In this document: piece after piece, positions 1-56,989 of the stretch
How positions within the stretch are numbered: position 1 is the first letter of the stretch
Layout: the number at the start of each line of letters is the position of its first letter
NCBI GenBank assembly: GCA_014859305.1
Contig: JACUUM010000006.1
Location: 1-56,989, forward strand
Direction of reading: 5' to 3'
DNA from: Coriobacteriia bacterium
Lineage (GTDB): Bacteria > Actinomycetota > Coriobacteriia > Anaerosomatales > Kmv31
DNA length: 56,989 nucleotides
The notes under the pieces: model-generated
The model's input: the letters and a program-made list of their open reading frames with translations, nothing else
What the model was told of the DNA's origin: nothing
Database searches by the model: none
Translations under genes and position numbers: made by a program

Positions 1-2
1 TA

Positions 3-2804
3 ACGCGCTCTGTGGAACACGTTAGCTCCCTACCGCCGAAGATACTGGTGATTACTGCAGAGCTTCTGCGGTTCTCTAGCCGGGAGGTCGGAGAGCTTCT
101 TCATGACGTAGGCCATCGTGATATCGAGGAACATCTCGTCAACGAACTGCTCGAGTTCACAAAGGGACAGCCAGCACTCTTGGTTCTCTGCATCCCGTAC
201 GTCCTTTGCCTGCAATCGACAGGCGAGCTGAAGCAACAGCAGGAGTGGCGCTTCTCAAGTGTTGCTTCCCACCTGCGTTGGCTGGCCAACTGTCAGCTTG
301 AGCGAGATGATCGCATCGTGCTGTATGCGGCGGCACTTCTAGGTAAGGGAAGCATAGGGCAGCTCTGCAAGATTACGAACCTTGCAGACAGGGTGCGCCT
401 CAAGAGGATTGCTGAGGTTGTGCCCCTTGTGACTCTTGCTAGCGATAGTACGTATTCTATGCATTCTCTTGCCCAGGACGCTTTCATGTCAGTCGAGTTT
501 GTGCTATTGACACTGGATGAACAGCATCATCTCATAAAGTCTGTCCTCCGAGAGCTTCTTGTCGAGGGCCGATACGTTCGACTACTGGCCATTCTGAGAT
601 TCTGCCCCGACCCTTACGAGCGCTGCGCGATGCTCTCAGAGTACGGCGATGTTCTGTTCGCTCGAGGCCTACTTACCGGAATGAGGGATTGTTTGGAGCA
701 ACTGCCACCTGCTGTCCTGCTTTCTTCGCCACATGCTATCTACTTGCTGGCTCAGATTCTTCAAGAACAGGGTTGGAATGAGGAAGCTCAATCGAAAGCT
801 GCTGTGGCGAAGAGCCTGGCAGAAGCAGGAGAGAATGATGCTCTCGTGGGTGAGATAACTCTGTACATGGCCATGTCTTGGATGGACTCTGGCCGCTTAC
901 TGCAAGCCGTGGAAGCGTTTTCGGCCTTTCTTCAGAGACCAGACTCCACTGTGCCAACGGAGGTTAGAGTTCTTGTTCTCAGTCTGCATGCTGTCTGCGC
1001 GGCACTCATCGGGCAGAGGGTAGCATCGGAGGTCAGTCTGGCGCGGATTCAGGAACTCTCAATGCGTGGTGATGCAACCCTCGCCGACGACATTGTAGCC
1101 CGTGTGCACCTGTCCCGCGGACTAATCTCTGCACTAGCGGATGGGTTCTGGAGTGAAGCGAGCAAGGAGTGGACGAGAGCCTTAGAGAGCCCTCGAATCG
1201 CAGAAGCCCTGCGATTGAGCATAATGGGCAACTTGGGATGTAGCTACTGTGAGGTAGGACGACTGCGTTGTGCAGAGTCTGTGATATCTGATGTGTTGGC
1301 GAGATCACGCGAGCTGGGCTTCGTCGGACACTACAACTGCTTTCTTGCCGATAAGGGCATGGTTGCTGCTGCTCGATGTGAGTATGAGCAGGCAATCTCG
1401 TATGTTAGGGAGTCTATTCGTGAGTGTGAAATGGCTGGCGGCGACAGTTATGGCCATCAAGGACGGCTGTATCTTGTTGCAATCCTTAGGGCAATGGGCG
1501 AGACAGAGGATGCGGTACTCGAATGTGACCTCCTGCTCCAGAAGCTGGCTAGTCACCCTAATGTAGTCTTTCGCAACTCTGCCTTCCTTGAGACAGCAGC
1601 TTCGCTGGCTGTCTGCGGAGAATACGAGTCTGCTAGGAAGCTTGTTGATCGTCTGACCGATGAAGTCGGCGAGTCGATTGGGCTGCTGCAAAGGCTCAAG
1701 GCGGAGCTGATTCTGGCAGTTTGTGAATCGGTCAAGAGTGGCAAGGACATCAGGATCAACGGTTATGGCAAGCTGAGTGAGTACGTTGAGTCCGGGAGTG
1801 CGAACTGGCAACTGACGATGTACTTGCGGGCGTTCCCCGGACTTGTTGAGGCTCTTGCGGACTCATGTGGTGGTCTTCACGCGCTGCCCATAGGGCTCCT
1901 CAGGATGCTGGCACTCGATGGGTGTTCAGTCGTTGGCCGAAGGGTGCGGCAGCATCTGGATGCCCGGAAGTGTACACATGCATTCTTGGCAAGTACGGGG
2001 TTTCATCCTCGTCGTGTCTGCATAATCAGCGTTCTTGGTGCCTGCGAGGTCGTCACTCCCCAAGGTCCCGTCCCTGCCCGTGCCTGGCGTAAGCGCAAGG
2101 CGCGCGTGCTCTTCGCGATGCTCGTCGTCAAACGGGGCCAGGACGTTCCTCGGGACCAGATTCTCGAACACCTGTGGCGGGACATGGACGAAGTGCGCGC
2201 TCGCAACAACTTCTACGTGGTATGGAGCGCGATGAAGTCGGCCCTCATGGGAGTAGTATCGCGGAGTGAGCCCTGCCCCTATGTGGAGAGCATCGGCGGC
2301 GTTTGTCGGGTCGTCCGGGAGAACCTGCACACCGACCTCGACGATTTCGACGAGCAGCTCGAGCAGGCGCGCGTCGCCGAGGGTTCGGGACGTCCTTCGG
2401 AGGCCATCGCGGCGTACGAGGCTCTGATGGGCATCTACCGTGGCGATCTGCTCCCCGGTGACCTCTACGACGACTGGTTCAGTTCCGCACGTGAGCACTA
2501 TCGCCAGGAGTTCACCGACGCGATGCTCAGGGGAGCGGCTCTCCACGAGCAGCATGGCATGCCCGATCAGGCGTTGCGGATGGTGCGAGCGGCACTAGCG
2601 TTCAACAGCTGGCGGGAGGACCTCTACCGGGCGGCGATCCGGTACCAGATGGCCACCGGACAGCGAGGCGCGGCGATCGAGACATACGTCGCCTGTCGCA
2701 CGAAGCTCTCGGAGGACCTCGGACTGGATCCTTCTGCAGAGACGCGGAGGCTCTACGAGGACATCCTTGCCATGGAGGAAGCGTCGGACAACGCGTTCGC
2801 GTGA
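3..2804 (+). CDS. STAND/TPR transcriptional regulator with C-terminal winged helix and BTAD domain (AfsR/SARP-like), 5' end cut by the window
   Basis: The reading frame is open to the left edge, so the N-terminus, including any P-loop, lies outside. The visible start resembles the late part of a MalT/AfsR-type NTPase module (a GQPALLVLCIP-like helix). A long helical TPR-type region follows to about residue 650. The last 260 residues hold a winged-helix DNA-binding domain (around RAWRKRKARVLFAMLV and RDQILEHLWRDM) and a bacterial transcriptional activation domain ending in KLSEDLGLDPSAETRRLYE, a standard BTAD ending. Known members act as signal-dependent activators, often of secondary metabolism or stress genes. 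The target is unknown. The first 2 kb is clearly less GC-rich than the BTAD part. Family assignment is firm; ligand and regulon are not. Confidence 0.85.
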   Translation, partial: TRSVEHVSSLPPKILVITAELLRFSSREVGELLHDVGHRDIEEHLVNELLEFTKGQPALLVLCIPYVLCLQSTGELKQQQEWRFSSVASHLRWLANCQLERDDRIVLYAAALLGKGSIGQLCKITNLADRVRLKRIAEVVPLVTLASDSTYSMHSLAQDAFMSVEFVLLTLDEQHHLIKSVLRELLVEGRYVRLLAILRFCPDPYERCAMLSEYGDVLFARGLLTGMRDCLEQLPPAVLLSSPHAIYLLAQILQEQGWNEEAQSKAAVAKSLAEAGENDALVGEITLYMAMSWMDSGRLLQAVEAFSAFLQRPDSTVPTEVRVLVLSLHAVCAALIGQRVASEVSLARIQELSMRGDATLADDIVARVHLSRGLISALADGFWSEASKEWTRALESPRIAEALRLSIMGNLGCSYCEVGRLRCAESVISDVLARSRELGFVGHYNCFLADKGMVAAARCEYEQAISYVRESIRECEMAGGDSYGHQGRLYLVAILRAMGETEDAVLECDLLLQKLASHPNVVFRNSAFLETAASLAVCGEYESARKLVDRLTDEVGESIGLLQRLKAELILAVCESVKSGKDIRINGYGKLSEYVESGSANWQLTMYLRAFPGLVEALADSCGGLHALPIGLLRMLALDGCSVVGRRVRQHLDARKCTHAFLASTGFHPRRVCIISVLGACEVVTPQGPVPARAWRKRKARVLFAMLVVKRGQDVPRDQILEHLWRDMDEVRARNNFYVVWSAMKSALMGVVSRSEPCPYVESIGGVCRVVRENLHTDLDDFDEQLEQARVAEGSGRPSEAIAAYEALMGIYRGDLLPGDLYDDWFSSAREHYRQEFTDAMLRGAALHEQHGMPDQALRMVRAALAFNSWREDLYRAAIRYQMATGQRGAAIETYVACRTKLSEDLGLDPSAETRRLYEDILAMEEASDNAFA

Positions 2805-2845
2805 CGCCGGAGGGACCGGTCGCCGACTCGAAGGTAGTATCGGTA

Positions 2846-3021
2846 AGTAGCTGTACAGATCTGGGTAAGTCCGTGGGGCTACGCTCGTCGTGTCCTCGCC
2901 CGGCCGCTAAGCGCCGACGGGGACCGGCGGTTCGTCGGGCTTCCCGGACAAGGGACACCGCGACTGCGCGGGTACAGGCCCATAGGTGAGGAGACGGGAG
3001 ACTCCTGAGGGGCACCGTATG
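2846..3021 (+). ncRNA. candidate structured RNA in the secA leader
   Basis: This gene-free stretch can form several nested helices seen directly in the sequence: CTGTAC (2851-2856) with GTACAG (2972-2977); GTGTCC (2890-2895) with GGACAC (2953-2958); GCCCG (2898-2902) with CGGGC (2936-2940); CGCCG (2912-2916) with CGGCG (2925-2929); and a long 3' hairpin CATA-GGTG-AGGAG / CTCCT-CACC-TATG (2981-3021). A TAGTAT box at 2835-2840 could be the -10 of its promoter. A strong hairpin follows at 3065. Such a fold is more than chance GC pairing usually gives. The identity is not recognised with certainty. The raiA-type RNA, known from Gram-positives near raiA (a common secA neighbour), is my first guess by context only. 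A new riboswitch-like leader is the alternative. Confidence 0.4.
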
Positions 3022-3064
3022 AGGCTGAGGCGACCTGCCTGTCGAGCCCGCTGGGCTGTCGGGA

Positions 3065-3098
3065 AGGGAGCCGGGGAGGGCATCCTCCTCGGCTCCCT
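3065..3098 (+). terminator. strong 15-bp hairpin without U-tract (terminator or attenuator)
   Basis: AGGGAGCCGGGGAGG (3065-3079) pairs with CCTCCTCGGCTCCCT (3084-3098) around a GCAT loop, with a single G-U pair. No T-run follows, as is common for terminators of high-GC actinobacteria. It sits between the candidate RNA and the likely secA promoter, so it may end the RNA or act as its expression platform. Confidence 0.55.
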
Positions 3099-3182
3099 CC
3101 ATCGTGCGAGCCGCGTACGCTGCGGCCCTGCTCGTCCCACTGCCCGCCGCGGCCCGCGAGCGGCTCGCTACGGCACGCTCTA

Positions 3183-3191
3183 TGCTAGAAT
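3183..3191 (+). promoter_or_regulatory. extended -10 promoter of secA
   Basis: TGC-TAGAAT is a good extended -10 element about 65 bases before the secA ATG. No clear -35 is seen, which is usual in this window. A small inverted repeat (GCTGG-CTA-CCAGC, 3219-3231) lies in the resulting leader. Confidence 0.5.
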
Positions 3192-3254
3192 CGGGAGGTT
3201 CGGCCGAGGACTTTTCTTGCTGGCTACCAGCTACTTCTTGAGGTGTTGACACTC

Positions 3255-6017
<2,763 letters not shown>

Positions 6018-6041
6018 AGGCACGGAGGGCACAGGCGAGAC

Positions 6042-7187
6042 ATGGCCGAAGACCGCCACAACGACATAGCCGTTCTGCGCGAGCGGGTCCAGCGGATGGG
6101 CGAGTACCTTCATCTGGGCGACAAGCGCGTCGAGGTCGAGGCGCTGGAGGTCCGGGCCTCAGAGCCCGGCTTCTGGGACGACCAGTCGGCGGCCCAGGCG
6201 ACGATGGCCAAGGCCGCCGAGCTGCGGGATGAGATCGCGGCGTACGAGTCGATCGTGGCGGAGCTCGAGGAGGCCGAGGTCGCCAACGAGCTCGCTGTGA
6301 GCGAGGACGACGAGGACTTGGCGACCGAGACCTTGCGAATGCTGCGCGAACTCGTCCGACGCATCGACGACCTCGAGGTCTCGACGTGGTTCAGCGGCGA
6401 GTTCGACTCGCGTGACGCGATCGTCACGATCATCCCGGGGGCGGGGGGCCTGGAGGCGCAGGACTGGGCCGAGATGCTCATGAAGATGCTCGTCAAGTAT
6501 GGCGAGTCCCGTCGCTGGAAGGTGGACCTGCACGAGGCGCCACCGGGAGTGGAGCTGGGCATCGAGCGGGCGGTCTTCACAGTGCACGGCCGGAACGCCT
6601 ACGGCATGCTCCAATCCGAGATGGGGGTGCACCGGCTCGTCCGCATCAGCCCCACTGACGAGAGGAAGCGGCGCCACACGACCTTCGCCAAGGTCGACGT
6701 CCTGCCGGTGCTGCCCGCCGAGATCGAGGTCGAGATCCGTGACGAGGACCTTCGAGTCGACGTCTACCGTTCGTCGGGTCCGGGAGGTCAGTCGGTGAAC
6801 ACGACCGACTCGGCCGTCCGCATAACACACTCGCCGACCGGCATAGTCGTGACCTGCCAGAACGAGAAGAGCCAGACCAAGAACAAGGAGACCGCCCTGA
6901 CGATCCTGCGGGCGAGGGTGTACGAGCTGGAGAAGGCTAAGCGTGAAGCTGAACTAGAGGAATTGCGCGGGGAGAAGCGCGACATCGCGTTCGGCAGCCA
7001 GATCCGCAGCTACGTGCTGTACCCGTACCAGATGGTCAAGGACCACCGCACGGAGATCGAGACGGGCAACGTGAGCGCCGTGCTGGACGGCGAGCTGGAG
7101 GAGTTCGTCGTGGGCTTCCACCGGTGGCGTGTGGGGGAGGAGGGCATCCGTCCGACCGCCCCCGCGGCTGCGGGGAGCGGCGAGTGA
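6042..7187 (+). CDS. prfB: peptide chain release factor 2
   Basis: Class I release factor that ends translation at UGA and UAA. The 381-residue protein has the catalytic GGQ at residues 248-250 (SSGPGGQSVNTTDSAV), which positions it as a full-length RF. It is read in a single frame: the programmed UGA frameshift near codon 25 that regulates RF2 in many bacteria is absent. The RF2 stop-codon recognition tripeptide, normally SPF, reads SPT here (residues 203-205, in VRISPTDERKRRHTTF). The rest of the surrounding motif is RF2-like rather than RF1-like. The gene ends with a TGA that overlaps the next start (TGATG), so it is likely co-transcribed with secA and the PHP gene. Confidence 0.94.
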   Translation: MAEDRHNDIAVLRERVQRMGEYLHLGDKRVEVEALEVRASEPGFWDDQSAAQATMAKAAELRDEIAAYESIVAELEEAEVANELAVSEDDEDLATETLRMLRELVRRIDDLEVSTWFSGEFDSRDAIVTIIPGAGGLEAQDWAEMLMKMLVKYGESRRWKVDLHEAPPGVELGIERAVFTVHGRNAYGMLQSEMGVHRLVRISPTDERKRRHTTFAKVDVLPVLPAEIEVEIRDEDLRVDVYRSSGPGGQSVNTTDSAVRITHSPTGIVVTCQNEKSQTKNKETALTILRARVYELEKAKREAELEELRGEKRDIAFGSQIRSYVLYPYQMVKDHRTEIETGNVSAVLDGELEEFVVGFHRWRVGEEGIRPTAPAAAGSGE

Positions 7188-7939
7188 TGCGCGTCCTGGC
7201 AGACCTGCACACCCACACCGTCGCGTCCGGACACGCTTACTCCACGGTGGCGGAGCTGGCGGCGAGTGCCGCCGCCAAGGGGCTCGAGCTGATAGCGGTG
7301 ACCGACCACGGGCCCGGCTGCCCCGGCGGCGCTCATCCGTACCACTTCTGGAACCTGAAGGCGCTGCCGTCTGTCCTGGGCGGGGTGCGGCTGCTCAAGG
7401 GCGTGGAGACGAACCTCGTCGACAGCGACAACGGTCTCGACCTGCCCGACGAGATCCTCGCCCAGCTCGACTACGTCGCGGTCGGCTTCCACCCTGCCGG
7501 CGGTTTCGACGACGGGGACGCCGGGCGTAACACGCGGGCACTCGTGCGCGTGATGGAGAACCCTCTGGTGGATGCGGTGACGCACCCGGGTAACGGCCAC
7601 TACCCGGTCGACGTACACGAAGTCGTGGAGGCCGCAGTCCGTCACCGCGTCGCGCTCGAGCTCAACGACTGGACCTTCTCGGGCACGAGCTCACGGACGC
7701 AGTTCGCCGAGGGTGAGCTGGAGGTCGCTCGGCTGGCCAAGGCGGCCGGCGCCAAGGTGGTGGTCGGCTCGGACGCGCACTTCCACTTGCACGTCGGTCG
7801 CTTCGACGCGGCGCTGGCCGCCGCCGAGGCGGCGGGGCTGACCGAGGACGACGTCGTGAACACGACGGCCGATCGCGTGCTGGCCCATCTGCTCGAGAAG
7901 CGGGAGCGGCCGCGACTGGATGCGGGGGGCGAGTGGTGA
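7187..7939 (+). CDS. PHP-domain phosphatase, YcdX family
   Basis: A 250-residue PHP (polymerase and histidinol phosphatase) domain protein. Metal ligands expected for a trinuclear zinc site are visible: DLHTHT at residue 6, TDHGPG near 44, GVETN near 82, HPG in the middle and SDAHFH near 190. This ligand order fits the YcdX-like phosphatases. The substrate is not known for most members and cannot be read from the sequence. The ATG at 7187 overlaps the prfB stop, which favours this start over an upstream in-frame one lying inside prfB. Translational coupling to prfB is likely. Confidence 0.88.
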   Translation: MRVLADLHTHTVASGHAYSTVAELAASAAAKGLELIAVTDHGPGCPGGAHPYHFWNLKALPSVLGGVRLLKGVETNLVDSDNGLDLPDEILAQLDYVAVGFHPAGGFDDGDAGRNTRALVRVMENPLVDAVTHPGNGHYPVDVHEVVEAAVRHRVALELNDWTFSGTSSRTQFAEGELEVARLAKAAGAKVVVGSDAHFHLHVGRFDAALAAAEAAGLTEDDVVNTTADRVLAHLLEKRERPRLDAGGEW

Positions 7940-7940
7940 C

Positions 7941-7977
7941 CGCGGGGTAGCGGTGCGGCCGGATTCGCGGGGTAGCG
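7941..7977 (+). repeat. 12-bp direct repeat upstream of the transketolase genes
   Basis: CGCGGGGTAGCG occurs at 7941-7952 and again at 7966-7977, 25 bases apart, between the PHP gene and the transketolase promoter. The spacing is about two and a half helical turns. It could be a regulator site or chance in GC-rich DNA. Confidence 0.35.
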
Positions 7978-8069
7978 TTCAGCCGGAGCGGCCAGAGGAG
8001 CCTGCTCCGCCGGGCGACCGGCTTCGCGTGTCTCGGGGGCTCGTACCCAGCGGGAACGGGGTCGTACTG

Positions 8070-8075
8070 TATACT
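8070..8075 (+). promoter_or_regulatory. -10 box for the transketolase operon
   Basis: TATACT, one base from the TATAAT consensus, 35 bases before the ATG at 8111. No -35 match is evident. Confidence 0.5.
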
Positions 8076-8110
8076 CGCGTCGCCGACGATCGACACCGGG
8101 GAGGTCTTCG

Positions 8111-8968
8111 ATGACGACGACCGTGGACGTGCCGAGCATCGAGCAGACCGCGCGGCGCGTGCGATGCCTCATCGTCGAGATGACCGCCGCGGCCGGTTCA
8201 GGCCACCCGGGCGGCTCGCTGTCGGCCGCCGACATCGCGGCGACGCTGTACCTCGGCGTCATGCGCCACGACCCCGCCTGCCCGGACTGGCCGGAGCGCG
8301 ATCGCTTCATCCTGTCGAAGGGGCATGCGGCGCCGCTCATCTACGCGGTGCTCGCCGAGGCCGGCTACCTCCCGGTCGAGGAGCTCTCCTCGCTGCGCAA
8401 GCTCGGTTCCCGCCTGCAAGGCCATCCCGACAGCACGAAGCTGCCCGGCATCGAGGTCTCCACCGGCTCGCTCGGCCAGGGACTGTCCGTAGCCGCCGGG
8501 ATCGCCCTCGGCTTGCGCCTGCAGGGCAACGTCGCGTCTCGCGTGTACTGTCTGCTCGGCGACGGCGAGTTGCAGGAGGGGTCGATCTGGGAAGCCGCCA
8601 TGTTCGCCGCTCACCACGGCCTCGACAGCGTCACGGCCGTCGTGGACGCGAACGGGCTGCAGATCGACGGTCCCGTGGACGAGATCGTGCGCGTGCAGCC
8701 CATCGCCGAGAAGTTCCGCGCGTTCGGCTGGGAGGCCATCCCGGTCGACGGCCACGACATCGCCGCACTGCTGGAGGCATTCGCGCGCGCGAGGAAGACG
8801 GTAGGTCGGCCGACGGTGCTCGTCGCGGACACGGTCAAGGGCGCCGGCGTGTCCTTCATGGAGGGCAGGTGCGAGTGGCACGGCGTCGCGCCGACGGCTG
8901 AGCAGGCGGAGCGGGCGCTGGCCGAGCTCTGGGGCGCGGAGCCCCCGGGAGAGGAGGCCGGCAGGTGA
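8111..8968 (+). CDS. transketolase, N-terminal (thiamine diphosphate-binding) subunit
   Basis: The N-terminal half of transketolase encoded as a separate 285-residue protein, as in many archaea and anaerobic bacteria. It carries the GHPGGSLSAADI and LSKGHAAP motifs and the thiamine-diphosphate/Mg motif starting GDGELQEGSIWEA (near residue 155) and ending at N in VDANGLQIDG. With the next gene it would transfer two-carbon ketol units between sugar phosphates in the non-oxidative pentose phosphate pathway in the cytoplasm. Its TGA overlaps the GTG of the second subunit (GTGA), so the two are translationally coupled. Specialised roles such as apulose-phosphate metabolism cannot be excluded, but no sugar-acid genes are adjacent. 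Confidence 0.93.
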   Translation: MTTTVDVPSIEQTARRVRCLIVEMTAAAGSGHPGGSLSAADIAATLYLGVMRHDPACPDWPERDRFILSKGHAAPLIYAVLAEAGYLPVEELSSLRKLGSRLQGHPDSTKLPGIEVSTGSLGQGLSVAAGIALGLRLQGNVASRVYCLLGDGELQEGSIWEAAMFAAHHGLDSVTAVVDANGLQIDGPVDEIVRVQPIAEKFRAFGWEAIPVDGHDIAALLEAFARARKTVGRPTVLVADTVKGAGVSFMEGRCEWHGVAPTAEQAERALAELWGAEPPGEEAGR

Positions 8969-9909
8969 GCGGGGCGCGCGCCACGCGGGAGGCCCTCGGA
9001 CAGACGCTGCTCGAGCTCGCCGAGGAGGGGCGCGACGATGTCGTGGCGGTGGACGCCGACCTCGCAAGGTCCACCACCACGGCCAAGTTCGCGGCGGTCC
9101 ACCCCGAGCGCTTCTTCGACGCCGGAGTCGCCGAGCAGAACATGATCGGCGTCGCCGCGGGGCTGGCGGCGGCAGGGCTGACGCCGTTCACCGGAAGCTT
9201 CGCCGTCTTCGCCGCGGGCCGCGCGTATGACCAGGTGCGCAACACCGTGTGCTACTCGAACCTCGGGGTGAAGCTCTGCCCTACTCACGCCGGGGTCACG
9301 GTGGGTCCTGACGGAGGCAGCCACCAGATGCTGGAGGACATCGCGCTGATGAGCGTCCTGCCTCGCATGCGCGTGCTCGTGCCGGCCGACTATCATGCCG
9401 CACGGGCGGCGATACGGCTCGCCGCATCGACGCCGGGTCCGTTCTACGTCCGTCTCGGGCGAACCGCGGTCCCGTACATCTACGAAGAGAGCGTCGAGAT
9501 CGAGCTCGGGCGAGCGCACGTGCTGCGAGAGGGAAGCGACGTCTCGCTGGTGGCGTGCGGCGTGATGGTGGCCGCGGCTCTGCAGGCAGCCGACGAGCTC
9601 GCCGACGAGGGGGTCTCCGCCGAGGTCATCGACGCCGTCAGCGTCAAGCCCCTGGACGCCGAGACGATCGCAGGCTCCGCGGGCAGGACCGGAGGAGTCG
9701 TCGTCTGCGAGGAACACTCCGTCATCGGGGGCCTGGGCTCGGCCGTGGCGACCGTGCTGGGAGAGAGGGTCCCCGTCCCGTTGCGCCGGATCGGCGTGCG
9801 CGACGTCTTCGGCATCTCGGGCGAGCCGGCCGAGCTGCTGTCGCACTTCGGCCTCACCGCCGAGGACGTGGCGCGTGCGGCAAGAGAGGTGCTGGCGGCG
9901 AGGAGTTGA
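8965..9909 (+). CDS. transketolase, C-terminal (pyrimidine-binding) subunit
   Basis: A 314-residue partner of the preceding protein. It starts at GTG 8965 inside the stop codon of the first subunit. The central transketolase signature DAGVAEQNMIGVAAGLA (near residue 52) supplies the glutamate that activates thiamine diphosphate, and GVTVGPDGGSHQ and FYVRLGR are typical of the Pyr domain. The last third is the transketolase C-terminal domain (VVCEEHSVIGGLGSAVA, IGVRDVFGISGEP). No domain is missing: the two genes together equal one full transketolase. A GCCGGC inverted repeat at 9934-9950 behind the gene could be a weak terminator. Confidence 0.93.
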   Translation: MSGARATREALGQTLLELAEEGRDDVVAVDADLARSTTTAKFAAVHPERFFDAGVAEQNMIGVAAGLAAAGLTPFTGSFAVFAAGRAYDQVRNTVCYSNLGVKLCPTHAGVTVGPDGGSHQMLEDIALMSVLPRMRVLVPADYHAARAAIRLAASTPGPFYVRLGRTAVPYIYEESVEIELGRAHVLREGSDVSLVACGVMVAAALQAADELADEGVSAEVIDAVSVKPLDAETIAGSAGRTGGVVVCEEHSVIGGLGSAVATVLGERVPVPLRRIGVRDVFGISGEPAELLSHFGLTAEDVARAAREVLAARS

Positions 9910-10058
9910 GCGCTTCCCCTCCGGGTCGTGAAGGCCGGCGGGGAGCCGGCAGGCGTGGGGGTCGCGCCGCGAGAGCGGCTTGAGGGTACACATCCGTCTT
10001 GTATCGCAGGGGCGTCTCGGGACGGAGTGTGCGTTCCCGAACAGCCTCCGCTGATGAG

Positions 10059-10089
10059 TCGAGCTTACTCGAGGTAGACAGTGTAAGAT
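10059..10089 (+). promoter_or_regulatory. promoter and possible operator of the MerR fragment
   Basis: TAAGAT (10084-10089) is a good -10 box. Just upstream lies a perfect inverted repeat TCGAG-CTTA-CTCGA (10059-10072), close to where a MerR-type dimer binds between -35 and -10. Regulation by a MerR protein is an inference. Confidence 0.4.
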
Positions 10090-10132
10090 TCTGGCGGATA
10101 AACGCGAGCGTGATGGGGAGAAGGACGTCCTT

Positions 10133-10351
10133 ATGGGTCTCGAACCGGACATCCCCGTCTATTCGATCAACGCGGTCAGCGAGACGACGGGCGTCCCCGT
10201 CGCCGCGCTGCGATACTGGGAGAAGGCCTACGGCCTCATCAAGCCCGTCCGCACCGAGGGCGGGCACCGCCTCTACAGCCGCGAGGACGTCGAGCGCATC
10301 AAGTGGCTGAAGGCCAAGATCGACGAAGAGGGACTGCAGGCCGGCGCCTGA
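10133..10351 (+). pseudogene. MerR-family regulator, N-terminal fragment
   Basis: Codes for 72 residues only. Residues 7-65 are a clear MerR winged helix-turn-helix (INAVSETTGVPVAALRYWEKAYGL, then GGHRLYSREDVERIKWLKAKIDEEGL). MerR proteins normally continue with a dimerising coiled coil and an effector domain of at least 50 further residues. Here the frame stops three codons after GLQ. The following bases, in another frame, encode the tail of a KaiC-like ATPase. The simplest reading is that a deletion removed the end of merR and the start of the next gene. A functional short MerR or a frameshifted fusion is less likely but possible. Confidence 0.7.
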
Positions 10352-10692
10352 ACGACCTGGAGTACAGCTCGCCGAGTCCGGCGCGTTTCCGGGACTACAT
10401 GTACTCCCTGGTCCAGTCGATGGCGGTCAGGGGCGTGTCGGTGTTCATGACGAGCGAGGTGCGTAACCTGTTCTCGACGTCCGTGCTCACCGAGTTCGGC
10501 ATCAGCCACATGTCGGACAACGTGGTCCTCATCCACTACCTACGGGAACAATCGAGGATAAAGCGCGCCATATCGGTGGTGAAGACGAGGGCCAGCGGTC
10601 ACGACCCTCGCATCAGGGAGTTCGAGATCTCCGCTGAAGGTCTGCAGATCGGCGAGCCGTTCGCGGGAGAGGTGTTCGCGGCCTCGGAGTGA
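10348..10692 (+). pseudogene. C-terminal fragment of a KaiC/RAD55-like RecA-fold ATPase
   Basis: The frame starting with LNDLEYSS resembles the part of KaiC-type ATPases that follows the Walker B aspartate: a helix (ARFRDYMYSLVQSM), the strand VSVFMTSEV, then FGISHMSDNVVLIHYLRE, and the family ending IKRAISVVKTRASGHDPRIREFEI. The Walker A and Walker B motifs, which should lie about 130 residues upstream, are absent. The only upstream start codons in frame lie within the merR sequence. It therefore looks like a relic whose 5' half was deleted together with the 3' half of merR. The GAF/PP2C phosphatase behind it has the same orientation and may once have formed a signalling set with both. Confidence 0.7.
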
Positions 10693-10710
10693 CGAGCGGA
10701 GGCGGCGGCG

Positions 10711-12975
10711 TTGGCGTCACGTGTCGAGGACAGGAACCGGCGTCGCACCGACGAACATCTGCCGGTCTCGATGCGTCCACTGCAGGAGGCGGTCGAGTCG
10801 ATCGTCGAGGTCGTGAAGGCGATCTCCGAGCGCGGCCGCCTCAGCATACTGTCCGTGGACCCCTCCACCGGTACCCTCTCCGTATCCGCCTCGCTGGGAG
10901 AGCCCGCGTTGCCCGCAGGCCGGTCCCTCCGGCTGGAGCCCGGCAGCGGGCTTGCTCGCATGCTGTCGGAGGCGCGTGAGCTCGTGATCGGCGTCGATGA
11001 CGGGGCGCTGCCGGAGGAGGTCAGGAGCCTCTCGCGCTCCTTCGGCTTCAGGACATCCTTCCTCGTCCCGCTGACACCGCTTGGGCGGCTCGTCGGATGG
11101 GCCGTGATAGACGAGCCGGACAGCGAGCGCGCCTTCGGCGAGCGGGAACGGCGACTGCTCTCCGCGGCGGTGCGGCAAGCGAGCACGCTGTTGGAGAACC
11201 TGGAGCTGCGCGATCGGGTCTCCTCGCGTCAGAGGACCTTCGAGGGGATCGCGCACCTCGGGGTGGTGCTGACCTCGACTCTGCGCCTGGATGAGGCCGC
11301 GCGCCAGGTGGTCGAGTACGGTTCGATCCTCACGGGCCTGCGCGCGTTCATCCTCCTCTACCGCCCGGAGGGCGCCGCCGAGTTCGCGGTGCTGGCAGGT
11401 GAGGGCGTCTCCGAGCGGGTCACCAACTGCGTGTTGGAACCGATCGAGGTCGCGGCGATCGACCTGGAGCGGATACGCGTGTACACGACCGCCGACCTGC
11501 GGTCGATCACTCGGTCGAAGCTCTTCGACCACTGCGAGCTCGAGGGCTTCGCCTACGCGCTCGTCGCCCCGTTGAGCACGGAGGGCGGCAGGCTCAAAGG
11601 GATGCTGATCGGACTGGACAGACGGGTCCTGCAGCTCGACGAGGAACAGGAAGTGGCGTTCCACCTGCTCGTGATGCAGGCGACCAATGCAGTATGGAAC
11701 GCCGAGCGCTACGAGGAACAGATGCGAGCACAGCGGGAACTGGCCACGCAGCTCGCGCGTAGCACGACCCTGCGGGAAGCGGCGGTGGCCGCGACCTCGA
11801 GCGCGGATGTGGACGAAGTCGCGCGGGGCGTGCTGGAGGCGCTCAGGGAACACCTCGGGCACCGCGCCGGCGACATCAGGCTTCTCGAGGCGGACGGCGT
11901 CCACCTGACGCTGATCGCCGCGTTCGGCTATCCCGAGCCCACCGTGCGGCGGATCGCGCGGGCGCGCACGGACGACCCCTCGCTGCTGGCGTTGCGCGCT
12001 GTGCGGGAGGATCGCCTGCTCACGCATGACGACGATGTCCTGTCGCCGGAGCGTCTGGCCTTCCTTCGCGGGTCCGGCGTGCTCGAGGAGCGCCATGCCT
12101 CCGTTCCCATCCGAAGCCGGGGTGCCGTGCTCGGCACGCTCACGCTCGTGTTCGAGGTTCGCAGGCCGTTCGCGCCCGAGGAACTGGCCCTCATGCAGAC
12201 GGTTGCGGACGTCGTTGGTCAGGCGTTCGAGAACATGCGCGTCTACCAGGCCGAGCACGACCTCGCCGAGACGCTGCAGAGCTCCCTGCTCATCCTGCCG
12301 GAACGGGTGCCGGGCGTCGTGTTCGAGCACCTCTACCACTCGGCGGCGGAGGCCGCTCGGGTGGGAGGCGACTTCTACGACGTCTTCGAGCTGGAGCACG
12401 GGCGGCTCGGCATCGTCATCGGCGACGTATCGGGCAAGGGGGTGGACGCCGCCGCGCTGACGATGGTGACCCGCAATGCCATACGGGCGTATGCCTACGA
12501 GGGCGCCTCGCCCGCCCGGACCCTCGCCAAGGTGAACGAGATGGTGTTGCGGATGAGCGATCCGAGCTCCTTCGTCACCGCGCTCTTCGGCGTGCTCGAC
12601 CCGGCTCGTCGCGACCTCGTGTATTGCGCTGCCGGCCATCCTCCGGGCCTCGTCAGGCGCAGGGATGGCCGGCTGGAAGCGACCGCCAGCTCCTCTCCGT
12701 TCCTCGGCGCGTTCGACTCCCTCGAGTTCGTGGACGAGTCGGCTCTCCTCGGCTCCGGCGACATCCTCTTCCTGTACACCGACGGCGTGCTGGAAGCTCG
12801 CAGGGGCGACCGCGAGCTCTTCGGCGAGGAGCGTCTCTTCGAGGCGCTCTCGGGTGCGAGCACGCCGGTGCGGGCGGTCACGGAGGTGTTCGAGCGGCTG
12901 ACGGCCTTCGCCGGCGGCGAGCTGTCCGACGACGTCGCGTTGCTCGCCGTGATGCCGGCGCCGCCTCCGGCCTGA
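10711..12975 (+). CDS. GAF-domain PP2C (SpoIIE-type) serine phosphatase
   Basis: A 754-residue cytoplasmic protein with about three GAF-like sensory modules (roughly residues 30-160, 175-330 and 365-510) and a SpoIIE/RsbU-type phosphatase domain at 520-750. The metal-binding aspartates of PP2C are visible in GGDFYD, IGDVSGKGVDAA, LYTDGVLEAR and DDVALLAV, and AGHPPGLV is also present, so the enzyme should be active. Such proteins dephosphorylate anti-sigma factor antagonists in partner-switching pathways. No anti-sigma or STAS gene is adjacent, so the partner is unknown. The start is TTG at 10711 behind GGAGGCGG. It follows the damaged MerR/KaiC pair after 18 bases and may share its promoter. 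Confidence 0.88.
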   Translation: MASRVEDRNRRRTDEHLPVSMRPLQEAVESIVEVVKAISERGRLSILSVDPSTGTLSVSASLGEPALPAGRSLRLEPGSGLARMLSEARELVIGVDDGALPEEVRSLSRSFGFRTSFLVPLTPLGRLVGWAVIDEPDSERAFGERERRLLSAAVRQASTLLENLELRDRVSSRQRTFEGIAHLGVVLTSTLRLDEAARQVVEYGSILTGLRAFILLYRPEGAAEFAVLAGEGVSERVTNCVLEPIEVAAIDLERIRVYTTADLRSITRSKLFDHCELEGFAYALVAPLSTEGGRLKGMLIGLDRRVLQLDEEQEVAFHLLVMQATNAVWNAERYEEQMRAQRELATQLARSTTLREAAVAATSSADVDEVARGVLEALREHLGHRAGDIRLLEADGVHLTLIAAFGYPEPTVRRIARARTDDPSLLALRAVREDRLLTHDDDVLSPERLAFLRGSGVLEERHASVPIRSRGAVLGTLTLVFEVRRPFAPEELALMQTVADVVGQAFENMRVYQAEHDLAETLQSSLLILPERVPGVVFEHLYHSAAEAARVGGDFYDVFELEHGRLGIVIGDVSGKGVDAAALTMVTRNAIRAYAYEGASPARTLAKVNEMVLRMSDPSSFVTALFGVLDPARRDLVYCAAGHPPGLVRRRDGRLEATASSSPFLGAFDSLEFVDESALLGSGDILFLYTDGVLEARRGDRELFGEERLFEALSGASTPVRAVTEVFERLTAFAGGELSDDVALLAVMPAPPPA

Positions 12976-13038
12976 CGGCCGGCGGCTGTGTCGCTTGCAT
13001 GGAGAATCCCGGTCGGCAGACGTCGGTGGCTCGCCGTC

Positions 13039-13047
13039 TGCTAAGAT
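13039..13047 (+). promoter_or_regulatory. extended -10 promoter of ftsEX
   Basis: TGC-TAAGAT about 64 bases before the ftsE ATG, in the gap after the phosphatase gene. No -35 match is seen. Confidence 0.45.
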
Positions 13048-13110
13048 ATGCCGTTGGGAATCGTCGGCTCGACCTGCCAGCACATCCCAGCCAAGAAGGA
13101 GCCACATCAC

Positions 13111-13800
13111 ATGATCACCATGCGCAACGTGAGCAAGAGCTACGTTGCCGACAAGCCCGCTGCTCTCATCGACGTCGACGTGGAGATCGGCCACGGGGAG
13201 TTCGTCTTCCTCGTCGGACACTCCGGTTCGGGGAAGTCCACCTTCATCAACCTGCTGCTGCGCCAGATCCTGCCGAGCCGGGGACAGATCGCGGTCGCCG
13301 GACAGGACCTGGTGAAGATGAAGGGCTGGAAGGTGCCCTACCTTCGCCGCAACATCGGCTGCGTCTTCCAGGACTTCAAGCTGCTGCCCAACAAGACGAC
13401 GTACGAGAACGTGGCCTTCGCGCTCGAGGTGATCGGGCGCTCCAGGCACGTGATCCGTACGCAGGTGCCCGAGGTCCTGCGCCTCGTCGGGCTCGAGGAC
13501 AAGTTCGCCTCCTATCCCGACGAGCTCTCCGGGGGCGAGCAGCAGCGGGTCTCGATCGCGCGTGCCTTCGTCAACCGCCCGCCGCTGCTGCTTGCCGACG
13601 AGCCCACCGGCAACCTCGACCCGGCGACGTCGCTGGGCATCATGAGTCTGCTCAACCGCATCAACAAGACCGGCACCACCGTGCTGGTGGCCACGCACGA
13701 CCGCGAGATGGTCGACTCCATGCGCAAGCGCGTCATCGCGCTGGAGGGCGGCCGCATCATCCGCGACCAGCACAGAGGGGTCTACGGCTATGGCGATTAG
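13111..13800 (+). CDS. ftsE: cell division ATP-binding protein FtsE
   Basis: ATPase of the FtsEX complex, which gates peptidoglycan hydrolases at the division site. The 229-residue protein has Walker [10 protein letters not shown] near residue 35, the Q-loop in FQDFKLLP, the ABC signature [14 protein letters not shown] and Walker [14 protein letters not shown] followed by the switch histidine in VATHDRE. The start is placed at the ATG at 13111, with AAGGAG at 13096-13101 ahead of it. A longer frame exists upstream but has no ribosome binding site. It overlaps ftsX by 11 bases, typical for this pair. Confidence 0.95.
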
Positions 13801-14707
13801 CGTCGGCTACTTCCTGAGAGAGGGGATGGTCAACTTCCGCCGCAACTGGGTGATGAGCCTGGGTGCGGTGATCACCATCTACCTCTCGCTGCTGCTCGTG
13901 GGCGTGTCGCTCGCCACAGGCGTCGTCGTCGACAACCTCGTCAAGGCGATGGAGGCCAAGGTCACGATCCAGGTCTTCCTCAAGGACGGCGCCGCCGAGG
14001 AGGACGTGACGGAGCTTCAGCGTGCGGTCTCGACGGATCCGATGACCAAGAGCGTGCAGTACGTGAGCAAGGACGAGGCGCTCAAGCGCTTCACCAAGAG
14101 CATGGCCGCCGAGGGGCCCGAGATCGTGCAGCAGCTCCAGGGCAACCCGCTGCCGGCCTCGCTGGACATCGAGCTCAACGACCCGCGGCAGGTCGACCAG
14201 ATGGTGGAGAAGATACGGAATCACCCCAGATTCACCTCGGTGATCGACCGCCCGGACGACCCCGACAAGTCGCTCAACTGGGGACAGCAGGTCGTGGAGC
14301 GCCTGTTCTCGGTCACGCGCGTCATCCGCGTCACCGAGGTCGTCTTCATAGTGATGCTCGCGGTCGTCTCGTTCATCTTCATCAACAACACGATCCGCCT
14401 GGCCATCTACGCGCGGCGCAAGGAGATCGGCATCATGCGGCTGGTCGGCGCATCGAACTGGTTCATCCGGGTCCCGTTCCTCCTCGAGGGACTGACGCAG
14501 GGCCTGATCGGCGCGGGGCTGGCGATACTGACGCTCGTCGTCATCCAGGCGGCGGTCATGCCGCAGGTCCAGGAGACTCTGCGCTTCCTGCCGTTCAGCC
14601 TCACGCCCTCCTCGAGCGCCCAGATCGGGCTGGTGCTCGTCTTCTTCGGTATGCTCATAGGGCTCAGTGGCTCGGGATTCGCTCTGCGCCGGTACCTGAA
14701 GGTCTAG
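13790..14707 (+). CDS. ftsX: cell division permease-like protein FtsX
   Basis: Membrane partner of FtsE. The 305 residues include an N-terminal membrane segment (about residues 22-45), an extracytoplasmic domain with the family motif [11 protein letters not shown] near 85, and three C-terminal membrane helices from about 175, with [15 protein letters not shown] (a typical FtsX/MacB cytoplasmic motif) between them. The ATG at 13790 lies inside the end of ftsE, so translation is coupled. A carboxyl-terminal protease follows, which may belong to the same envelope-remodelling operon. Confidence 0.95.
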
Positions 14708-14753
14708 GCGCCTCGGCGACGCCTTCGTCGAACACCCGCGACACGGAGGGTCG

Positions 14754-15938
14754 ATGGACCGTCTCACCACGCGTGTCATAGGCATCGCTCTCGCGGCCGC
14801 CGTAGTCTCGGCGGCCTTCATCGGCGGCTTCGTGCTCGGGCACGCGCGGACCGGCATCGTCCCGAGCATCGCCCCGTCGGCGCGCAGCGACGCCGAGCGC
14901 GCGGTGAGCGAGGTGCGCAGGATCCTGCGGCGTCAGGCGCTGAAGCCCTCCACCGAGGAGTCCATGACCGTGGGCGTGGTCGAAGGCATCCTGGAGTCCC
15001 TCGACGACGACTACGCCATGTACTTCGACCCGCGCCACTTCGAGTACTTCCAGGAGCAGAACCAGGGCGAGTTCTACGGCATCGGCATCACGATCGCCGG
15101 CAAGGACGGCACCGCGTACATCGTCAGCGTCATCGAGGACACCCCGGCCGAGAGAGCCGGTCTGAAAGCCGAGGACCGCATCGTCGGGATCGACGGCGAC
15201 GAGCGCGAGAAGTGGGACATCGACGACGTCGTCAAGCGCATCCGCGGCCCCGAGGGCACCGAGGTCACCGTGAGCGTGCGCCGCGGCGACGAGGAGGAGC
15301 TGCGGGACTTCAGGATCGAGCGCGCCAAGATCGACTACCCCAACCTGATGAAGCGCAAGGTCGGCGACGACGTCGGCTACATCAGGCTGCTGTCCTTCAA
15401 CGGCAAGGCCGCCGAGGACATCTCCAAGGCGATGCGCGACCTTCGGAAAGACGGAGCGAAGGGCTTCGTGCTGGACCTGCGCAACAACCCCGGGGGGATG
15501 CTCGACGAGTCCGTCGACGTCGCCTCGCTCTTCATCGAGGACGGCGTGATCGTCCGCGTCGAGAAGCGCAACGGACCCGAGGAGACGCACCGGGCGCGCC
15601 GCGGCAAGGCCACCGACGCGCCGCTGGTGGTGCTAGTGAACGAGAACTCCGCATCGGCCTCCGAGATCGTGGCCGGCGCGCTGCAGGACTACGGCCGCGC
15701 GCCGCTCGTCGGGGCCAAGACGTTCGGCAAGGGCAGCGTCCAGACCGTCGAGGAGCTCTCCACCGGCGGGGCGGTCAAGTTCACCATCGCTCACTACCTC
15801 ACGCCCAAGAGCCGTGTCATCGACGGCAAGGGCCTGACGCCGGACGTGGCGGTGGACATGAAGCACGAGGACGCCGCCGACGAGGAGACCGACGTGCAGC
15901 TCAAGCGCGCCGTCGAGGAGCTGCGCAAGCTGCTGTAG
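14754..15938 (+). CDS. carboxyl-terminal processing protease, S41 family
   Basis: A 394-residue secreted or membrane-anchored serine protease. A single hydrophobic segment (residues 7-28) is a signal anchor. A PDZ domain follows at about 105-190 (YGIGITIAGKDG, EDTPAERAGLKAEDRIVGIDG). The S41 core holds the catalytic serine in NENSASASEIVAGAL (near 298) and the lysine in GAKTFGKGSVQT (near 325). CtpA-type proteases process cell-wall enzymes and other envelope proteins. Its place right behind ftsEX is common in Gram-positives and suggests a role in peptidoglycan turnover. No residue is missing. Confidence 0.93.
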   Translation: MDRLTTRVIGIALAAAVVSAAFIGGFVLGHARTGIVPSIAPSARSDAERAVSEVRRILRRQALKPSTEESMTVGVVEGILESLDDDYAMYFDPRHFEYFQEQNQGEFYGIGITIAGKDGTAYIVSVIEDTPAERAGLKAEDRIVGIDGDEREKWDIDDVVKRIRGPEGTEVTVSVRRGDEEELRDFRIERAKIDYPNLMKRKVGDDVGYIRLLSFNGKAAEDISKAMRDLRKDGAKGFVLDLRNNPGGMLDESVDVASLFIEDGVIVRVEKRNGPEETHRARRGKATDAPLVVLVNENSASASEIVAGALQDYGRAPLVGAKTFGKGSVQTVEELSTGGAVKFTIAHYLTPKSRVIDGKGLTPDVAVDMKHEDAADEETDVQLKRAVEELRKLL

Positions 15939-16003
15939 CGGGGGCCGGCGGGGGTCGCCGGACGGCGGAGCGGCGCCAGCGCGGCCTTTCACGCCCGGCG
16001 GCG

Positions 16004-16423
16004 CTACTCGTCGTCCTCGTCGTCGTCGAGCACGACGAACGTCTCGCAGTCGTACGCGTCCTCTTCGAGCAGGTGGATGCCCAGCGGTCGGGCCGGGCGC
16101 TCCTCGGGGTCGTCGATCGAGACGAGAGTGAGCCGCGACCCGTCGCCGAAGAGCTCGAAGCGGTGCTCGCCGTCCTGCTCCCCGAAGGTCATGTAGCGGA
16201 AGCTCGCCACGTTCAGGAACAGGCACGCGTTCACCAGCAGTGTGGCCGAGGACGCGTCCGCCATCAGCTTCACGAGCCCCGCTCGGCCCTGCGCGATCGT
16301 CTCGCCGTCGACCTCGTAGACGTAGTGGAATCCCTCGATCGTCTCCAGCGCGCGCACCATGTCGCGCGGCCGGGCCAGCGTGCCCGATCCTATGAAGCAA
16401 GGGGTGAGGCGGCGGGAGTGCAT
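16004..16423 (-). CDS. uncharacterised 139-residue protein with acidic tail
   Basis: Not recognised. The product begins MHSRRLTPCFIGSGTLARPRDM and ends with a run of aspartate and glutamate (LDDDEDDE). It has no membrane segment or signal peptide. The middle alternates short strands and helices (FHYVYEVDGETIAQ, RYMTFGEQDGEHRFELFGD), suggesting a small alpha/beta domain. The start at 16423 is supported by a promoter-like TGG-TAGAAT on the same strand about 45 bases upstream. It lies alone between ctpA and rnr, antisense to both. Real gene status rests on the promoter and the protein-like composition. Confidence 0.6.
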   Translation of the reverse strand: MHSRRLTPCFIGSGTLARPRDMVRALETIEGFHYVYEVDGETIAQGRAGLVKLMADASSATLLVNACLFLNVASFRYMTFGEQDGEHRFELFGDGSRLTLVSIDDPEERPARPLGIHLLEEDAYDCETFVVLDDDEDDE

Positions 16424-16466
16424 GGCGGCGGGCTCTCCGAACGTCGGCTGCTCTGTGGCGTCTTCG

Positions 16467-16475
16467 ATTCTACCA
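16467..16475 (-). promoter_or_regulatory. extended -10 promoter of the minus-strand 139-residue gene
   Basis: On the minus strand the sequence reads TGG-TAGAAT about 45 bases before the ATG at 16423, matching the other extended -10 elements of this window. Confidence 0.5.
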
Positions 16476-16605
16476 TTGCCGGCCGCCTCTCGACGCGGCG
16501 CCCGGGGCGTCGAGCGGGATCGCGGAGTGGGGGCGCAGGCACGTGGAATCGGGTACCTTCGTCGCTGTGGACGCGGCACGCGCTCGATGTCGGGAGCGGA
16601 GGCTC

Positions 16606-18696
16606 GTGAAGATCGAGAAGCAGGTGCTGAAGGCGCTGCGGCGCACCGGGCATCCGATGACGCCCGAACAACTCGCACGGGAGCTGGACGACGGGGTCCC
16701 CGTGCGACGGGTCGCGCAGATGCTCGAGGCGTTCGTCCGCGGCGGCTCCGCGATCGACGCCGGCGGCGGGCGCTACCTCGCGCTGCGCGAGCGCGGCATC
16801 CTGGTCGGCCGTATCCAGATGACGCGCAAGGGCTACGGGTTCGTCTCGGCCCATGGTGGCGACGTCTACGTGGCGGGCCGGGACACCGCAGGCGCGATGC
16901 ACGGCGACACGGTGGCCTGCAGGCTTCACGCCAAGCGCGCGCGCCAGGGGCTCTCCGGCCACGTCGTCGAGATCCTCGAGCGCGCCAACCAGGTGCTCGT
17001 GGGCGTCTACGAGCGTCACGGCAAGGTCGGCCTGGTCGTGCCCACGGACCCGCGCGTGCGCAGGGACGTGTTCGTCCCGCGTGAGGAGTCGATGGACGCA
17101 CGCAACGGCGAGGCCGTGCTCGTGCGCCTGACCGTCTTCCCGACCGGGACGCAGGCCGCTCAGGGCGTGATCGAGGAGGTCCTCGGCATGCCGCACGACC
17201 CGGGCGTGGACATCGAGATGATCATCCGCGAGCACGGGCTGCGCACGCGCTTCCCCGAGGAGGTCCGCCGCGAGGCTGCGGAGGTGCGCCTGGACGTGGA
17301 GGAGGTGCTGGCGGGCGACCCGTCGCGCGAGGACGTGCGCGGCTGGTTCACCGTCACCATCGACCCCGCGGACGCCAAGGACTTCGACGACGCCATCACG
17401 CTCGAGCGCGTCGGCGAGGGCTTCCGTCTCGGCGTTCACATCGCGGACGTCTCGCACTACGTCCCGTGGGGCTCGCCCACAGACGTCGAGGCCCGCACGC
17501 GCGCGACCTCGGTCTACCTGGTCGACCGCGTGCTGCCGATGCTGCCCCACGAGCTCTCCACCGACGTCTGCTCGCTCAAGCCCGCCGAGGACCGGCTGTC
17601 CTTCAGCGTGGTGATGGAGCTGGACAGGGCCGGCGCGGTGCGGTCGTACCGCCTCTTCCCGAGCGCGATGCGCTCGGACCGCAGGCTCGACTACGACCAG
17701 GTCGACGAGTGGATCGACACCGGCACCGGCTTCCCCGACGAACTCACGCGCGACCTGCTGCTGGACTTAGAGAAGGTCGCGCACGCCCTGCGCGAGCGCA
17801 GGCTCGCGCGCGGGGGACTGGACTTCGAGACGGTCGAGGCGAAGGTGATCCTCGCCGAGGATCGCCGAACGCCCGTGGAAGTCCGCGTGCGCCAACGCAC
17901 CAACGCCACCGGCATGATCGAGGAGGCGATGATACTGGCCAACGAGGTCGTGGCCGGGCATATGTCCTCGGTGGGGGCCCCGATGGTCTACCGCATACAC
18001 GAGGACCCCGACCCCGACGCGCTGGCGCAGGTCGCGGTGATCCTGAAGGAGTTCGACTACCCGGTCAAAGACATCGGCGGCGCGAGCCCGCAGACGTTCC
18101 AGCGCATCATCCGCTTCGCGCACAACCGACCGGAGAAGCTGCTCATCAACTCGCTGCTGCTGCGCGCGCTGCAGCGGGCGCGCTACACCGACTACCTCGG
18201 TCCGCACTTCGGGCTGGCCAGCGAGGCCTACACGCACTTCACCTCGCCGATCCGGCGCTACCCGGATCTGATCGCGCACCGGCTGCTGCGCGCGCAGCTC
18301 GCCGGGGCGCTCGAGGCCGAACCGACGGCCTCCATGGTGCCGGAGCTGCACTGGCTCGCCGACCACTCCTCCACGATGGAGCGCGAGGCCGAGGCCGCCG
18401 AGGACGAGTCCACCCGCGTCAAGCTGACCGAGCTCATGGCGGCGCATGTCGGCGAGGCCTTCGAGGGCATCATCACGAGCGTGAACACCTTCGGGCTGTT
18501 CGTTCAGCTGCCCAACACGGCCGAGGGTCTAGTGCACGTCAGCGCGATGAAGGACGACTACTACCGGCTGGACGCCGAGCGCTTCCTGCTCTACGGCGAG
18601 CGCAAGGGGCGGGTCTTCCGGCTGGGCGATACGCTCCGGGTGCGGCTGGTCGACGCCGTGGTCGGCGAGCGGCGGCTGGACTTCGAGCTCGCGTAG
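16606..18696 (+). CDS. rnr: ribonuclease R
   Basis: Processive 3'-5' exoribonuclease that degrades structured RNA and works with SmpB/tmRNA in quality control; smpB and ssrA lie further on in the window. The 696 residues contain an N-terminal winged helix, a cold-shock domain (GRIQMTRKGYGFVSA, near 70), the RNB catalytic domain with the metal-binding aspartates in DPADAKDFDDAITL (near 255), HFTSPIRRYPDLIAHRLL (near 550), and a C-terminal S1 domain (AFEGIITSVNTFGLFVQLP). I favour the GTG at 16606, behind GGAGCGGAGG, over a GTG 63 bases upstream. The usual lysine-rich tail is absent: the protein ends right after S1. Confidence 0.93.
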   Translation: MKIEKQVLKALRRTGHPMTPEQLARELDDGVPVRRVAQMLEAFVRGGSAIDAGGGRYLALRERGILVGRIQMTRKGYGFVSAHGGDVYVAGRDTAGAMHGDTVACRLHAKRARQGLSGHVVEILERANQVLVGVYERHGKVGLVVPTDPRVRRDVFVPREESMDARNGEAVLVRLTVFPTGTQAAQGVIEEVLGMPHDPGVDIEMIIREHGLRTRFPEEVRREAAEVRLDVEEVLAGDPSREDVRGWFTVTIDPADAKDFDDAITLERVGEGFRLGVHIADVSHYVPWGSPTDVEARTRATSVYLVDRVLPMLPHELSTDVCSLKPAEDRLSFSVVMELDRAGAVRSYRLFPSAMRSDRRLDYDQVDEWIDTGTGFPDELTRDLLLDLEKVAHALRERRLARGGLDFETVEAKVILAEDRRTPVEVRVRQRTNATGMIEEAMILANEVVAGHMSSVGAPMVYRIHEDPDPDALAQVAVILKEFDYPVKDIGGASPQTFQRIIRFAHNRPEKLLINSLLLRALQRARYTDYLGPHFGLASEAYTHFTSPIRRYPDLIAHRLLRAQLAGALEAEPTASMVPELHWLADHSSTMEREAEAAEDESTRVKLTELMAAHVGEAFEGIITSVNTFGLFVQLPNTAEGLVHVSAMKDDYYRLDAERFLLYGERKGRVFRLGDTLRVRLVDAVVGERRLDFELA

Positions 18697-18724
18697 GACG
18701 CGGGGCCCCTTTGCGTACCTCAGC

Positions 18725-18730
18725 TACGAT
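18725..18730 (+). promoter_or_regulatory. -10 box directly before the CLC channel gene
   Basis: TACGAT ends three bases before GTG 18734 and six before GTG 18737. If used, the transcript would start at or next to the second GTG, giving a leaderless mRNA. Confidence 0.35.
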
Positions 18731-18733
18731 GGG

Positions 18734-20479
18734 GTGGTGGACCCGCACGAGCGCATAGCCGGATACGCCGAGGTCGCCCGCAAGGGGAGCGAGGCGTTCT
18801 GGCAACGCGTCAAGAAGTGGTTCCTCGTGACGGCGGTCCTCGGCGCGGTCGTCGGCCTCGGCGTCACAGTGCTCCATGCGATCGTCTTCGGCCTGCTGTG
18901 GGAACGGTTCCTCCCGTTGCTGAACCCGGTGACCGTCGTGCTGTTCCCCGTGGCCGGTCTCGGGCTCTCGGGGCTCATCCTGCAGCGGTTCACCGCCGAT
19001 CCCGGGGTGCACGGCACAGAGGAGGTCATCGAGGCCTACCACGAGCGCGAGGGGCGTTTCCGCCTGAGGTCGTTCCCCGGCAAGGTCGCCGCTGCCGTCG
19101 CCACCGTCGGTTTCGGCGGCAGCGCCGGCCTCGAGGGCCCGAGCATCTACATCGGGGGGTCGCTCGGCTCCCTGCTGCTGCGGCGCGCGAAGTCGCTGCT
19201 CGGTTTCACCGACGAGGACGTCCGGACGCTGATGGTCGCCGGCTCGGCCGCCGGCATCAGCGCGATCTTCAAGGCGCCGCTCACCGGCATCGTCTTCGCG
19301 CTGGAGGTCCCCTACATGGACGACCTCGCGCGTGAGTCGCTGATCCCTTCGCTCATAGCGTCGGTCTCCAGCTACCTGGTCCTCGTGCAGTTCCTCGGGG
19401 TCAGGCCGCTGTTCCTCGTGGAGCAGCGGTACAGTCTCTCGCCGACCGACCTTCCGTACTCCATGCTGGTCGGCGTGCTCGTAGGCCTGGTGGCGCGCGC
19501 CTTCATCATGTCCTTCCGCGCCGCGGAGAGGCTCGGTCACGCGTCGGGCCTGCCGCTGTGGGCCCGGACCTCCCTCGGAGGTCTCGTGACCGGGCTGCTC
19601 GGTCTCGCCAGCCTGCTGCTCCTCGGCGGACCGTTCGTGCTCGGGACCGGGTACGAGGCGATCGAGGGGCTGGTCTCCGGAAGCTTCGCTCCGGCGGCCG
19701 CGCTGGCGCTGCTGCTGCTCAAGACGGGCGCTACGATCTCCACCCTCGGCTCGGGCGCGGCCGGGGGCGTGTTCATCCCGATGATCATGCTCGGCGCGGC
19801 GAGCGGGGCGGTCATCGGCGGGCTGCTGCCCGCGGAGCGCGGCGCCCTCTTCCCGGTCGTGGGCATGGCCGCCTTCCTCGCGGCCGGATACAACACCCCG
19901 CTCGCCGCCGCCGTCTTCATCGCGGAGTCGACGGGCGGAGCCGGCTACCTCATCCCCGGGCTGGTCGGCGCAGCGGTGGCCTACACGGTCGCGGGACGGC
20001 TCTCGGTGTCGGAGAAGCAGCGTTGGCGGCGGGAGACGCGGCTCGACGCACTGATGCGGACGCTCGTCGGCGACATCATGACGCGCGACGTCGTCGCAGT
20101 GCCGCCCGAGACGACTCTCGCGGCGTTCCTGAGCGACTACGTCGTGAAGCTCCGGCACAAGAGCTTCCCGGTCGCCGAGGGCGGGCGGCTGGTCGGGATG
20201 GTCGCGCTGAGCGACGTCCGCGAGGTTCCGCGTGCGAGCTGGGACGAGTCGAGCGTCGGGGAGCTGGCGGTCCGCGACGTGGTCACGATCTCTCCTCGGG
20301 AAGCGGTGGGACATGCGATCGAGAGGATGGCTGCCGGCGACTTCGACCGGTTGCCCGTGGTGGACCCGGCGCGCCCGGACCGGCTCGTCGGGATCGTGTC
20401 GTACACCGACGTGCTGGCGCTGGACGCCATGCGCGAAGAGTGGCGCAAGCACCGCGGGAGACGCCCGCCGCTCGCCTAG
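18734..20479 (+). CDS. CLC-family chloride channel or H+/Cl- antiporter with C-terminal CBS pair
   Basis: A 581-residue inner-membrane protein. The selectivity-filter motifs of the family are present: GSAGLEGPSIYIGG (with the gating glutamate of GxEGP, near residue 133) and GAAGGVFIPMIMLG (near 345). About ten to twelve hydrophobic segments span residues 30-430. Two CBS domains follow (from about 445, MTRDVVAVPPETTL, and 505, VRDVVTISPREA), which usually sense adenine nucleotides. Sequence alone does not separate channel from antiporter. The start may be GTG 18734 or GTG 18737. The gene ends six bases from the convergent sufB stop. Confidence 0.9.
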   Translation: MVDPHERIAGYAEVARKGSEAFWQRVKKWFLVTAVLGAVVGLGVTVLHAIVFGLLWERFLPLLNPVTVVLFPVAGLGLSGLILQRFTADPGVHGTEEVIEAYHEREGRFRLRSFPGKVAAAVATVGFGGSAGLEGPSIYIGGSLGSLLLRRAKSLLGFTDEDVRTLMVAGSAAGISAIFKAPLTGIVFALEVPYMDDLARESLIPSLIASVSSYLVLVQFLGVRPLFLVEQRYSLSPTDLPYSMLVGVLVGLVARAFIMSFRAAERLGHASGLPLWARTSLGGLVTGLLGLASLLLLGGPFVLGTGYEAIEGLVSGSFAPAAALALLLLKTGATISTLGSGAAGGVFIPMIMLGAASGAVIGGLLPAERGALFPVVGMAAFLAAGYNTPLAAAVFIAESTGGAGYLIPGLVGAAVAYTVAGRLSVSEKQRWRRETRLDALMRTLVGDIMTRDVVAVPPETTLAAFLSDYVVKLRHKSFPVAEGGRLVGMVALSDVREVPRASWDESSVGELAVRDVVTISPREAVGHAIERMAAGDFDRLPVVDPARPDRLVGIVSYTDVLALDAMREEWRKHRGRRPPLA

Positions 20480-20485
20480 CGCCGC

Positions 20486-21772
20486 CTACATCGACTCCCT
20501 GCTCGCCTCCTCCAGCGCGCGGTCGATCTGACGGCGCAGCGCCGGGGGCAGTCCCGGGATCTCGAGATCGAGGAAGCCGCGCGTGATCATGGACACGGCC
20601 TCGTCCTTCGGCACGCCGCGCGACATAAGGTAGTAGACCTCCTCCTCGGCTATGGGGGAGATGGCGGCCTCGTGCGAGAGCTCCGCGCCGGGCGCCCCCT
20701 CGCTCGCGAGGTCGGGGATCGCCCACTGCGTGCTCTCGGGCGAGCGCACGATGCCGCGGCAGTCCAAGTGCGCCTTGCAGTCGTCGGTCCTGCCGACCAG
20801 CCGCCCGCGCGAGTACACGACGGAGCGGTCGCGCGAGACGGTGCGCGCGATAGCCTCCGAGCGCGAGCCCTCGCCGATGAGCTGTGTCTCCGTACCGAGG
20901 TCGATGACGGAGTCGGCAAGGCCGGTGACGATGGTGTTGAACACCGCCCGGGAGCGCGCGCCCTCAAGCCGCGCGACGGGGAAGGCCTGGATGCTCTTGA
21001 CCGGCCTCATCAGCACGTAGTTGTTGACGTACGTCCCGTCGTCCTCCACTATCACGCCGGTCCTCGGGCGCACCGAGAAGTCCTCGGCCCAGTTGTGGAT
21101 CATCGTGAAGATGAGCGTCGCTCCCTTGCCGACGTAGAACTCGGAGATACCGGCGTGCAGGCCCTCGCGCACCTCCGCGTGGATGTTGCAGCCGGTGATG
21201 ACATTCGCCTCGGCGCCGTCCTCGACGATGATGACGTTGTGGACGTTCTGCGAGACGTTCGACTCGCTGATGAACAGGCAGGCCTGGATGGGCTTCTCGA
21301 CCTTGGCGCCGGCCTTCACCCGGATGAAGTAGCCCTCCGTCTGGTGCAGCGCCACCAGCGCCGTGTACTTGTCCTTGTCCGGCGCCACCGCTCTCCACCA
21401 GTAGCGCTCGACCATCTCCTCGGGGTGGGCGGCCATGGCCTCCTCGGTGCCCGTCACCTCGACCGCTCCGCCGAAGGCGTCCATGACGCGTTCGTAGATG
21501 GGGGTGCGGTCCATCTGGAAGAAGGACGCCGATCTCTCGGCCTCCTCCTCGGCGGTGAAACCGCTCATCAGCACGGTCTCGCGGACCTGCTTCTCGAGCG
21601 AGGCGATCGACTCGACGCGCCGGCGCTCCGAGACGGTGCGGAAGCGCGAGACGTCCACGTCCGGGCCGAGCGCGGCGGGCTTGTCCGACGCGGCCTCCGC
21701 CAGGCGGCGGATCTCGGCCAGGCGCTCGCGCACCGGCGCGCTGAGCTTGGACTCGTCCATCGTCATCGACAT
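20486..21772 (-). CDS. sufB: SufB/SufD-family Fe-S cluster scaffold (SmsB-type)
   Basis: Scaffold of the SUF iron-sulfur assembly machine, working with the SufC ATPase encoded just upstream. The 428-residue protein has the beta-helix core of the family (YFIRVKAGAKVEKPIQACLF, VHNVIIVEDGAEANVITGC, HAGISEFYVGKGATLIFTMI) and the C-terminal helical part (SHEAAISPIAEEEVYYLMSRG, near 370) with the conserved histidine. The start is the ATG at 21772 behind AGGAG. Two nearby in-frame ATGs follow. No separate sufD, sufS or sufU is present, so this looks like the two-gene SufBC (minimal) system of anaerobes, with one scaffold protein instead of a SufB-SufD heterodimer. Confidence 0.9.
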   Translation of the reverse strand: MSMTMDESKLSAPVRERLAEIRRLAEAASDKPAALGPDVDVSRFRTVSERRRVESIASLEKQVRETVLMSGFTAEEEAERSASFFQMDRTPIYERVMDAFGGAVEVTGTEEAMAAHPEEMVERYWWRAVAPDKDKYTALVALHQTEGYFIRVKAGAKVEKPIQACLFISESNVSQNVHNVIIVEDGAEANVITGCNIHAEVREGLHAGISEFYVGKGATLIFTMIHNWAEDFSVRPRTGVIVEDDGTYVNNYVLMRPVKSIQAFPVARLEGARSRAVFNTIVTGLADSVIDLGTETQLIGEGSRSEAIARTVSRDRSVVYSRGRLVGRTDDCKAHLDCRGIVRSPESTQWAIPDLASEGAPGAELSHEAAISPIAEEEVYYLMSRGVPKDEAVSMITRGFLDLEIPGLPPALRRQIDRALEEASRESM

Positions 21773-21828
21773 CTTCGGCGCTCCTGACCTCGGGACGGGA
21801 TCCCGGTGGAACGGGGTGGGCCGGAGGC

Positions 21829-22593
21829 TCACCGGCAGAGCTGGCACTCCACACACTTCTCGTAACCCTGCCGCCCGATCTCCTCGAGGAGGTCGAGCGG
21901 GTTGGCCTGACAGGCGATCCTGCCCTCGTAGAGCACGTGGCCCACGTCGGCGTTCACGTAGCGCAGGATGTGCCCGGTGTGGGTCACGATCAGGCCGGCT
22001 GAGCCGGTGTCGGCCGCGCGGCGGCCCTTGAGCAGCGCGTTCATCGCCTCGCCGACTACCGCGATGTTGTCCAGGTCGACGCCGCTCTCCGGCTCGTCGA
22101 AGAGGGCGAGCGCGGGGCGCTGCGCCAGCAGCTGCGCCATCTCCGAGCGCTTCATCTCGCCGCCGGAGAAGCCGGCGTTCACGTCGCGGTCGATCATCGG
22201 CCCCAGGTCCAGCTCGTCGGTGAGCTCGCCGACGAGGTCCGCGTGCTCCCCGCCGCCGGCGGCCACGCCGATGAGCTGCCGCAGCCTCACGCCGCGCACG
22301 CTCGGCGGCCGCTGGAACGCCATCCCGATGCCCAGCCTGGCTCGCTCGTCCAGCGGCATGCCGAGGAGCCCGCGCCCGCGGAACCGCACGCTGCCCTCGG
22401 TCACCTCGTACCCGGGCATGCCGAGGACCGCGTTGAGCAGCGTGGTCTTCCCGCTGCCGTTCGGCCCGAGGAGCACGTGCGTCTCGCCCTCGGCGATCGT
22501 CAGGTCCACACCCCGCAGCACCTCCCGGCCTCCGACATCCACGTGCAGGCCCTCCACCGCCAGCAGCGCTTCTTCGGCCACGCCTACCCCCAT
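21829..22593 (-). CDS. sufC: SufC ATPase of the iron-sulfur assembly system, with C-terminal cysteine motif
   Basis: ABC-type ATPase, 254 residues, that drives the SufB scaffold. Walker A (LLGPNGSGKTTLLNAV, near 42), signature FSGGEMKRSEMAQLLAQRP and Walker B ALFDEPESGVDLD with the VTHTGHILRY switch are all SufC-typical. Unlike most SufC proteins of aerobes, the C-terminus carries three closely spaced cysteines (CVECQLC at the very end). Such a tail could bind a metal or Fe-S cluster and is a hallmark to compare with archaeal and anaerobe homologues. It is the first gene of the minus-strand pair, 56 bases ahead of sufB. Confidence 0.92.
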   Translation of the reverse strand: MGVGVAEEALLAVEGLHVDVGGREVLRGVDLTIAEGETHVLLGPNGSGKTTLLNAVLGMPGYEVTEGSVRFRGRGLLGMPLDERARLGIGMAFQRPPSVRGVRLRQLIGVAAGGGEHADLVGELTDELDLGPMIDRDVNAGFSGGEMKRSEMAQLLAQRPALALFDEPESGVDLDNIAVVGEAMNALLKGRRAADTGSAGLIVTHTGHILRYVNADVGHVLYEGRIACQANPLDLLEEIGRQGYEKCVECQLCR

Positions 22594-22640
22594 GGGTCGG
22601 ACGCCCTGAGAACGGGGCGCAGGAACGCGTTTCCATGAGG

Positions 22641-22646
22641 AATCTA
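22641..22646 (-). promoter_or_regulatory. possible -10 box of sufCB
   Basis: Minus-strand TAGATT about 48 bases before the sufC ATG, with a weak TTCCGC at 17 bases spacing. No IscR- or SufR-like site was recognised. Confidence 0.3.
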
Positions 22647-22755
22647 CCCGATGGCCCGCCGCTGCGGAAACGCCGGATGCTCCGGGGGCAGGTGTGCCCC
22701 GGCGGCGCCCGGTCCCCGAGGATGTGGACAGGACCAGGACAGGTACGGGTTAGGG

Positions 22756-22761
22756 TAGACT
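22756..22761 (+). promoter_or_regulatory. possible -10 box of the M42 peptidase gene
   Basis: TAGACT about 48 bases before the ATG at 22809, inside the divergent sufC/peptidase spacer. No clear -35. Confidence 0.35.
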
Positions 22762-22808
22762 GGCAGGGTCGTGGGGGAGGGTGGTCCGAGGACGGGGGGA
22801 TTCCGCGC

Positions 22809-23876
22809 ATGCGCGAAGAGTCGTTGCAGTTCCTGAGGAAGCTGGTCGAGGCGCCGTCGCCGTCGGGCTACGAGCAGCCTGCCTCGCGGGTGTACCGCGA
22901 CTACGTCTCGGACCTGGCCGACGAGGTCCGCACCGACGTCATGGGCAACGTCGTCGCCTGGCTCAAGCCCAAGGGCAAGGGCGGGGCGCCCAGCGTGATG
23001 CTGGCCGGGCACGTCGACGAGATCGGCTTCATGGTGACCTACATCACCGACAAGGGGTTCGTCGCCTTCAAGCCCATCGGCGGCTGGGACGCGCACAACC
23101 TCCCGGGCAGGCGGGTACGGGTGCACACCACCGAGGGCCCGCTCCTCGGCGTTCTGGGGCGGCTGCCGGTCCACCTGCTCGAGGAGGACGAGCGCAAGGC
23201 CGTGGTCAAGATGCACAAGCTCTTCATCGACCTCGGCCTGCCGGCCGCCGAGGTGAAGAAGCGCGTTCGCATCGGCGACCCGGTCACTGTGGAGGAAGGC
23301 CTCGAGACGTTCGGTGACGGGATGGCGGTCAGCCGGGCGTTCGACGACAAGATGGGCGCTTTCGCCGTCGCCGAGGTCCTGCGCCTCGTCAAGGAGGCGG
23401 GCGGGGCGAAGGCGCCGCTCTTCGCCGTCGCCACCGTGCAGGAGGAGGTAGGCCTGCGCGGCGCGATCACCTCATGCTTCCACGTGGACCCCGAGATCGG
23501 CGTCGCCGTGGAGGTCGGGCACGCGACGGACTACCCGGACGTGGACAAGCGCAAGCACGGCGAGGCGGACTGCGGGAAGGGCCCGATCATCGCCCGAGGA
23601 CCGAACGTCAACCCGCGCGTCTTCGAGTTGCTCCTCGAGACGGCCGAGGCCGAGAAGATCCCGCACCAGGTCGGCGGCGAGCCGCGTGGCACGGGGACCG
23701 ACGCCAACGCGATGCAGGTCAGCAAGGGTGGGCGCGCTGCCGGCCTGGTGAGCGTGCCGCTGCGGTACATGCACACGCCGAGCGAGGTGCTCTCGCTGGC
23801 CGACCTGGAGAACGCGGCCAAGCTGCTCGCGGCGTTCGTCCGCCGCCTGAGACCGGGGATCGACTTCACGCCATAG
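22809..23876 (+). CDS. M42-family aminopeptidase (glutamyl aminopeptidase/endoglucanase M-like)
   Basis: A 355-residue cytoplasmic metallopeptidase of the tetrahedral aminopeptidase type, which trims peptides released by the proteasome or other proteases. Metal ligands and catalytic residues are visible: H and D in LAGHVDEIGFMV (near 67), D in SRAFDDKMGAFA (near 180), the glutamate pair in VQEEVGLRGA (near 214), D in VGHATDYPD, and the last histidine in LRYMHTPSEV (near 320). I chose the ATG at 22809. The frame is open for 58 more codons upstream, but that stretch overlaps the sufC control region and is not protein-like. Confidence 0.92.
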   Translation: MREESLQFLRKLVEAPSPSGYEQPASRVYRDYVSDLADEVRTDVMGNVVAWLKPKGKGGAPSVMLAGHVDEIGFMVTYITDKGFVAFKPIGGWDAHNLPGRRVRVHTTEGPLLGVLGRLPVHLLEEDERKAVVKMHKLFIDLGLPAAEVKKRVRIGDPVTVEEGLETFGDGMAVSRAFDDKMGAFAVAEVLRLVKEAGGAKAPLFAVATVQEEVGLRGAITSCFHVDPEIGVAVEVGHATDYPDVDKRKHGEADCGKGPIIARGPNVNPRVFELLLETAEAEKIPHQVGGEPRGTGTDANAMQVSKGGRAAGLVSVPLRYMHTPSEVLSLADLENAAKLLAAFVRRLRPGIDFTP

Positions 23877-23944
23877 CGCTGCGGGCGAGCGGCCGCCGAC
23901 GGCGGGTCGCGAGCGCGGGACGTCCGAAGCCGCCTCCACTCGGA

Positions 23945-23950
23945 TAGAAT
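23945..23950 (+). promoter_or_regulatory. -10 box of smpB
   Basis: TAGAAT 57 bases before the smpB ATG, the same hexamer as at secA. Confidence 0.45.
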
Positions 23951-24007
23951 GAACGGTACGGTCGTCGTCGGCCGGATCCCCACTGCACGGAAACGGCGGA
24001 GGACCGG

Positions 24008-24475
24008 ATGGCCCGCGAGCAACGCGTGGTCGCCACGAACAAGAAGGCGTTCCACGACTACTTCATAGACGAGACCTTCGAGGCCGGCATCTCGCTCACC
24101 GGCACCGAGGTCAAGTCCCTGCGCGAGAGCGGCGCGTCCCTGCGCGAGAGCTTCGCCACCGTGCGCCGGGGCGAGGTCTGGCTCCATGGCGTCCACATCT
24201 CGCCGTACAGCCACGGCAACCGCAGCAACGTCGACCCGGACCGTCCTCGGAAGCTGCTGCTCCACAAGCGCGAGATCCGGTACCTGCTGGGCAAGACCAA
24301 GGAGAAGGGGCTCACGCTCATCCCCCTGAAGCTCTATTTCAGCCCGAGCAACCTCGCCAAGGTCGAGCTCGGGCTCGCACGGGGCAAGAAGCTCTTCGAC
24401 AAGCGGGCGGCCATCGCCGAGCGCGACCAGCGCCGGGACGTCGAGCGCGCTCTGCGCGAGCGCCAGAAGGGGTAA
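24008..24475 (+). CDS. smpB: SsrA-binding protein SmpB
   Basis: Carries tmRNA to stalled ribosomes for trans-translation. The 155-residue protein has the OB-fold signature of the family (NKKAFHDYFIDETFEAGISLTG, TEVKSLRESGASLRESFA), the middle LLLHKREIRYLLGKTKEKG and the basic tail GLARGKKLFDKR, which inserts in the mRNA channel. Normal length. Its partner ssrA lies 1.9 kb downstream on the same strand, separated by a lipoprotein and a minus-strand pair. Confidence 0.96.
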   Translation: MAREQRVVATNKKAFHDYFIDETFEAGISLTGTEVKSLRESGASLRESFATVRRGEVWLHGVHISPYSHGNRSNVDPDRPRKLLLHKREIRYLLGKTKEKGLTLIPLKLYFSPSNLAKVELGLARGKKLFDKRAAIAERDQRRDVERALRERQKG

Positions 24476-24514
24476 GGTGGTCGCACGACAGCGCTCGCGC
24501 ACAGGAGGTCTCAC

Positions 24515-25162
24515 GTGAAGCCCGGCAAGAGCATCGTGATCGCGACGTTCGCCGCTGCGGTGCTCGCCGCAGGCGTCGCGGGCTGCGGCATCACCGGCGG
24601 GGGCCGGGACGGCACCGGGCGGACGGGTGAGCGCTCCTCGGAGGGCACGGCTTCCGCCCCGCGGCGCGACCGGGAGCGGCAGGCCGACGACCTGGAGGAT
24701 GTGGACGCCGCTCGCGTGCTGGGCGTCGAGGCGACGTACGCGCGGACCGGTATGGAAGAGGCCTCGGACGGAGAGCCGCACGCCCTCGCGACCGTCGCCA
24801 CGGGAGGGCCGGCGCCCGAGGAGAGGCTCGTGTTCGCGCTCCTGGCGCGCATGATCTCGGCCGCGCCGGACGCGCCGTCCGTCACTGTGGTGCTGTGGCT
24901 GCGCGCGGAGCCCGACGCCCGCTTCGCGCAGTACGTCTGGAACCGCCCCGACCTGCGGCTGGAACGCTTCGAGGCGTCGATCCCCGCCTCCGAGTACGAC
25001 CGCTACGCGCCAAAGGCGGCGGATGCCCCCGGATCCGAGCCCGAGGGGGGCCCGCCGGGCTTCGAGCCCGGACGGACCGGAGTGATCACCGGCATCGGGG
25101 CCGCCCAGCTCGAGGACCTCGCCGAGGGCGGGACGCCCTCGTGGGAGTCGAACGTGCCGTAG
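24515..25162 (+). CDS. putative lipoprotein of unknown function
   Basis: 215 residues starting at GTG 24515 behind AGGAGGT. The N-terminus is a lipoprotein signal: basic MKPGK, a hydrophobic stretch and a lipobox ending VAGC near residue 24, followed by a Gly/Ser/Arg-rich, probably unstructured linker. The rest contains a folded part (residues 65-150: RLVFALLARMISAAPDAPS, VVLWLRAEPDARFAQYVW) and an acidic, proline-rich tail. No family is recognised. It would be anchored on the outer face of the cytoplasmic membrane. It may be read with smpB, as only 39 bases separate them. Confidence 0.75.
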   Translation: MKPGKSIVIATFAAAVLAAGVAGCGITGGGRDGTGRTGERSSEGTASAPRRDRERQADDLEDVDAARVLGVEATYARTGMEEASDGEPHALATVATGGPAPEERLVFALLARMISAAPDAPSVTVVLWLRAEPDARFAQYVWNRPDLRLERFEASIPASEYDRYAPKAADAPGSEPEGGPPGFEPGRTGVITGIGAAQLEDLAEGGTPSWESNVP

Positions 25163-25192
25163 GGCGCCGGCGGGCAGCGGGGCCGGACGGCC

Positions 25193-25519
25193 TCAGCTGG
25201 CAGGCCGCTGCGGGCCGCAGCCCGGAGAGGCCTCGTGCAGCTCGTCCAGGCCCTCCAACTCCACGCCGTAGTACAGCTCGGTCTCCCGGTCCCGGTGCCC
25301 CGAGACCCTCACCGTCGCGAAGCCCTCGAGGTCGCCGGCGTGCTGCGTGCGCATCCACAGCCTGACGCGCTGGCGCGGGTCCCGTCGCAGCATGTGCGCG
25401 GCCTGCAGGGTGAGCTCCCACGTCTGCGCCAGTGTCCCGTCGACGGTGCGCAGGGTCGCGTTGCCGAACGGCACCCGCTCGCCGTCGATACACAACTCGC
25501 TCACCTGGAACTCCGCCAT
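25193..25519 (-). CDS. uncharacterised 108-residue protein
   Basis: Not recognised. A soluble, probably beta-rich protein (MAEFQVSELCIDGERVPFGN, ATVRVSGHRDRETELYYGVE) with no signal or membrane segment. It follows the cyclase gene by 41 bases on the same strand and likely shares its mRNA. The frame extends far upstream, but that part is antisense or out of frame to the real cyclase gene, so the ATG at 25519 is preferred. Confidence 0.6.
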   Translation of the reverse strand: MAEFQVSELCIDGERVPFGNATLRTVDGTLAQTWELTLQAAHMLRRDPRQRVRLWMRTQHAGDLEGFATVRVSGHRDRETELYYGVELEGLDELHEASPGCGPQRPAS

Positions 25520-25560
25520 CCCGGGCCCTCCCTCGGATCGCCTCGCCCTGCCGCCGGGAC

Positions 25561-26190
25561 CTACTGCCGGAGCAGCACGCGGGCCGGCGCGCCTTCGGCG
25601 CCGGCGAGTCGCAGCGGCAGGCAGTACACCTCGCAGCTCCCAGCCCGCGCGTCGCTCAGGTCGAGACCCTCGATGAGGTAGATTCCCGCTCCGAGCAATG
25701 CGCGGTGCACCTCGCGGCCGTTGGACCGGTAGCCGCCCACCGACAGGTAGTCCACGCCGAGGAGGGCGATCCGCCTGTCGGCCAGCAGCTCCGCGGCCTC
25801 GGTCGTGAGGTGGACGTAGTCGGGCCGGAACCCCTCGGACGACCACAGCGCCGAGTTGCGCGTCTTGAGCAGGAGCCGCTCCGCCGGTCGGGGGTCGTGC
25901 CGGGCTAGCTCGTCCGCCGTGACCGCTCGCTCGTCGGCGATCTCGATCACCCGCGCCGCTCCCACCATGACCTCGCCCGGCATTTCGTCGATCCCCGGCG
26001 CGCCCGCGCCCAGGAAGTGCATCGGGGCGTCGACGTGCGTGCCGGTGTGCGTGCCCATGCACAGGCGGGAGAGCGTGGAGGGGGCGCCGCCCTCCACCTC
26101 GCGAACGCGCTCGACGGTCACGGCGGGGTTGTCGGGGTAGACGGGCATCCCCTCGCGCACGGGGACCGTCACGTCGACGAGCCTGGTCAT
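25561..26190 (-). CDS. cyclase/arylformamidase family metal hydrolase (KynB-like fold)
   Basis: A 209-residue member of the putative cyclase family. The defining metal-binding motif HTGTHVDAPMHF (near residue 47) is intact, and the SRL-x-MGTH context and LLGVDYLSVGG in the second half fit the family. Characterised members hydrolyse N-formylkynurenine or open cyclic amides or esters. The substrate here cannot be told, as no tryptophan-degradation genes are nearby. GAGGAGGGG precedes the ATG at 26190. Confidence 0.85.
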   Translation of the reverse strand: MTRLVDVTVPVREGMPVYPDNPAVTVERVREVEGGAPSTLSRLCMGTHTGTHVDAPMHFLGAGAPGIDEMPGEVMVGAARVIEIADERAVTADELARHDPRPAERLLLKTRNSALWSSEGFRPDYVHLTTEAAELLADRRIALLGVDYLSVGGYRSNGREVHRALLGAGIYLIEGLDLSDARAGSCEVYCLPLRLAGAEGAPARVLLRQ

Positions 26191-26322
26191 CGGGCCCCTC
26201 CTCGGTAGGTGTCACCTCCGGTTGATACCCGCGGCACGACGCTTGCACGACGAGGGCGGGGGAGTCCGCGCGACACGGCGGTCGAGCCCGGGCAAGGGTC
26301 GCGCCGGAGCGCGCGGAGGGGG

Positions 26323-26328
26323 TATGAT
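26323..26328 (+). promoter_or_regulatory. possible -10 box of ssrA
   Basis: TATGAT about 46 bases before the mature tmRNA 5' end, leaving a short leader for RNase P to remove. A TTGACA at 26349-26354 is too close to the mature end to serve as its -35. Confidence 0.4.
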
Positions 26329-26373
26329 ACTGTCCCGCGACCGGAACCTTGACACGTCGTTCCGGCCCCTTAC

Positions 26374-26724
26374 GGGGGCGACTGGATTCGACACGACAGT
26401 CCTGAGGGAAGAAGCAGGCCGAGGTCTCCTCGCCTCGTTAAACAGGGGTACAAGACGCCAAGCGTCGACAACGATCTTGCTCTCGCTGCCTAGACTAGGC
26501 TAGCGACGTCGCCCGGGAGTGCGTCCCCGTTCCCGGACCCGACGCCATCAAGGGGACTCACCCCGCAGCCGACGACGGTAGGCCGCAGGGGAAACCCACC
26601 GTCTAGGGACGGGCACGCGTGTCACCGAGCGTCGCCCCGACCGAAACCCAAACGGTGACTGAGCCTGGAGATGCTTCCCAGGGGTCTGCCGTGGACCGGA
26701 GTTCGATTCTCCGCGCCTCCACCA
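26374..26724 (+). ncRNA. ssrA: transfer-messenger RNA (tmRNA)
   Basis: Rescues stalled ribosomes together with SmpB. The 5' end GGGGGCGACTGGATTCGAC and the 3' end GTTCGATTCTCCGCGCCTCC-A-CCA are tmRNA hallmarks. The acceptor stem GGGGGCG (26374-26380) pairs with CGCCTCC (26714-26720) with one G-U pair. CCA is encoded. The tag reading frame ends at TAG 26491-26493, and its last residues are DNDLALAA, with the LAA degradation signal. The resume codon could not be fixed by eye. About 351 bases, a usual length. Confidence 0.95.
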
Positions 26725-26766
26725 TCAGCGAACCGGGTGATGATCCGCCCGGATGACACCGAAGAG

Positions 26767-26805
26767 GCCCGCCTCGCCGCGCCGGCGACGGCGGGCTTCC
26801 TCCTT
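26767..26805 (+). terminator. terminator behind ssrA
   Basis: GCCCGCC (26767-26773) pairs with GGCGGGC (26790-26796), followed by the pyrimidine run TTCCTCCTT. Its position argues that the following diguanylate cyclase starts after it, not at the in-frame codons at 26671 or 26740. Confidence 0.6.
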
Positions 26806-26835
26806 CGCGCGGCGTTCCACGCCCGATGGGCGGGA

Positions 26836-27741
26836 ATGATGCCCGGCGAGAACCGCGCCGAGGAGGGAGCCGCCGAGAGCATGCCTTCCCCGTCCGAGAC
26901 CGATCACGGCGGGCTGGTGCCGCCGCTCTCCGAGCTGCCCCTCCCTGCGTGGATCGCCGACGAGCAGGGGAGACTCTCCTCGGCGAACGACGAGTGGCTC
27001 GCCCTCGCAGGCCCCTCCGACGAGTCGGGGTTCCCCGCCGCGCTGCCACCCGAGGACCTGCAACGCCTCCGGAGCGCGTTGCGCCATACCCCGCCCGGGG
27101 ACTCGGCGACCGTCGAGCTGCACGTCCGAGGCGTCGAGGGGCGCGTCCGGACCTTCGACTGCGCCATCCGCGGACTCTCTGCCCAGGCCGGCGGGGGGCA
27201 CATCGGCGTCTGTTACGACGTCACCGAGGTCCGCATGCAGGAGCGGCGCCTCTCGTACATGGCCACGCACGACGCGCTCACCGGCCTGGCCAACCGCTGG
27301 CTGTTCGAGGAGGAGGTGAAGCGGGCGATACCCCGGGCGCGCCGGGGGATGCCCGGTGTGGTGATGCTCATGGACGTCGACGGGTTCAAGGCGTACAACG
27401 ACACTTTCGGCCACTTGGAGGGCGACCAGGCGCTCGTGAACCTCGCGCTGCTGCTGCAGACGCAGGCGCGCGCCTCCGACGTGCTGGCCCGCTTCGGCGG
27501 CGACGAGTTCGGCGTGCTGCTGGAAGGAGCGACGGTCGAGGAGGCGTGCGAGGTCGCAGGCCGGATGCGCGACGTGGCGGCGGGCGAGTTCGTGGCGGGA
27601 GCCCGGGAGGCGGGACTGGGTCTCAGCATCGGGATCATCCCGGTCGACGGCTCTGCCGACCTGGAGGCCGTCCTTAGGGAGGCGGACGTCGCCCTGTACC
27701 GCGCCAAGGAGCGGGGACGCGGCGGCATCGTGCTCGCGTAG
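26836..27741 (+). CDS. PAS-GGDEF diguanylate cyclase
   Basis: Makes cyclic di-GMP from two GTP. About 301 residues: a PAS-like sensor (LPAWIADEQGRLSSANDEWLA, with a PAC end GHIGVCYDVTEVRMQERRL) and a GGDEF domain starting at YMATHDALTGLANRWLF. The active site RFGGDEFG is intact, and a product-inhibition I-site (RASD, five residues before GGDEF) is present, so both activity and feedback control are expected. No membrane segment: a cytoplasmic sensor. The frame is open back into ssrA, but the terminator between argues for the ATG at 26836. The ATG at 26881, behind GGAGGGAG, is a good alternative. Confidence 0.88.
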   Translation: MMPGENRAEEGAAESMPSPSETDHGGLVPPLSELPLPAWIADEQGRLSSANDEWLALAGPSDESGFPAALPPEDLQRLRSALRHTPPGDSATVELHVRGVEGRVRTFDCAIRGLSAQAGGGHIGVCYDVTEVRMQERRLSYMATHDALTGLANRWLFEEEVKRAIPRARRGMPGVVMLMDVDGFKAYNDTFGHLEGDQALVNLALLLQTQARASDVLARFGGDEFGVLLEGATVEEACEVAGRMRDVAAGEFVAGAREAGLGLSIGIIPVDGSADLEAVLREADVALYRAKERGRGGIVLA

Positions 27742-27782
27742 CGCCACGACACGCTGGGCATCGGCGAGAGGGGCTCGTGCTC

Positions 27783-27799
27783 GAGGCGCCTTGCGCCTC
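27783..27799 (+). terminator. hairpin behind the diguanylate cyclase
   Basis: GAGGCGC-CTT-GCGCCTC, a perfect 7-bp stem with a 3-base loop followed by TCTCC, 41 bases after the stop codon. It overlaps the -35 of the next promoter. Confidence 0.45.
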
Positions 27800-27817
27800 T
27801 CTCCGGTCGTGTACACT
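27791..27817 (+). promoter_or_regulatory. promoter of the small membrane exporter gene
   Basis: TACACT (27812-27817) as -10, with TTGCGC (27791-27796) at a short 15-base spacing. It lies 39 bases before the ATG at 27857. Confidence 0.4.
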
Positions 27818-27856
27818 CTCCCGGACCGTGTGAGCCGAGAACCTCGCGGAGACCGC

Positions 27857-28312
27857 ATGCTTCAGGACCTGCCGCCGTATCTCAAGTACGTCGTCCTCAC
27901 CCTGGTGCCCTGGGTGGAGCTGCGCGGCGCCGTCCCGCTCGCGTTCCAGCAGCGCGAGCTCGCCTACCTGCCGCTCATCCTGGTCGCCAACGCGCTCATC
28001 TTCCTGCCCACGTACTGGGGACTCGAACTCGTCTACGAACTCCTCCCGGAAGGCGGCTGGATCCACCGCAAGCTCGAGTCGATCCGGAGGAGGGCGCACC
28101 CGTTCGTGGAGAGGTACGGCTTCTTCGGGCTCGCCGTGTTCGTCGCGATCCCGCTGCCCGGCACGGGTGCGTACTCGGGCTCGGCGGCCGCGTGGCTGCT
28201 CGACATGGAGTGGAAGCGGGGCTTCGCAGCGGTGGCGCTCGGCGTCGCGATCGCGTTCGGGCTCGTGGGAGCGGTCTCCGCGCTCGTCGCGGCAGGCGTC
28301 GCGCGTCTCTAG
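27857..28312 (+). CDS. small multidrug-export family membrane protein (COG2426 type)
   Basis: A 151-residue membrane protein. It resembles the putative small multi-drug export family: a first hydrophobic unit with PWVELRGAVPLA, then ALIFLPTYWGLELVY, a cytoplasmic basic stretch (HRKLESIRRRAHPFVERYGF), and a second half with FVAIPLPGTGAYSGSAAAWLLDM, the conserved re-entrant motif of this and related DedA/VTT-like folds. Drug export has not been shown for most members, so the transport substrate is unknown. The ATG at 27857 follows GCGGAGA. The frame continues 22 codons upstream, into its promoter. Confidence 0.82.
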   Translation: MLQDLPPYLKYVVLTLVPWVELRGAVPLAFQQRELAYLPLILVANALIFLPTYWGLELVYELLPEGGWIHRKLESIRRRAHPFVERYGFFGLAVFVAIPLPGTGAYSGSAAAWLLDMEWKRGFAAVALGVAIAFGLVGAVSALVAAGVARL

Positions 28313-28355
28313 CCGCTCGGTCCCTCACCCGTGCCGCGGCCGGGCGGAGGGAAGC

Positions 28356-30380
28356 CTACCAGCTCGCCTTCAGGCTCTCCCGGACGCCGGCGGTCGTGGT
28401 GGCGCCCATCCCGCTCCCGGCTGCCCCATCCGCGTCGGGTCCGCCGGCACGCGTGCGCTCGAAGCACTCCGCCACCCGCTCCGGCATGAAGCGCGTGAGC
28501 TGGGAGTAACCGTGAACGTCGGTGCCGGGGCGCCCGGCCAGGTAGTAGCGCAGCGGGTGGCACACGTAGAGGCGGTCGCGGGCGCGCGTGCACGCCACGT
28601 AGAAGAGCCGCCGCTCCTCCTCGATCTCCTCGGCCGATCCGGCGGCCATGTCGGAGGGGATGTTGCCGTCCGCGGCGTGTATGACGAACACCGCGTCGAA
28701 CTCCAGGCCCTTGGCCGAGTGCATCGTCGAGAGGTTCAGCCAGTCGTCGTCCAGCCCCGGTGTCCCGGCAGGGTCCTCCGTCCACGACGGCGGGTCGAGC
28801 GCGAGCTCGGCGATGAACCGCCCGCGCTCGCCGGATCGTGCCGAGGATGCCTCGAGCTGCTCCAGGTCCCGGAGGCGTGATGCCGCGTCGCCCCGGCGCG
28901 CGACGATCGCGGGCCCGAAGGCGTGCCGGACGGCGTGGAGCTGCGCGGGCAGCTCGAGCGGAGGGGCGCCGGCCAGCGTGCGCATCAGCGCCAGAAGAGC
29001 CGGCCAGGCTTCCCGGGCGGCGGTGGGCGGCTCGACCCGCTCCCATGCCGCGAACGACCCGCCCGCTTCGACCAGCGCTCCGGTCAGCCGGCGTGATGTG
29101 GCGGGTCCGACGCCGGGCACGAGCGCCAGCACGCGCGCCGCCGCCACCTCGTCCAGCGGGTTCTCGGCCAGCCGCAGGAACGCCAAGGCGTTCTTCACGT
29201 GGGCCGTCTCGGCGAAGCGCAGCCCTCCGTACTTGCGGAACGGGATGTCGCGCCGCGCCAGCTCCAGCTCGAGCGCGAGGCTGTGGTGTGCGGCGCGGAA
29301 GAGCACCGCCTGGTCGCGAAGGGCCGTCCCGCACTCCCGCAGCCGCAACGCCTCCGTGGCGACGAACGCGGCCTGCTCGTCCTCGTCTTGGCAGGTCACG
29401 AGGCGGGGCCGCTCGCCCGCGGGCCGGGTCGCGGTCAGCTCCTTGGGGTAGCGCTCCGACGCGAGCTCGATCACGCGGTTCGTCGCGGCGAGGACCTGCG
29501 GCGTGCTTCGGTAGTTGCGGTGAAGCGTCACCACCGCCGTTCCCGGGAAGCGCTTCGGGAAGTCGAGGATGTTGCGAACCGTGGCGGCACGGAACGAGTA
29601 GATCGCTTGGGCGTCGTCGCCGACGGCGGTGAGACCGCGCCCCTCTGGCGCCAGCAGGGAGAGGATCTCGGCCTGGACGGCGTTGGTGTCCTGGTACTCG
29701 TCGACGAGCACCGCGTCGAAGCGCGAGCGCACCTCGGGACCGGCGAACGGGTCGGCGAGCAGCGCGCGCCAGAAGACCAGCAGATCGTCGTAGTCGAGCA
29801 CGCGCTGCCGTTCCTTGCGGTCCACGTAGGCCTCGAAGAGCAGCCGCAGGTCCTCGGCGTGCTCCCGGCACCAGGGGAACGCCGACGAGAGGACGTCGGC
29901 GAGGCGCGAGCCCGAGTTCACGCAGCGGCTGTACACGTCCGAGCATGCCGAGGCGGACGGGAAGCGGCGCTCCGTCTTGGCCGGCCCCGACTCCGTGCGC
30001 ACCACGCCGAGGAGGTCCTGCGAGTCGCCGCGGTCGAGGATGGTGAAGGCGGGGTGCAACCCGATCGCCCCGCCGTGCAGGCGCAGCAGCCTCGCTGCCG
30101 TGGCGTGGAACGTCCCGCCCCACACCCGCCCGGCCGTCCGTGCCTCCGCGGCCTCCTCGGCGAGGATCGCGTCGACGCGGCGGAGCATGCCGGCGGCCGC
30201 GCGGCGCGTGAAGGTGAGCAGCAGGATCCGTGAGGGCGCGGTGCCGCACCGGATGAGGTGCGCGACGCGATGAGCGAGGGTGGCGGTCTTGCCCGTTCCC
30301 GCGCCCGCCACGACCAGCAGCGGCCCATCTCCGTGCGTGGCCGCCGCGAGCTGTTCGGGATTGAGGGAGGCGAACGCCAT
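28356..30380 (-). CDS. UvrD/PcrA-type superfamily 1 DNA helicase
   Basis: A 674-residue 3'-5' DNA helicase. Motif I VVAGAGTGKTATLAHRV (near 28), motif Ia LLTFTRRAA, motif II VDEYQDTNAVQAEIL (near 235), motif III GDDAQAIYSFR, motif IV HRNYRSTPQVLAATN, motif V STMHSAKGLEFDAVF (near 555) and motif VI RRLFYVACTRARDRLYV are intact. Such enzymes unwind damaged or recombining DNA and clear RecA. The ATG at 30380 follows GAGG on the minus strand. The promoter carries a perfect LexA box over its -35, so the gene should belong to the SOS regulon. It is a single gene, convergent with the exporter gene. Confidence 0.93.
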   Translation of the reverse strand: MAFASLNPEQLAAATHGDGPLLVVAGAGTGKTATLAHRVAHLIRCGTAPSRILLLTFTRRAAAGMLRRVDAILAEEAAEARTAGRVWGGTFHATAARLLRLHGGAIGLHPAFTILDRGDSQDLLGVVRTESGPAKTERRFPSASACSDVYSRCVNSGSRLADVLSSAFPWCREHAEDLRLLFEAYVDRKERQRVLDYDDLLVFWRALLADPFAGPEVRSRFDAVLVDEYQDTNAVQAEILSLLAPEGRGLTAVGDDAQAIYSFRAATVRNILDFPKRFPGTAVVTLHRNYRSTPQVLAATNRVIELASERYPKELTATRPAGERPRLVTCQDEDEQAAFVATEALRLRECGTALRDQAVLFRAAHHSLALELELARRDIPFRKYGGLRFAETAHVKNALAFLRLAENPLDEVAAARVLALVPGVGPATSRRLTGALVEAGGSFAAWERVEPPTAAREAWPALLALMRTLAGAPPLELPAQLHAVRHAFGPAIVARRGDAASRLRDLEQLEASSARSGERGRFIAELALDPPSWTEDPAGTPGLDDDWLNLSTMHSAKGLEFDAVFVIHAADGNIPSDMAAGSAEEIEEERRLFYVACTRARDRLYVCHPLRYYLAGRPGTDVHGYSQLTRFMPERVAECFERTRAGGPDADGAAGSGMGATTTAGVRESLKASW

Positions 30381-30420
30381 CGAGGACCTCGCGAGGGGTC
30401 GGTGCCCTGCCGTCGCGCCG

Positions 30421-30456
30421 AGGCTACCATGTCCGGCGTGGGCGAACAAGTGTTCG
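30421..30456 (-). promoter_or_regulatory. SOS-controlled promoter with LexA box
   Basis: CGAACAAGTGTTCG (30443-30456) matches every position of the Gram-positive LexA consensus CGAACRNRYGTTYG. On the minus strand its right half supplies a -35 TTGTTC (30449-30444), followed by exactly 17 bases and an extended -10 TGG-TAGCCT (30426-30421). LexA bound here would cover the -35. The transcript would begin about 34 bases before the helicase ATG. The rest of the 30381-30721 spacer shows only the plus-strand -10 of the next gene. Confidence 0.85.
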
Positions 30457-30709
30457 CTCCTCTTGCGCCCGCCCGCCGTTAGGCCGGGACCGAGCGCGGG
30501 AAAGAGAACCCGCCGTCACGCGGATCGGACGCGAGCGACGCGGTCGCCCATTCCCCGCAGCTCCGTCCGGGCGGTCATGGGGGGTACCGGCGCGTGACGG
30601 CAGCGCAAGGGCCGCCGCGGCGGCCGCCGGCGGGGAACGCGGCGGCCGGACGCGGCGGCTCGCGCACGTAGCGGGGGGTCCCGCCCGTCAGGCATCCGCC
30701 GAGCGGCGG

Positions 30710-30715
30710 TACAAT
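30710..30715 (+). promoter_or_regulatory. -10 box giving a leaderless transcript
   Basis: TACAAT ends six bases before the ATG at 30722. Initiation seven bases behind a -10 would fall on the A of ATG. No ribosome binding site is present ahead of the ATG, in agreement with a leaderless mRNA. Confidence 0.55.
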
Positions 30716-30721
30716 CCTGTC

Positions 30722-31594
30722 ATGTCGCCACCTCGTGCCGGTTCTCGGTTCGCCAGAGCGCTGGCGGGTGCGCCGGACGCGCCCGTCGCGGTCGGGCTGA
30801 CGTTCGCCCCTCCGGAGGTGCTGCTCGCCCTGGGCGGCTCCCGAGAGCCGGTCGAGGCGCTCCCCGGGGCCTGCGAGAAGCTCGACCTCGACTTCGTCTT
30901 CGTGCCCCCGGGGTCCGAGGCCGCGATGCCGGTCGTGGCCGAGCGCGCCTGCGAGCCCATCGCAGAGGTGGCGGCGCCTTTGGGTCGCGTGCTCCACCAG
31001 CTCGGATGGACCGACGGCCTGCGCGCCACGGCGGAGGACCCTTCCTCGCTTCGTCCCGCACTCGACGAGGCGGAGAAGAGCGCCGCGGAAGCGGTGCGAG
31101 TAGCGGCGGCCGCGGGCGCGGGTGCCGTCGTGCTCGCCGAGGACCTTACCGGATCGAGTGGCCCGCTGGTGCCGCCGGACTTCGCGTTCGCCGAGGTGTT
31201 CCCCCGCCTCCAGCGCCTCGCCGAGGCCGCCGCCGCGGGCGGGCTGCCGGCGCTGCTGCACACGGACGGGGACGCCCGCGCGTTCGTGTCGTCGGCGGCC
31301 CGCGCCGGCTTCGCCGGCGTACACGGGGGCGGCGGCCTCGAGCCCGAGGGAGTCGCGTCGCTGGTGGCGGCGGTGCGGCGCGCCAGACTCTCGTTCGTCG
31401 GCGGTATCCCGACCGTCGAGCTCGCCTCCGGGCCGATGCGCGCGGTGGCCGCCGGTTCCCGCGTGGGTCTGATCGCGCGCGCGGGCGGCGTCCTGCTCGC
31501 CGACGACGGCGGCATGTCGAGCGCCGCCGAGGCCTCCTCGTTCGTGAGCGCGCTCCAAGCGGCGCGGGAAGCGGCCGGGCGCGGCGATGCCTAG
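30722..31594 (+). CDS. uroporphyrinogen decarboxylase-like (UroD/MtaA fold) protein
   Basis: A 290-residue protein with the TIM-barrel pattern of the UroD superfamily: VVLAEDLTGSSGPLVPP, then PALLHTDGDARAFVSSAARAGF and the late FVGGIPTVELASG and LLADDGGMSSAAE. It is shorter than true HemE (about 350), and the N-terminal arginine-rich active-site segment of HemE is not evident. The superfamily also includes corrinoid methyltransferases (MtaA/CmuA) and proteins of unknown substrate. No heme genes are adjacent. Overlaps the next membrane gene by eight bases. Substrate unknown. Confidence 0.75.
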   Translation: MSPPRAGSRFARALAGAPDAPVAVGLTFAPPEVLLALGGSREPVEALPGACEKLDLDFVFVPPGSEAAMPVVAERACEPIAEVAAPLGRVLHQLGWTDGLRATAEDPSSLRPALDEAEKSAAEAVRVAAAAGAGAVVLAEDLTGSSGPLVPPDFAFAEVFPRLQRLAEAAAAGGLPALLHTDGDARAFVSSAARAGFAGVHGGGGLEPEGVASLVAAVRRARLSFVGGIPTVELASGPMRAVAAGSRVGLIARAGGVLLADDGGMSSAAEASSFVSALQAAREAAGRGDA

Positions 31595-32009
31595 CATCGG
31601 CGGCTACGTGGTGAACGGGCCCGCCGCGCCGCGCCCGGCGGTCGCCGCAGGACTGCTCGACGGGCTCGTCTCGCTGGCCGTCACGATGCTCGCCTGGCCG
31701 TTCCCCGTCATGCGGGCGGCCGTCCCGGTGCCGGCGCACGCCGTGGCGCTGCTCGCGACGCTCATGCTCGTGGACATGACCTACCGCGGACTCGCCGCGC
31801 GCCTGTGGGGACGCACCCTGCTCATGTACGTGTACGACCTCGCACTCAGCGGGCCCGAGCGCCCGTTCCCTCCGAGCATCTCGCTCGCCTGGGGGCTGGG
31901 GTGGACCGTCGCCTACGTGCCGGGTCTTCTCGGGGCGCGCGGCCTGCTGCACCCCGATACCGGGCTTCCGGCGCGGCTCTCGGGGCTCATCACCGTCGCC
32001 GCGAGGTAG
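31587..32009 (+). CDS. putative small membrane protein, possibly RDD-like
   Basis: 140 residues with three hydrophobic segments (about 18-45, 48-65 and 100-118). The first begins AAGLLDGLVSLAV, and the middle has AARLWGRTLLMYVYDLAL, faintly like RDD-family proteins (Arg, Asp, Asp pattern), but the match is weak. It starts inside the end of the UroD-like gene, so the two are co-translated. Function unknown. Confidence 0.6.
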   Translation: MPSIGGYVVNGPAAPRPAVAAGLLDGLVSLAVTMLAWPFPVMRAAVPVPAHAVALLATLMLVDMTYRGLAARLWGRTLLMYVYDLALSGPERPFPPSISLAWGLGWTVAYVPGLLGARGLLHPDTGLPARLSGLITVAAR

Positions 32010-32130
32010 GACCGGGATGCATGGCGGGGGCGGCGGGCGCGCGTCGTGCTCCACGCCCAACGGGTAGATAGCGCGAGATGCGAGCATGCGCACCCGAGCC
32101 GGTGCGCCGATCCCAGGGAGGCGGCGGCCT

Positions 32131-32454
32131 ATGCCGGTCTACATCATGTTGACGAAGCTCACGGACAAGGGAGCGGAGACGATCAGGGAGAACCCGGAGC
32201 GCATCCTCGAGGTCGACAGGGAGATCCAGGAGATGGGAGCGACCGTGCGCGAGCAGTACGCGACGCTCGGGGAGTACGACTTCGTGAACATCCTGGAGGC
32301 GCCGGACAACGTGACGGCCGAGAAGGTCTCTCTCGCCCTCGCTTCCCGAGGGACGATACGCATCGAGACCTTGCCGGGGATACCCGTCGCCGAGCTGGTC
32401 GACAGGCTGAGCTCCGAGAGGATGGCGGGTTCCGGGGCGTACGCCGGGTACTGA
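32131..32454 (+). CDS. GYD-domain protein
   Basis: A 107-residue small protein with the GYD signature: the N-terminal strand VYIMLTKLTDKGAETIRENP, and TLGEYDFVNILEAPDN, where the GEYD triad gives the family its name (near residue 48). The family forms dimeric ferredoxin-like folds and has no assigned function. The ATG at 32131 follows GGGAGGCGG. An in-frame ATG 45 bases upstream lacks a good site. Confidence 0.85.
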   Translation: MPVYIMLTKLTDKGAETIRENPERILEVDREIQEMGATVREQYATLGEYDFVNILEAPDNVTAEKVSLALASRGTIRIETLPGIPVAELVDRLSSERMAGSGAYAGY

Positions 32455-32486
32455 CCCTCGCGTCGGGGGGAGCATCCGCGAGCGAC

Positions 32487-32511
32487 GGGGGCCGCTCGTC
32501 GAGCGGCCCCC
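32487..32511. terminator. bidirectional hairpin between convergent genes
   Basis: GGGGGCCGCTC-GTC-GAGCGGCCCCC is a perfect 11-bp stem with a 3-base loop, placed between the convergent GYD and DUF1540 genes. No T-run on either side. Confidence 0.65.
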
Positions 32512-32535
32512 GGGGTCGAGATGGCAGAGCCCCTC

Positions 32536-32835
32536 TCACGCCGGCATCTCGGGCCGGTAGGTCACGCAGTCCGCGTGCTGCTCGTGCGATCCGACGGTGA
32601 TCCCGGCGGCGTCGCAATCCCGGTTCGAGTTGAAGTGGCACTGCGTCATGTCGCAGGCGCCCACCTCTCCCTCGTCGCGAGCCCTCTCGATCGCACCGGA
32701 GGTCGTGAAGGTATCGCACGTGGCGTGCCCGGCGCCGACTTGGATCTCCTCGGCATGGCACTCCTCGGCCTGATTGTACGAGCACTGAGTGACCATGCAC
32801 GTCAGTACGGACCCTTCTTCCTGCATGAACTTCAT
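32536..32835 (-). CDS. tandem DUF1540 cysteine-rich protein
   Basis: 99 residues containing two copies of the DUF1540 module. Copy one runs over residues 13-42 (CMVTQCSYNQAEECHAEEI, then CDTF) and copy two over 60-92 (CDMTQCHFNSNRDCDAAGI, then CVTY). Each has four cysteines, so eight in all, spaced for metal binding, probably zinc or iron. Such proteins are frequent in anaerobic Firmicutes and actinobacteria and are of unknown function. The sequence has no signal peptide. The ATG at 32835 was taken; M4 is an alternative. Confidence 0.85.
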   Translation of the reverse strand: MKFMQEEGSVLTCMVTQCSYNQAEECHAEEIQVGAGHATCDTFTTSGAIERARDEGEVGACDMTQCHFNSNRDCDAAGITVGSHEQHADCVTYRPEMPA

Positions 32836-32951
32836 ACCGTCCTCACACTCCTCGTCCTCGGCCGGCCGCTGCTGCCTTCTCTTCCCTCGTCGCGCCGCGA
32901 GCTAAACGACGTCGCTCTGGCCGCCGGGCCTCCCGGCACCCCGCCTCCTTC

Positions 32952-32960
32952 TGGTAGCAT
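32952..32960 (+). promoter_or_regulatory. extended -10 giving a leaderless glycosyltransferase transcript
   Basis: TGG-TAGCAT ends eight bases before the ATG at 32969. The transcript would start at or within a base of the ATG. Confidence 0.55.
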
Positions 32961-32968
32961 GCCCAGTC

Positions 32969-34195
32969 ATGAGGATCCTCCAGGTCGGCCCGGTGCCACC
33001 CGAGGCCGGCGGCGTGTCCGCGGGCGGGATCCCTTCACACCTGTGGGGCCTCGCCCGCGCTCTTCGCGATCGCGGTCACGAGGTCGCGGTGCTCGCCGAC
33101 AACGTCCCCTACGTCGAGCCCTGGCCGCGCCTCCGTGACGGCGTCGCCGTCTTCGGCACCGCCGGGTTCCGCGGCCCTCGACGCTCTCGTGCCCTCGCGG
33201 GGCCCACGGCGCTCGCGGTCCCCCGGCTCAAGGCGCACTTCGGCACGGCCTGGTCCTGGCGCTGGGTGGCCTCCAAGGCCGCGGCCTTCTCCGAGGCGCG
33301 CTCGGCCTTCGCCCCCGAGGTCGCCCACGTCCACGCCCCCGAGGCCCGCTTCCCGTTCGCCGCGATGCTCGCTCGAGTACCGGTGGTCTCCACCGTGCAC
33401 TCGACCCACTACATCGAGTTCGCCGAACCCGCCCGCGAGGAGGCGCACCGGGCGCTGGTGCGCCGAAACGTGGCGCTCGCGCGCGACCTGGTCTTCGTGA
33501 GCCGGTTCGTCGAGGGCCGGTACGAGCGGCTCTTCGGCGACTCGATGCGACGGGTCCGCCGCCACGTACTGCCCAATCCGCTGGACGCCTCGGCGTTCAG
33601 GCCGGTGCCGCGTCGCGAGGCCCGCGCCCGCCTGTGCGTCGATGCCGACGAACCGGTGCTGCTCTTCGTGGGGGCGCTCATCCCGCGCAAGGACCCCGCT
33701 TCCCTGCTTGAGGCCGCCGCCCTGCTGCACGAACGCGGGACCTCACCGCGCGTGCTTCTCGTCGGCGAGGGCCCCGAGGAGGCGGCCCTGCGCGACCTCG
33801 CCCGCAGCCGCGGGATCGACGGGCGGGTGCGCTTCGAGGGGGTCAAGCCCTCCGCCGCGCTTTCCGACTACTACAGCGCGGCGGATCTCTTCGTCCTGCC
33901 CAGCCTGATGGAGAGCTTCGGGCTCGTGTTCGTGGAGGCCATGCTGTGCGGTTGTCCGGTCGTCGGCACCCCGGACGTCCTCGGAGAGGTGCTTCCCGGG
34001 GACGCGTACGGCATCCAGGCGCCTTCCGGAGACCCCGCAGCGCTGGCCGGCGCCATCTCCGCGGCGATGGACCGCCGGTGGGATCGAGAGGCGCTGCGCC
34101 GGTGGGGCGAGGGCTTCGACTGGGGGAGCAGGATCGCCGGCTTCGAGCGGCTCTACGAGGGGTTGCTCGAGCGCGGGGGCGGCGTGCGCCGCTAG
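32969..34195 (+). CDS. glycosyltransferase family 4 protein
   Basis: A 408-residue GT-B glycosyltransferase that would transfer a sugar from an NDP-sugar to a glycan, lipid or small acceptor in the cytoplasm. The N-terminal acceptor domain starts with MRILQVGPVPPEAGG and the glycine-rich loop GGIPSHLWGLARAL. The C-terminal donor domain begins at LLFVGALIPRKDPASLLEA (near 230) and has the EX7E motif in PSLMESFGLVFVEAMLCGCPVVGT (near 315). No polysaccharide or lipid gene is adjacent, so the acceptor is unknown. It has its own promoter, with no leader. Confidence 0.88.
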   Translation: MRILQVGPVPPEAGGVSAGGIPSHLWGLARALRDRGHEVAVLADNVPYVEPWPRLRDGVAVFGTAGFRGPRRSRALAGPTALAVPRLKAHFGTAWSWRWVASKAAAFSEARSAFAPEVAHVHAPEARFPFAAMLARVPVVSTVHSTHYIEFAEPAREEAHRALVRRNVALARDLVFVSRFVEGRYERLFGDSMRRVRRHVLPNPLDASAFRPVPRREARARLCVDADEPVLLFVGALIPRKDPASLLEAAALLHERGTSPRVLLVGEGPEEAALRDLARSRGIDGRVRFEGVKPSAALSDYYSAADLFVLPSLMESFGLVFVEAMLCGCPVVGTPDVLGEVLPGDAYGIQAPSGDPAALAGAISAAMDRRWDREALRRWGEGFDWGSRIAGFERLYEGLLERGGGVRR

Positions 34196-34233
34196 GACCG
34201 GACACCGCCGCCCTACCAAGGGGTCGTGGGCGA

Positions 34234-34242
34234 TGCTAGCAT
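34234..34242 (+). promoter_or_regulatory. extended -10 promoter of the chemosensory operon
   Basis: TGC-TAGCAT about 100 bases before the TTG start at 34344. A hairpin CGCACCG-CT-CGGTGCG (34271-34286) lies in the leader. Confidence 0.5.
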
Positions 34243-34343
34243 TCGTACTGCGCCCGCGGACGAGTCCGGACGCACCGCTCGGTGCGCGCGCACGCTTTCC
34301 GGCCCTGCGACGGCAGCCGTCCCACACGGCTCGGAGGTGACCG

Positions 34344-35090
34344 TTGGCACTGGAGGGAAACCTCAGGGATTTCTCGCTCCCGGACATGTTCCGCCTGCTC
34401 GCGTCCGGGAGGAAGACCGGGACCCTTTACATGGAGAACGGCGAGGCGACCGGCAAGGTCTGCTTCGACTCGGGCAGGGTCTTCTTCGCCTCGTCCAACT
34501 GGAACCGGGAGTCGCTCGGCCGCCGGCTCGCGCGAGCGGGGGTGATCTCGGAGAAGCAGCTCCGCCAGGCCCTGGGCCTCCAGAAGATCCAGAAGAAGGA
34601 GAAGGCGGGGCGCCGCCTCGGCCAGATCCTCGTGGACGAGGGCTACCTGGAGGCCAAGGTGCTCGAGAGCTTCATCCAGGAGCAGATCAACGATACGCTG
34701 TTCGACCTCTTCAGGTGGGAGGAGGGTCAGCTGCGCTTCGAGCCGGAGGACACGTGTGAGGAGGAGGACATCGGCATCTCGGTCTCGGTCGAGAACGTCA
34801 TCATGGAGTCCTCGCGCCGGCTCGAGCTGTGGAACCGCATCAGGCAGAAGATCCCCACACTGGAGACCGAGTTCGTGATGGCGGCAGGGCCCGGCGACAA
34901 GTCCATGGAGATCCACCTGAAGCCCAAAGAGTGGATGCTCCTGTGCTACCTGCACGGCGGGCGCTCGGTACGGGAACTGGCGCAGCTCACCGGCTACAAC
35001 GACTTCGAGACAGCGAAGATCCTCTTCGGCATGTACTCGGCGGGGCTGATCGAGAAGGCCTTCGACGAGGAGTCGGCGGCGGAGCTCTAA
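34344..35090 (+). CDS. DUF4388 domain protein, first gene of the chemosensory operon
   Basis: 248 residues. The N-terminal 100 fit DUF4388 (MALEGNLRDFSLPDMFRLLA, SGRKTGTLYMENGEATGKVCFDSG), a domain also found in PatA-type response regulators and in gliding or pilus-related signalling proteins. A helical C-terminus follows, probably a winged helix (EWMLLCYLHGGRSVRELAQLTG). The start is TTG at 34344, justified by the perfect ribosome site GGAGGTGA at 34333-34340. The longer frame from 34226 crosses the leader hairpin. It lies three bases before cheR, so it belongs to the same operon and probably links the receptors to the pilus machinery, by inference only. Confidence 0.85.
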   Translation: MALEGNLRDFSLPDMFRLLASGRKTGTLYMENGEATGKVCFDSGRVFFASSNWNRESLGRRLARAGVISEKQLRQALGLQKIQKKEKAGRRLGQILVDEGYLEAKVLESFIQEQINDTLFDLFRWEEGQLRFEPEDTCEEEDIGISVSVENVIMESSRRLELWNRIRQKIPTLETEFVMAAGPGDKSMEIHLKPKEWMLLCYLHGGRSVRELAQLTGYNDFETAKILFGMYSAGLIEKAFDEESAAEL

Positions 35091-35093
35091 CCG

Positions 35094-36629
35094 ATGCTGG
35101 AGCCCCTCGGCCTGCCAAAGGACCTCACCGCCGATGAGTTCACCCGCTTCCGGGACTACATCAACGGCCACTCAGGCATCTACCTGGAGGACAGCAAGCG
35201 GGATTCGCTGCGGATCTCGCTGGTGACCCGTACCACCCGCCGCGGTTTCGAGAGCTTCGACGAGTACTTCCGCATCCTCACGGCCGACGAGGACGAGTTC
35301 AAGGAACTCATGAACCTCGTCACCATCAACGAGACGAGCTTCTTCCGGTTCCCGGCTCAGTTCGAGGCGCTGCGCGACCACGTGCTCCCGGAAGTGATGC
35401 GCTCGCGGCCGCAAGGGAGGCAGCACGCGATCCGGATCTGGTCGGCGGGGTGCTCCACGGGCGAGGAGCCGTACTCGATCGCGATAACGCTGGCCGAAGC
35501 GGGGCTGGAGGGCCTCGGCCGGCAGCCGCACGTGCTGGGGACGGACGTGTCGACCGCCGCTCTGAACGTGGCCCGCCGCGCGGTCTACTCAACGAAGTCG
35601 CTGCTCAACGTCCCGCCGGAGGTGGTCAGAAGGCACTTCGAGGAGACCGAGGCGGGGCAGCGCGTCCGCAGGCAGACGCGCTCGATGGTGGAGTTCTCGT
35701 ATCACAACCTCATCAAGGAGCCGTACCCGCTGTCCCTCATGGGAGCATGGGACGCCGTCTTCTGCCGCAACGTCACCATCTACTTCAAGCTCGAGTCGAC
35801 CCGCCGTGTCGTCGAGAACTTCTACCGGATGCTCAACCCCGGCGGCTACCTCTTCGTCGGGCACTCCGAGACGCTCACCAACATCTCCTCGGCGTTCGAG
35901 CCGCTCGAGGTCGGAGGCGTGTTCCTCTACCGGAGACCCGTCGCGAGGCCCTTCGCGGTCGCGCCGCTCCAGGTCCCGCCGGCCGCTCCCGACGGCAAGG
36001 CACGGCCGGACGGCGCCGGGACGACGAAGCGGTGCGCCGTCGCGAAGGCCGAGAGCGGTACGTCCCGGCCGGAGCCCGCCGACGGGGCGAGCGAGGTCGA
36101 GGCATCCTCCGAGACCGAGGCCCTCTTCGAGGAGGCTCGCCGGCTCGCCGGAACGGGGCGGCCAGAGGAGGTCCTGGCCGTGGTCGAACGGCTCGAGGAG
36201 GCGGACCCCGAGGGGGCGGAGGCCCACCTGCTCGCCGCGTACGTGCATGCCGACCTCGGTGATTACGCCGAGGCGCTCGCCGCTTGCCGCCGCGCGCTGG
36301 CGGTGAACCCGTTGCTGCCTTCGGCGCGATTCATCCTCGGCATCATCCACCAGCGCCAAGGGGACGTCCCCAGCGCGGTGTCGGAGCTGAAGAAGACGAT
36401 CTACATCGACGCCGACTTCGCCCTGGCGCACTTGAACCTCGGCAACCTCTACAAGTCCCAGCGCAAGTGGGATGCGGCGTCCCGCAGCTACGAGAACGCG
36501 CTGAGGGCGCTGTCCGTTGAACCTCGCGGCGAGTGGTCGGTGTTCATGGGCGGCTTCCAGACCGATCTGCTCGTCAAGACGGTCGAGCGTTCTCTGCTAG
36601 AGTGTCGGAAGGCGTCCTCGGACGGCTAG
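35094..36629 (+). CDS. cheR: CheR-type chemoreceptor methyltransferase with C-terminal TPR repeats
   Basis: Methylates glutamates of chemoreceptors using S-adenosylmethionine. 511 residues: the CheR all-helical N-terminus (residues 1-80), the SAM-binding domain (IRIWSAGCSTGEEPYSIAITL near 122, VLGTDVSTAALNVARRA, DAVFCRNVTIYF near 225, GGYLFVGHSETL), then a charged linker and a TPR region from about 345 (AEAHLLAAYVHADLGDYAEAL, LAHLNLGNLYKSQRKWDAAS). CheR-TPR fusions are typical of alternative chemosensory systems that control pili, development or biofilms rather than flagella. The ATG follows the DUF4388 stop by three bases. Confidence 0.93.
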   Translation: MLEPLGLPKDLTADEFTRFRDYINGHSGIYLEDSKRDSLRISLVTRTTRRGFESFDEYFRILTADEDEFKELMNLVTINETSFFRFPAQFEALRDHVLPEVMRSRPQGRQHAIRIWSAGCSTGEEPYSIAITLAEAGLEGLGRQPHVLGTDVSTAALNVARRAVYSTKSLLNVPPEVVRRHFEETEAGQRVRRQTRSMVEFSYHNLIKEPYPLSLMGAWDAVFCRNVTIYFKLESTRRVVENFYRMLNPGGYLFVGHSETLTNISSAFEPLEVGGVFLYRRPVARPFAVAPLQVPPAAPDGKARPDGAGTTKRCAVAKAESGTSRPEPADGASEVEASSETEALFEEARRLAGTGRPEEVLAVVERLEEADPEGAEAHLLAAYVHADLGDYAEALAACRRALAVNPLLPSARFILGIIHQRQGDVPSAVSELKKTIYIDADFALAHLNLGNLYKSQRKWDAASRSYENALRALSVEPRGEWSVFMGGFQTDLLVKTVERSLLECRKASSDG

Positions 36630-36714
36630 GCGTTGTGCGTCGGACGCCTAAAGCGAGCCGTGCCACACGACCGATACAGTAGTGACGCGCACGTCGGGTG
36701 TGGAGGGAGTCCTG

Positions 36715-37095
36715 ATGGCGAACGCGCGCATCCTCGCGGTCGACGACAGCCCAACGGTCCTCGAGATGATCAAGGCCATCCTGGTCGGGGGCGGCTACGA
36801 GGTGATCACCGCCGCGGACGGCGCCGAGGCGCTGGAGACCGCGCGGGCGGAGATGCCCGACCTGATCCTGCTCGACGTGATGCTGCCGAAGCTGGACGGC
36901 TACCGCGTCTGCCGGCTGCTCAAGTTCGACGCCAAGTACAAGGCGATCCCGATCGTCATGCTGACGGCCAAGACCGAGGAGCAGTCGATGGCAACGGGCA
37001 TCCGCACCGGAGCGAACCAGTACCTCACTAAGCCGATCGAGCCCGAGAAGCTGCTCTCGGCGGTCGCCGAGGAACTGTCCAAGGTCCAGGGGTAG
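36715..37095 (+). CDS. single-domain response regulator (CheY-like)
   Basis: 126 residues of a pure receiver domain: DD in ILAVDDSPTVLEM (residues 10-11), phospho-acceptor aspartate in LILLDVMLPKLDGY (near 54), the threonine in VMLTAKTEE and the lysine in YLTKPIEPE. All are conserved, so phosphorylation by the CheA of this operon is expected. The output partner is not flagellar by context. It may be the pilus motor or the PilB-like protein encoded next. Start ATG 36715 behind GGAGGGAG. A possible internal promoter (TACAGT, 36675) lies in the 85-base gap after cheR. Confidence 0.93.
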   Translation: MANARILAVDDSPTVLEMIKAILVGGGYEVITAADGAEALETARAEMPDLILLDVMLPKLDGYRVCRLLKFDAKYKAIPIVMLTAKTEEQSMATGIRTGANQYLTKPIEPEKLLSAVAEELSKVQG

Positions 37096-37106
37096 GCGGG
37101 TCCGGC

Positions 37107-39068
37107 GTGGGCGCGAACACCATGACCGGAAGGGTGCTCGACACCCTCGTGGCCGCCGGGTCGCTGACCGCCGAACAGCTCGTCTCCGTGCGGGAGACGG
37201 CGGAGGCGCAAGCCAAGGACCCCGGCGCCCTGTTGCTCGAGCGCGGGCTGGTGACGGAGGCCGACGTCCGTGCCGTGCTCGAGGAGGAGATGGGGATACC
37301 GCAGGTCGACCTCTCGAGCTACGCGCCGGAGGAGTCCGCTCTGGCCCTCGTGCCCGCCGGCGTGGCGCGCGAGCGGCGCTTCCTGCCGCTCTTCGAGATC
37401 GAGGGGATGCTGACCATCGCGATCGGCGGTCCCACCGACGTGTTCACGCTGGACTCCGTCGCCGCCGAGCTCGGCGTGGACCTGGAGCCCGTGTTGGCCG
37501 ACCCCGCGTCGGTCCTCGGCGCGCTCGCCCAGTACTACGGCGCGCAGCCGGCGCCCGAGGCGGCGCCCGCGTCCGAGCCCGTCCCCGCGGCCGAGCCCTC
37601 GCCCGAGCTCGCGGCGGCACTCGAGCCCGAGCCCGAGCCGGAGCCCGCCGTGCCGGCCGAGGCGGAGCCGGCCGCGGCACCCGAGCCGGACGAGTCCGCC
37701 GAGGAAGAGATCGTGTTCAGCGCCGAGGACCTGTTCGAGGTCCCCGTCGCCGAAGAGCCCGTCGCCGTCCCCGAGCCTGAGACCCGGGTCGCCGGCGCCG
37801 AGCCCGCCGCGGAGGCCGAGGAGGCGCCGACGGCAGGCGAGACGATCGACCGCGTGGCCGTCTCCGCCGCGCCCGAGGGCGCGCCCTCGATCGACCTGGA
37901 CGTCCTTGCGGTCGCGGATGCCGGCAAGGTCGCGGTTCTCGTGGCGGAGATCCTGGAGCAGGCCGTCCGCCGCAGGGCCAGCGGGATCCACCTCCTTCCG
38001 TACAAGGACGACTTCTTCCTGGTCTTCAGGATCGAGGGGAGACTGGAGAAGGTGTCCAGCGCGCCGTTGTCGATGCAGCAGCCCCTGATCGAGGGCTTCA
38101 AGAGCTTCGCGCATCTGGGCTCCGTCGGAGCCGGGGTCCCGGCGTTCGGGCGCCTGCACGCGCGACTCGCGGACAGGGACCTGGTCGTCACCCTCTCCAC
38201 CGTGCCGACCGTGGCGGGCCAGCGGATGGTGATATCCCTGGCCTCGGCCGAGCCTACGCCTCGCACGCTGCACGAACTGGGCATGAGCGAGGCCGAGGCG
38301 CGCGCGCTGCACGCGATGGTGGAACGCGGGCGCGGCATGCTGCTCGTCTGCGCGCCCGTGGCGGCTGGCGCCTCGTCCACCTACTACGCGCTGCTCGCCC
38401 ACGCCGCCCACGCGGGCAAGACCGTCTACTCCGTGGAGCGCGCGATCGAGTACGAGCTCCCTGCCGTGGCGCAGGTGCTCGTCAACCCGGGGTCGCCCGT
38501 CGGCGCCTCCTCCTATTTCGCCGCGGGGATGCGGCAGGACACGGACGTGATGGCGATCGACTCCCTGCAATCCGTCGAGGAGGTGCATCTCGCGATCGAG
38601 GCCGCCGGGCTGGGCAAGCTCGTCATCGCCACTTACGCCGCCGGCGACATCGTCTCCGGCGTACGCCGCATGTTGGACATCGGAGCCGAGCCCAACAGCC
38701 TCGCGTCGGCGCTCACCCTCGGGGTCGGTCAGCGTCTCGTCCGGACGAACTGCGCCCGTTGCGTCGCCGAGGAGGCCTCGAGCCTCGCGGCGGGGATCCC
38801 CGGCGCCCCCAAGGGGCTCGAGACCAGGGCCGGTGCCGGGTGCCCCGCATGCGCGATGACCGGGTTCGCGGGCGTGACGGGGGTCTTCGAGGTACTTCCC
38901 TTCACCGAGCCCGTCCGTGCCTCCGTCGCAGCCGGCTCCGCCGCCGCCGGGATCGGTGCGACCGCGCAGGCCGCCGGGATGCGCCCACTCTCCGCCTCGG
39001 GTCTCGAGAAGGTGAAGGACGGGCTGGTCAGCGCCGAAGAACTGGACCGAGTGCTGAGGTTCTCGTGA
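37107..39068 (+). CDS. degenerate PilB/GspE-like protein without a functional Walker A
   Basis: 653 residues with the layout of a type IV pilus or type II secretion ATPase, but damaged at the active site. Residues 1-150 form the N-terminal GspE domain (TLVAAGSLTAEQLVSVRETA, LLERGLVTEADVRAVL). A Pro/Glu/Ala-rich linker spans about 150-270. Residues 270-650 follow the PilB core. Where PilB has GPTGSGKTTT, this protein reads CAPVAAGASST (near 414), with no lysine. The Walker B region with its GEIRD glutamate reads AIDSLQS (near 480). The zinc-binding cysteines NCARC (near 547) and GCPAC (near 577) remain. ATP hydrolysis is therefore improbable. It may act as a regulator or adaptor of a real PilB. 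ATG 37122 is an alternative start. Confidence 0.85.
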   Translation: MGANTMTGRVLDTLVAAGSLTAEQLVSVRETAEAQAKDPGALLLERGLVTEADVRAVLEEEMGIPQVDLSSYAPEESALALVPAGVARERRFLPLFEIEGMLTIAIGGPTDVFTLDSVAAELGVDLEPVLADPASVLGALAQYYGAQPAPEAAPASEPVPAAEPSPELAAALEPEPEPEPAVPAEAEPAAAPEPDESAEEEIVFSAEDLFEVPVAEEPVAVPEPETRVAGAEPAAEAEEAPTAGETIDRVAVSAAPEGAPSIDLDVLAVADAGKVAVLVAEILEQAVRRRASGIHLLPYKDDFFLVFRIEGRLEKVSSAPLSMQQPLIEGFKSFAHLGSVGAGVPAFGRLHARLADRDLVVTLSTVPTVAGQRMVISLASAEPTPRTLHELGMSEAEARALHAMVERGRGMLLVCAPVAAGASSTYYALLAHAAHAGKTVYSVERAIEYELPAVAQVLVNPGSPVGASSYFAAGMRQDTDVMAIDSLQSVEEVHLAIEAAGLGKLVIATYAAGDIVSGVRRMLDIGAEPNSLASALTLGVGQRLVRTNCARCVAEEASSLAAGIPGAPKGLETRAGAGCPACAMTGFAGVTGVFEVLPFTEPVRASVAAGSAAAGIGATAQAAGMRPLSASGLEKVKDGLVSAEELDRVLRFS

Positions 39069-39093
39069 TCGTGCACCGACGGACGGACCGCCG

Positions 39094-39696
39094 ATGAGCC
39101 CACGCAAGAGCACGAGCGACGGGCCCGCCGCAGGCAAGCGGCGGAAGTCGCGCGCGCCCTCGGGGGAGCGGGCGGGCCGGGAACCCGCCGCCGCGGTGGC
39201 GGAGGAGGTCCCGGCGGCGCCCGGCGAGCCGGCTCCCACCGCCCCCTCGCCCCTCCTTTCGGAGAGGCTCGTGGTGTTCCGTCTGGAGGGCCAGCGCTAC
39301 GCGCTCCCGATCGAGTGCGTCCAGGAGATCCAGCACCTGGTCGCGTACACCGACGTACCCGACCCGATGCCGGCGCTCGTGGGCATGGTGAACCTGCGCG
39401 GCGTGGTCGTCCCGCTCGTCGACCTTCGCATCCTCCTCGGCATGGAGCCGCGGCCCTTCACGCTGGAGACACCGATGATCATCGGGCGGCTGGACGAGGC
39501 GCTCGTCGCGCTCGCCGTGGACGAGGTCGAGGATGTCGTCTCGGTCACGCCGGGCTGCGTCCAGGATCCTCCCCGGCTGCACGCCCTCACCTCGAAGATG
39601 CTCGGCGTGTGCCGGATGGAGCCCGACCTGGTCTTCGTGCTCGACCTTCGCGCGGTCGTGCCCGATCTCGGTCTGGTCGCGGGTGACGTCGCATGA
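39094..39696 (+). CDS. cheW: CheW-type adaptor with basic N-terminal extension
   Basis: 200 residues. The first 55 are a disordered, basic then Ala/Pro-rich extension. The CheW fold follows (RLVVFRLEGQRYALPIECVQEI, MVNLRGVVVPLVDLRILLGM), coupling receptors to the histidine kinase. The extension is unusual and could tether it to another component. Its stop overlaps the ATG of the second cheW (ATGA), so the two are co-translated. Two CheW proteins in one operon suggest separate arrays or CheW-only rings. Confidence 0.92.
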   Translation: MSPRKSTSDGPAAGKRRKSRAPSGERAGREPAAAVAEEVPAAPGEPAPTAPSPLLSERLVVFRLEGQRYALPIECVQEIQHLVAYTDVPDPMPALVGMVNLRGVVVPLVDLRILLGMEPRPFTLETPMIIGRLDEALVALAVDEVEDVVSVTPGCVQDPPRLHALTSKMLGVCRMEPDLVFVLDLRAVVPDLGLVAGDVA

Positions 39697-40235
39697 GCGG
39701 CGATCCCGCGCTGGGGTCCGCCCTGGACGCCGCGGCCCTCGAGGAGTTGAAGCGCCGGGCGCTGTCGCTCGCGCAGGAGGCCGAGGAGGAGCACGGCGAG
39801 GAGTCCCTCACGCTGCTGCTGTTCGAACTCGGCGAGGAGTGCTACGCGGTGCGCGTGACGGAGGTGCGAGAGATCTACCAGGAGTACTCGCTGACACCGA
39901 TACCCTGCGTCCCCGATCACGTCCTCGGCGTGGTCAACATACGGGGCGAGATCGTGTCCGTGACGGACCTTGCTCGCCTGATGAAGCTTCCGTCGGGCGG
40001 ATCCACCGAGTGCCTGCCGGCGATCGTGCTGCAGGGGGAGTCGGCGGTCACCGCGGCTGTGGTGGACGCCATAGGCGACATCGTCGAAGTGCCCAAGGAC
40101 GCGCTGGAACCGCCGGTGAGCATCGTCGGCAAGGTCCACGCCGACTACATCTCCGGTTCAGTGTACGTGGACGACAGGCTCGTGGGGCTGGTGAACCTGG
40201 AGCGCGTGCTCCAGCCGGTGGGAGCAGCGGACTGA
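39693..40235 (+). CDS. cheW: second CheW-type adaptor
   Basis: 180 residues, CheW domain from about residue 40 ([40 protein letters not shown]) after an acidic helical N-terminus. It ends near [12 protein letters not shown], the usual CheW end. Clearly a paralogue of the preceding adaptor, but without its basic tail. It overlaps the first cheW by four bases and precedes the receptor gene by 25. Confidence 0.92.
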
Positions 40236-40260
40236 GGCATCGGAGGAGAGGCGACGTACG

Positions 40261-41484
40261 ATGAAGGGGCTCCTGGACAAGGTCAGGTCGAAGTTCCTGT
40301 ACAAGTACTCGCTGGTCAACATCGGCCTGGTCATCATGCTCAACGTCATCCAGATGTGGGTGATGTGGTCGCTCTTCGGCGACGCGGTGCGCGGCACCGC
40401 CGGCTTCTGGTCGGACGTGCTCATCCTCGGCGCTACCTTCGTCGCTCTCGGCGTCGTGTGGGTCGTCCTCTTCGTCACGATCGGCTCGCGCTTCATGACG
40501 CCGCTGGACCGCGTCGTAGACAGTGTGAAGGCGGCATGCCAGGGCGAGGTGGGACGCAAGGTCGCCGTCGAGACCGCGGACGAGTTCGGCACGCTCGCCC
40601 ACTCGTACAACCAGATGATCGACCTCATCGTCTACCTGATCAAACAGACGCAGGAGTCGTCACGCCGGCTGGCGGAGTCCTCGACCGAGATCCTGACCGC
40701 TACCGAGCAGCAGGCGTCGGGCTCGGCGGAGCAGGCCGCCTCGATCAGCCAGACCACCGCGACGATGGAGGAGCTCGCCGCGACGTACCGCCAGATAGCC
40801 GACAACGCCGACCAGGTCGTGCGGATGGCCGAGGCGAGTCTCGGCAGCGCCGAGAGCGGGCAGCAGGCCGTGCTCAACACACTCTCGGCCATGGAGGAGA
40901 TCAAATCGCGCGCCCAGACCTCGGCGAACAAGATCCTCGCGCTGGGCGAGCGCAGCCAGCAGATCGGCCAGGTGCTCTCGATGATCAACTCCATCGCGGA
41001 CCAGACCAAGATCCTCGCACTCAACGCCGCGATCGAAGCCGCGCGCGCCGGCGAGGCGGGCAAGGGGTTCTCGGTCGTCGCCGTCGAGATCCGCAAGCTG
41101 GCCGAGTCGGTGGTGGACTCGACCGGGGAGATCTCGACGATCATGACGGAGATCCAATCGGCGGCCAACGACCTCGTCATCTCCACGGAGCAGGAGCTGA
41201 AGCAGGTCCAGGGCGGGGTGGACCTCGCGCACGTGACCGGGGGGAGCCTGGACCAGATCCTCGAGATGGTCGAACAGACCACCGTGGCGGCCAAGGAGAT
41301 CTCCGCGGCCACGCAGCAGCAGAAGAGCGCCACCGACCAGGTCGTGAAAGCGATGCGGGAGGTCGCCTCGGTCGCGCAGCAGACGGCAGCCGGGAGCAAG
41401 CAGGTCGCATCCTCCGCGGAGCAGCTCTCCACGCTGGCTAACGAGTCGAGCCAGGTAGGCGCGGCGTTCAAGATCGTCGGGTAA
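40261..41484 (+). CDS. methyl-accepting chemotaxis protein without a ligand-binding domain
   Basis: 407 residues. Two membrane helices (about 17-38 and 55-75) are joined by only some 16 residues, so there is no periplasmic or extracellular sensor domain. A HAMP-like segment ([21 protein letters not shown]) and the cytoplasmic signalling domain follow, with the kinase-contact tip [20 protein letters not shown] and [20 protein letters not shown] (near 255). Such receptors sense through the membrane or through protein partners. Glutamine/glutamate-rich helices ([17 protein letters not shown]) offer methylation sites for the CheR and CheB of this operon. Confidence 0.92.
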
Positions 41485-41523
41485 GGCCCGGCGAGGACCG
41501 CCTGCAGCGAAGGGACCGCGAGG

Positions 41524-43827
41524 ATGGTCGAGTTCGACCGCTCGGCGTTCATATCGAAGTTCCAGGAGGAGGCCACCGACCTCCTGCAGCGCCTGAACGA
41601 GGGCGTCATCATGCTGGAGAGTGAGCCCGGCGACGCGGCGCTCGTCGACCGGATGCTGCGCGACGCCCACACGCTCAAGGGCAGCTCGCGAATGGTCGGG
41701 CTGCTCGAGATCAGCGACATCGCCCACCGCCTCGAGGACATCATGGTGAGGGTGCGCGATAAGGACATGGCGTACTCCGCCGAGCTCTCGGAGTGCTTCT
41801 TCGAGGCGCTCGACGCCATGGTGTACCTCTCGGACAACGCCGGCGGCGACACGTCGGCGTTGGACCCGGAAGACCTGCTCGCGCGCCTGGCAGCCCTGAC
41901 AGGTGGCGGCCGGCGCGAGGCAGCGGAGGGCGTAGCGCATGCGGTGGCCGCCGGGCTCGCCGCGGAGCTCAAGGCGGCTCCGCCGGCCCGGGCGGAGGAG
42001 GGAGCGGCGGGTGCTTCTCCGCTTACACTCCCCGGAGGCGAGCCGGATAGAGCGCAGCGCGAAGAGACGCTGCACAAGCGCGAGCAGACCACTGTGCGGA
42101 TACGCACTCAGCAGGTCGATGCGCTCCTGAACCTCATCAGCGAGGTCGTCATCACGCAGATCAAGGCGGAGCAGCGTGCCAGCGAGCTGCGCGCAGCCGC
42201 GACGGAGATGAGCGACATCTGGCAGTCGTGGGTTCGTCTCAAGGCGGGGCTGTCGGCGGTCCAGATGGAGGACGAGAGCCTGCTGTCGACGCTCTCGGAC
42301 GACATCGAGCTGCTGGATGCGCTGCTGGTCGAGCGAAAGCGCGCCCACGCGGCGTTCACGAAGGACTACGGGGACGACACCTCCCGCTCCTCCACCGTCG
42401 TCACGGACCTGCAGGAGCAGGGCATGCGGTTACGCATGTTGCCGGTCTCGACGGTCTTCAACACGTTCCCGCGGGCGATGCGAGAGCTTGCCCGGTCGTA
42501 CAGGAAGGACGTCGACCTGATCATCGAGGGCGGCGACACCGAGCTGGACAAGAAGGTGCTCGAGGAGATAAACGACCCGCTCATCCACATCATGCGCAAC
42601 GCCGTGGATCACGGTCTCGAACCGGCCGAGGAGCGGCGCGCGCTGGGCAAGTCGGCCAAGGGCACGATCAGGATGTCGGCCCGCCAGGAGGGCGATCACA
42701 TCGTGATCGAGGTGGCCGACGACGGACAGGGTATCGACGCCGACGCCGTCCGGGCCACGGCCGTCCGCAAGGGTTACGTGACGGAGAACGAGGCGGCCTC
42801 GATGAGCGACCGCGAGGCCACCTACCTCATCTTCGAGAAGGGCTTCTCCACGAGCCCGATCATCACCGAGATCTCCGGCCGGGGCGTCGGCATGGACGTG
42901 GTGCGCGAGTTCATCGTCGAGAAGCTCAAGGGCTCGCTGGACGTCGAGTCCACGTCCGGCGAGGGCACCCGGTTCCGCCTCACGATCCCGCTGACGCTAG
43001 CGATCATCCGGGCCCTGATGTTGCAGGTCGGCGGGCAGGTCTTCGCGCTGCCGACGGCGTCGGTCGAGGAGACGCTGCGCATCGATCCGTCGAGCATGCT
43101 CAAGGTCGAGGGCCGCGAGGTGATCAGGCGGCAGCGCCGAACCGTACCGCTCGTGCGCCTCGGCGACATCCTCGCACTGCCCTCGGAGGCGGCGGCTCCC
43201 GGCTCGAAGGTGCCGATAGCCACGGTGGGCTTCTCGGGCCACAGGATGGGCTTCATCGTCGACGCGCTGCTGGGGGAGCAGCAGATCGTGATCAAGAACC
43301 TCGGTACGCACCTGTGCAAGGTGGACAACGTCGCCGGGGTCACGATACTGGGGGCAGGGGAGGTCGTGCCGATCCTGAACGTCCCGGACCTGATGGCCAA
43401 CGCCCGCACGCTCACCGGCGCGCGTCGCAGGGAGTCCGCCGCTGAGGAGAGCAGGGGGCCGCGGCGCGTGTTGATATGCGAGGACTCGTTCACGACGCGC
43501 GAGCTCGAGCGGTCCATCTTCGAGGCCGCCGGCTACGAGGTGGAGGTCGCCATGGACGGCGCGGCGGGACTCACCAAGCTGCGGGAGGGCTTGAAGGTCG
43601 ATGCCGTGGTGACGGACGTGCAGATGCCCAATCTGACCGGCTTCGAGCTCACCCGCGCGATCAAGGGCGACCCGGTGTTGGAGCAGATCCCGGTCGTGAT
43701 CGTCACCTCGCTGGAGCGCGACGAGGAGAAGGCCGAGGGCATCGAGGCCGGGGCTGACGCCTACATCACCAAGTCCGTCTTCAACCAGGACACGCTGCTG
43801 GACACGGTCGAGCGGCTCATCCACTGA
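41524..43827 (+). CDS. cheA: hybrid chemotaxis histidine kinase CheA-REC
   Basis: 767 residues. The Hpt domain has the phosphorylated histidine in RDAHTLKGSSRMVG (H49). There is no CheY-binding P2 domain: a short linker leads to the dimerisation region (VRIRTQQVDALLNLISEVV), the ATPase domain with N-box IMRNAVDHGLEPAEERR and G-boxes DDGQGID and SGRGVGMDVV, and the CheW-like P5 (VGGQVFALPTASVEETL). A receiver domain at 640-765 ends the protein, with an intact aspartate (VVTDVQMPN, D698) and lysine. The fused receiver is typical of pilus or developmental chemosensory kinases (ChpA, FrzE) and may act as a phosphate sink. Confidence 0.95.
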   Translation: MVEFDRSAFISKFQEEATDLLQRLNEGVIMLESEPGDAALVDRMLRDAHTLKGSSRMVGLLEISDIAHRLEDIMVRVRDKDMAYSAELSECFFEALDAMVYLSDNAGGDTSALDPEDLLARLAALTGGGRREAAEGVAHAVAAGLAAELKAAPPARAEEGAAGASPLTLPGGEPDRAQREETLHKREQTTVRIRTQQVDALLNLISEVVITQIKAEQRASELRAAATEMSDIWQSWVRLKAGLSAVQMEDESLLSTLSDDIELLDALLVERKRAHAAFTKDYGDDTSRSSTVVTDLQEQGMRLRMLPVSTVFNTFPRAMRELARSYRKDVDLIIEGGDTELDKKVLEEINDPLIHIMRNAVDHGLEPAEERRALGKSAKGTIRMSARQEGDHIVIEVADDGQGIDADAVRATAVRKGYVTENEAASMSDREATYLIFEKGFSTSPIITEISGRGVGMDVVREFIVEKLKGSLDVESTSGEGTRFRLTIPLTLAIIRALMLQVGGQVFALPTASVEETLRIDPSSMLKVEGREVIRRQRRTVPLVRLGDILALPSEAAAPGSKVPIATVGFSGHRMGFIVDALLGEQQIVIKNLGTHLCKVDNVAGVTILGAGEVVPILNVPDLMANARTLTGARRRESAAEESRGPRRVLICEDSFTTRELERSIFEAAGYEVEVAMDGAAGLTKLREGLKVDAVVTDVQMPNLTGFELTRAIKGDPVLEQIPVVIVTSLERDEEKAEGIEAGADAYITKSVFNQDTLLDTVERLIH

Positions 43828-43841
43828 AGCAGGGGGGCGCG

Positions 43842-44918
43842 TTGCCGCACGACAAGCCGATCCGCGTGCTGATCGTGGACGACTCCCTGGTCGCTCGCGA
43901 GATGCTCTCGCAGATCCTGGCCAGCGACCCCTCGATCGAAGTCGCGGACACGGCGCGTGACGGCGCCGAGGGCGTCGAGAAGTGTGCCCGGTTGCGCCCG
44001 GACCTCGTCACCATGGACATCCACATGCCCAGGATGGACGGGCTTGAGGCCACCGAGCGCATCATGGCCTACACGCCCACCCCGATCCTCGTGGTCTCCT
44101 CGTCGGTGTACGGTCCGGGCATAGGGCGCGCCTTCGACGCGCTCGCGGCCGGCGCGCTCGAGGTCATCAAGAAGCCCGAGCCGCGGGACTGGGCGGACCT
44201 CCAGCGCATCGGCGCCGACGTGATACGCAAGGTGCGCATCCTCTCGCGCGTGCCGGTGATAACGCACGTGCTCGGGCGCCGGCGGACAGCCGCCGCGCAC
44301 GCGGTCGCCGACGCGCCGCTCGCCTCGCCGGGCGGGCTCGCCGTCGTGGCGGTCGCCTCGTCCACCGGCGGGCCGTCGGCGCTGCAGACGGTGCTGGGCG
44401 AGCTGCGGGAGGACCTGCCCGTGCCGATCGTCGTGGCGCAGCACATCGCCGACGGTTTCGTGCCCGGGCTCGTGGCGTGGCTCCAGGCGGGCTGCGCCAT
44501 CCGGATGCGAGCCGCCGAGGACGGGGAGCGCATGGTGCCGGGCGTCGTGTACTTCGCCGTCACGGGCTGCAACACGCGTGTCGACGGACTGACGTTGCGC
44601 TTCGCCCAGCCCGGTCCCGAACAGCTCTACGTCCCCTCGGCCGACACGCTCTTCGAGTCCGTGGCCGACAGTCACGGCAAGCGGGCGCTCGGTGTGATCC
44701 TGACGGGCATGGGAGCCGACGGGGCGGCCGGGCTGAAGCGGCTGCGGGGGGCCGGAGCCCCCACCATCGCCCAGGACGAGGGCTCCTCGACCGTCTTCGG
44801 GATGCCCAGGGCGGCCGTCGAGGCCGGGGCGGCCGCGGCGGTGATGCCCGTCACCGTCATCGCCGAGGAGATCGAACGCCTGGTGATGGGCCACCGCGAA
44901 GCCGGAGAGGCGTCCTGA
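43842..44918 (+). CDS. cheB: chemoreceptor methylesterase CheB
   Basis: 358 residues: a receiver domain (IRVLIVDDSLVAREML, phospho-aspartate in LVTMDIHMPRMDG near 56, PTPILVVSSSVYG) joined to the methylesterase domain. The catalytic serine lies in VASSTGGPSALQTVL (near 172), the histidine in VVAQHIADGFVPGL (near 200) and the aspartate in LTGMGADGAAGL (near 291), so the enzyme should be active. It removes methyl groups added by CheR. Starts at TTG 43842 behind GGGGGG, 14 bases after cheA. Last gene of the operon. The following 184 bases show no clear terminator. Confidence 0.95.
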   Translation: MPHDKPIRVLIVDDSLVAREMLSQILASDPSIEVADTARDGAEGVEKCARLRPDLVTMDIHMPRMDGLEATERIMAYTPTPILVVSSSVYGPGIGRAFDALAAGALEVIKKPEPRDWADLQRIGADVIRKVRILSRVPVITHVLGRRRTAAAHAVADAPLASPGGLAVVAVASSTGGPSALQTVLGELREDLPVPIVVAQHIADGFVPGLVAWLQAGCAIRMRAAEDGERMVPGVVYFAVTGCNTRVDGLTLRFAQPGPEQLYVPSADTLFESVADSHGKRALGVILTGMGADGAAGLKRLRGAGAPTIAQDEGSSTVFGMPRAAVEAGAAAAVMPVTVIAEEIERLVMGHREAGEAS

Positions 44919-45102
44919 CACGTCGGTCCCGCTCCCGCGTCGGGCGCTCTCGGAGGCCCCCTTTCGTCCTCTCGGCGAGGTGCGGTTCGCTCCCTGCTAT
45001 CAAGACCGCCGCGAACAGGGCCGATATCTGATTCCAAGAGGACCCGCCGCCGATCGTCCGGCAGACGCGGCGCGGGCGCCCGTCGGGGAAGGGGTGAGGG
45101 CC

Positions 45103-46704
45103 GTGACTCTCGCTGTATACCTGTCGCGTTGTCGCGGCAGGATCGGTCCCGCGCTGGACCTCGATGCGCTGGCCGGGGAGCTCACGGGGCAGGCGGAGGT
45201 CGTCGCTGTCGTCGAGGACCTGTTCGACCCCGAGACGACGTCCCGGATGCGCCGCGACGTCAGCGCGCACGGGCTGGACTCGGTAGTGCTGGGCGGCAAC
45301 TCGTTCGACCACTACCGGCGCAGCCTGTCGGGACAGCACCTGCGCGAGGCGCTGGTCGCGTGCGGCGTCGACTCGAACCGCATCATCACGGCGAACCTGC
45401 TCGAGCAGGTGGCTCTCCCGCACGGCGACGACCCGGCGGGCGCTCGGGGCAAGGCCCTGGCGCTCGTCCGGGTGGCGATGCTGCGAGCGTCGGTGGCGCG
45501 ACCGACCCCGGCCGAGCAGATCGCCCCTCGCCGCTCCGTGCTCGTGCTCGGCGCCTCCACCGAGGGCTTCGTCGCGGCGGAGCGGCTCCTGCGGCTCGGG
45601 TACGAGGTCACGTTGGCCGACAGGGGCGATGCCGCGATCCGCGCTCGCGCAAGCACGCTCGCCGCGACGAGGTCCTACGTGGTGGGCCACCCGGCCACCC
45701 GCCTCGTGAGCGAGGCGCGGATCGCCGACGGGACGGGCTGGCTGGGCGACTTCGAGATCGTGCTCGCGACGCCGGACGCGGAGATGCGCGTGGCCGCGGG
45801 CGGGCTCTTGCTCGCCGAGCCGCACGAGCCGGCGTGGGCGGCCGAACTGCGCGGGCGTTTCCGGATCGACGTGGACGACGAGGGGTACGCCCGGTCGCTC
45901 GACCCACGGACGCATCCGGCCGAGACGGTGGAGCCCGGGGTCATGGTCGTGCCCGTGCGCGCCGACGGCTCGAACGGACGCGACAAGGTGCAGGCGGCCG
46001 ACGCCGCCTCCCTGGCGCTCGTGCTCGCTCTCACCCGCTCCACCGTGCCGCACGTGCACGACGTCTCGATGGTGGACGACACGCTGTGCGGCGGTTGCGC
46101 CTCGTGCGTGAAGACGTGCGCGTTCGAGGCCTGCTCGATCGATGCGGACGGGTTGTCGCACGTGGACGAACGGCGCTGCCGCGGCTGCGGGAAGTGCGTG
46201 GTGGGATGCCCCGTCGGTGCTCGCGACGTGCTCAACTCGCCGCACGCGTACCTCACGGGCGCCATCGCCGAGCTCTCCGTCGCGCGCGTGCCGGGCCCCA
46301 AGGTGCTCGGCTTCCTCTGCGGCGGCTGCGGCTACCCCGCGGCGGATCGCGCGGGGGAGGACGCCGCGGCCGGGGCGGGAGGCTACCCGGCGTCCTTCCT
46401 GCCCCTGCGCATCCCGTGCGGCGGACGGCTCGACACGCTATACGTGCTGGAGGCGTTCCGGGCGGGCTTCGAAGCGGTCACCGTGTTCCGCTGCCGCGAG
46501 GGTCACTGCCACAACGTGATCGGCAACCTGGACATGGACCGGCGCGTGAACCTCCTGCGTACGGTGCTGCGCTCGCGCGGCATCGACGACGGCCGGCTGC
46601 GGATAGCGGACGTATCGCCCGACGAGGGCGGGGGTTTCGTCGGCCACCTGGAGGCCGTGTTCGCGGCGCTGCCGGAGCTCTCGGCGACCGGAGGTGCCCG
46701 ATGA
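45103..46704 (+). CDS. HdrA-like/ferredoxin/MvhD fusion, hydrogenase electron-transfer subunit
   Basis: 533 residues. Residues 1-300 resemble HdrA (heterodisulfide reductase A), but are degenerate: the N-terminal CHCG cluster motif is reduced to a single cysteine (LSRCRG), and the FAD loop reads LGASTEGFVAAERL instead of GxGxxG. Two 4Fe-4S motifs follow, CGGCASCVKTCAFEAC (near 328) and CRGCGKCVVGCPVGA (near 358). Residues 405-515 match MvhD, the [2Fe-2S] hydrogenase-to-Hdr linker: FLCGGCGYPAADRAG, IPCGGRLDTLYVLEAFRAG, CREGHCHNVIGNLD. It would pass electrons from the hydrogenase encoded next to an unknown acceptor. HdrB and HdrC are not adjacent. GTG 45103 follows a GGGGTGAGGG site; GTG 45094 is possible. 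Confidence 0.85.
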   Translation: MTLAVYLSRCRGRIGPALDLDALAGELTGQAEVVAVVEDLFDPETTSRMRRDVSAHGLDSVVLGGNSFDHYRRSLSGQHLREALVACGVDSNRIITANLLEQVALPHGDDPAGARGKALALVRVAMLRASVARPTPAEQIAPRRSVLVLGASTEGFVAAERLLRLGYEVTLADRGDAAIRARASTLAATRSYVVGHPATRLVSEARIADGTGWLGDFEIVLATPDAEMRVAAGGLLLAEPHEPAWAAELRGRFRIDVDDEGYARSLDPRTHPAETVEPGVMVVPVRADGSNGRDKVQAADAASLALVLALTRSTVPHVHDVSMVDDTLCGGCASCVKTCAFEACSIDADGLSHVDERRCRGCGKCVVGCPVGARDVLNSPHAYLTGAIAELSVARVPGPKVLGFLCGGCGYPAADRAGEDAAAGAGGYPASFLPLRIPCGGRLDTLYVLEAFRAGFEAVTVFRCREGHCHNVIGNLDMDRRVNLLRTVLRSRGIDDGRLRIADVSPDEGGGFVGHLEAVFAALPELSATGGAR

Positions 46705-47645
46705 GCGGGAACGGGCCGGACCGGCCGACGCTGGCCACGATCGTGCTGGGCGGGTGCATGGGATGCCACCTCTCGCTGCTGGACGCCCACGAGGCGCTGT
46801 TGGACCTCCTCGGCGAGGTCGACCTGGTGCACTCACCGCTGACGTGCGGCGACGAGCTGCCCGCCTGCGACGTGCTGCTCGTCGAGGGGGCCGTCGGCAG
46901 CGCCGAGGACGAGCGGCGTCTGCGCGAGGCCCGCGGCAGGGCGACGACGCTGGTGGCGCTGGGTACCTGCGCGGCGCACGGCGGCATAGCGGGACTGCGC
47001 AACCTCAGCAGGCTGGACGACGTGTTGGCGACCGCGTACGGAGACGGCGCTCCAGCCGGCGAGGGGGTGCCCGCGCTGGCCGAGCGGGTGCGCCCGCTCT
47101 CCGCGGTGGTGGACGTGGACCTGGAGGTCCCGGGGTGTTCGCCCAACACCGAGCTCGTGCTGCACGGGGTCGAGGCGGCGCTGGGCCGACGGGAGCCCGA
47201 TGCGAGGCGCCGCAACCTGTGCGCCGAGTGCGAGCGGGTGCACGAGACGATGCTGCACCCTTCGCGCGAGTTCGTCTCCGACGCCGTCTACGCGCTCATG
47301 GAGCTCGAGGCGATCGACCCTGGGCGGTGCTTCCTCGAGCAGGGCGTGCTGTGCATGGGGCCGATGACGCGGGAGGGGTGCGGGGTTCGCTGCGCCAAGG
47401 CCAACGTGCCCTGCCGTGGATGCGCCGGCCCGTCACGGCGGGAGTTCGAGCAGGGCGGGAAGGCCATAGACGCGCTGGCCGCCGTCCTGCCGGCGGGCGC
47501 GATCATGTTCCTCGACGACCTGATCGGGACCGGCTATCGGTTCACGCTGCCCGTGTCCATCCTGCCCGGGCTCCTCGGATCGGCCGGGGGCGAGCCGGCG
47601 CGGGAGGACGCGGAGGACGCGGAGGGAGGCGGTCTCGTTGCCTGA
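46701..47645 (+). CDS. mvhG: [NiFe] hydrogenase small subunit, group 3 (MvhG-like)
   Basis: 314 residues. The proximal cluster ligands are seen in [18 protein letters not shown] (near 15), [13 protein letters not shown] (near 87) and [12 protein letters not shown] (near 140). The C-terminal half has the ferredoxin-like cysteines expected for MvhG/F420-non-reducing types: [28 protein letters not shown] and [14 protein letters not shown]. No Tat signal, so the enzyme is cytoplasmic, as usual for group 3. The ATG overlaps the stop of the preceding gene (ATGA). An acidic tail ([12 protein letters not shown]) overlaps the start of the large subunit. Confidence 0.9.
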
Positions 47646-49047
47646 GACGGTGCGCCTGGCGCCGCTGAAGCGTCTCGAGGGGCACGGCCGCGTCACGCTC
47701 CACCTCGCCGAGGACGGTACCGTTGGCTCGGCCCACTTCGACGTGACGGAGTTCCGAGGCTTCGAGCGGCTCGTCGAGGGCCGCATGGCGTGGGAGATGC
47801 CGCTGGTCACGAGCCGCGTCTGCGGCATCTGCCCGGTGAGCCATCACGTGGCCGCCGTCAAGGCCGTCGAAGCGATGCTGGGCGTGCAGCCGCCCCGGGC
47901 GGGCAGGCTGCTGCGCGAGCTGCTCCACCTGGCGGGCTTCGTCCACGACCACGCGCTGCACTTCTTCTTCCTCGCCGGACCGGACTTCCTCACCGGCGAT
48001 GGCGCCGGCAGCCGCGACATCCTCGGGGTCGTCGAGGGGCGGCCGGACCTCGCCCGCGCCGCCATCGCGCTGCGCAGGACGGGCCAGACGATCGTCGAGA
48101 CCGTGGGCGGCCAAGGACACCCGGTGACGGCGATACCGGGTGGCATGAGCCGGGGGATCTCCGACGAGACCCGCCTCGAGCTCCTCGGCCTCGTGCGGGA
48201 AGCTGTCCCGGAGGCGGCAGCCGCCGAGCGGGTCGCCAGGGAGAGCACGCTGCGCCTGCTCGACGAGCATCCCGGTTTCGGGTCGTCCGCCACGCCGTAC
48301 GTCGGCCTTCTCGCCGAGGACGGCCGGCTGGACCTGTACGACGGCGCGCTGTCCGTGGTCCTGCCGAGCGGGGCGCTCACGTCGTTCCCCCCGTCCGAGT
48401 ACCCCGAACACATCGCGGAGCGCACGCTTCAGCACAGCTTCGCGAAAGTGCCGTACCTGCGAGCCGGCGGGGACCGGGGGGTCGTCTACCGCGTGGGGCC
48501 GCTCGCGCGGCTGAACCTCGCCGCTTCGACGGGCGGCGAGCGGGCCGACGCGCTCCTGGCCGAGTGCCGGGAGACGCTGGGCGCTCCCGTGCATCACACA
48601 CTCGCGTACCACTGGGCGCGCATGATCGAGCTGGTCGCGGTGCTGGAACGCATGGAGGCCGTCCTCGGCGACGCCGAGGTGGCCTCGCCGGAGGTGCGCG
48701 TACGCGTCTCGCGCGGCGGCGGCAGCGGCGTCGGGGTCGTCGAGGCCCCCCGAGGGACGCTCATCCACCGCTACGAGGCCGACGAGGTCGGCCGTGTCAC
48801 CGCCGCGGAGCTCATCGTGGCCACGACGCACAACAACGCCGCCATCGACGCCGCGGTAGCCGAGGCGGTCGGCGGAGCCGACGCACGCTCGGGGTTGGAC
48901 GACGCCGCGCGGCGCCGCATGGAGCTCGGCATCCGCGCCTACGACCCCTGCTTGTCGTGCGCGACCCACGAGGTCGGGCGCATGCCGCTCGAGGTCCGCG
49001 TCGTCTCGCCGGAGGGTTGGCCCCCGGGGACGGAGGGGGCGGCGTAG
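47638..49047 (+). CDS. mvhA: [NiFe] hydrogenase large subunit, group 3 (MvhA-like)
   Basis: 469 residues holding the Ni-Fe active site. The N-terminal cysteine pair is in [17 protein letters not shown] (near 60) and the C-terminal pair in [10 protein letters not shown] (435-444). The protein then runs on for 25 residues after the histidine (EVGRMPLEV to the end), the usual peptide removed by the maturation protease, which is encoded opposite at 49357. The four cysteines are intact, so an active enzyme is expected. The start is TTG 47638 behind GGAGGGAGG, overlapping mvhG. Group 3c or 3d is favoured by neighbours; the class needs an alignment. Confidence 0.92.
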
Positions 49048-49293
49048 ATGGAGCTGAAGCCGCTGATCGACGGGCAGGTGCGGCGCAAGCTGGAGGACAC
49101 GTTCGGCAGCGCCGTCGCCGTGATGATCATGGCTTCGGCGACCAACGCCGCCGCGGTGCCGATCATGGATCCCTCCCGCGAGGACTTCCTGCGTCTGGTG
49201 GACGCGGTCTGCCGCGACCAGAGGGTCCTGGACATGTGGGGCAAGGCCGGCGCGGAGGACGCCGCACGCGCCTGGAAGGAGCTCGTGGGCTGA
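49048..49293 (+). CDS. small protein of unknown function behind the hydrogenase
   Basis: 81 residues, starting immediately at the base after the mvhA stop codon. Not recognised. It is a helical, soluble protein (LKPLIDGQVRRKLEDTFGSAV, REDFLRLVDAVCRDQRVL) with a central AAAVPIMDPS and a single cysteine. The tight junction argues for co-translation and a role with the hydrogenase, perhaps assembly or a small accessory subunit. That role is an inference from position alone. Confidence 0.65.
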   Translation: MELKPLIDGQVRRKLEDTFGSAVAVMIMASATNAAAVPIMDPSREDFLRLVDAVCRDQRVLDMWGKAGAEDAARAWKELVG

Positions 49294-49356
49294 GCCGGGA
49301 GCCTGAGCGACGGGCGAGCGGGAGGTCAGCCGTCACCGCGCCGGCACGGCGCGCGT

Positions 49357-49794
49357 CTACCCCTCCTCGAGGCGCCCTGCGCCGCGGGGGAGCATCGCCT
49401 CCGCCATGGCGGCCGCCAGGGCGGCCACCGGCGAGAGCCCTTCGGCGTGCTCCATCTCCGGCGCGGCCAGCGTGAGGATCTCGGCGGCCGGCGCGCGGCC
49501 GTAGAGCGCCTCGGCGAGCGCGAGGAGCCCGGCGGGGTCCAGCGTGTGCGTCGTCGGCCCGGCGAGGAAGGGGGCGGGAAGCACCTCGCGGCGCTCGACG
49601 GGGGGCGCGCCGCGCCGCTCGGCGTCCACGAACGTCACGCGGTTCGCGGACGCGATCTCGGCGGCCATCGCCACGTCGAGCTGCGGAGCGGAGAGCACGC
49701 GGAGGGCGGGCAGGCCGTCCAGGCGTCGCGCGACCTCGCAGGCGACTCCGTCGTCGCCGCGTGCCTCGTTCCCGATGCAGATCACCAACTCCAT
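49357..49794 (-). CDS. hydrogenase maturation protease (HyaD/HoxW family)
   Basis: 145 residues. Cuts the C-terminal peptide from the large subunit after nickel insertion. The family motif at the N-terminus, CIGNEARGDDGVACEVARRL, carries the conserved nickel-binding residue; FVDAERRG holds the second acidic ligand and THTLDPAGLLALAEALYG (near 80) the histidine. It is encoded convergently to the hydrogenase operon and divergently from murI, with its own promoter. The ATG lies eight bases behind a TATACT box, so the mRNA is probably leaderless. Confidence 0.88.
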   Translation of the reverse strand: MELVICIGNEARGDDGVACEVARRLDGLPALRVLSAPQLDVAMAAEIASANRVTFVDAERRGAPPVERREVLPAPFLAGPTTHTLDPAGLLALAEALYGRAPAAEILTLAAPEMEHAEGLSPVAALAAAMAEAMLPRGAGRLEEG

Positions 49795-49802
49795 CGCAGT
49801 CG

Positions 49803-49808
49803 AGTATA
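49803..49808 (-). promoter_or_regulatory. -10 box of the maturation protease gene (leaderless)
   Basis: Minus-strand TATACT (within TTATATACT) ends eight bases before the ATG at 49794. No ribosome binding site fits between. Confidence 0.5.
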
Positions 49809-49873
49809 TAACGGCGTGCGGCAGGCGACCGCCGCGCGTCCCACGGCGGGCCCGGCCGGACGATGCCGCCGGG

Positions 49874-49879
49874 TATACT
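49874..49879 (+). promoter_or_regulatory. -10 box of murI (leaderless)
   Basis: TATACT ends seven bases before the murI ATG at 49887, so transcription should start on the ATG. It forms a divergent pair with the protease promoter. Confidence 0.6.
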
Positions 49880-49886
49880 GCTCCCT

Positions 49887-50768
49887 ATGGATGAACGCCC
49901 CATCGGCATGTTCGACTCGGGCCTCGGCGGGCTCACCGTGGCACGCGCCGTCGCGGACGCGCTGCCCGGCGAGGACATCGTGTACTTCGGCGACACCGCG
50001 CGCTGCCCGTACGGCCCGAGGGACCTGGCCGAGGTCCGCGGCTTCGTGCTCCAGATCGGCACCTGGCTGGCCGCCCGCGACGTCAAGCTGATCGTCGTCG
50101 CGTGCAACACCGGCACCGCCGCGGGTCTGGCGCTGGCGCAGCGCGTGTTCGACGTGCCCGTCATCGGCGTGGTGGAGCCGGGGGCGCGCGCCGCGGTGAA
50201 GGCCACGGTCAACCGCAAAGTAGGCGTCATCGGCACCGTAGGGACGATCGAATCCGAGGCCTACCCTCGCGCCGTGAGGGCCATCGACGCGGGGGTCACC
50301 GTCTTCTCGATGGCCACGCCCAAGTTCGTCGAGGCGGCCGAGGCGGGCATCAGGACCGGCATCTACGAGGTCTCCCGCAGCTACCTCGACCCTCTCAGGC
50401 GGACGGGCATCGACACGCTCATCCTGGGGTGCACCCACTTCCCGCTCATCGACACGGCGATCCGCAACGGGATCGGGCGGGGCGTGCAGCTGATCTCGTC
50501 GGCCGAGGAGGTCGCCGCCGAGGTGGTCGACACGCTCGAGCGCCGAGGACAGCTCGCGTCGGCCGGCAGGACGGGGCGGCACCGCTTCGCGACCACCGGG
50601 GACCCGGGCGAGTTCCAGCGGCCGGGCGGGAGCGTCTTCGGAGGCTCGCTCGGTCACGCGGAACGCGTGGAGCTCGCGGCGCTCGAGTCGCTGATGGACG
50701 AGCGCCTGCGCGCAGCGCTGGTCGAGGCCGCGGACGCCGACGCCCGGGAGGTGGCCGCGTGCGAGTGA
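49887..50768 (+). CDS. murI: glutamate racemase
   Basis: Makes D-glutamate for peptidoglycan. 293 residues with the two catalytic cysteines in VVACNTGTAAGLA (near 73) and LGCTHFPLIDT (near 185), and the substrate loops IGMFDSGLGGLTVARAV and FGDTARCPYG. The start at ATG 49887 matches the promoter position; an in-frame codon 24 bases earlier lies in the promoter itself. Its stop overlaps the next gene's GTG start by a few bases, so the two are coupled. Confidence 0.95.
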   Translation: MDERPIGMFDSGLGGLTVARAVADALPGEDIVYFGDTARCPYGPRDLAEVRGFVLQIGTWLAARDVKLIVVACNTGTAAGLALAQRVFDVPVIGVVEPGARAAVKATVNRKVGVIGTVGTIESEAYPRAVRAIDAGVTVFSMATPKFVEAAEAGIRTGIYEVSRSYLDPLRRTGIDTLILGCTHFPLIDTAIRNGIGRGVQLISSAEEVAAEVVDTLERRGQLASAGRTGRHRFATTGDPGEFQRPGGSVFGGSLGHAERVELAALESLMDERLRAALVEAADADAREVAACE

Positions 50769-51508
50769 CCGTGCTGGGCTCGGCCGCCTCGTACGCGGGG
50801 CCGGGGCAGGCTTGCGCGGGCTACCTGATCCGCTCCGGGGAGGCGCTCGTGCTGACGGATTGCGGCAACGGGGTGCTGGCGAACCTGGGGCGGGTGGCGG
50901 ACCCTCTCGCCCTGGACGCGGTGATCGTGACGCATCGCCACCCGGACCACGTCCTCGACCTGTTCTCGCTCCAGTCCCTGCTGCGCTACGCGCCCCAGGG
51001 CCCGGCGCCGGCGCTTCCGCTGTACGGGCCGCCCGGGTTGATGGAGATGCTGGGCTGCATGCACGACGAGAAGGGTCGCGCCGAGCTCGCCGCGTCCTTC
51101 GAGTTCGAGCCGCTCCGCGACGGCGAGGAGTCGCTCTTCGGCGCGCTGTCCGTCCGCCCGGTCGAGGTCGACCACGTCGACCCCACCTTCGCGCTCCGCC
51201 TCGCCGACGACGGCGGGACGATGTGCTACACCTCCGACACGCGGTACGGCGAGGCGGTGCTGGACGCGGCGCGAGGCTGCGACCTGCTGCTCGCCGACGC
51301 TACGATGCCGGAGGCCTACGCGGGCCGAGCGCCGCACATGAGCGCAGGGGAGTGCGGGCGCCTCGCGAGCGAGGCGGGGGCCGGCAGGCTGGTGCTGACG
51401 CACGTCTGGCCGACGAACGACCGCATCGAGATGGCCGCGCAGGCGCGACGCGCCTTCGGCGGTCCGGTGGAGGTCGCCGAGGAGCTCGCCGACTACGACG
51501 TCGGCTGA
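50759..51508 (+). CDS. metallo-beta-lactamase-fold hydrolase (RNase Z/cyclic phosphodiesterase-like)
   Basis: 249 residues. The metal-binding HxHxDH motif is in IVTHRHPDHVLDLF (near 60), a further histidine in EVDHVDPTFAL, an aspartate in CYTSDTRYGE and in LLLADATMPE, and the last in LVLTHVWPTND. It fits the RNase Z/ElaC-like branch, but lacks an obvious flexible arm, so tRNA processing is not assured. The GTG at 50759, behind GGGAGGTGG, lies inside murI. Operon with murI, and probably with rph. Confidence 0.85.
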   Translation: MRVTVLGSAASYAGPGQACAGYLIRSGEALVLTDCGNGVLANLGRVADPLALDAVIVTHRHPDHVLDLFSLQSLLRYAPQGPAPALPLYGPPGLMEMLGCMHDEKGRAELAASFEFEPLRDGEESLFGALSVRPVEVDHVDPTFALRLADDGGTMCYTSDTRYGEAVLDAARGCDLLLADATMPEAYAGRAPHMSAGECGRLASEAGAGRLVLTHVWPTNDRIEMAAQARRAFGGPVEVAEELADYDVG

Positions 51509-51570
51509 TACGCCGACGTCGGCCGGGCGACGACGAGCGGCTCGCGGGAGGGCCGCGGAGGGAGGAGCCG

Positions 51571-52314
51571 ATGCAGCGCGCGGAAGGCCGGGCCGACGAC
51601 GCCTTGCGGACGGTGCGGATGACGCGGCGCTACCTGCGGCACGCGCACGGCAGCTGCCTGTTCGAGCTGGGCGACACGCGGGTGCTGTGCGCCGCGTCGC
51701 TGACCGAGGGCGTCGCGGCGTGGCGGCGGGGCTCGGGCCTGGGCTGGGTCACGGCAGAGTATGCCCTGCTGCCCGCCTCCACGCACACCCGCTCCCGCCG
51801 CGAGACGGGGGCAGGCGGCCTGGGCGGGCGCACGCACGAGATCCAGCGGCTCATCGGCCGCTCGCTGCGGGCGGTGATCGACATGTCGGGCTTGGGCGGC
51901 GAGTACACGATGAACGTGGACTGCGACGTGATCCAGGCCGACGGCGGTACCCGGACCGCGGCGATCACCGGCGCCTTCGTGGCCGCGCACGACGCGCTGT
52001 CCACGTGGCGTGACGCCGGCAGGATCGCCGAGATCCCGCTGGTCGAGCACGTGGCGGGCATCTCGGTGGGCATGGTCGACGGGGTGGCCAAGCTCGACCT
52101 GGACTACGCCGAGGACAGCGTCGCCGAGGTGGACATGAACGTGGTCATGGACGGGCGTGACCGCTTCATCGAGGTGCAGGGCACCGGCGAGAAGGCGCCG
52201 TTCGACCGCGCCCGGCTCGACGCGCTTCTGGACCTCGGGTCGGCGGGCGTCGAGCGGCTGGTGCGCATGCAGCGCGAGGTCCTCGTGCGCGACCTCGAGA
52301 GCTTCGAGGGCTGA
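51571..52314 (+). CDS. rph: ribonuclease PH
   Basis: Phosphorolytic 3'-5' exoribonuclease that trims tRNA 3' ends. 247 residues with the RNase PH fold: RVLCAASLTEGVAAWRRGSGLGWVTAEYALLP split across two motifs (the second from GLGWVTAEY), the substrate loop THTRSRRETG and EIQRLIGRSLRAVID, then DVIQADGGTRTAAITGA (near 125), and FIEVQGTGEKAPF near the end. ATG 51571 follows GGAGGGAGGAG. rdgB follows after three bases, the standard pair, and a tRNA cluster lies behind it. Confidence 0.95.
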   Translation: MQRAEGRADDALRTVRMTRRYLRHAHGSCLFELGDTRVLCAASLTEGVAAWRRGSGLGWVTAEYALLPASTHTRSRRETGAGGLGGRTHEIQRLIGRSLRAVIDMSGLGGEYTMNVDCDVIQADGGTRTAAITGAFVAAHDALSTWRDAGRIAEIPLVEHVAGISVGMVDGVAKLDLDYAEDSVAEVDMNVVMDGRDRFIEVQGTGEKAPFDRARLDALLDLGSAGVERLVRMQREVLVRDLESFEG

Positions 52315-52317
52315 GCC

Positions 52318-52926
52318 GTGGACGCCGGCGTCAGGCGGATAGCGGTGGCCACCTCCAACACCGGCAAGCTCGCCGAGATACGCACAGCGCTGGCCGTGCC
52401 CGGCTGGCGCTTCGTCTCCGTCTCCGAGCTGGGCCTGTGGCCCGAGGTACCCGAGACCGGCGAGAGCTTCTTCGCCAACGCGCTCATCAAGGCCGAGGCG
52501 GCCCGGGAGCGGTTCGGCCTCGCGGCTCTGGCCGACGACAGCGGGCTGGAGGTCGACGCGTTGGGCGGGGCGCCGGGCGTCCGCTCGTCGCGCTACGCCG
52601 GCGAGCCCTCCTCGGACGCCCGGAACAACGAGAAGCTCCTCGCGGAGCTGGCCGACGTCCCCGAGGAGCGCCGGACGGCACGCTTCCGCAGCGTGGTCGT
52701 GCTGCTCGACGAGGACGGGACGATGCACCTCGGCGAGGGGACCTGCGAGGGGCGCATCGCGTCCGAGCCCAGGGGCGAGGGCGGCTTCGGGTACGACCCG
52801 ATCTTCCTTCCCGACGACGCGCCCGGACGCACGATGGCCGAGCTCGGGATGGAGGAGAAGAACGCCGTCAGCCACCGCGGCGCGGCGCTCAGGGCGCTGC
52901 GCGAGGGCCTGGCCCCCTTCCGCTAG
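52318..52926 (+). CDS. rdgB: non-canonical purine NTP pyrophosphatase (RdgB/HAM1 family)
   Basis: Removes ITP, XTP and dITP from the nucleotide pool. 202 residues with IAVATSNTGKLAEIRTAL at the N-terminus, LADDSGLEVDALGGAPGVRS (the catalytic aspartates, near 75), GGFGYDPIFLPD and VSHRGAALRAL near the end. The GTG at 52318 begins right after the rph stop. All key residues are present. Confidence 0.95.
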   Translation: MDAGVRRIAVATSNTGKLAEIRTALAVPGWRFVSVSELGLWPEVPETGESFFANALIKAEAARERFGLAALADDSGLEVDALGGAPGVRSSRYAGEPSSDARNNEKLLAELADVPEERRTARFRSVVVLLDEDGTMHLGEGTCEGRIASEPRGEGGFGYDPIFLPDDAPGRTMAELGMEEKNAVSHRGAALRALREGLAPFR

Positions 52927-53024
52927 GGGCGGCGGCCGGACGCACGGCCCGCGGGGGCGTCGGGGCGGCGGGCCGAGCCGCGGAAGACGGGAGAGTACCG
53001 CAAGGTCCGCGGGGGAAGACACGT

Positions 53025-53054
53025 TTGCGAGCCCCGGTGGGCACGGCCTATACT
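53025..53054 (+). promoter_or_regulatory. promoter of the tRNA-Pro/Gly/Arg cluster
   Basis: TTGCGA (53025-53030), an 18-base spacer and TATACT (53049-53054), about 48 bases before tRNA-Pro. The best -35/-10 pair in this region. Confidence 0.65.
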
Positions 53055-53101
53055 TAACGGGCTCCGAGGGGGCCCGGCAGGTGACGTGCGGGACCCGGCG
53101 T

Positions 53102-53178
53102 CGGGCCGTGGCGCAGCTTGGCAGCGCACCTGCTTTGGGAGCAGGGGGTCGCCGGTTCGAATCCGGCCGGCCCGACCA
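53102..53178 (+). tRNA. tRNA-Pro (anticodon TGG)
   Basis: Acceptor stem CGGGCCG pairs with CGGCCCG (53168-53174), followed by A and an encoded CCA. Anticodon arm CTGC-TTTGGGA-GCAG gives TGG. The T-arm is GCCGG-TTCGAAT-CCGGC. Confidence 0.96.
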
Positions 53179-53181
53179 TGA

Positions 53182-53257
53182 GCGGCCGTAGTTCAATCGG
53201 TAGAGCATCAGCCTTCCAAGCTGATTGTTGCGGGTTCGAGTCCCGTCGGCCGCTCCA
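53182..53257 (+). tRNA. tRNA-Gly (anticodon TCC)
   Basis: Acceptor GCGGCCG pairs with CGGCCGC (53247-53253), then T and CCA. Anticodon arm TCAGC-CTTCCAA-GCTGA gives TCC. It starts three bases after tRNA-Pro, so both come from one precursor. Confidence 0.96.
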
Positions 53258-53289
53258 GGAACGACCCCACCGCCGGGTGGTTGACATAG

Positions 53290-53366
53290 GCGCCCGTAGC
53301 TCAGCTGGATAGAGCAAGAGACTTCTAATCTCTAGGTCGGGGGTTCGAATCCCTCCGGGCGTGCCA
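53290..53366 (+). tRNA. tRNA-Arg (anticodon TCT)
   Basis: Acceptor GCGCCCG pairs with CGGGCGT (53356-53362, last pair G-U), then G and CCA. Anticodon arm AGAGA-CTTCTAA-TCTCT gives TCT. Probably co-transcribed with the two upstream tRNAs. Confidence 0.96.
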
Positions 53367-53428
53367 GACCTTGCCGAGGGGCCCCGCCGCCCGGGTCCCT
53401 CTCTCCTCTTCCGGGTCGCGCGGTCACG

Positions 53429-53458
53429 TTGACAACCGCTTGCCGGCGCGGGTACCGT
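53429..53458 (+). promoter_or_regulatory. promoter of tRNA-His
   Basis: A perfect -35 TTGACA (53429-53434), an 18-base spacer and a -10 TACCGT (53453-53458), about 33 bases before the tRNA. Confidence 0.65.
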
Positions 53459-53491
53459 GTCACTTCGCGGCACGCAGGCGTGCCGTTCCAT

Positions 53492-53569
53492 GGTGGGTGT
53501 AGCTCAGCCGGTTAGAGCGTCGGACTGTGGCTCCGAAGGTCGCGGGTTCGAGTCCCGTTACCCACCCCA
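53492..53569 (+). tRNA. tRNA-His (anticodon GTG)
   Basis: Acceptor GTGGGTG pairs with TACCCAC (53559-53565; G-T pair at the inner end). The extra G(-1) at 53492 pairs with discriminator C 53566, as is specific for tRNA-His, and CCA is encoded. Anticodon loop CTGTGGC gives GTG. Confidence 0.97.
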
Positions 53570-53579
53570 GAGAGGTTCC

Positions 53580-53610
53580 GAAGGCCCGCCGGGGAGATCG
53601 GCGGGCCTTC
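53580..53610. terminator. terminator between tRNA-His and the convergent antiporter genes
   Basis: GAAGGCCCGCC (53580-53590) pairs perfectly with GGCGGGCCTTC (53600-53610) around a 9-base loop. It probably works in both directions, as the minus-strand operon ends at 53622. Confidence 0.75.
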
Positions 53611-53621
53611 CGCGTGCCGCA

Positions 53622-55370
53622 TCACCTCCCCGCGCCGAGGACCGCCAGCAACGCGAATGCGGCGGCGAGCGCGAGGAAGACCGTGCCCGCGACGTTCCAC
53701 GCCGTAGCTCGGTCCTCGGCGATCGCGAGCGGCCGGAGCACCCTCGCCAGCGGGGCGGGACGAGCGGGCACGGTCTCCGGAGGCGCGGCCTCGCCGGGCC
53801 GGCGCAGCAGCGCGGCGAGGCGCGCGGCGGCCGGCTCGAAGAGCGCGAGCAGGTCCCCCGCGGGGATCGAGCCCTCGAAGCGGGCGAGCGCGCCGCGGGC
53901 GGAGAAGGCGGCGGCGGCCAGGGCGAGACCGAGCGCCGGGGCCCACACCGCCGGCAGGAGGTACTCGGCGTCCAGCGCGTGGGCGACCGCGTAACGTGCC
54001 GCCTCGCCCGGGAGCAGCCACGGCGCCGCGGCGACCCCCGCGAGCAGCGCGACCCAGGCGGCGATCGCGCCGCTCTGCGGGGCGCCTCCTGCCTCCGGCG
54101 GCCGGGCGGCCGCCAGCCAGAGGAACCGCGCCATCAGCAGCGTGGTGCCCGCCGCGGCCAGCGTCAGCAGCGTCACGACGGGGTCGTGCCAGGCCTCCGG
54201 CAACGCTTGCGCGCCGCTCTTGAGCGCGGCTTTGGACAGCGCGCCGCCCGTGAGCGGGAGGCCGGCCAGCGCCGCGGCGGGCAGCGCGAGCGCGGCCAGG
54301 GAGGACGTCCTCGGCCGGCCGTGAAGGGATCGGGAGAGGTCCTCCCCGAGGAACAGCGCCGCCTTCGACAGGGCATGATGCAGCGCGTAGAGGGCCACCG
54401 CGCCCACGGCGAGCACGGCTCCCCCCGAGTACGCCGCGACGCCGACGGCGACGGTCACAAGCCCGAGCTGGCTGATGCTCGAATAGGCGAGCACGTGCCG
54501 CGTCTCGCGCTGCATCACGCCCACGGCGGCCCCGAAGTACGCCGCGAGGAGACCCGTGGCCACGAGCATGCCCGCCGACGGTCCCGCCGCCGCGGGCGTC
54601 GCGAAGCGCAGCAGTCCGAGGATGCCGGCCTTGCTCGTCGCTCCGGCCAGCGCCGCGGCGGCCGAGGCGGGGGCCGCGGCGTAGGCCAGAGGCATCCATC
54701 CGCCGAGCGGGGGCGTGCCCGCCTTCACGCCGAAGCCGGCGAGAGCGAACAGCGCGACGGCCGGCGCGAAGGGCGAGGCGGCCAGCGCGGCGGGCAGCTC
54801 GGCGAAGGAGGCGCCGGGCGCGGCGGCGGCAGTCAGCGCGACGGCGGCGAGCACGAGGGCCTCGCCGAGCACGGTGTAGGCGATGTAGACGCGGGCGGCG
54901 TGGGGGGGATCCGATGCGTCAGGCGCCGCGCGCGCACCTTCGCGGCCCGCGAGCACCAGCGCGTAGCCGGGCAGCGCCATCAAGGCGAAGCCGGCGTAGA
55001 AGGTGATCGGGTCCGCCGCCACGGCGGCGGCCACGTTGCCGGCCATCGAGAGCATCGCCGCCGCCCACGTCGCCGGCCCGCCGAGGTCCTTGCGCGCAAG
55101 CGCGTAGAGCACCGCCGCGAGCCACACCGCCCCGGTCAGACCGAGGAAGACGCGCCCGGTGCCGTCCAGCCACACTGCGGCGCCGGCCAGCGCCCAGGGC
55201 AGGCGCGTGACCGGGACCGCGGGAAGGGCGACGGCGGCCGCCAGCGCTGCGGCGGCCGGCAGCGGTGAGACGATGCGGGCCGCGCGGCGCAGACCGGCCG
55301 GCACGAAGGCCGCCGCGCAGGCCAGAGGGAAGGCCACGAGGCCCACCAGGGCGAGCGCCGCGCCGCTCAC
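53622..55370 (-). CDS. proton-conducting membrane transporter, NuoL/M/N or Mrp-type subunit
   Basis: 582 residues, almost wholly hydrophobic, with about 14 membrane segments. The core of the NADH-dehydrogenase/Mrp antiporter family is recognisable: GFGVKAGTPPLGGWMPLAYA (with the conserved lysine, near 222), SKAGILGLLRF, YSSISQLGLVTVAVGV (near 310) and YALHHALSKAALFL (near 350, with a conserved histidine and lysine). The last 100 residues form a soluble extension (GSIPAGDLLALFEPAAARLAALL) like those of hydrogenase-4 or Mbh/Ech-type subunits. The GTG at 55370 overlaps the upstream stop (GTGA). A coupled redox module is not in the window. Confidence 0.85.
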   Translation of the reverse strand: MSGAALALVGLVAFPLACAAAFVPAGLRRAARIVSPLPAAAALAAAVALPAVPVTRLPWALAGAAVWLDGTGRVFLGLTGAVWLAAVLYALARKDLGGPATWAAAMLSMAGNVAAAVAADPITFYAGFALMALPGYALVLAGREGARAAPDASDPPHAARVYIAYTVLGEALVLAAVALTAAAAPGASFAELPAALAASPFAPAVALFALAGFGVKAGTPPLGGWMPLAYAAAPASAAAALAGATSKAGILGLLRFATPAAAGPSAGMLVATGLLAAYFGAAVGVMQRETRHVLAYSSISQLGLVTVAVGVAAYSGGAVLAVGAVALYALHHALSKAALFLGEDLSRSLHGRPRTSSLAALALPAAALAGLPLTGGALSKAALKSGAQALPEAWHDPVVTLLTLAAAGTTLLMARFLWLAAARPPEAGGAPQSGAIAAWVALLAGVAAAPWLLPGEAARYAVAHALDAEYLLPAVWAPALGLALAAAAFSARGALARFEGSIPAGDLLALFEPAAARLAALLRRPGEAAPPETVPARPAPLARVLRPLAIAEDRATAWNVAGTVFLALAAAFALLAVLGAGR

Positions 55371-56863
55371 GGCAGCGCTCCGAACGCCGGCGCCACGGCT
55401 TCGCGTGCCCAGGACAGGGGGCTGAACGGGGCGCCGGCGAGGATCCCGGCCGCGAGCGCCAGCGCGGCGGTCAGCAGTATCGGCACGAGGAGGCGCCAGT
55501 CGCTCTCCAGCCCGCGCCGGCGCGGGAGGTCCTCGGCGGGCGGACGGAAGAAGGCGGCGCCGACGATCGGGAGGAGGTACACGGCTGAGAGCAGGCCGGA
55601 GGTGGCCAGCAGCACGACGACCCACGCCGCGCCCGAGGAGGCGCCTCCGGCGGAGAGCACGTACTTCGTGGCGAAGCCCGCGCCCGGCGGGATCCCCATG
55701 ATGCCGAGCGAGGCGAGCGTGAAGGCGGTCATCGTCACGGGCATGCGACGGCCCACGCCGCCGAGCTCGCTCACCTTGTAGACGTGCAGCGTCTCGGCCA
55801 GCGAGCCGGCGGTGAAGAACAGCGTGATCTTCATGAGCGCGTGGTGCGCGAGGTGCGCGACCGCCGCCGTGGCGGCGGCGGCGCCGGGCAGCGCGACGCC
55901 GAGCACGATGTAGGAGAGCTGCCCCACGGTCGAGAAGGCCAGCCGGCGCTTCAGGTCGTCCTGGGCCATGGCGCGCACGGAGGCGAACACGATCGTGAAG
56001 GCGGCGGCTGCCGCCAGGGGGCCGGTGACGCCGAGCTCGGCCGCCCGAGCGGAGCCGTAGACCTCCAGCACGAGGCGCACGATCGCGAAGGCACCGGCCT
56101 TGACGACCGCGACGGCGTGGAGCAGCGCGCTCACCGGCGCCGGCGCGACCATCGCCTGGGGCAGCCACCCGTGCAGCGGGAACACGGCGGCCTTCACCGC
56201 GAAGCCGGCCGCCAGGAGCGCGAAGATCGCTACCAGCGGGCCGCGCGCCCCCTCCACTCCCGCCAGAGAGCCGCCGGGCACGAACGGGACCGCACCGGCC
56301 ACCGCGTAGAGCCACACGGTACCGGCGAGCAGGGCGCCGCCGGCCCCTATCGCGTAGCGCAGGTAGACCCTGCCGGCCCGCAACGCCTCCGGGGTCCCGG
56401 AGTGAGCGACGAGCGGCCAGGTCGCCAGCGTGAGCACCTCGTAGGCGATCAGGAGCGTGAGCAGGTTCGCCGCGAGCGCCACCCCGATCGCAGACGCGAT
56501 GCACAGCGCGAAGAAGCCGAAGAACCGTCCCCGGTCGCGGCCGTGCTCCATGTACCCGATCGCGTACACCGTCGTCACGAGCCACAACCCTGACGCTACG
56601 GCGGCGAACGTCAGCCCCAGCGGGTCCGCGCGCAGCGCGAGCTCGAGGCCCGGTCCGAGCTGTGGGACCAGGGGCGCCGAGACGCGGGCGGCGTCGCCCG
56701 CCGCCGCGGCCGACAGCAGCGCCGCCACGGAGGCCGCCGTGAGCGTCGCGCCAAGGAGGTTCGCCGCGTCGCGGAGGCGGGCGCGGCCCTCCCCGGCTGC
56801 CATCGAGCCCGCGGCGGTGGCGGCGGGCAGGGCCACCGCGGCGATCAGGGCGGCGACGGTCAT
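55367..56863 (-). CDS. proton-conducting membrane transporter, MrpD/NuoM-like subunit
   Basis: 498 residues with about 14 membrane segments. Family motifs are strong: FGFFALCIASAIGVALAANL, LLIAYEVLTLATWPLVAHSG (near 140), KAAVFPLHGWLPQAMVAPAP with the key lysine (near 225), FSTVGQLSYIVLGVAL (near 300) and AHHALMKITLFFTAGS (near 345). It is a paralogue of the downstream subunit, as is usual for Mrp or hydrogenase-4-type modules. The ATG at 56863 overlaps the stop of the upstream partial gene, so the operon is read from beyond the right edge. The frame is open further upstream, but that stretch is another gene's end. Confidence 0.88.
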   Translation of the reverse strand: MTVAALIAAVALPAATAAGSMAAGEGRARLRDAANLLGATLTAASVAALLSAAAAGDAARVSAPLVPQLGPGLELALRADPLGLTFAAVASGLWLVTTVYAIGYMEHGRDRGRFFGFFALCIASAIGVALAANLLTLLIAYEVLTLATWPLVAHSGTPEALRAGRVYLRYAIGAGGALLAGTVWLYAVAGAVPFVPGGSLAGVEGARGPLVAIFALLAAGFAVKAAVFPLHGWLPQAMVAPAPVSALLHAVAVVKAGAFAIVRLVLEVYGSARAAELGVTGPLAAAAAFTIVFASVRAMAQDDLKRRLAFSTVGQLSYIVLGVALPGAAAATAAVAHLAHHALMKITLFFTAGSLAETLHVYKVSELGGVGRRMPVTMTAFTLASLGIMGIPPGAGFATKYVLSAGGASSGAAWVVVLLATSGLLSAVYLLPIVGAAFFRPPAEDLPRRRGLESDWRLLVPILLTAALALAAGILAGAPFSPLSWAREAVAPAFGALP

Positions 56864-56989
56864 CGGACCGCTCCCGAGACCAGCGCCCCGACCTCGAGCA
56901 GCCGCAGCGGGACGGCCGTGCCCAGACCCAGCGCCAGAGACGCCACCGCGAGCGTGAGCGGCACCCAATCCAGCGCCGCGGCGACGGGC
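56860..56989 (-). CDS. 3' end of a further membrane subunit, cut by the window
   Basis: The last 43 codons of a minus-strand gene (LDWVPLTLAVASLALGLGT, then AVPLRLLEVGALVSGAVR), ending in a TGA that overlaps the next ATG. One hydrophobic segment is visible. By context it is another subunit of the proton-conducting module. Too short to classify. Confidence 0.6.
   Translation of the reverse strand, partial: PVAAALDWVPLTLAVASLALGLGTAVPLRLLEVGALVSGAVR

Follow-up and report, generated by a model that had tools for sequence, protein, structure and literature searches.

A PilB-like pseudo-ATPase conserved within a chemosensory operon of the Anaerosomatales

Bacteria of the order Anaerosomatales encode a PilB-family pseudo-ATPase (hereafter pseudo-PilB) that is genuine and conserved, and that belongs to the core of a chemosensory operon. 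It is described here from a 56,989-nucleotide stretch of DNA (the window) that forms part of contig 6 of a Coriobacteriia bacterium, whose genome measures 2.13 Mb and is 98% complete. The evidence suggests that a former pilus motor has been turned into a signalling part that links pili to a sensory array. The more specific role that we propose, on which we regard the case for and against as about evenly balanced, is that of an obligate core part of a pilus-type chemosensory system, serving on its input side as an adaptor between the type IV pilus (T4P) machine and the array.

The operon (34344-44918; Table 1) comprises nine tightly packed genes in the order DUF4388, CheR-TPR, CheY, pseudo-PilB, CheW, CheW, MCP, CheA-receiver and CheB, with pseudo-PilB as the fourth and with short intergenic gaps throughout. 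As an initial sequence-only reading of this DNA had stated, the gene lies between cheY and cheW: CheY is encoded directly upstream (36682-37095), and two CheW proteins directly downstream, beginning with that at 39094-39696. The same reading did not mention the DUF4388 gene that opens the operon. In its composition the system resembles the Tfp class, in that its CheA bears a C-terminal receiver and the genome has no flagellum, the latter judged from FlhA only, a single marker. A scan of the sequence for promoters and terminators gave results near chance level. To the 3' side of the operon (44980-49047) lie matches to an FlpD/iron-sulfur protein, an Oxidored_q6-type protein and a NiFe hydrogenase large subunit; the first of these genes also trails the chemosensory operon in several relatives within the order, and relatives of the first and last precede the operon in G471, a genome from outside the order.

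Table 1. Genes of the chemosensory operon and features of pseudo-PilB, with coordinates in the window
Feature	Coordinates	Strand	Remarks
DUF4388 (PATAN-type) protein with MshEN-like c-di-GMP motif insert	34344..35090	+	First operon gene
CheR methyltransferase with C-terminal TPRs	35094..36629	+	
CheY-type single receiver; D (LLDVMLP), T (LTA) and K (KP) present	36682..37095	+	Start may be 36715
Pseudo-PilB, 653 aa	37107..39068	+	T2SSE core lacking the catalytic motifs, joined to an MshEN-type N-domain by a disordered linker
MshEN/GspE N-domain, residues 6-148	37122..37550	+	
Ala/Glu/Pro-rich linker, residues 150-246, low-confidence, probably disordered	37554..37844	+	AlphaFold2
Dead Walker A CAPVAAGASST, residues 415-425, K to A at 422	38349..38381	+	
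Altered Asp box VERAIEY, residues 443-449	38433..38453	+	
Dead Walker B TDVMAIDSLQS, residues 479-489	38541..38573	+	No variation at D480 or D485 within the order
Lost His box TYAAGD, residues 509-514	38631..38648	+	
Zinc-type CxxC pair kept, C549, C552, C579, C582	38751..38852	+	
CheW 1	39094..39696	+	
CheW 2	39693..40235	+	Overlaps CheW 1 by 4 bases
MCP: two TM helices, ~22-residue loop, HAMP, signalling domain, no ligand-binding domain	40261..41484	+	
CheA: Hpt, dimerisation, ATPase and CheW domains, C-terminal receiver	41524..43827	+	
CheB methylesterase	43842..44918	+	Last gene of the conserved operon

Pseudo-PilB is encoded by a single open frame, for which an alternative ATG start is possible at 37122. 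The GspE N-domain and PilB core layout recognized in the sequence-only reading were recovered by Pfam, as MshEN at residues 62-148 (57 bits) and as a full-length T2SSE at residues 270-648 (188 bits), and again in the predicted fold. The single-chain AlphaFold2 model has a mean pLDDT of 82.9 and consists of a confident N-domain and a confident core with the disordered linker between them. A fold search of the PDB returned Geobacter PilB, Thermus PilF and Vibrio EpsE as the best matches, with Geobacter PilB at the top (TM 0.82 of the target); by prediction, the protein keeps the PilB fold. Since this fold is retained, docking where PilB docks is still plausible, and by the model pseudo-PilB may plausibly dock at the pilus platform, at PilB itself or at PilB's regulators. 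Against the PilB equivalog model TIGR02538, pseudo-PilB scores 274.7 bits and falls far short of the cut-off of 675.65, though this cut-off alone is not decisive because a canonical PilB from contig C9 of the same genome, at 635.1 bits, also falls below it.

The active site of the protein has been dismantled. In an alignment with three canonical PilBs from the same genome, A422 occupies the place of the P-loop lysine; the Asp box reads VERAIEY against the canonical VEDPIEY/VEDPVEY, the Walker B region TDVMAIDSLQS against PDVVMIGEIRD, and the His box TYAAGD against SLHAND/TLHTND. The protein is accordingly without the P-loop lysine, the Walker B glutamate, the Asp-box aspartate and the His-box histidine, and the earlier description of a P-loop (CAPVAAGASST) lacking lysine and of a GEIRD region reading AIDSLQS holds in full. 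A second P-loop (G-x4-GK[ST]), which would have spoken against a dead enzyme, was not found elsewhere in pseudo-PilB. Judged by its motifs, pseudo-PilB is unable to run an ATP cycle and has presumably lost ATP binding as well. The original view of a catalytically dead PilB relative belonging to a chemosensory system is supported. Annotation by family name would wrongly call a conserved set of these genes pilus motors.

Orthologues of pseudo-PilB, at 55-72% identity as compared with ~30% for canonical PilBs, are present in 51 of the 61 genomes searched. The operon's CheA is likewise present in 51; both proteins occur together in 50 genomes and neither occurs in nine, while the mismatches in the remaining two are accounted for by contig ends. 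Gene order is kept at 67 of 67 loci of the order, as far as the contigs reach (the loci were drawn from two collections, and some represent the same genome twice), so that, within the order, the question of whether homologues regularly lie beside cheY and cheW can be answered in the affirmative. A class-wide search of 248 genomes found strong matches confined to Anaerosomatales, and the relatives in named records are almost all metagenome assemblies of Coriobacteriia/Anaerosomatales, on which basis we would place the window's genome in that order.

Among 55 distinct orthologues of the order, residue 422 is arginine in 29, alanine in 16, serine in six, glycine in three, cysteine in one and lysine in none. 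The Walker B glutamate is likewise found in none of the 55, and D480, D485 and E444 are invariant. The zinc-binding cysteines that the initial reading had seen in the window's protein are kept, all four, in 54 of these relatives, the remaining row being a gap. A set of 21 canonical PilBs has 113 invariant core positions; the pseudo-PilB family retains 57 of these and has lost 56, the losses including the catalytic motifs and the N2D arginines at columns 306, 343 and 362. A further 46 positions are near-invariant in the pseudo-PilB family and rare among canonical PilBs; the remodelled motifs YSVE, QDTD..AxD and AT[FY] occur in nearly all relatives, and P417, G421 and S423 are retained in pseudo-PilB. 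With the same motifs in 55 orthologues and the same gene order at every locus examined, this pattern lies beyond chance. The sequence-only reading had named an isolated decaying copy as one circumstance that would undo its case. A functionless PilB copy would explain the loss of motifs and nothing else, and its probability is negligible: we reject it on the strength of dN/dS values of 0.05-0.12 (11 pairs), one intact frame in all 55 distinct relatives, order-wide conservation and a fixed position in the operon. Conservation, purifying selection and the fixed operon instead show that pseudo-PilB is functional even though its ATPase site has been taken apart.

A second ligand site appears to have been lost along with the first. 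Scored with NCBIfam NF053729, which describes the MshEN c-di-GMP motif (cut-off 38 bits), pseudo-PilB reaches 21.7 bits and two relatives from the order 19.3 and 23.9, all below the cut-off, whereas the canonical PilB from contig C9 lies above it at 53.5 bits. On this measure pseudo-PilB probably does not respond to c-di-GMP. The product of the first operon gene does pass the cut-off (42.7 bits) and carries a DUF4388/PF14332 domain (114.7 bits), which we take to be the PATAN domain. This protein, with its MshEN-like inserted stretch, is conserved across Anaerosomatales, and a fold search with it against the PDB gave no significant match. Apart from this gene, the genome has a single DUF4388 gene (contig C5, L133:355-1494, reverse strand), which adjoins a canonical PilB. 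That placement suggests that DUF4388 proteins are partners of PilB, and that c-di-GMP input enters the system there and not at pseudo-PilB.

Profile searches of the phylum, together with a follow-up search among relatives of G471, uncovered the same operon, as far as the contigs reach, in four genomes (G471, G413, G520 and G518) from three other families of the same phylum. In the PilB-like proteins of these genomes the lysine (NSGKT, RSGKT and HAGKT) persists, as does the Walker B aspartate-glutamate pair, and the Asp and His boxes have been lost; with NF053729, three of the four copies score 38-41 bits and the fourth is not among the matches listed. Whether the P-loop is always lost, as had been asked at the outset, therefore depends on the group considered: it is lost throughout the Anaerosomatales sampled, and it survives as SGKT or AGKT in these four genomes. 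In a phylogenetic tree, the four outside proteins and the Anaerosomatales proteins (17 rows) form one clade against the canonical PilBs (100/99), within which the branching is unsure because G471 and G518 form long branches. A smaller tree, in which the degenerate copies of G413 and G520 were counted as canonical, had set G471 outside the dead clade (AU p 0.029); the tree in which both were labelled degenerate and G518 was added overturned this placement with its 100/99 branch.

Homologues with functional motifs at the same position had also been foreseen as a possible difficulty, and two genomes do have an intact PilB beside cheY. In G461 the fully intact PilB adjoins CheY in a cluster that also has CheR, CheB, an sCache MCP and CheA, and in G249 an intact PilB adjoins cheY. 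Both group with canonical PilBs in the tree, and we therefore regard them as separate associations and not as direct ancestors. A single origin of chemosensory-linked PilBs that includes the intact G461 copy was rejected (AU p 4e-9). In a Myxococcales metagenome-assembled genome (L106, PBTG01000199.1), a PilT-like protein at 2973-3692 has a similar kind of decay, with a P-loop of SSAGHGRSST and a Walker B of RQDTDVIAVDD, and may represent an independent pseudo-motor.

As the outside relatives keep the lysine without the Asp and His boxes, loss of the P-loop seems to have come late in the extended decay of the active site. In the probable sequence of events, the ancestral protein joined the chemosensory genes, the hydrolysis motifs were then lost, and the Anaerosomatales subsequently lost the P-loop lysine and the c-di-GMP motif. 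Only tentatively do we extend this to function, by supposing that the stepwise loss of the ATPase and then of the ATP- and c-di-GMP-binding motifs is what made a pilus motor the input of an array whose receptor had shed its sensor domain; on that view, the array would sense the pilus by way of an inactive copy of its motor. Another reading is that pseudo-PilB still binds nucleotide (e.g., via R422 in most relatives) as a slow switch or nucleotide sensor. The four outside relatives with their lysine and Walker B aspartate-glutamate pair, the arginine at 422 in about half of the order's members, and the retention of P417, G421 and S423 are all consistent with this; we nonetheless think it very improbable, since the whole order is without the Walker B glutamate, the His box and the aspartate of the Asp box, and the window's own species carries A422.

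The genomic context makes the pilus the obvious partner of the operon. FlhA, a single marker, is absent from the 98% complete genome, and a flagellar output of the chemosensory operon was rejected on this ground; the bacteria of the order appear to be without flagella. Cultured Anaerosomatales are described as non-motile rods that bear numerous pili-like appendages (PMC9686372). Strains of the order in culture include Anaerosoma tenue and Parvivirga hydrogeniphila. The genome holds pilus genes, including three canonical PilBs (contigs C4, C5 and C9) with all motifs intact and a PilB-PilT-PilC set together on contig 9. Elsewhere in the genome, contig C33 (L131:26-6802, forward strand) carries a second chemosensory cluster with CheR, MCP, CheW, CheY, CheB and a CheA with a P2 domain, and further along the same contig are a GGDEF protein and a PilT-like ATPase. 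On contig C1 (L136:6512-8227, forward strand) there is a receiver-PilT fusion (Response_reg and T2SSE) with an intact Walker A.

The receptor bears on how pseudo-PilB might act within such a system. A hydropathy test of 14 loci with a degenerate PilB found the MCP to be without a sensor domain at every one of them, as it is in the window; the sCache MCP of G461, by contrast, belongs to the one operon with an intact PilB and a full chemosensory set (a single contrast). A Myxococcus PilB with alanine in place of the Walker A lysine resembles the apo form and acts as a signal upstream of the Dif MCP-CheW-CheA complex; a Walker B mutant that still binds ATP gave no suppression in the same test (PMC5544727). 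We favour the input side because of the sensorless MCP and because of this precedent, the same change being natural in the window's pseudo-PilB. Pseudo-PilB would hold a permanently apo-like PilB conformation that is occupied or released as the state of the pilus changes; the chemoreceptor, having no sensor domain of its own, would read the state of pseudo-PilB; the DUF4388 protein may act as a c-di-GMP-responsive partner; and CheY would form the output of the system. We infer both the docking partners of pseudo-PilB and the direction of signalling. The arginine, not alanine, that most relatives carry in place of the P-loop lysine counts against this reading, and docking at the pilus platform may itself have been lost, given that many non-catalytic PilB positions are gone.

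The adjacency of CheY and PilB, which extends to the intact PilBs of G249 and G461, fits an output role at least as well as an input role. Pseudo-PilB would in that case be a regulated decoy motor, bound by CheY~P or by the DUF4388 protein, that turns extension off or on by competing with the real PilB on the platform, by capping it or by joining it. The sequence-only reading had likewise proposed that the protein receives the chemosensory signal. This is one possible direction, and the position of cheY directly upstream wherever the contig reaches lends it weight, as does the receiver-PilT fusion, from which it follows that receiver control of such motors exists in the genome. PilG controls the localisation of PilB in Pseudomonas (PMC12632253), and for Synechocystis, binding of PilB1 by the PATAN regulator PixE has been reported (cited in PMC7690835). 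A working mixed ring nevertheless sits less easily with the loss of the invariant N2D arginines and of many other PilB positions, a receptor without a sensor domain would leave the system with no obvious input, and the apo-like PilB of Myxococcus lies upstream of the kinase; we consequently consider an output role possible but somewhat doubtful. A pure scaffold, which transmits no signal and serves only to anchor the array to the base of the pilus, strikes us as unlikely: it would suit the retained fold and zinc site, the lost ligand sites and the long disordered linker predicted by AlphaFold2, yet an anchor has no obvious need for the conserved remodelled motifs.

Set against known systems, the input adaptor that we propose has partial parallels. 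With PilB/GspE (T2SSE, TIGR02538/TIGR02533; 5tsh, 5zfr, 5oiu, 1p9w), pseudo-PilB shares the MshEN domain, the N2D-C2D core and the tetracysteine zinc site, at ~28-29% core identity, and it differs from them in its four missing catalytic residues and its place in a chemosensory operon. The canonical PilBs of its own genome have the same domain order at ~30% identity, and the copy on contig C9 adjoins PilT and PilC, unlike pseudo-PilB. The likeness to Myxococcus xanthus PilB (PMC5544727) lies in the Walker A substitution and the nucleotide-free-like form that signals to MCP/CheW/CheA; that case, however, concerns a laboratory mutation in a real motor, whereas here a dedicated, naturally dead paralogue is encoded with the kinase, beside three canonical PilBs. 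Pseudomonas Pil-Chp and Synechocystis Tax/Pix also place T4P under chemosensory control, and in them PilB is the target of receiver or PATAN proteins; chemicals or light are sensed there by the receptors PilJ and PixJ1, and the available parts of these sources describe no dead PilB in either operon (PMC12632253; PMC7690835). No description of a dead PilB in a chemosensory operon was found in the literature searched, a body of work that leaves most subscription journals outside its coverage.

These observations bear on how T4P report their state to chemosensory kinases and on how such kinases steer pilus motors. The Walker A mutant of Myxococcus showed that a chemosensory pathway can take its signal from a PilB in an apo-like form (PMC5544727). 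In Anaerosomatales, such an apo-like form appears to have been naturally fixed as a separate gene in the operon of the kinase, and other families have relatives that grade towards it. A signalling PilB that is separated from the motor PilB offers a clean genetic handle, and two members of the order are in culture, for which pili and a lack of motility have been described.
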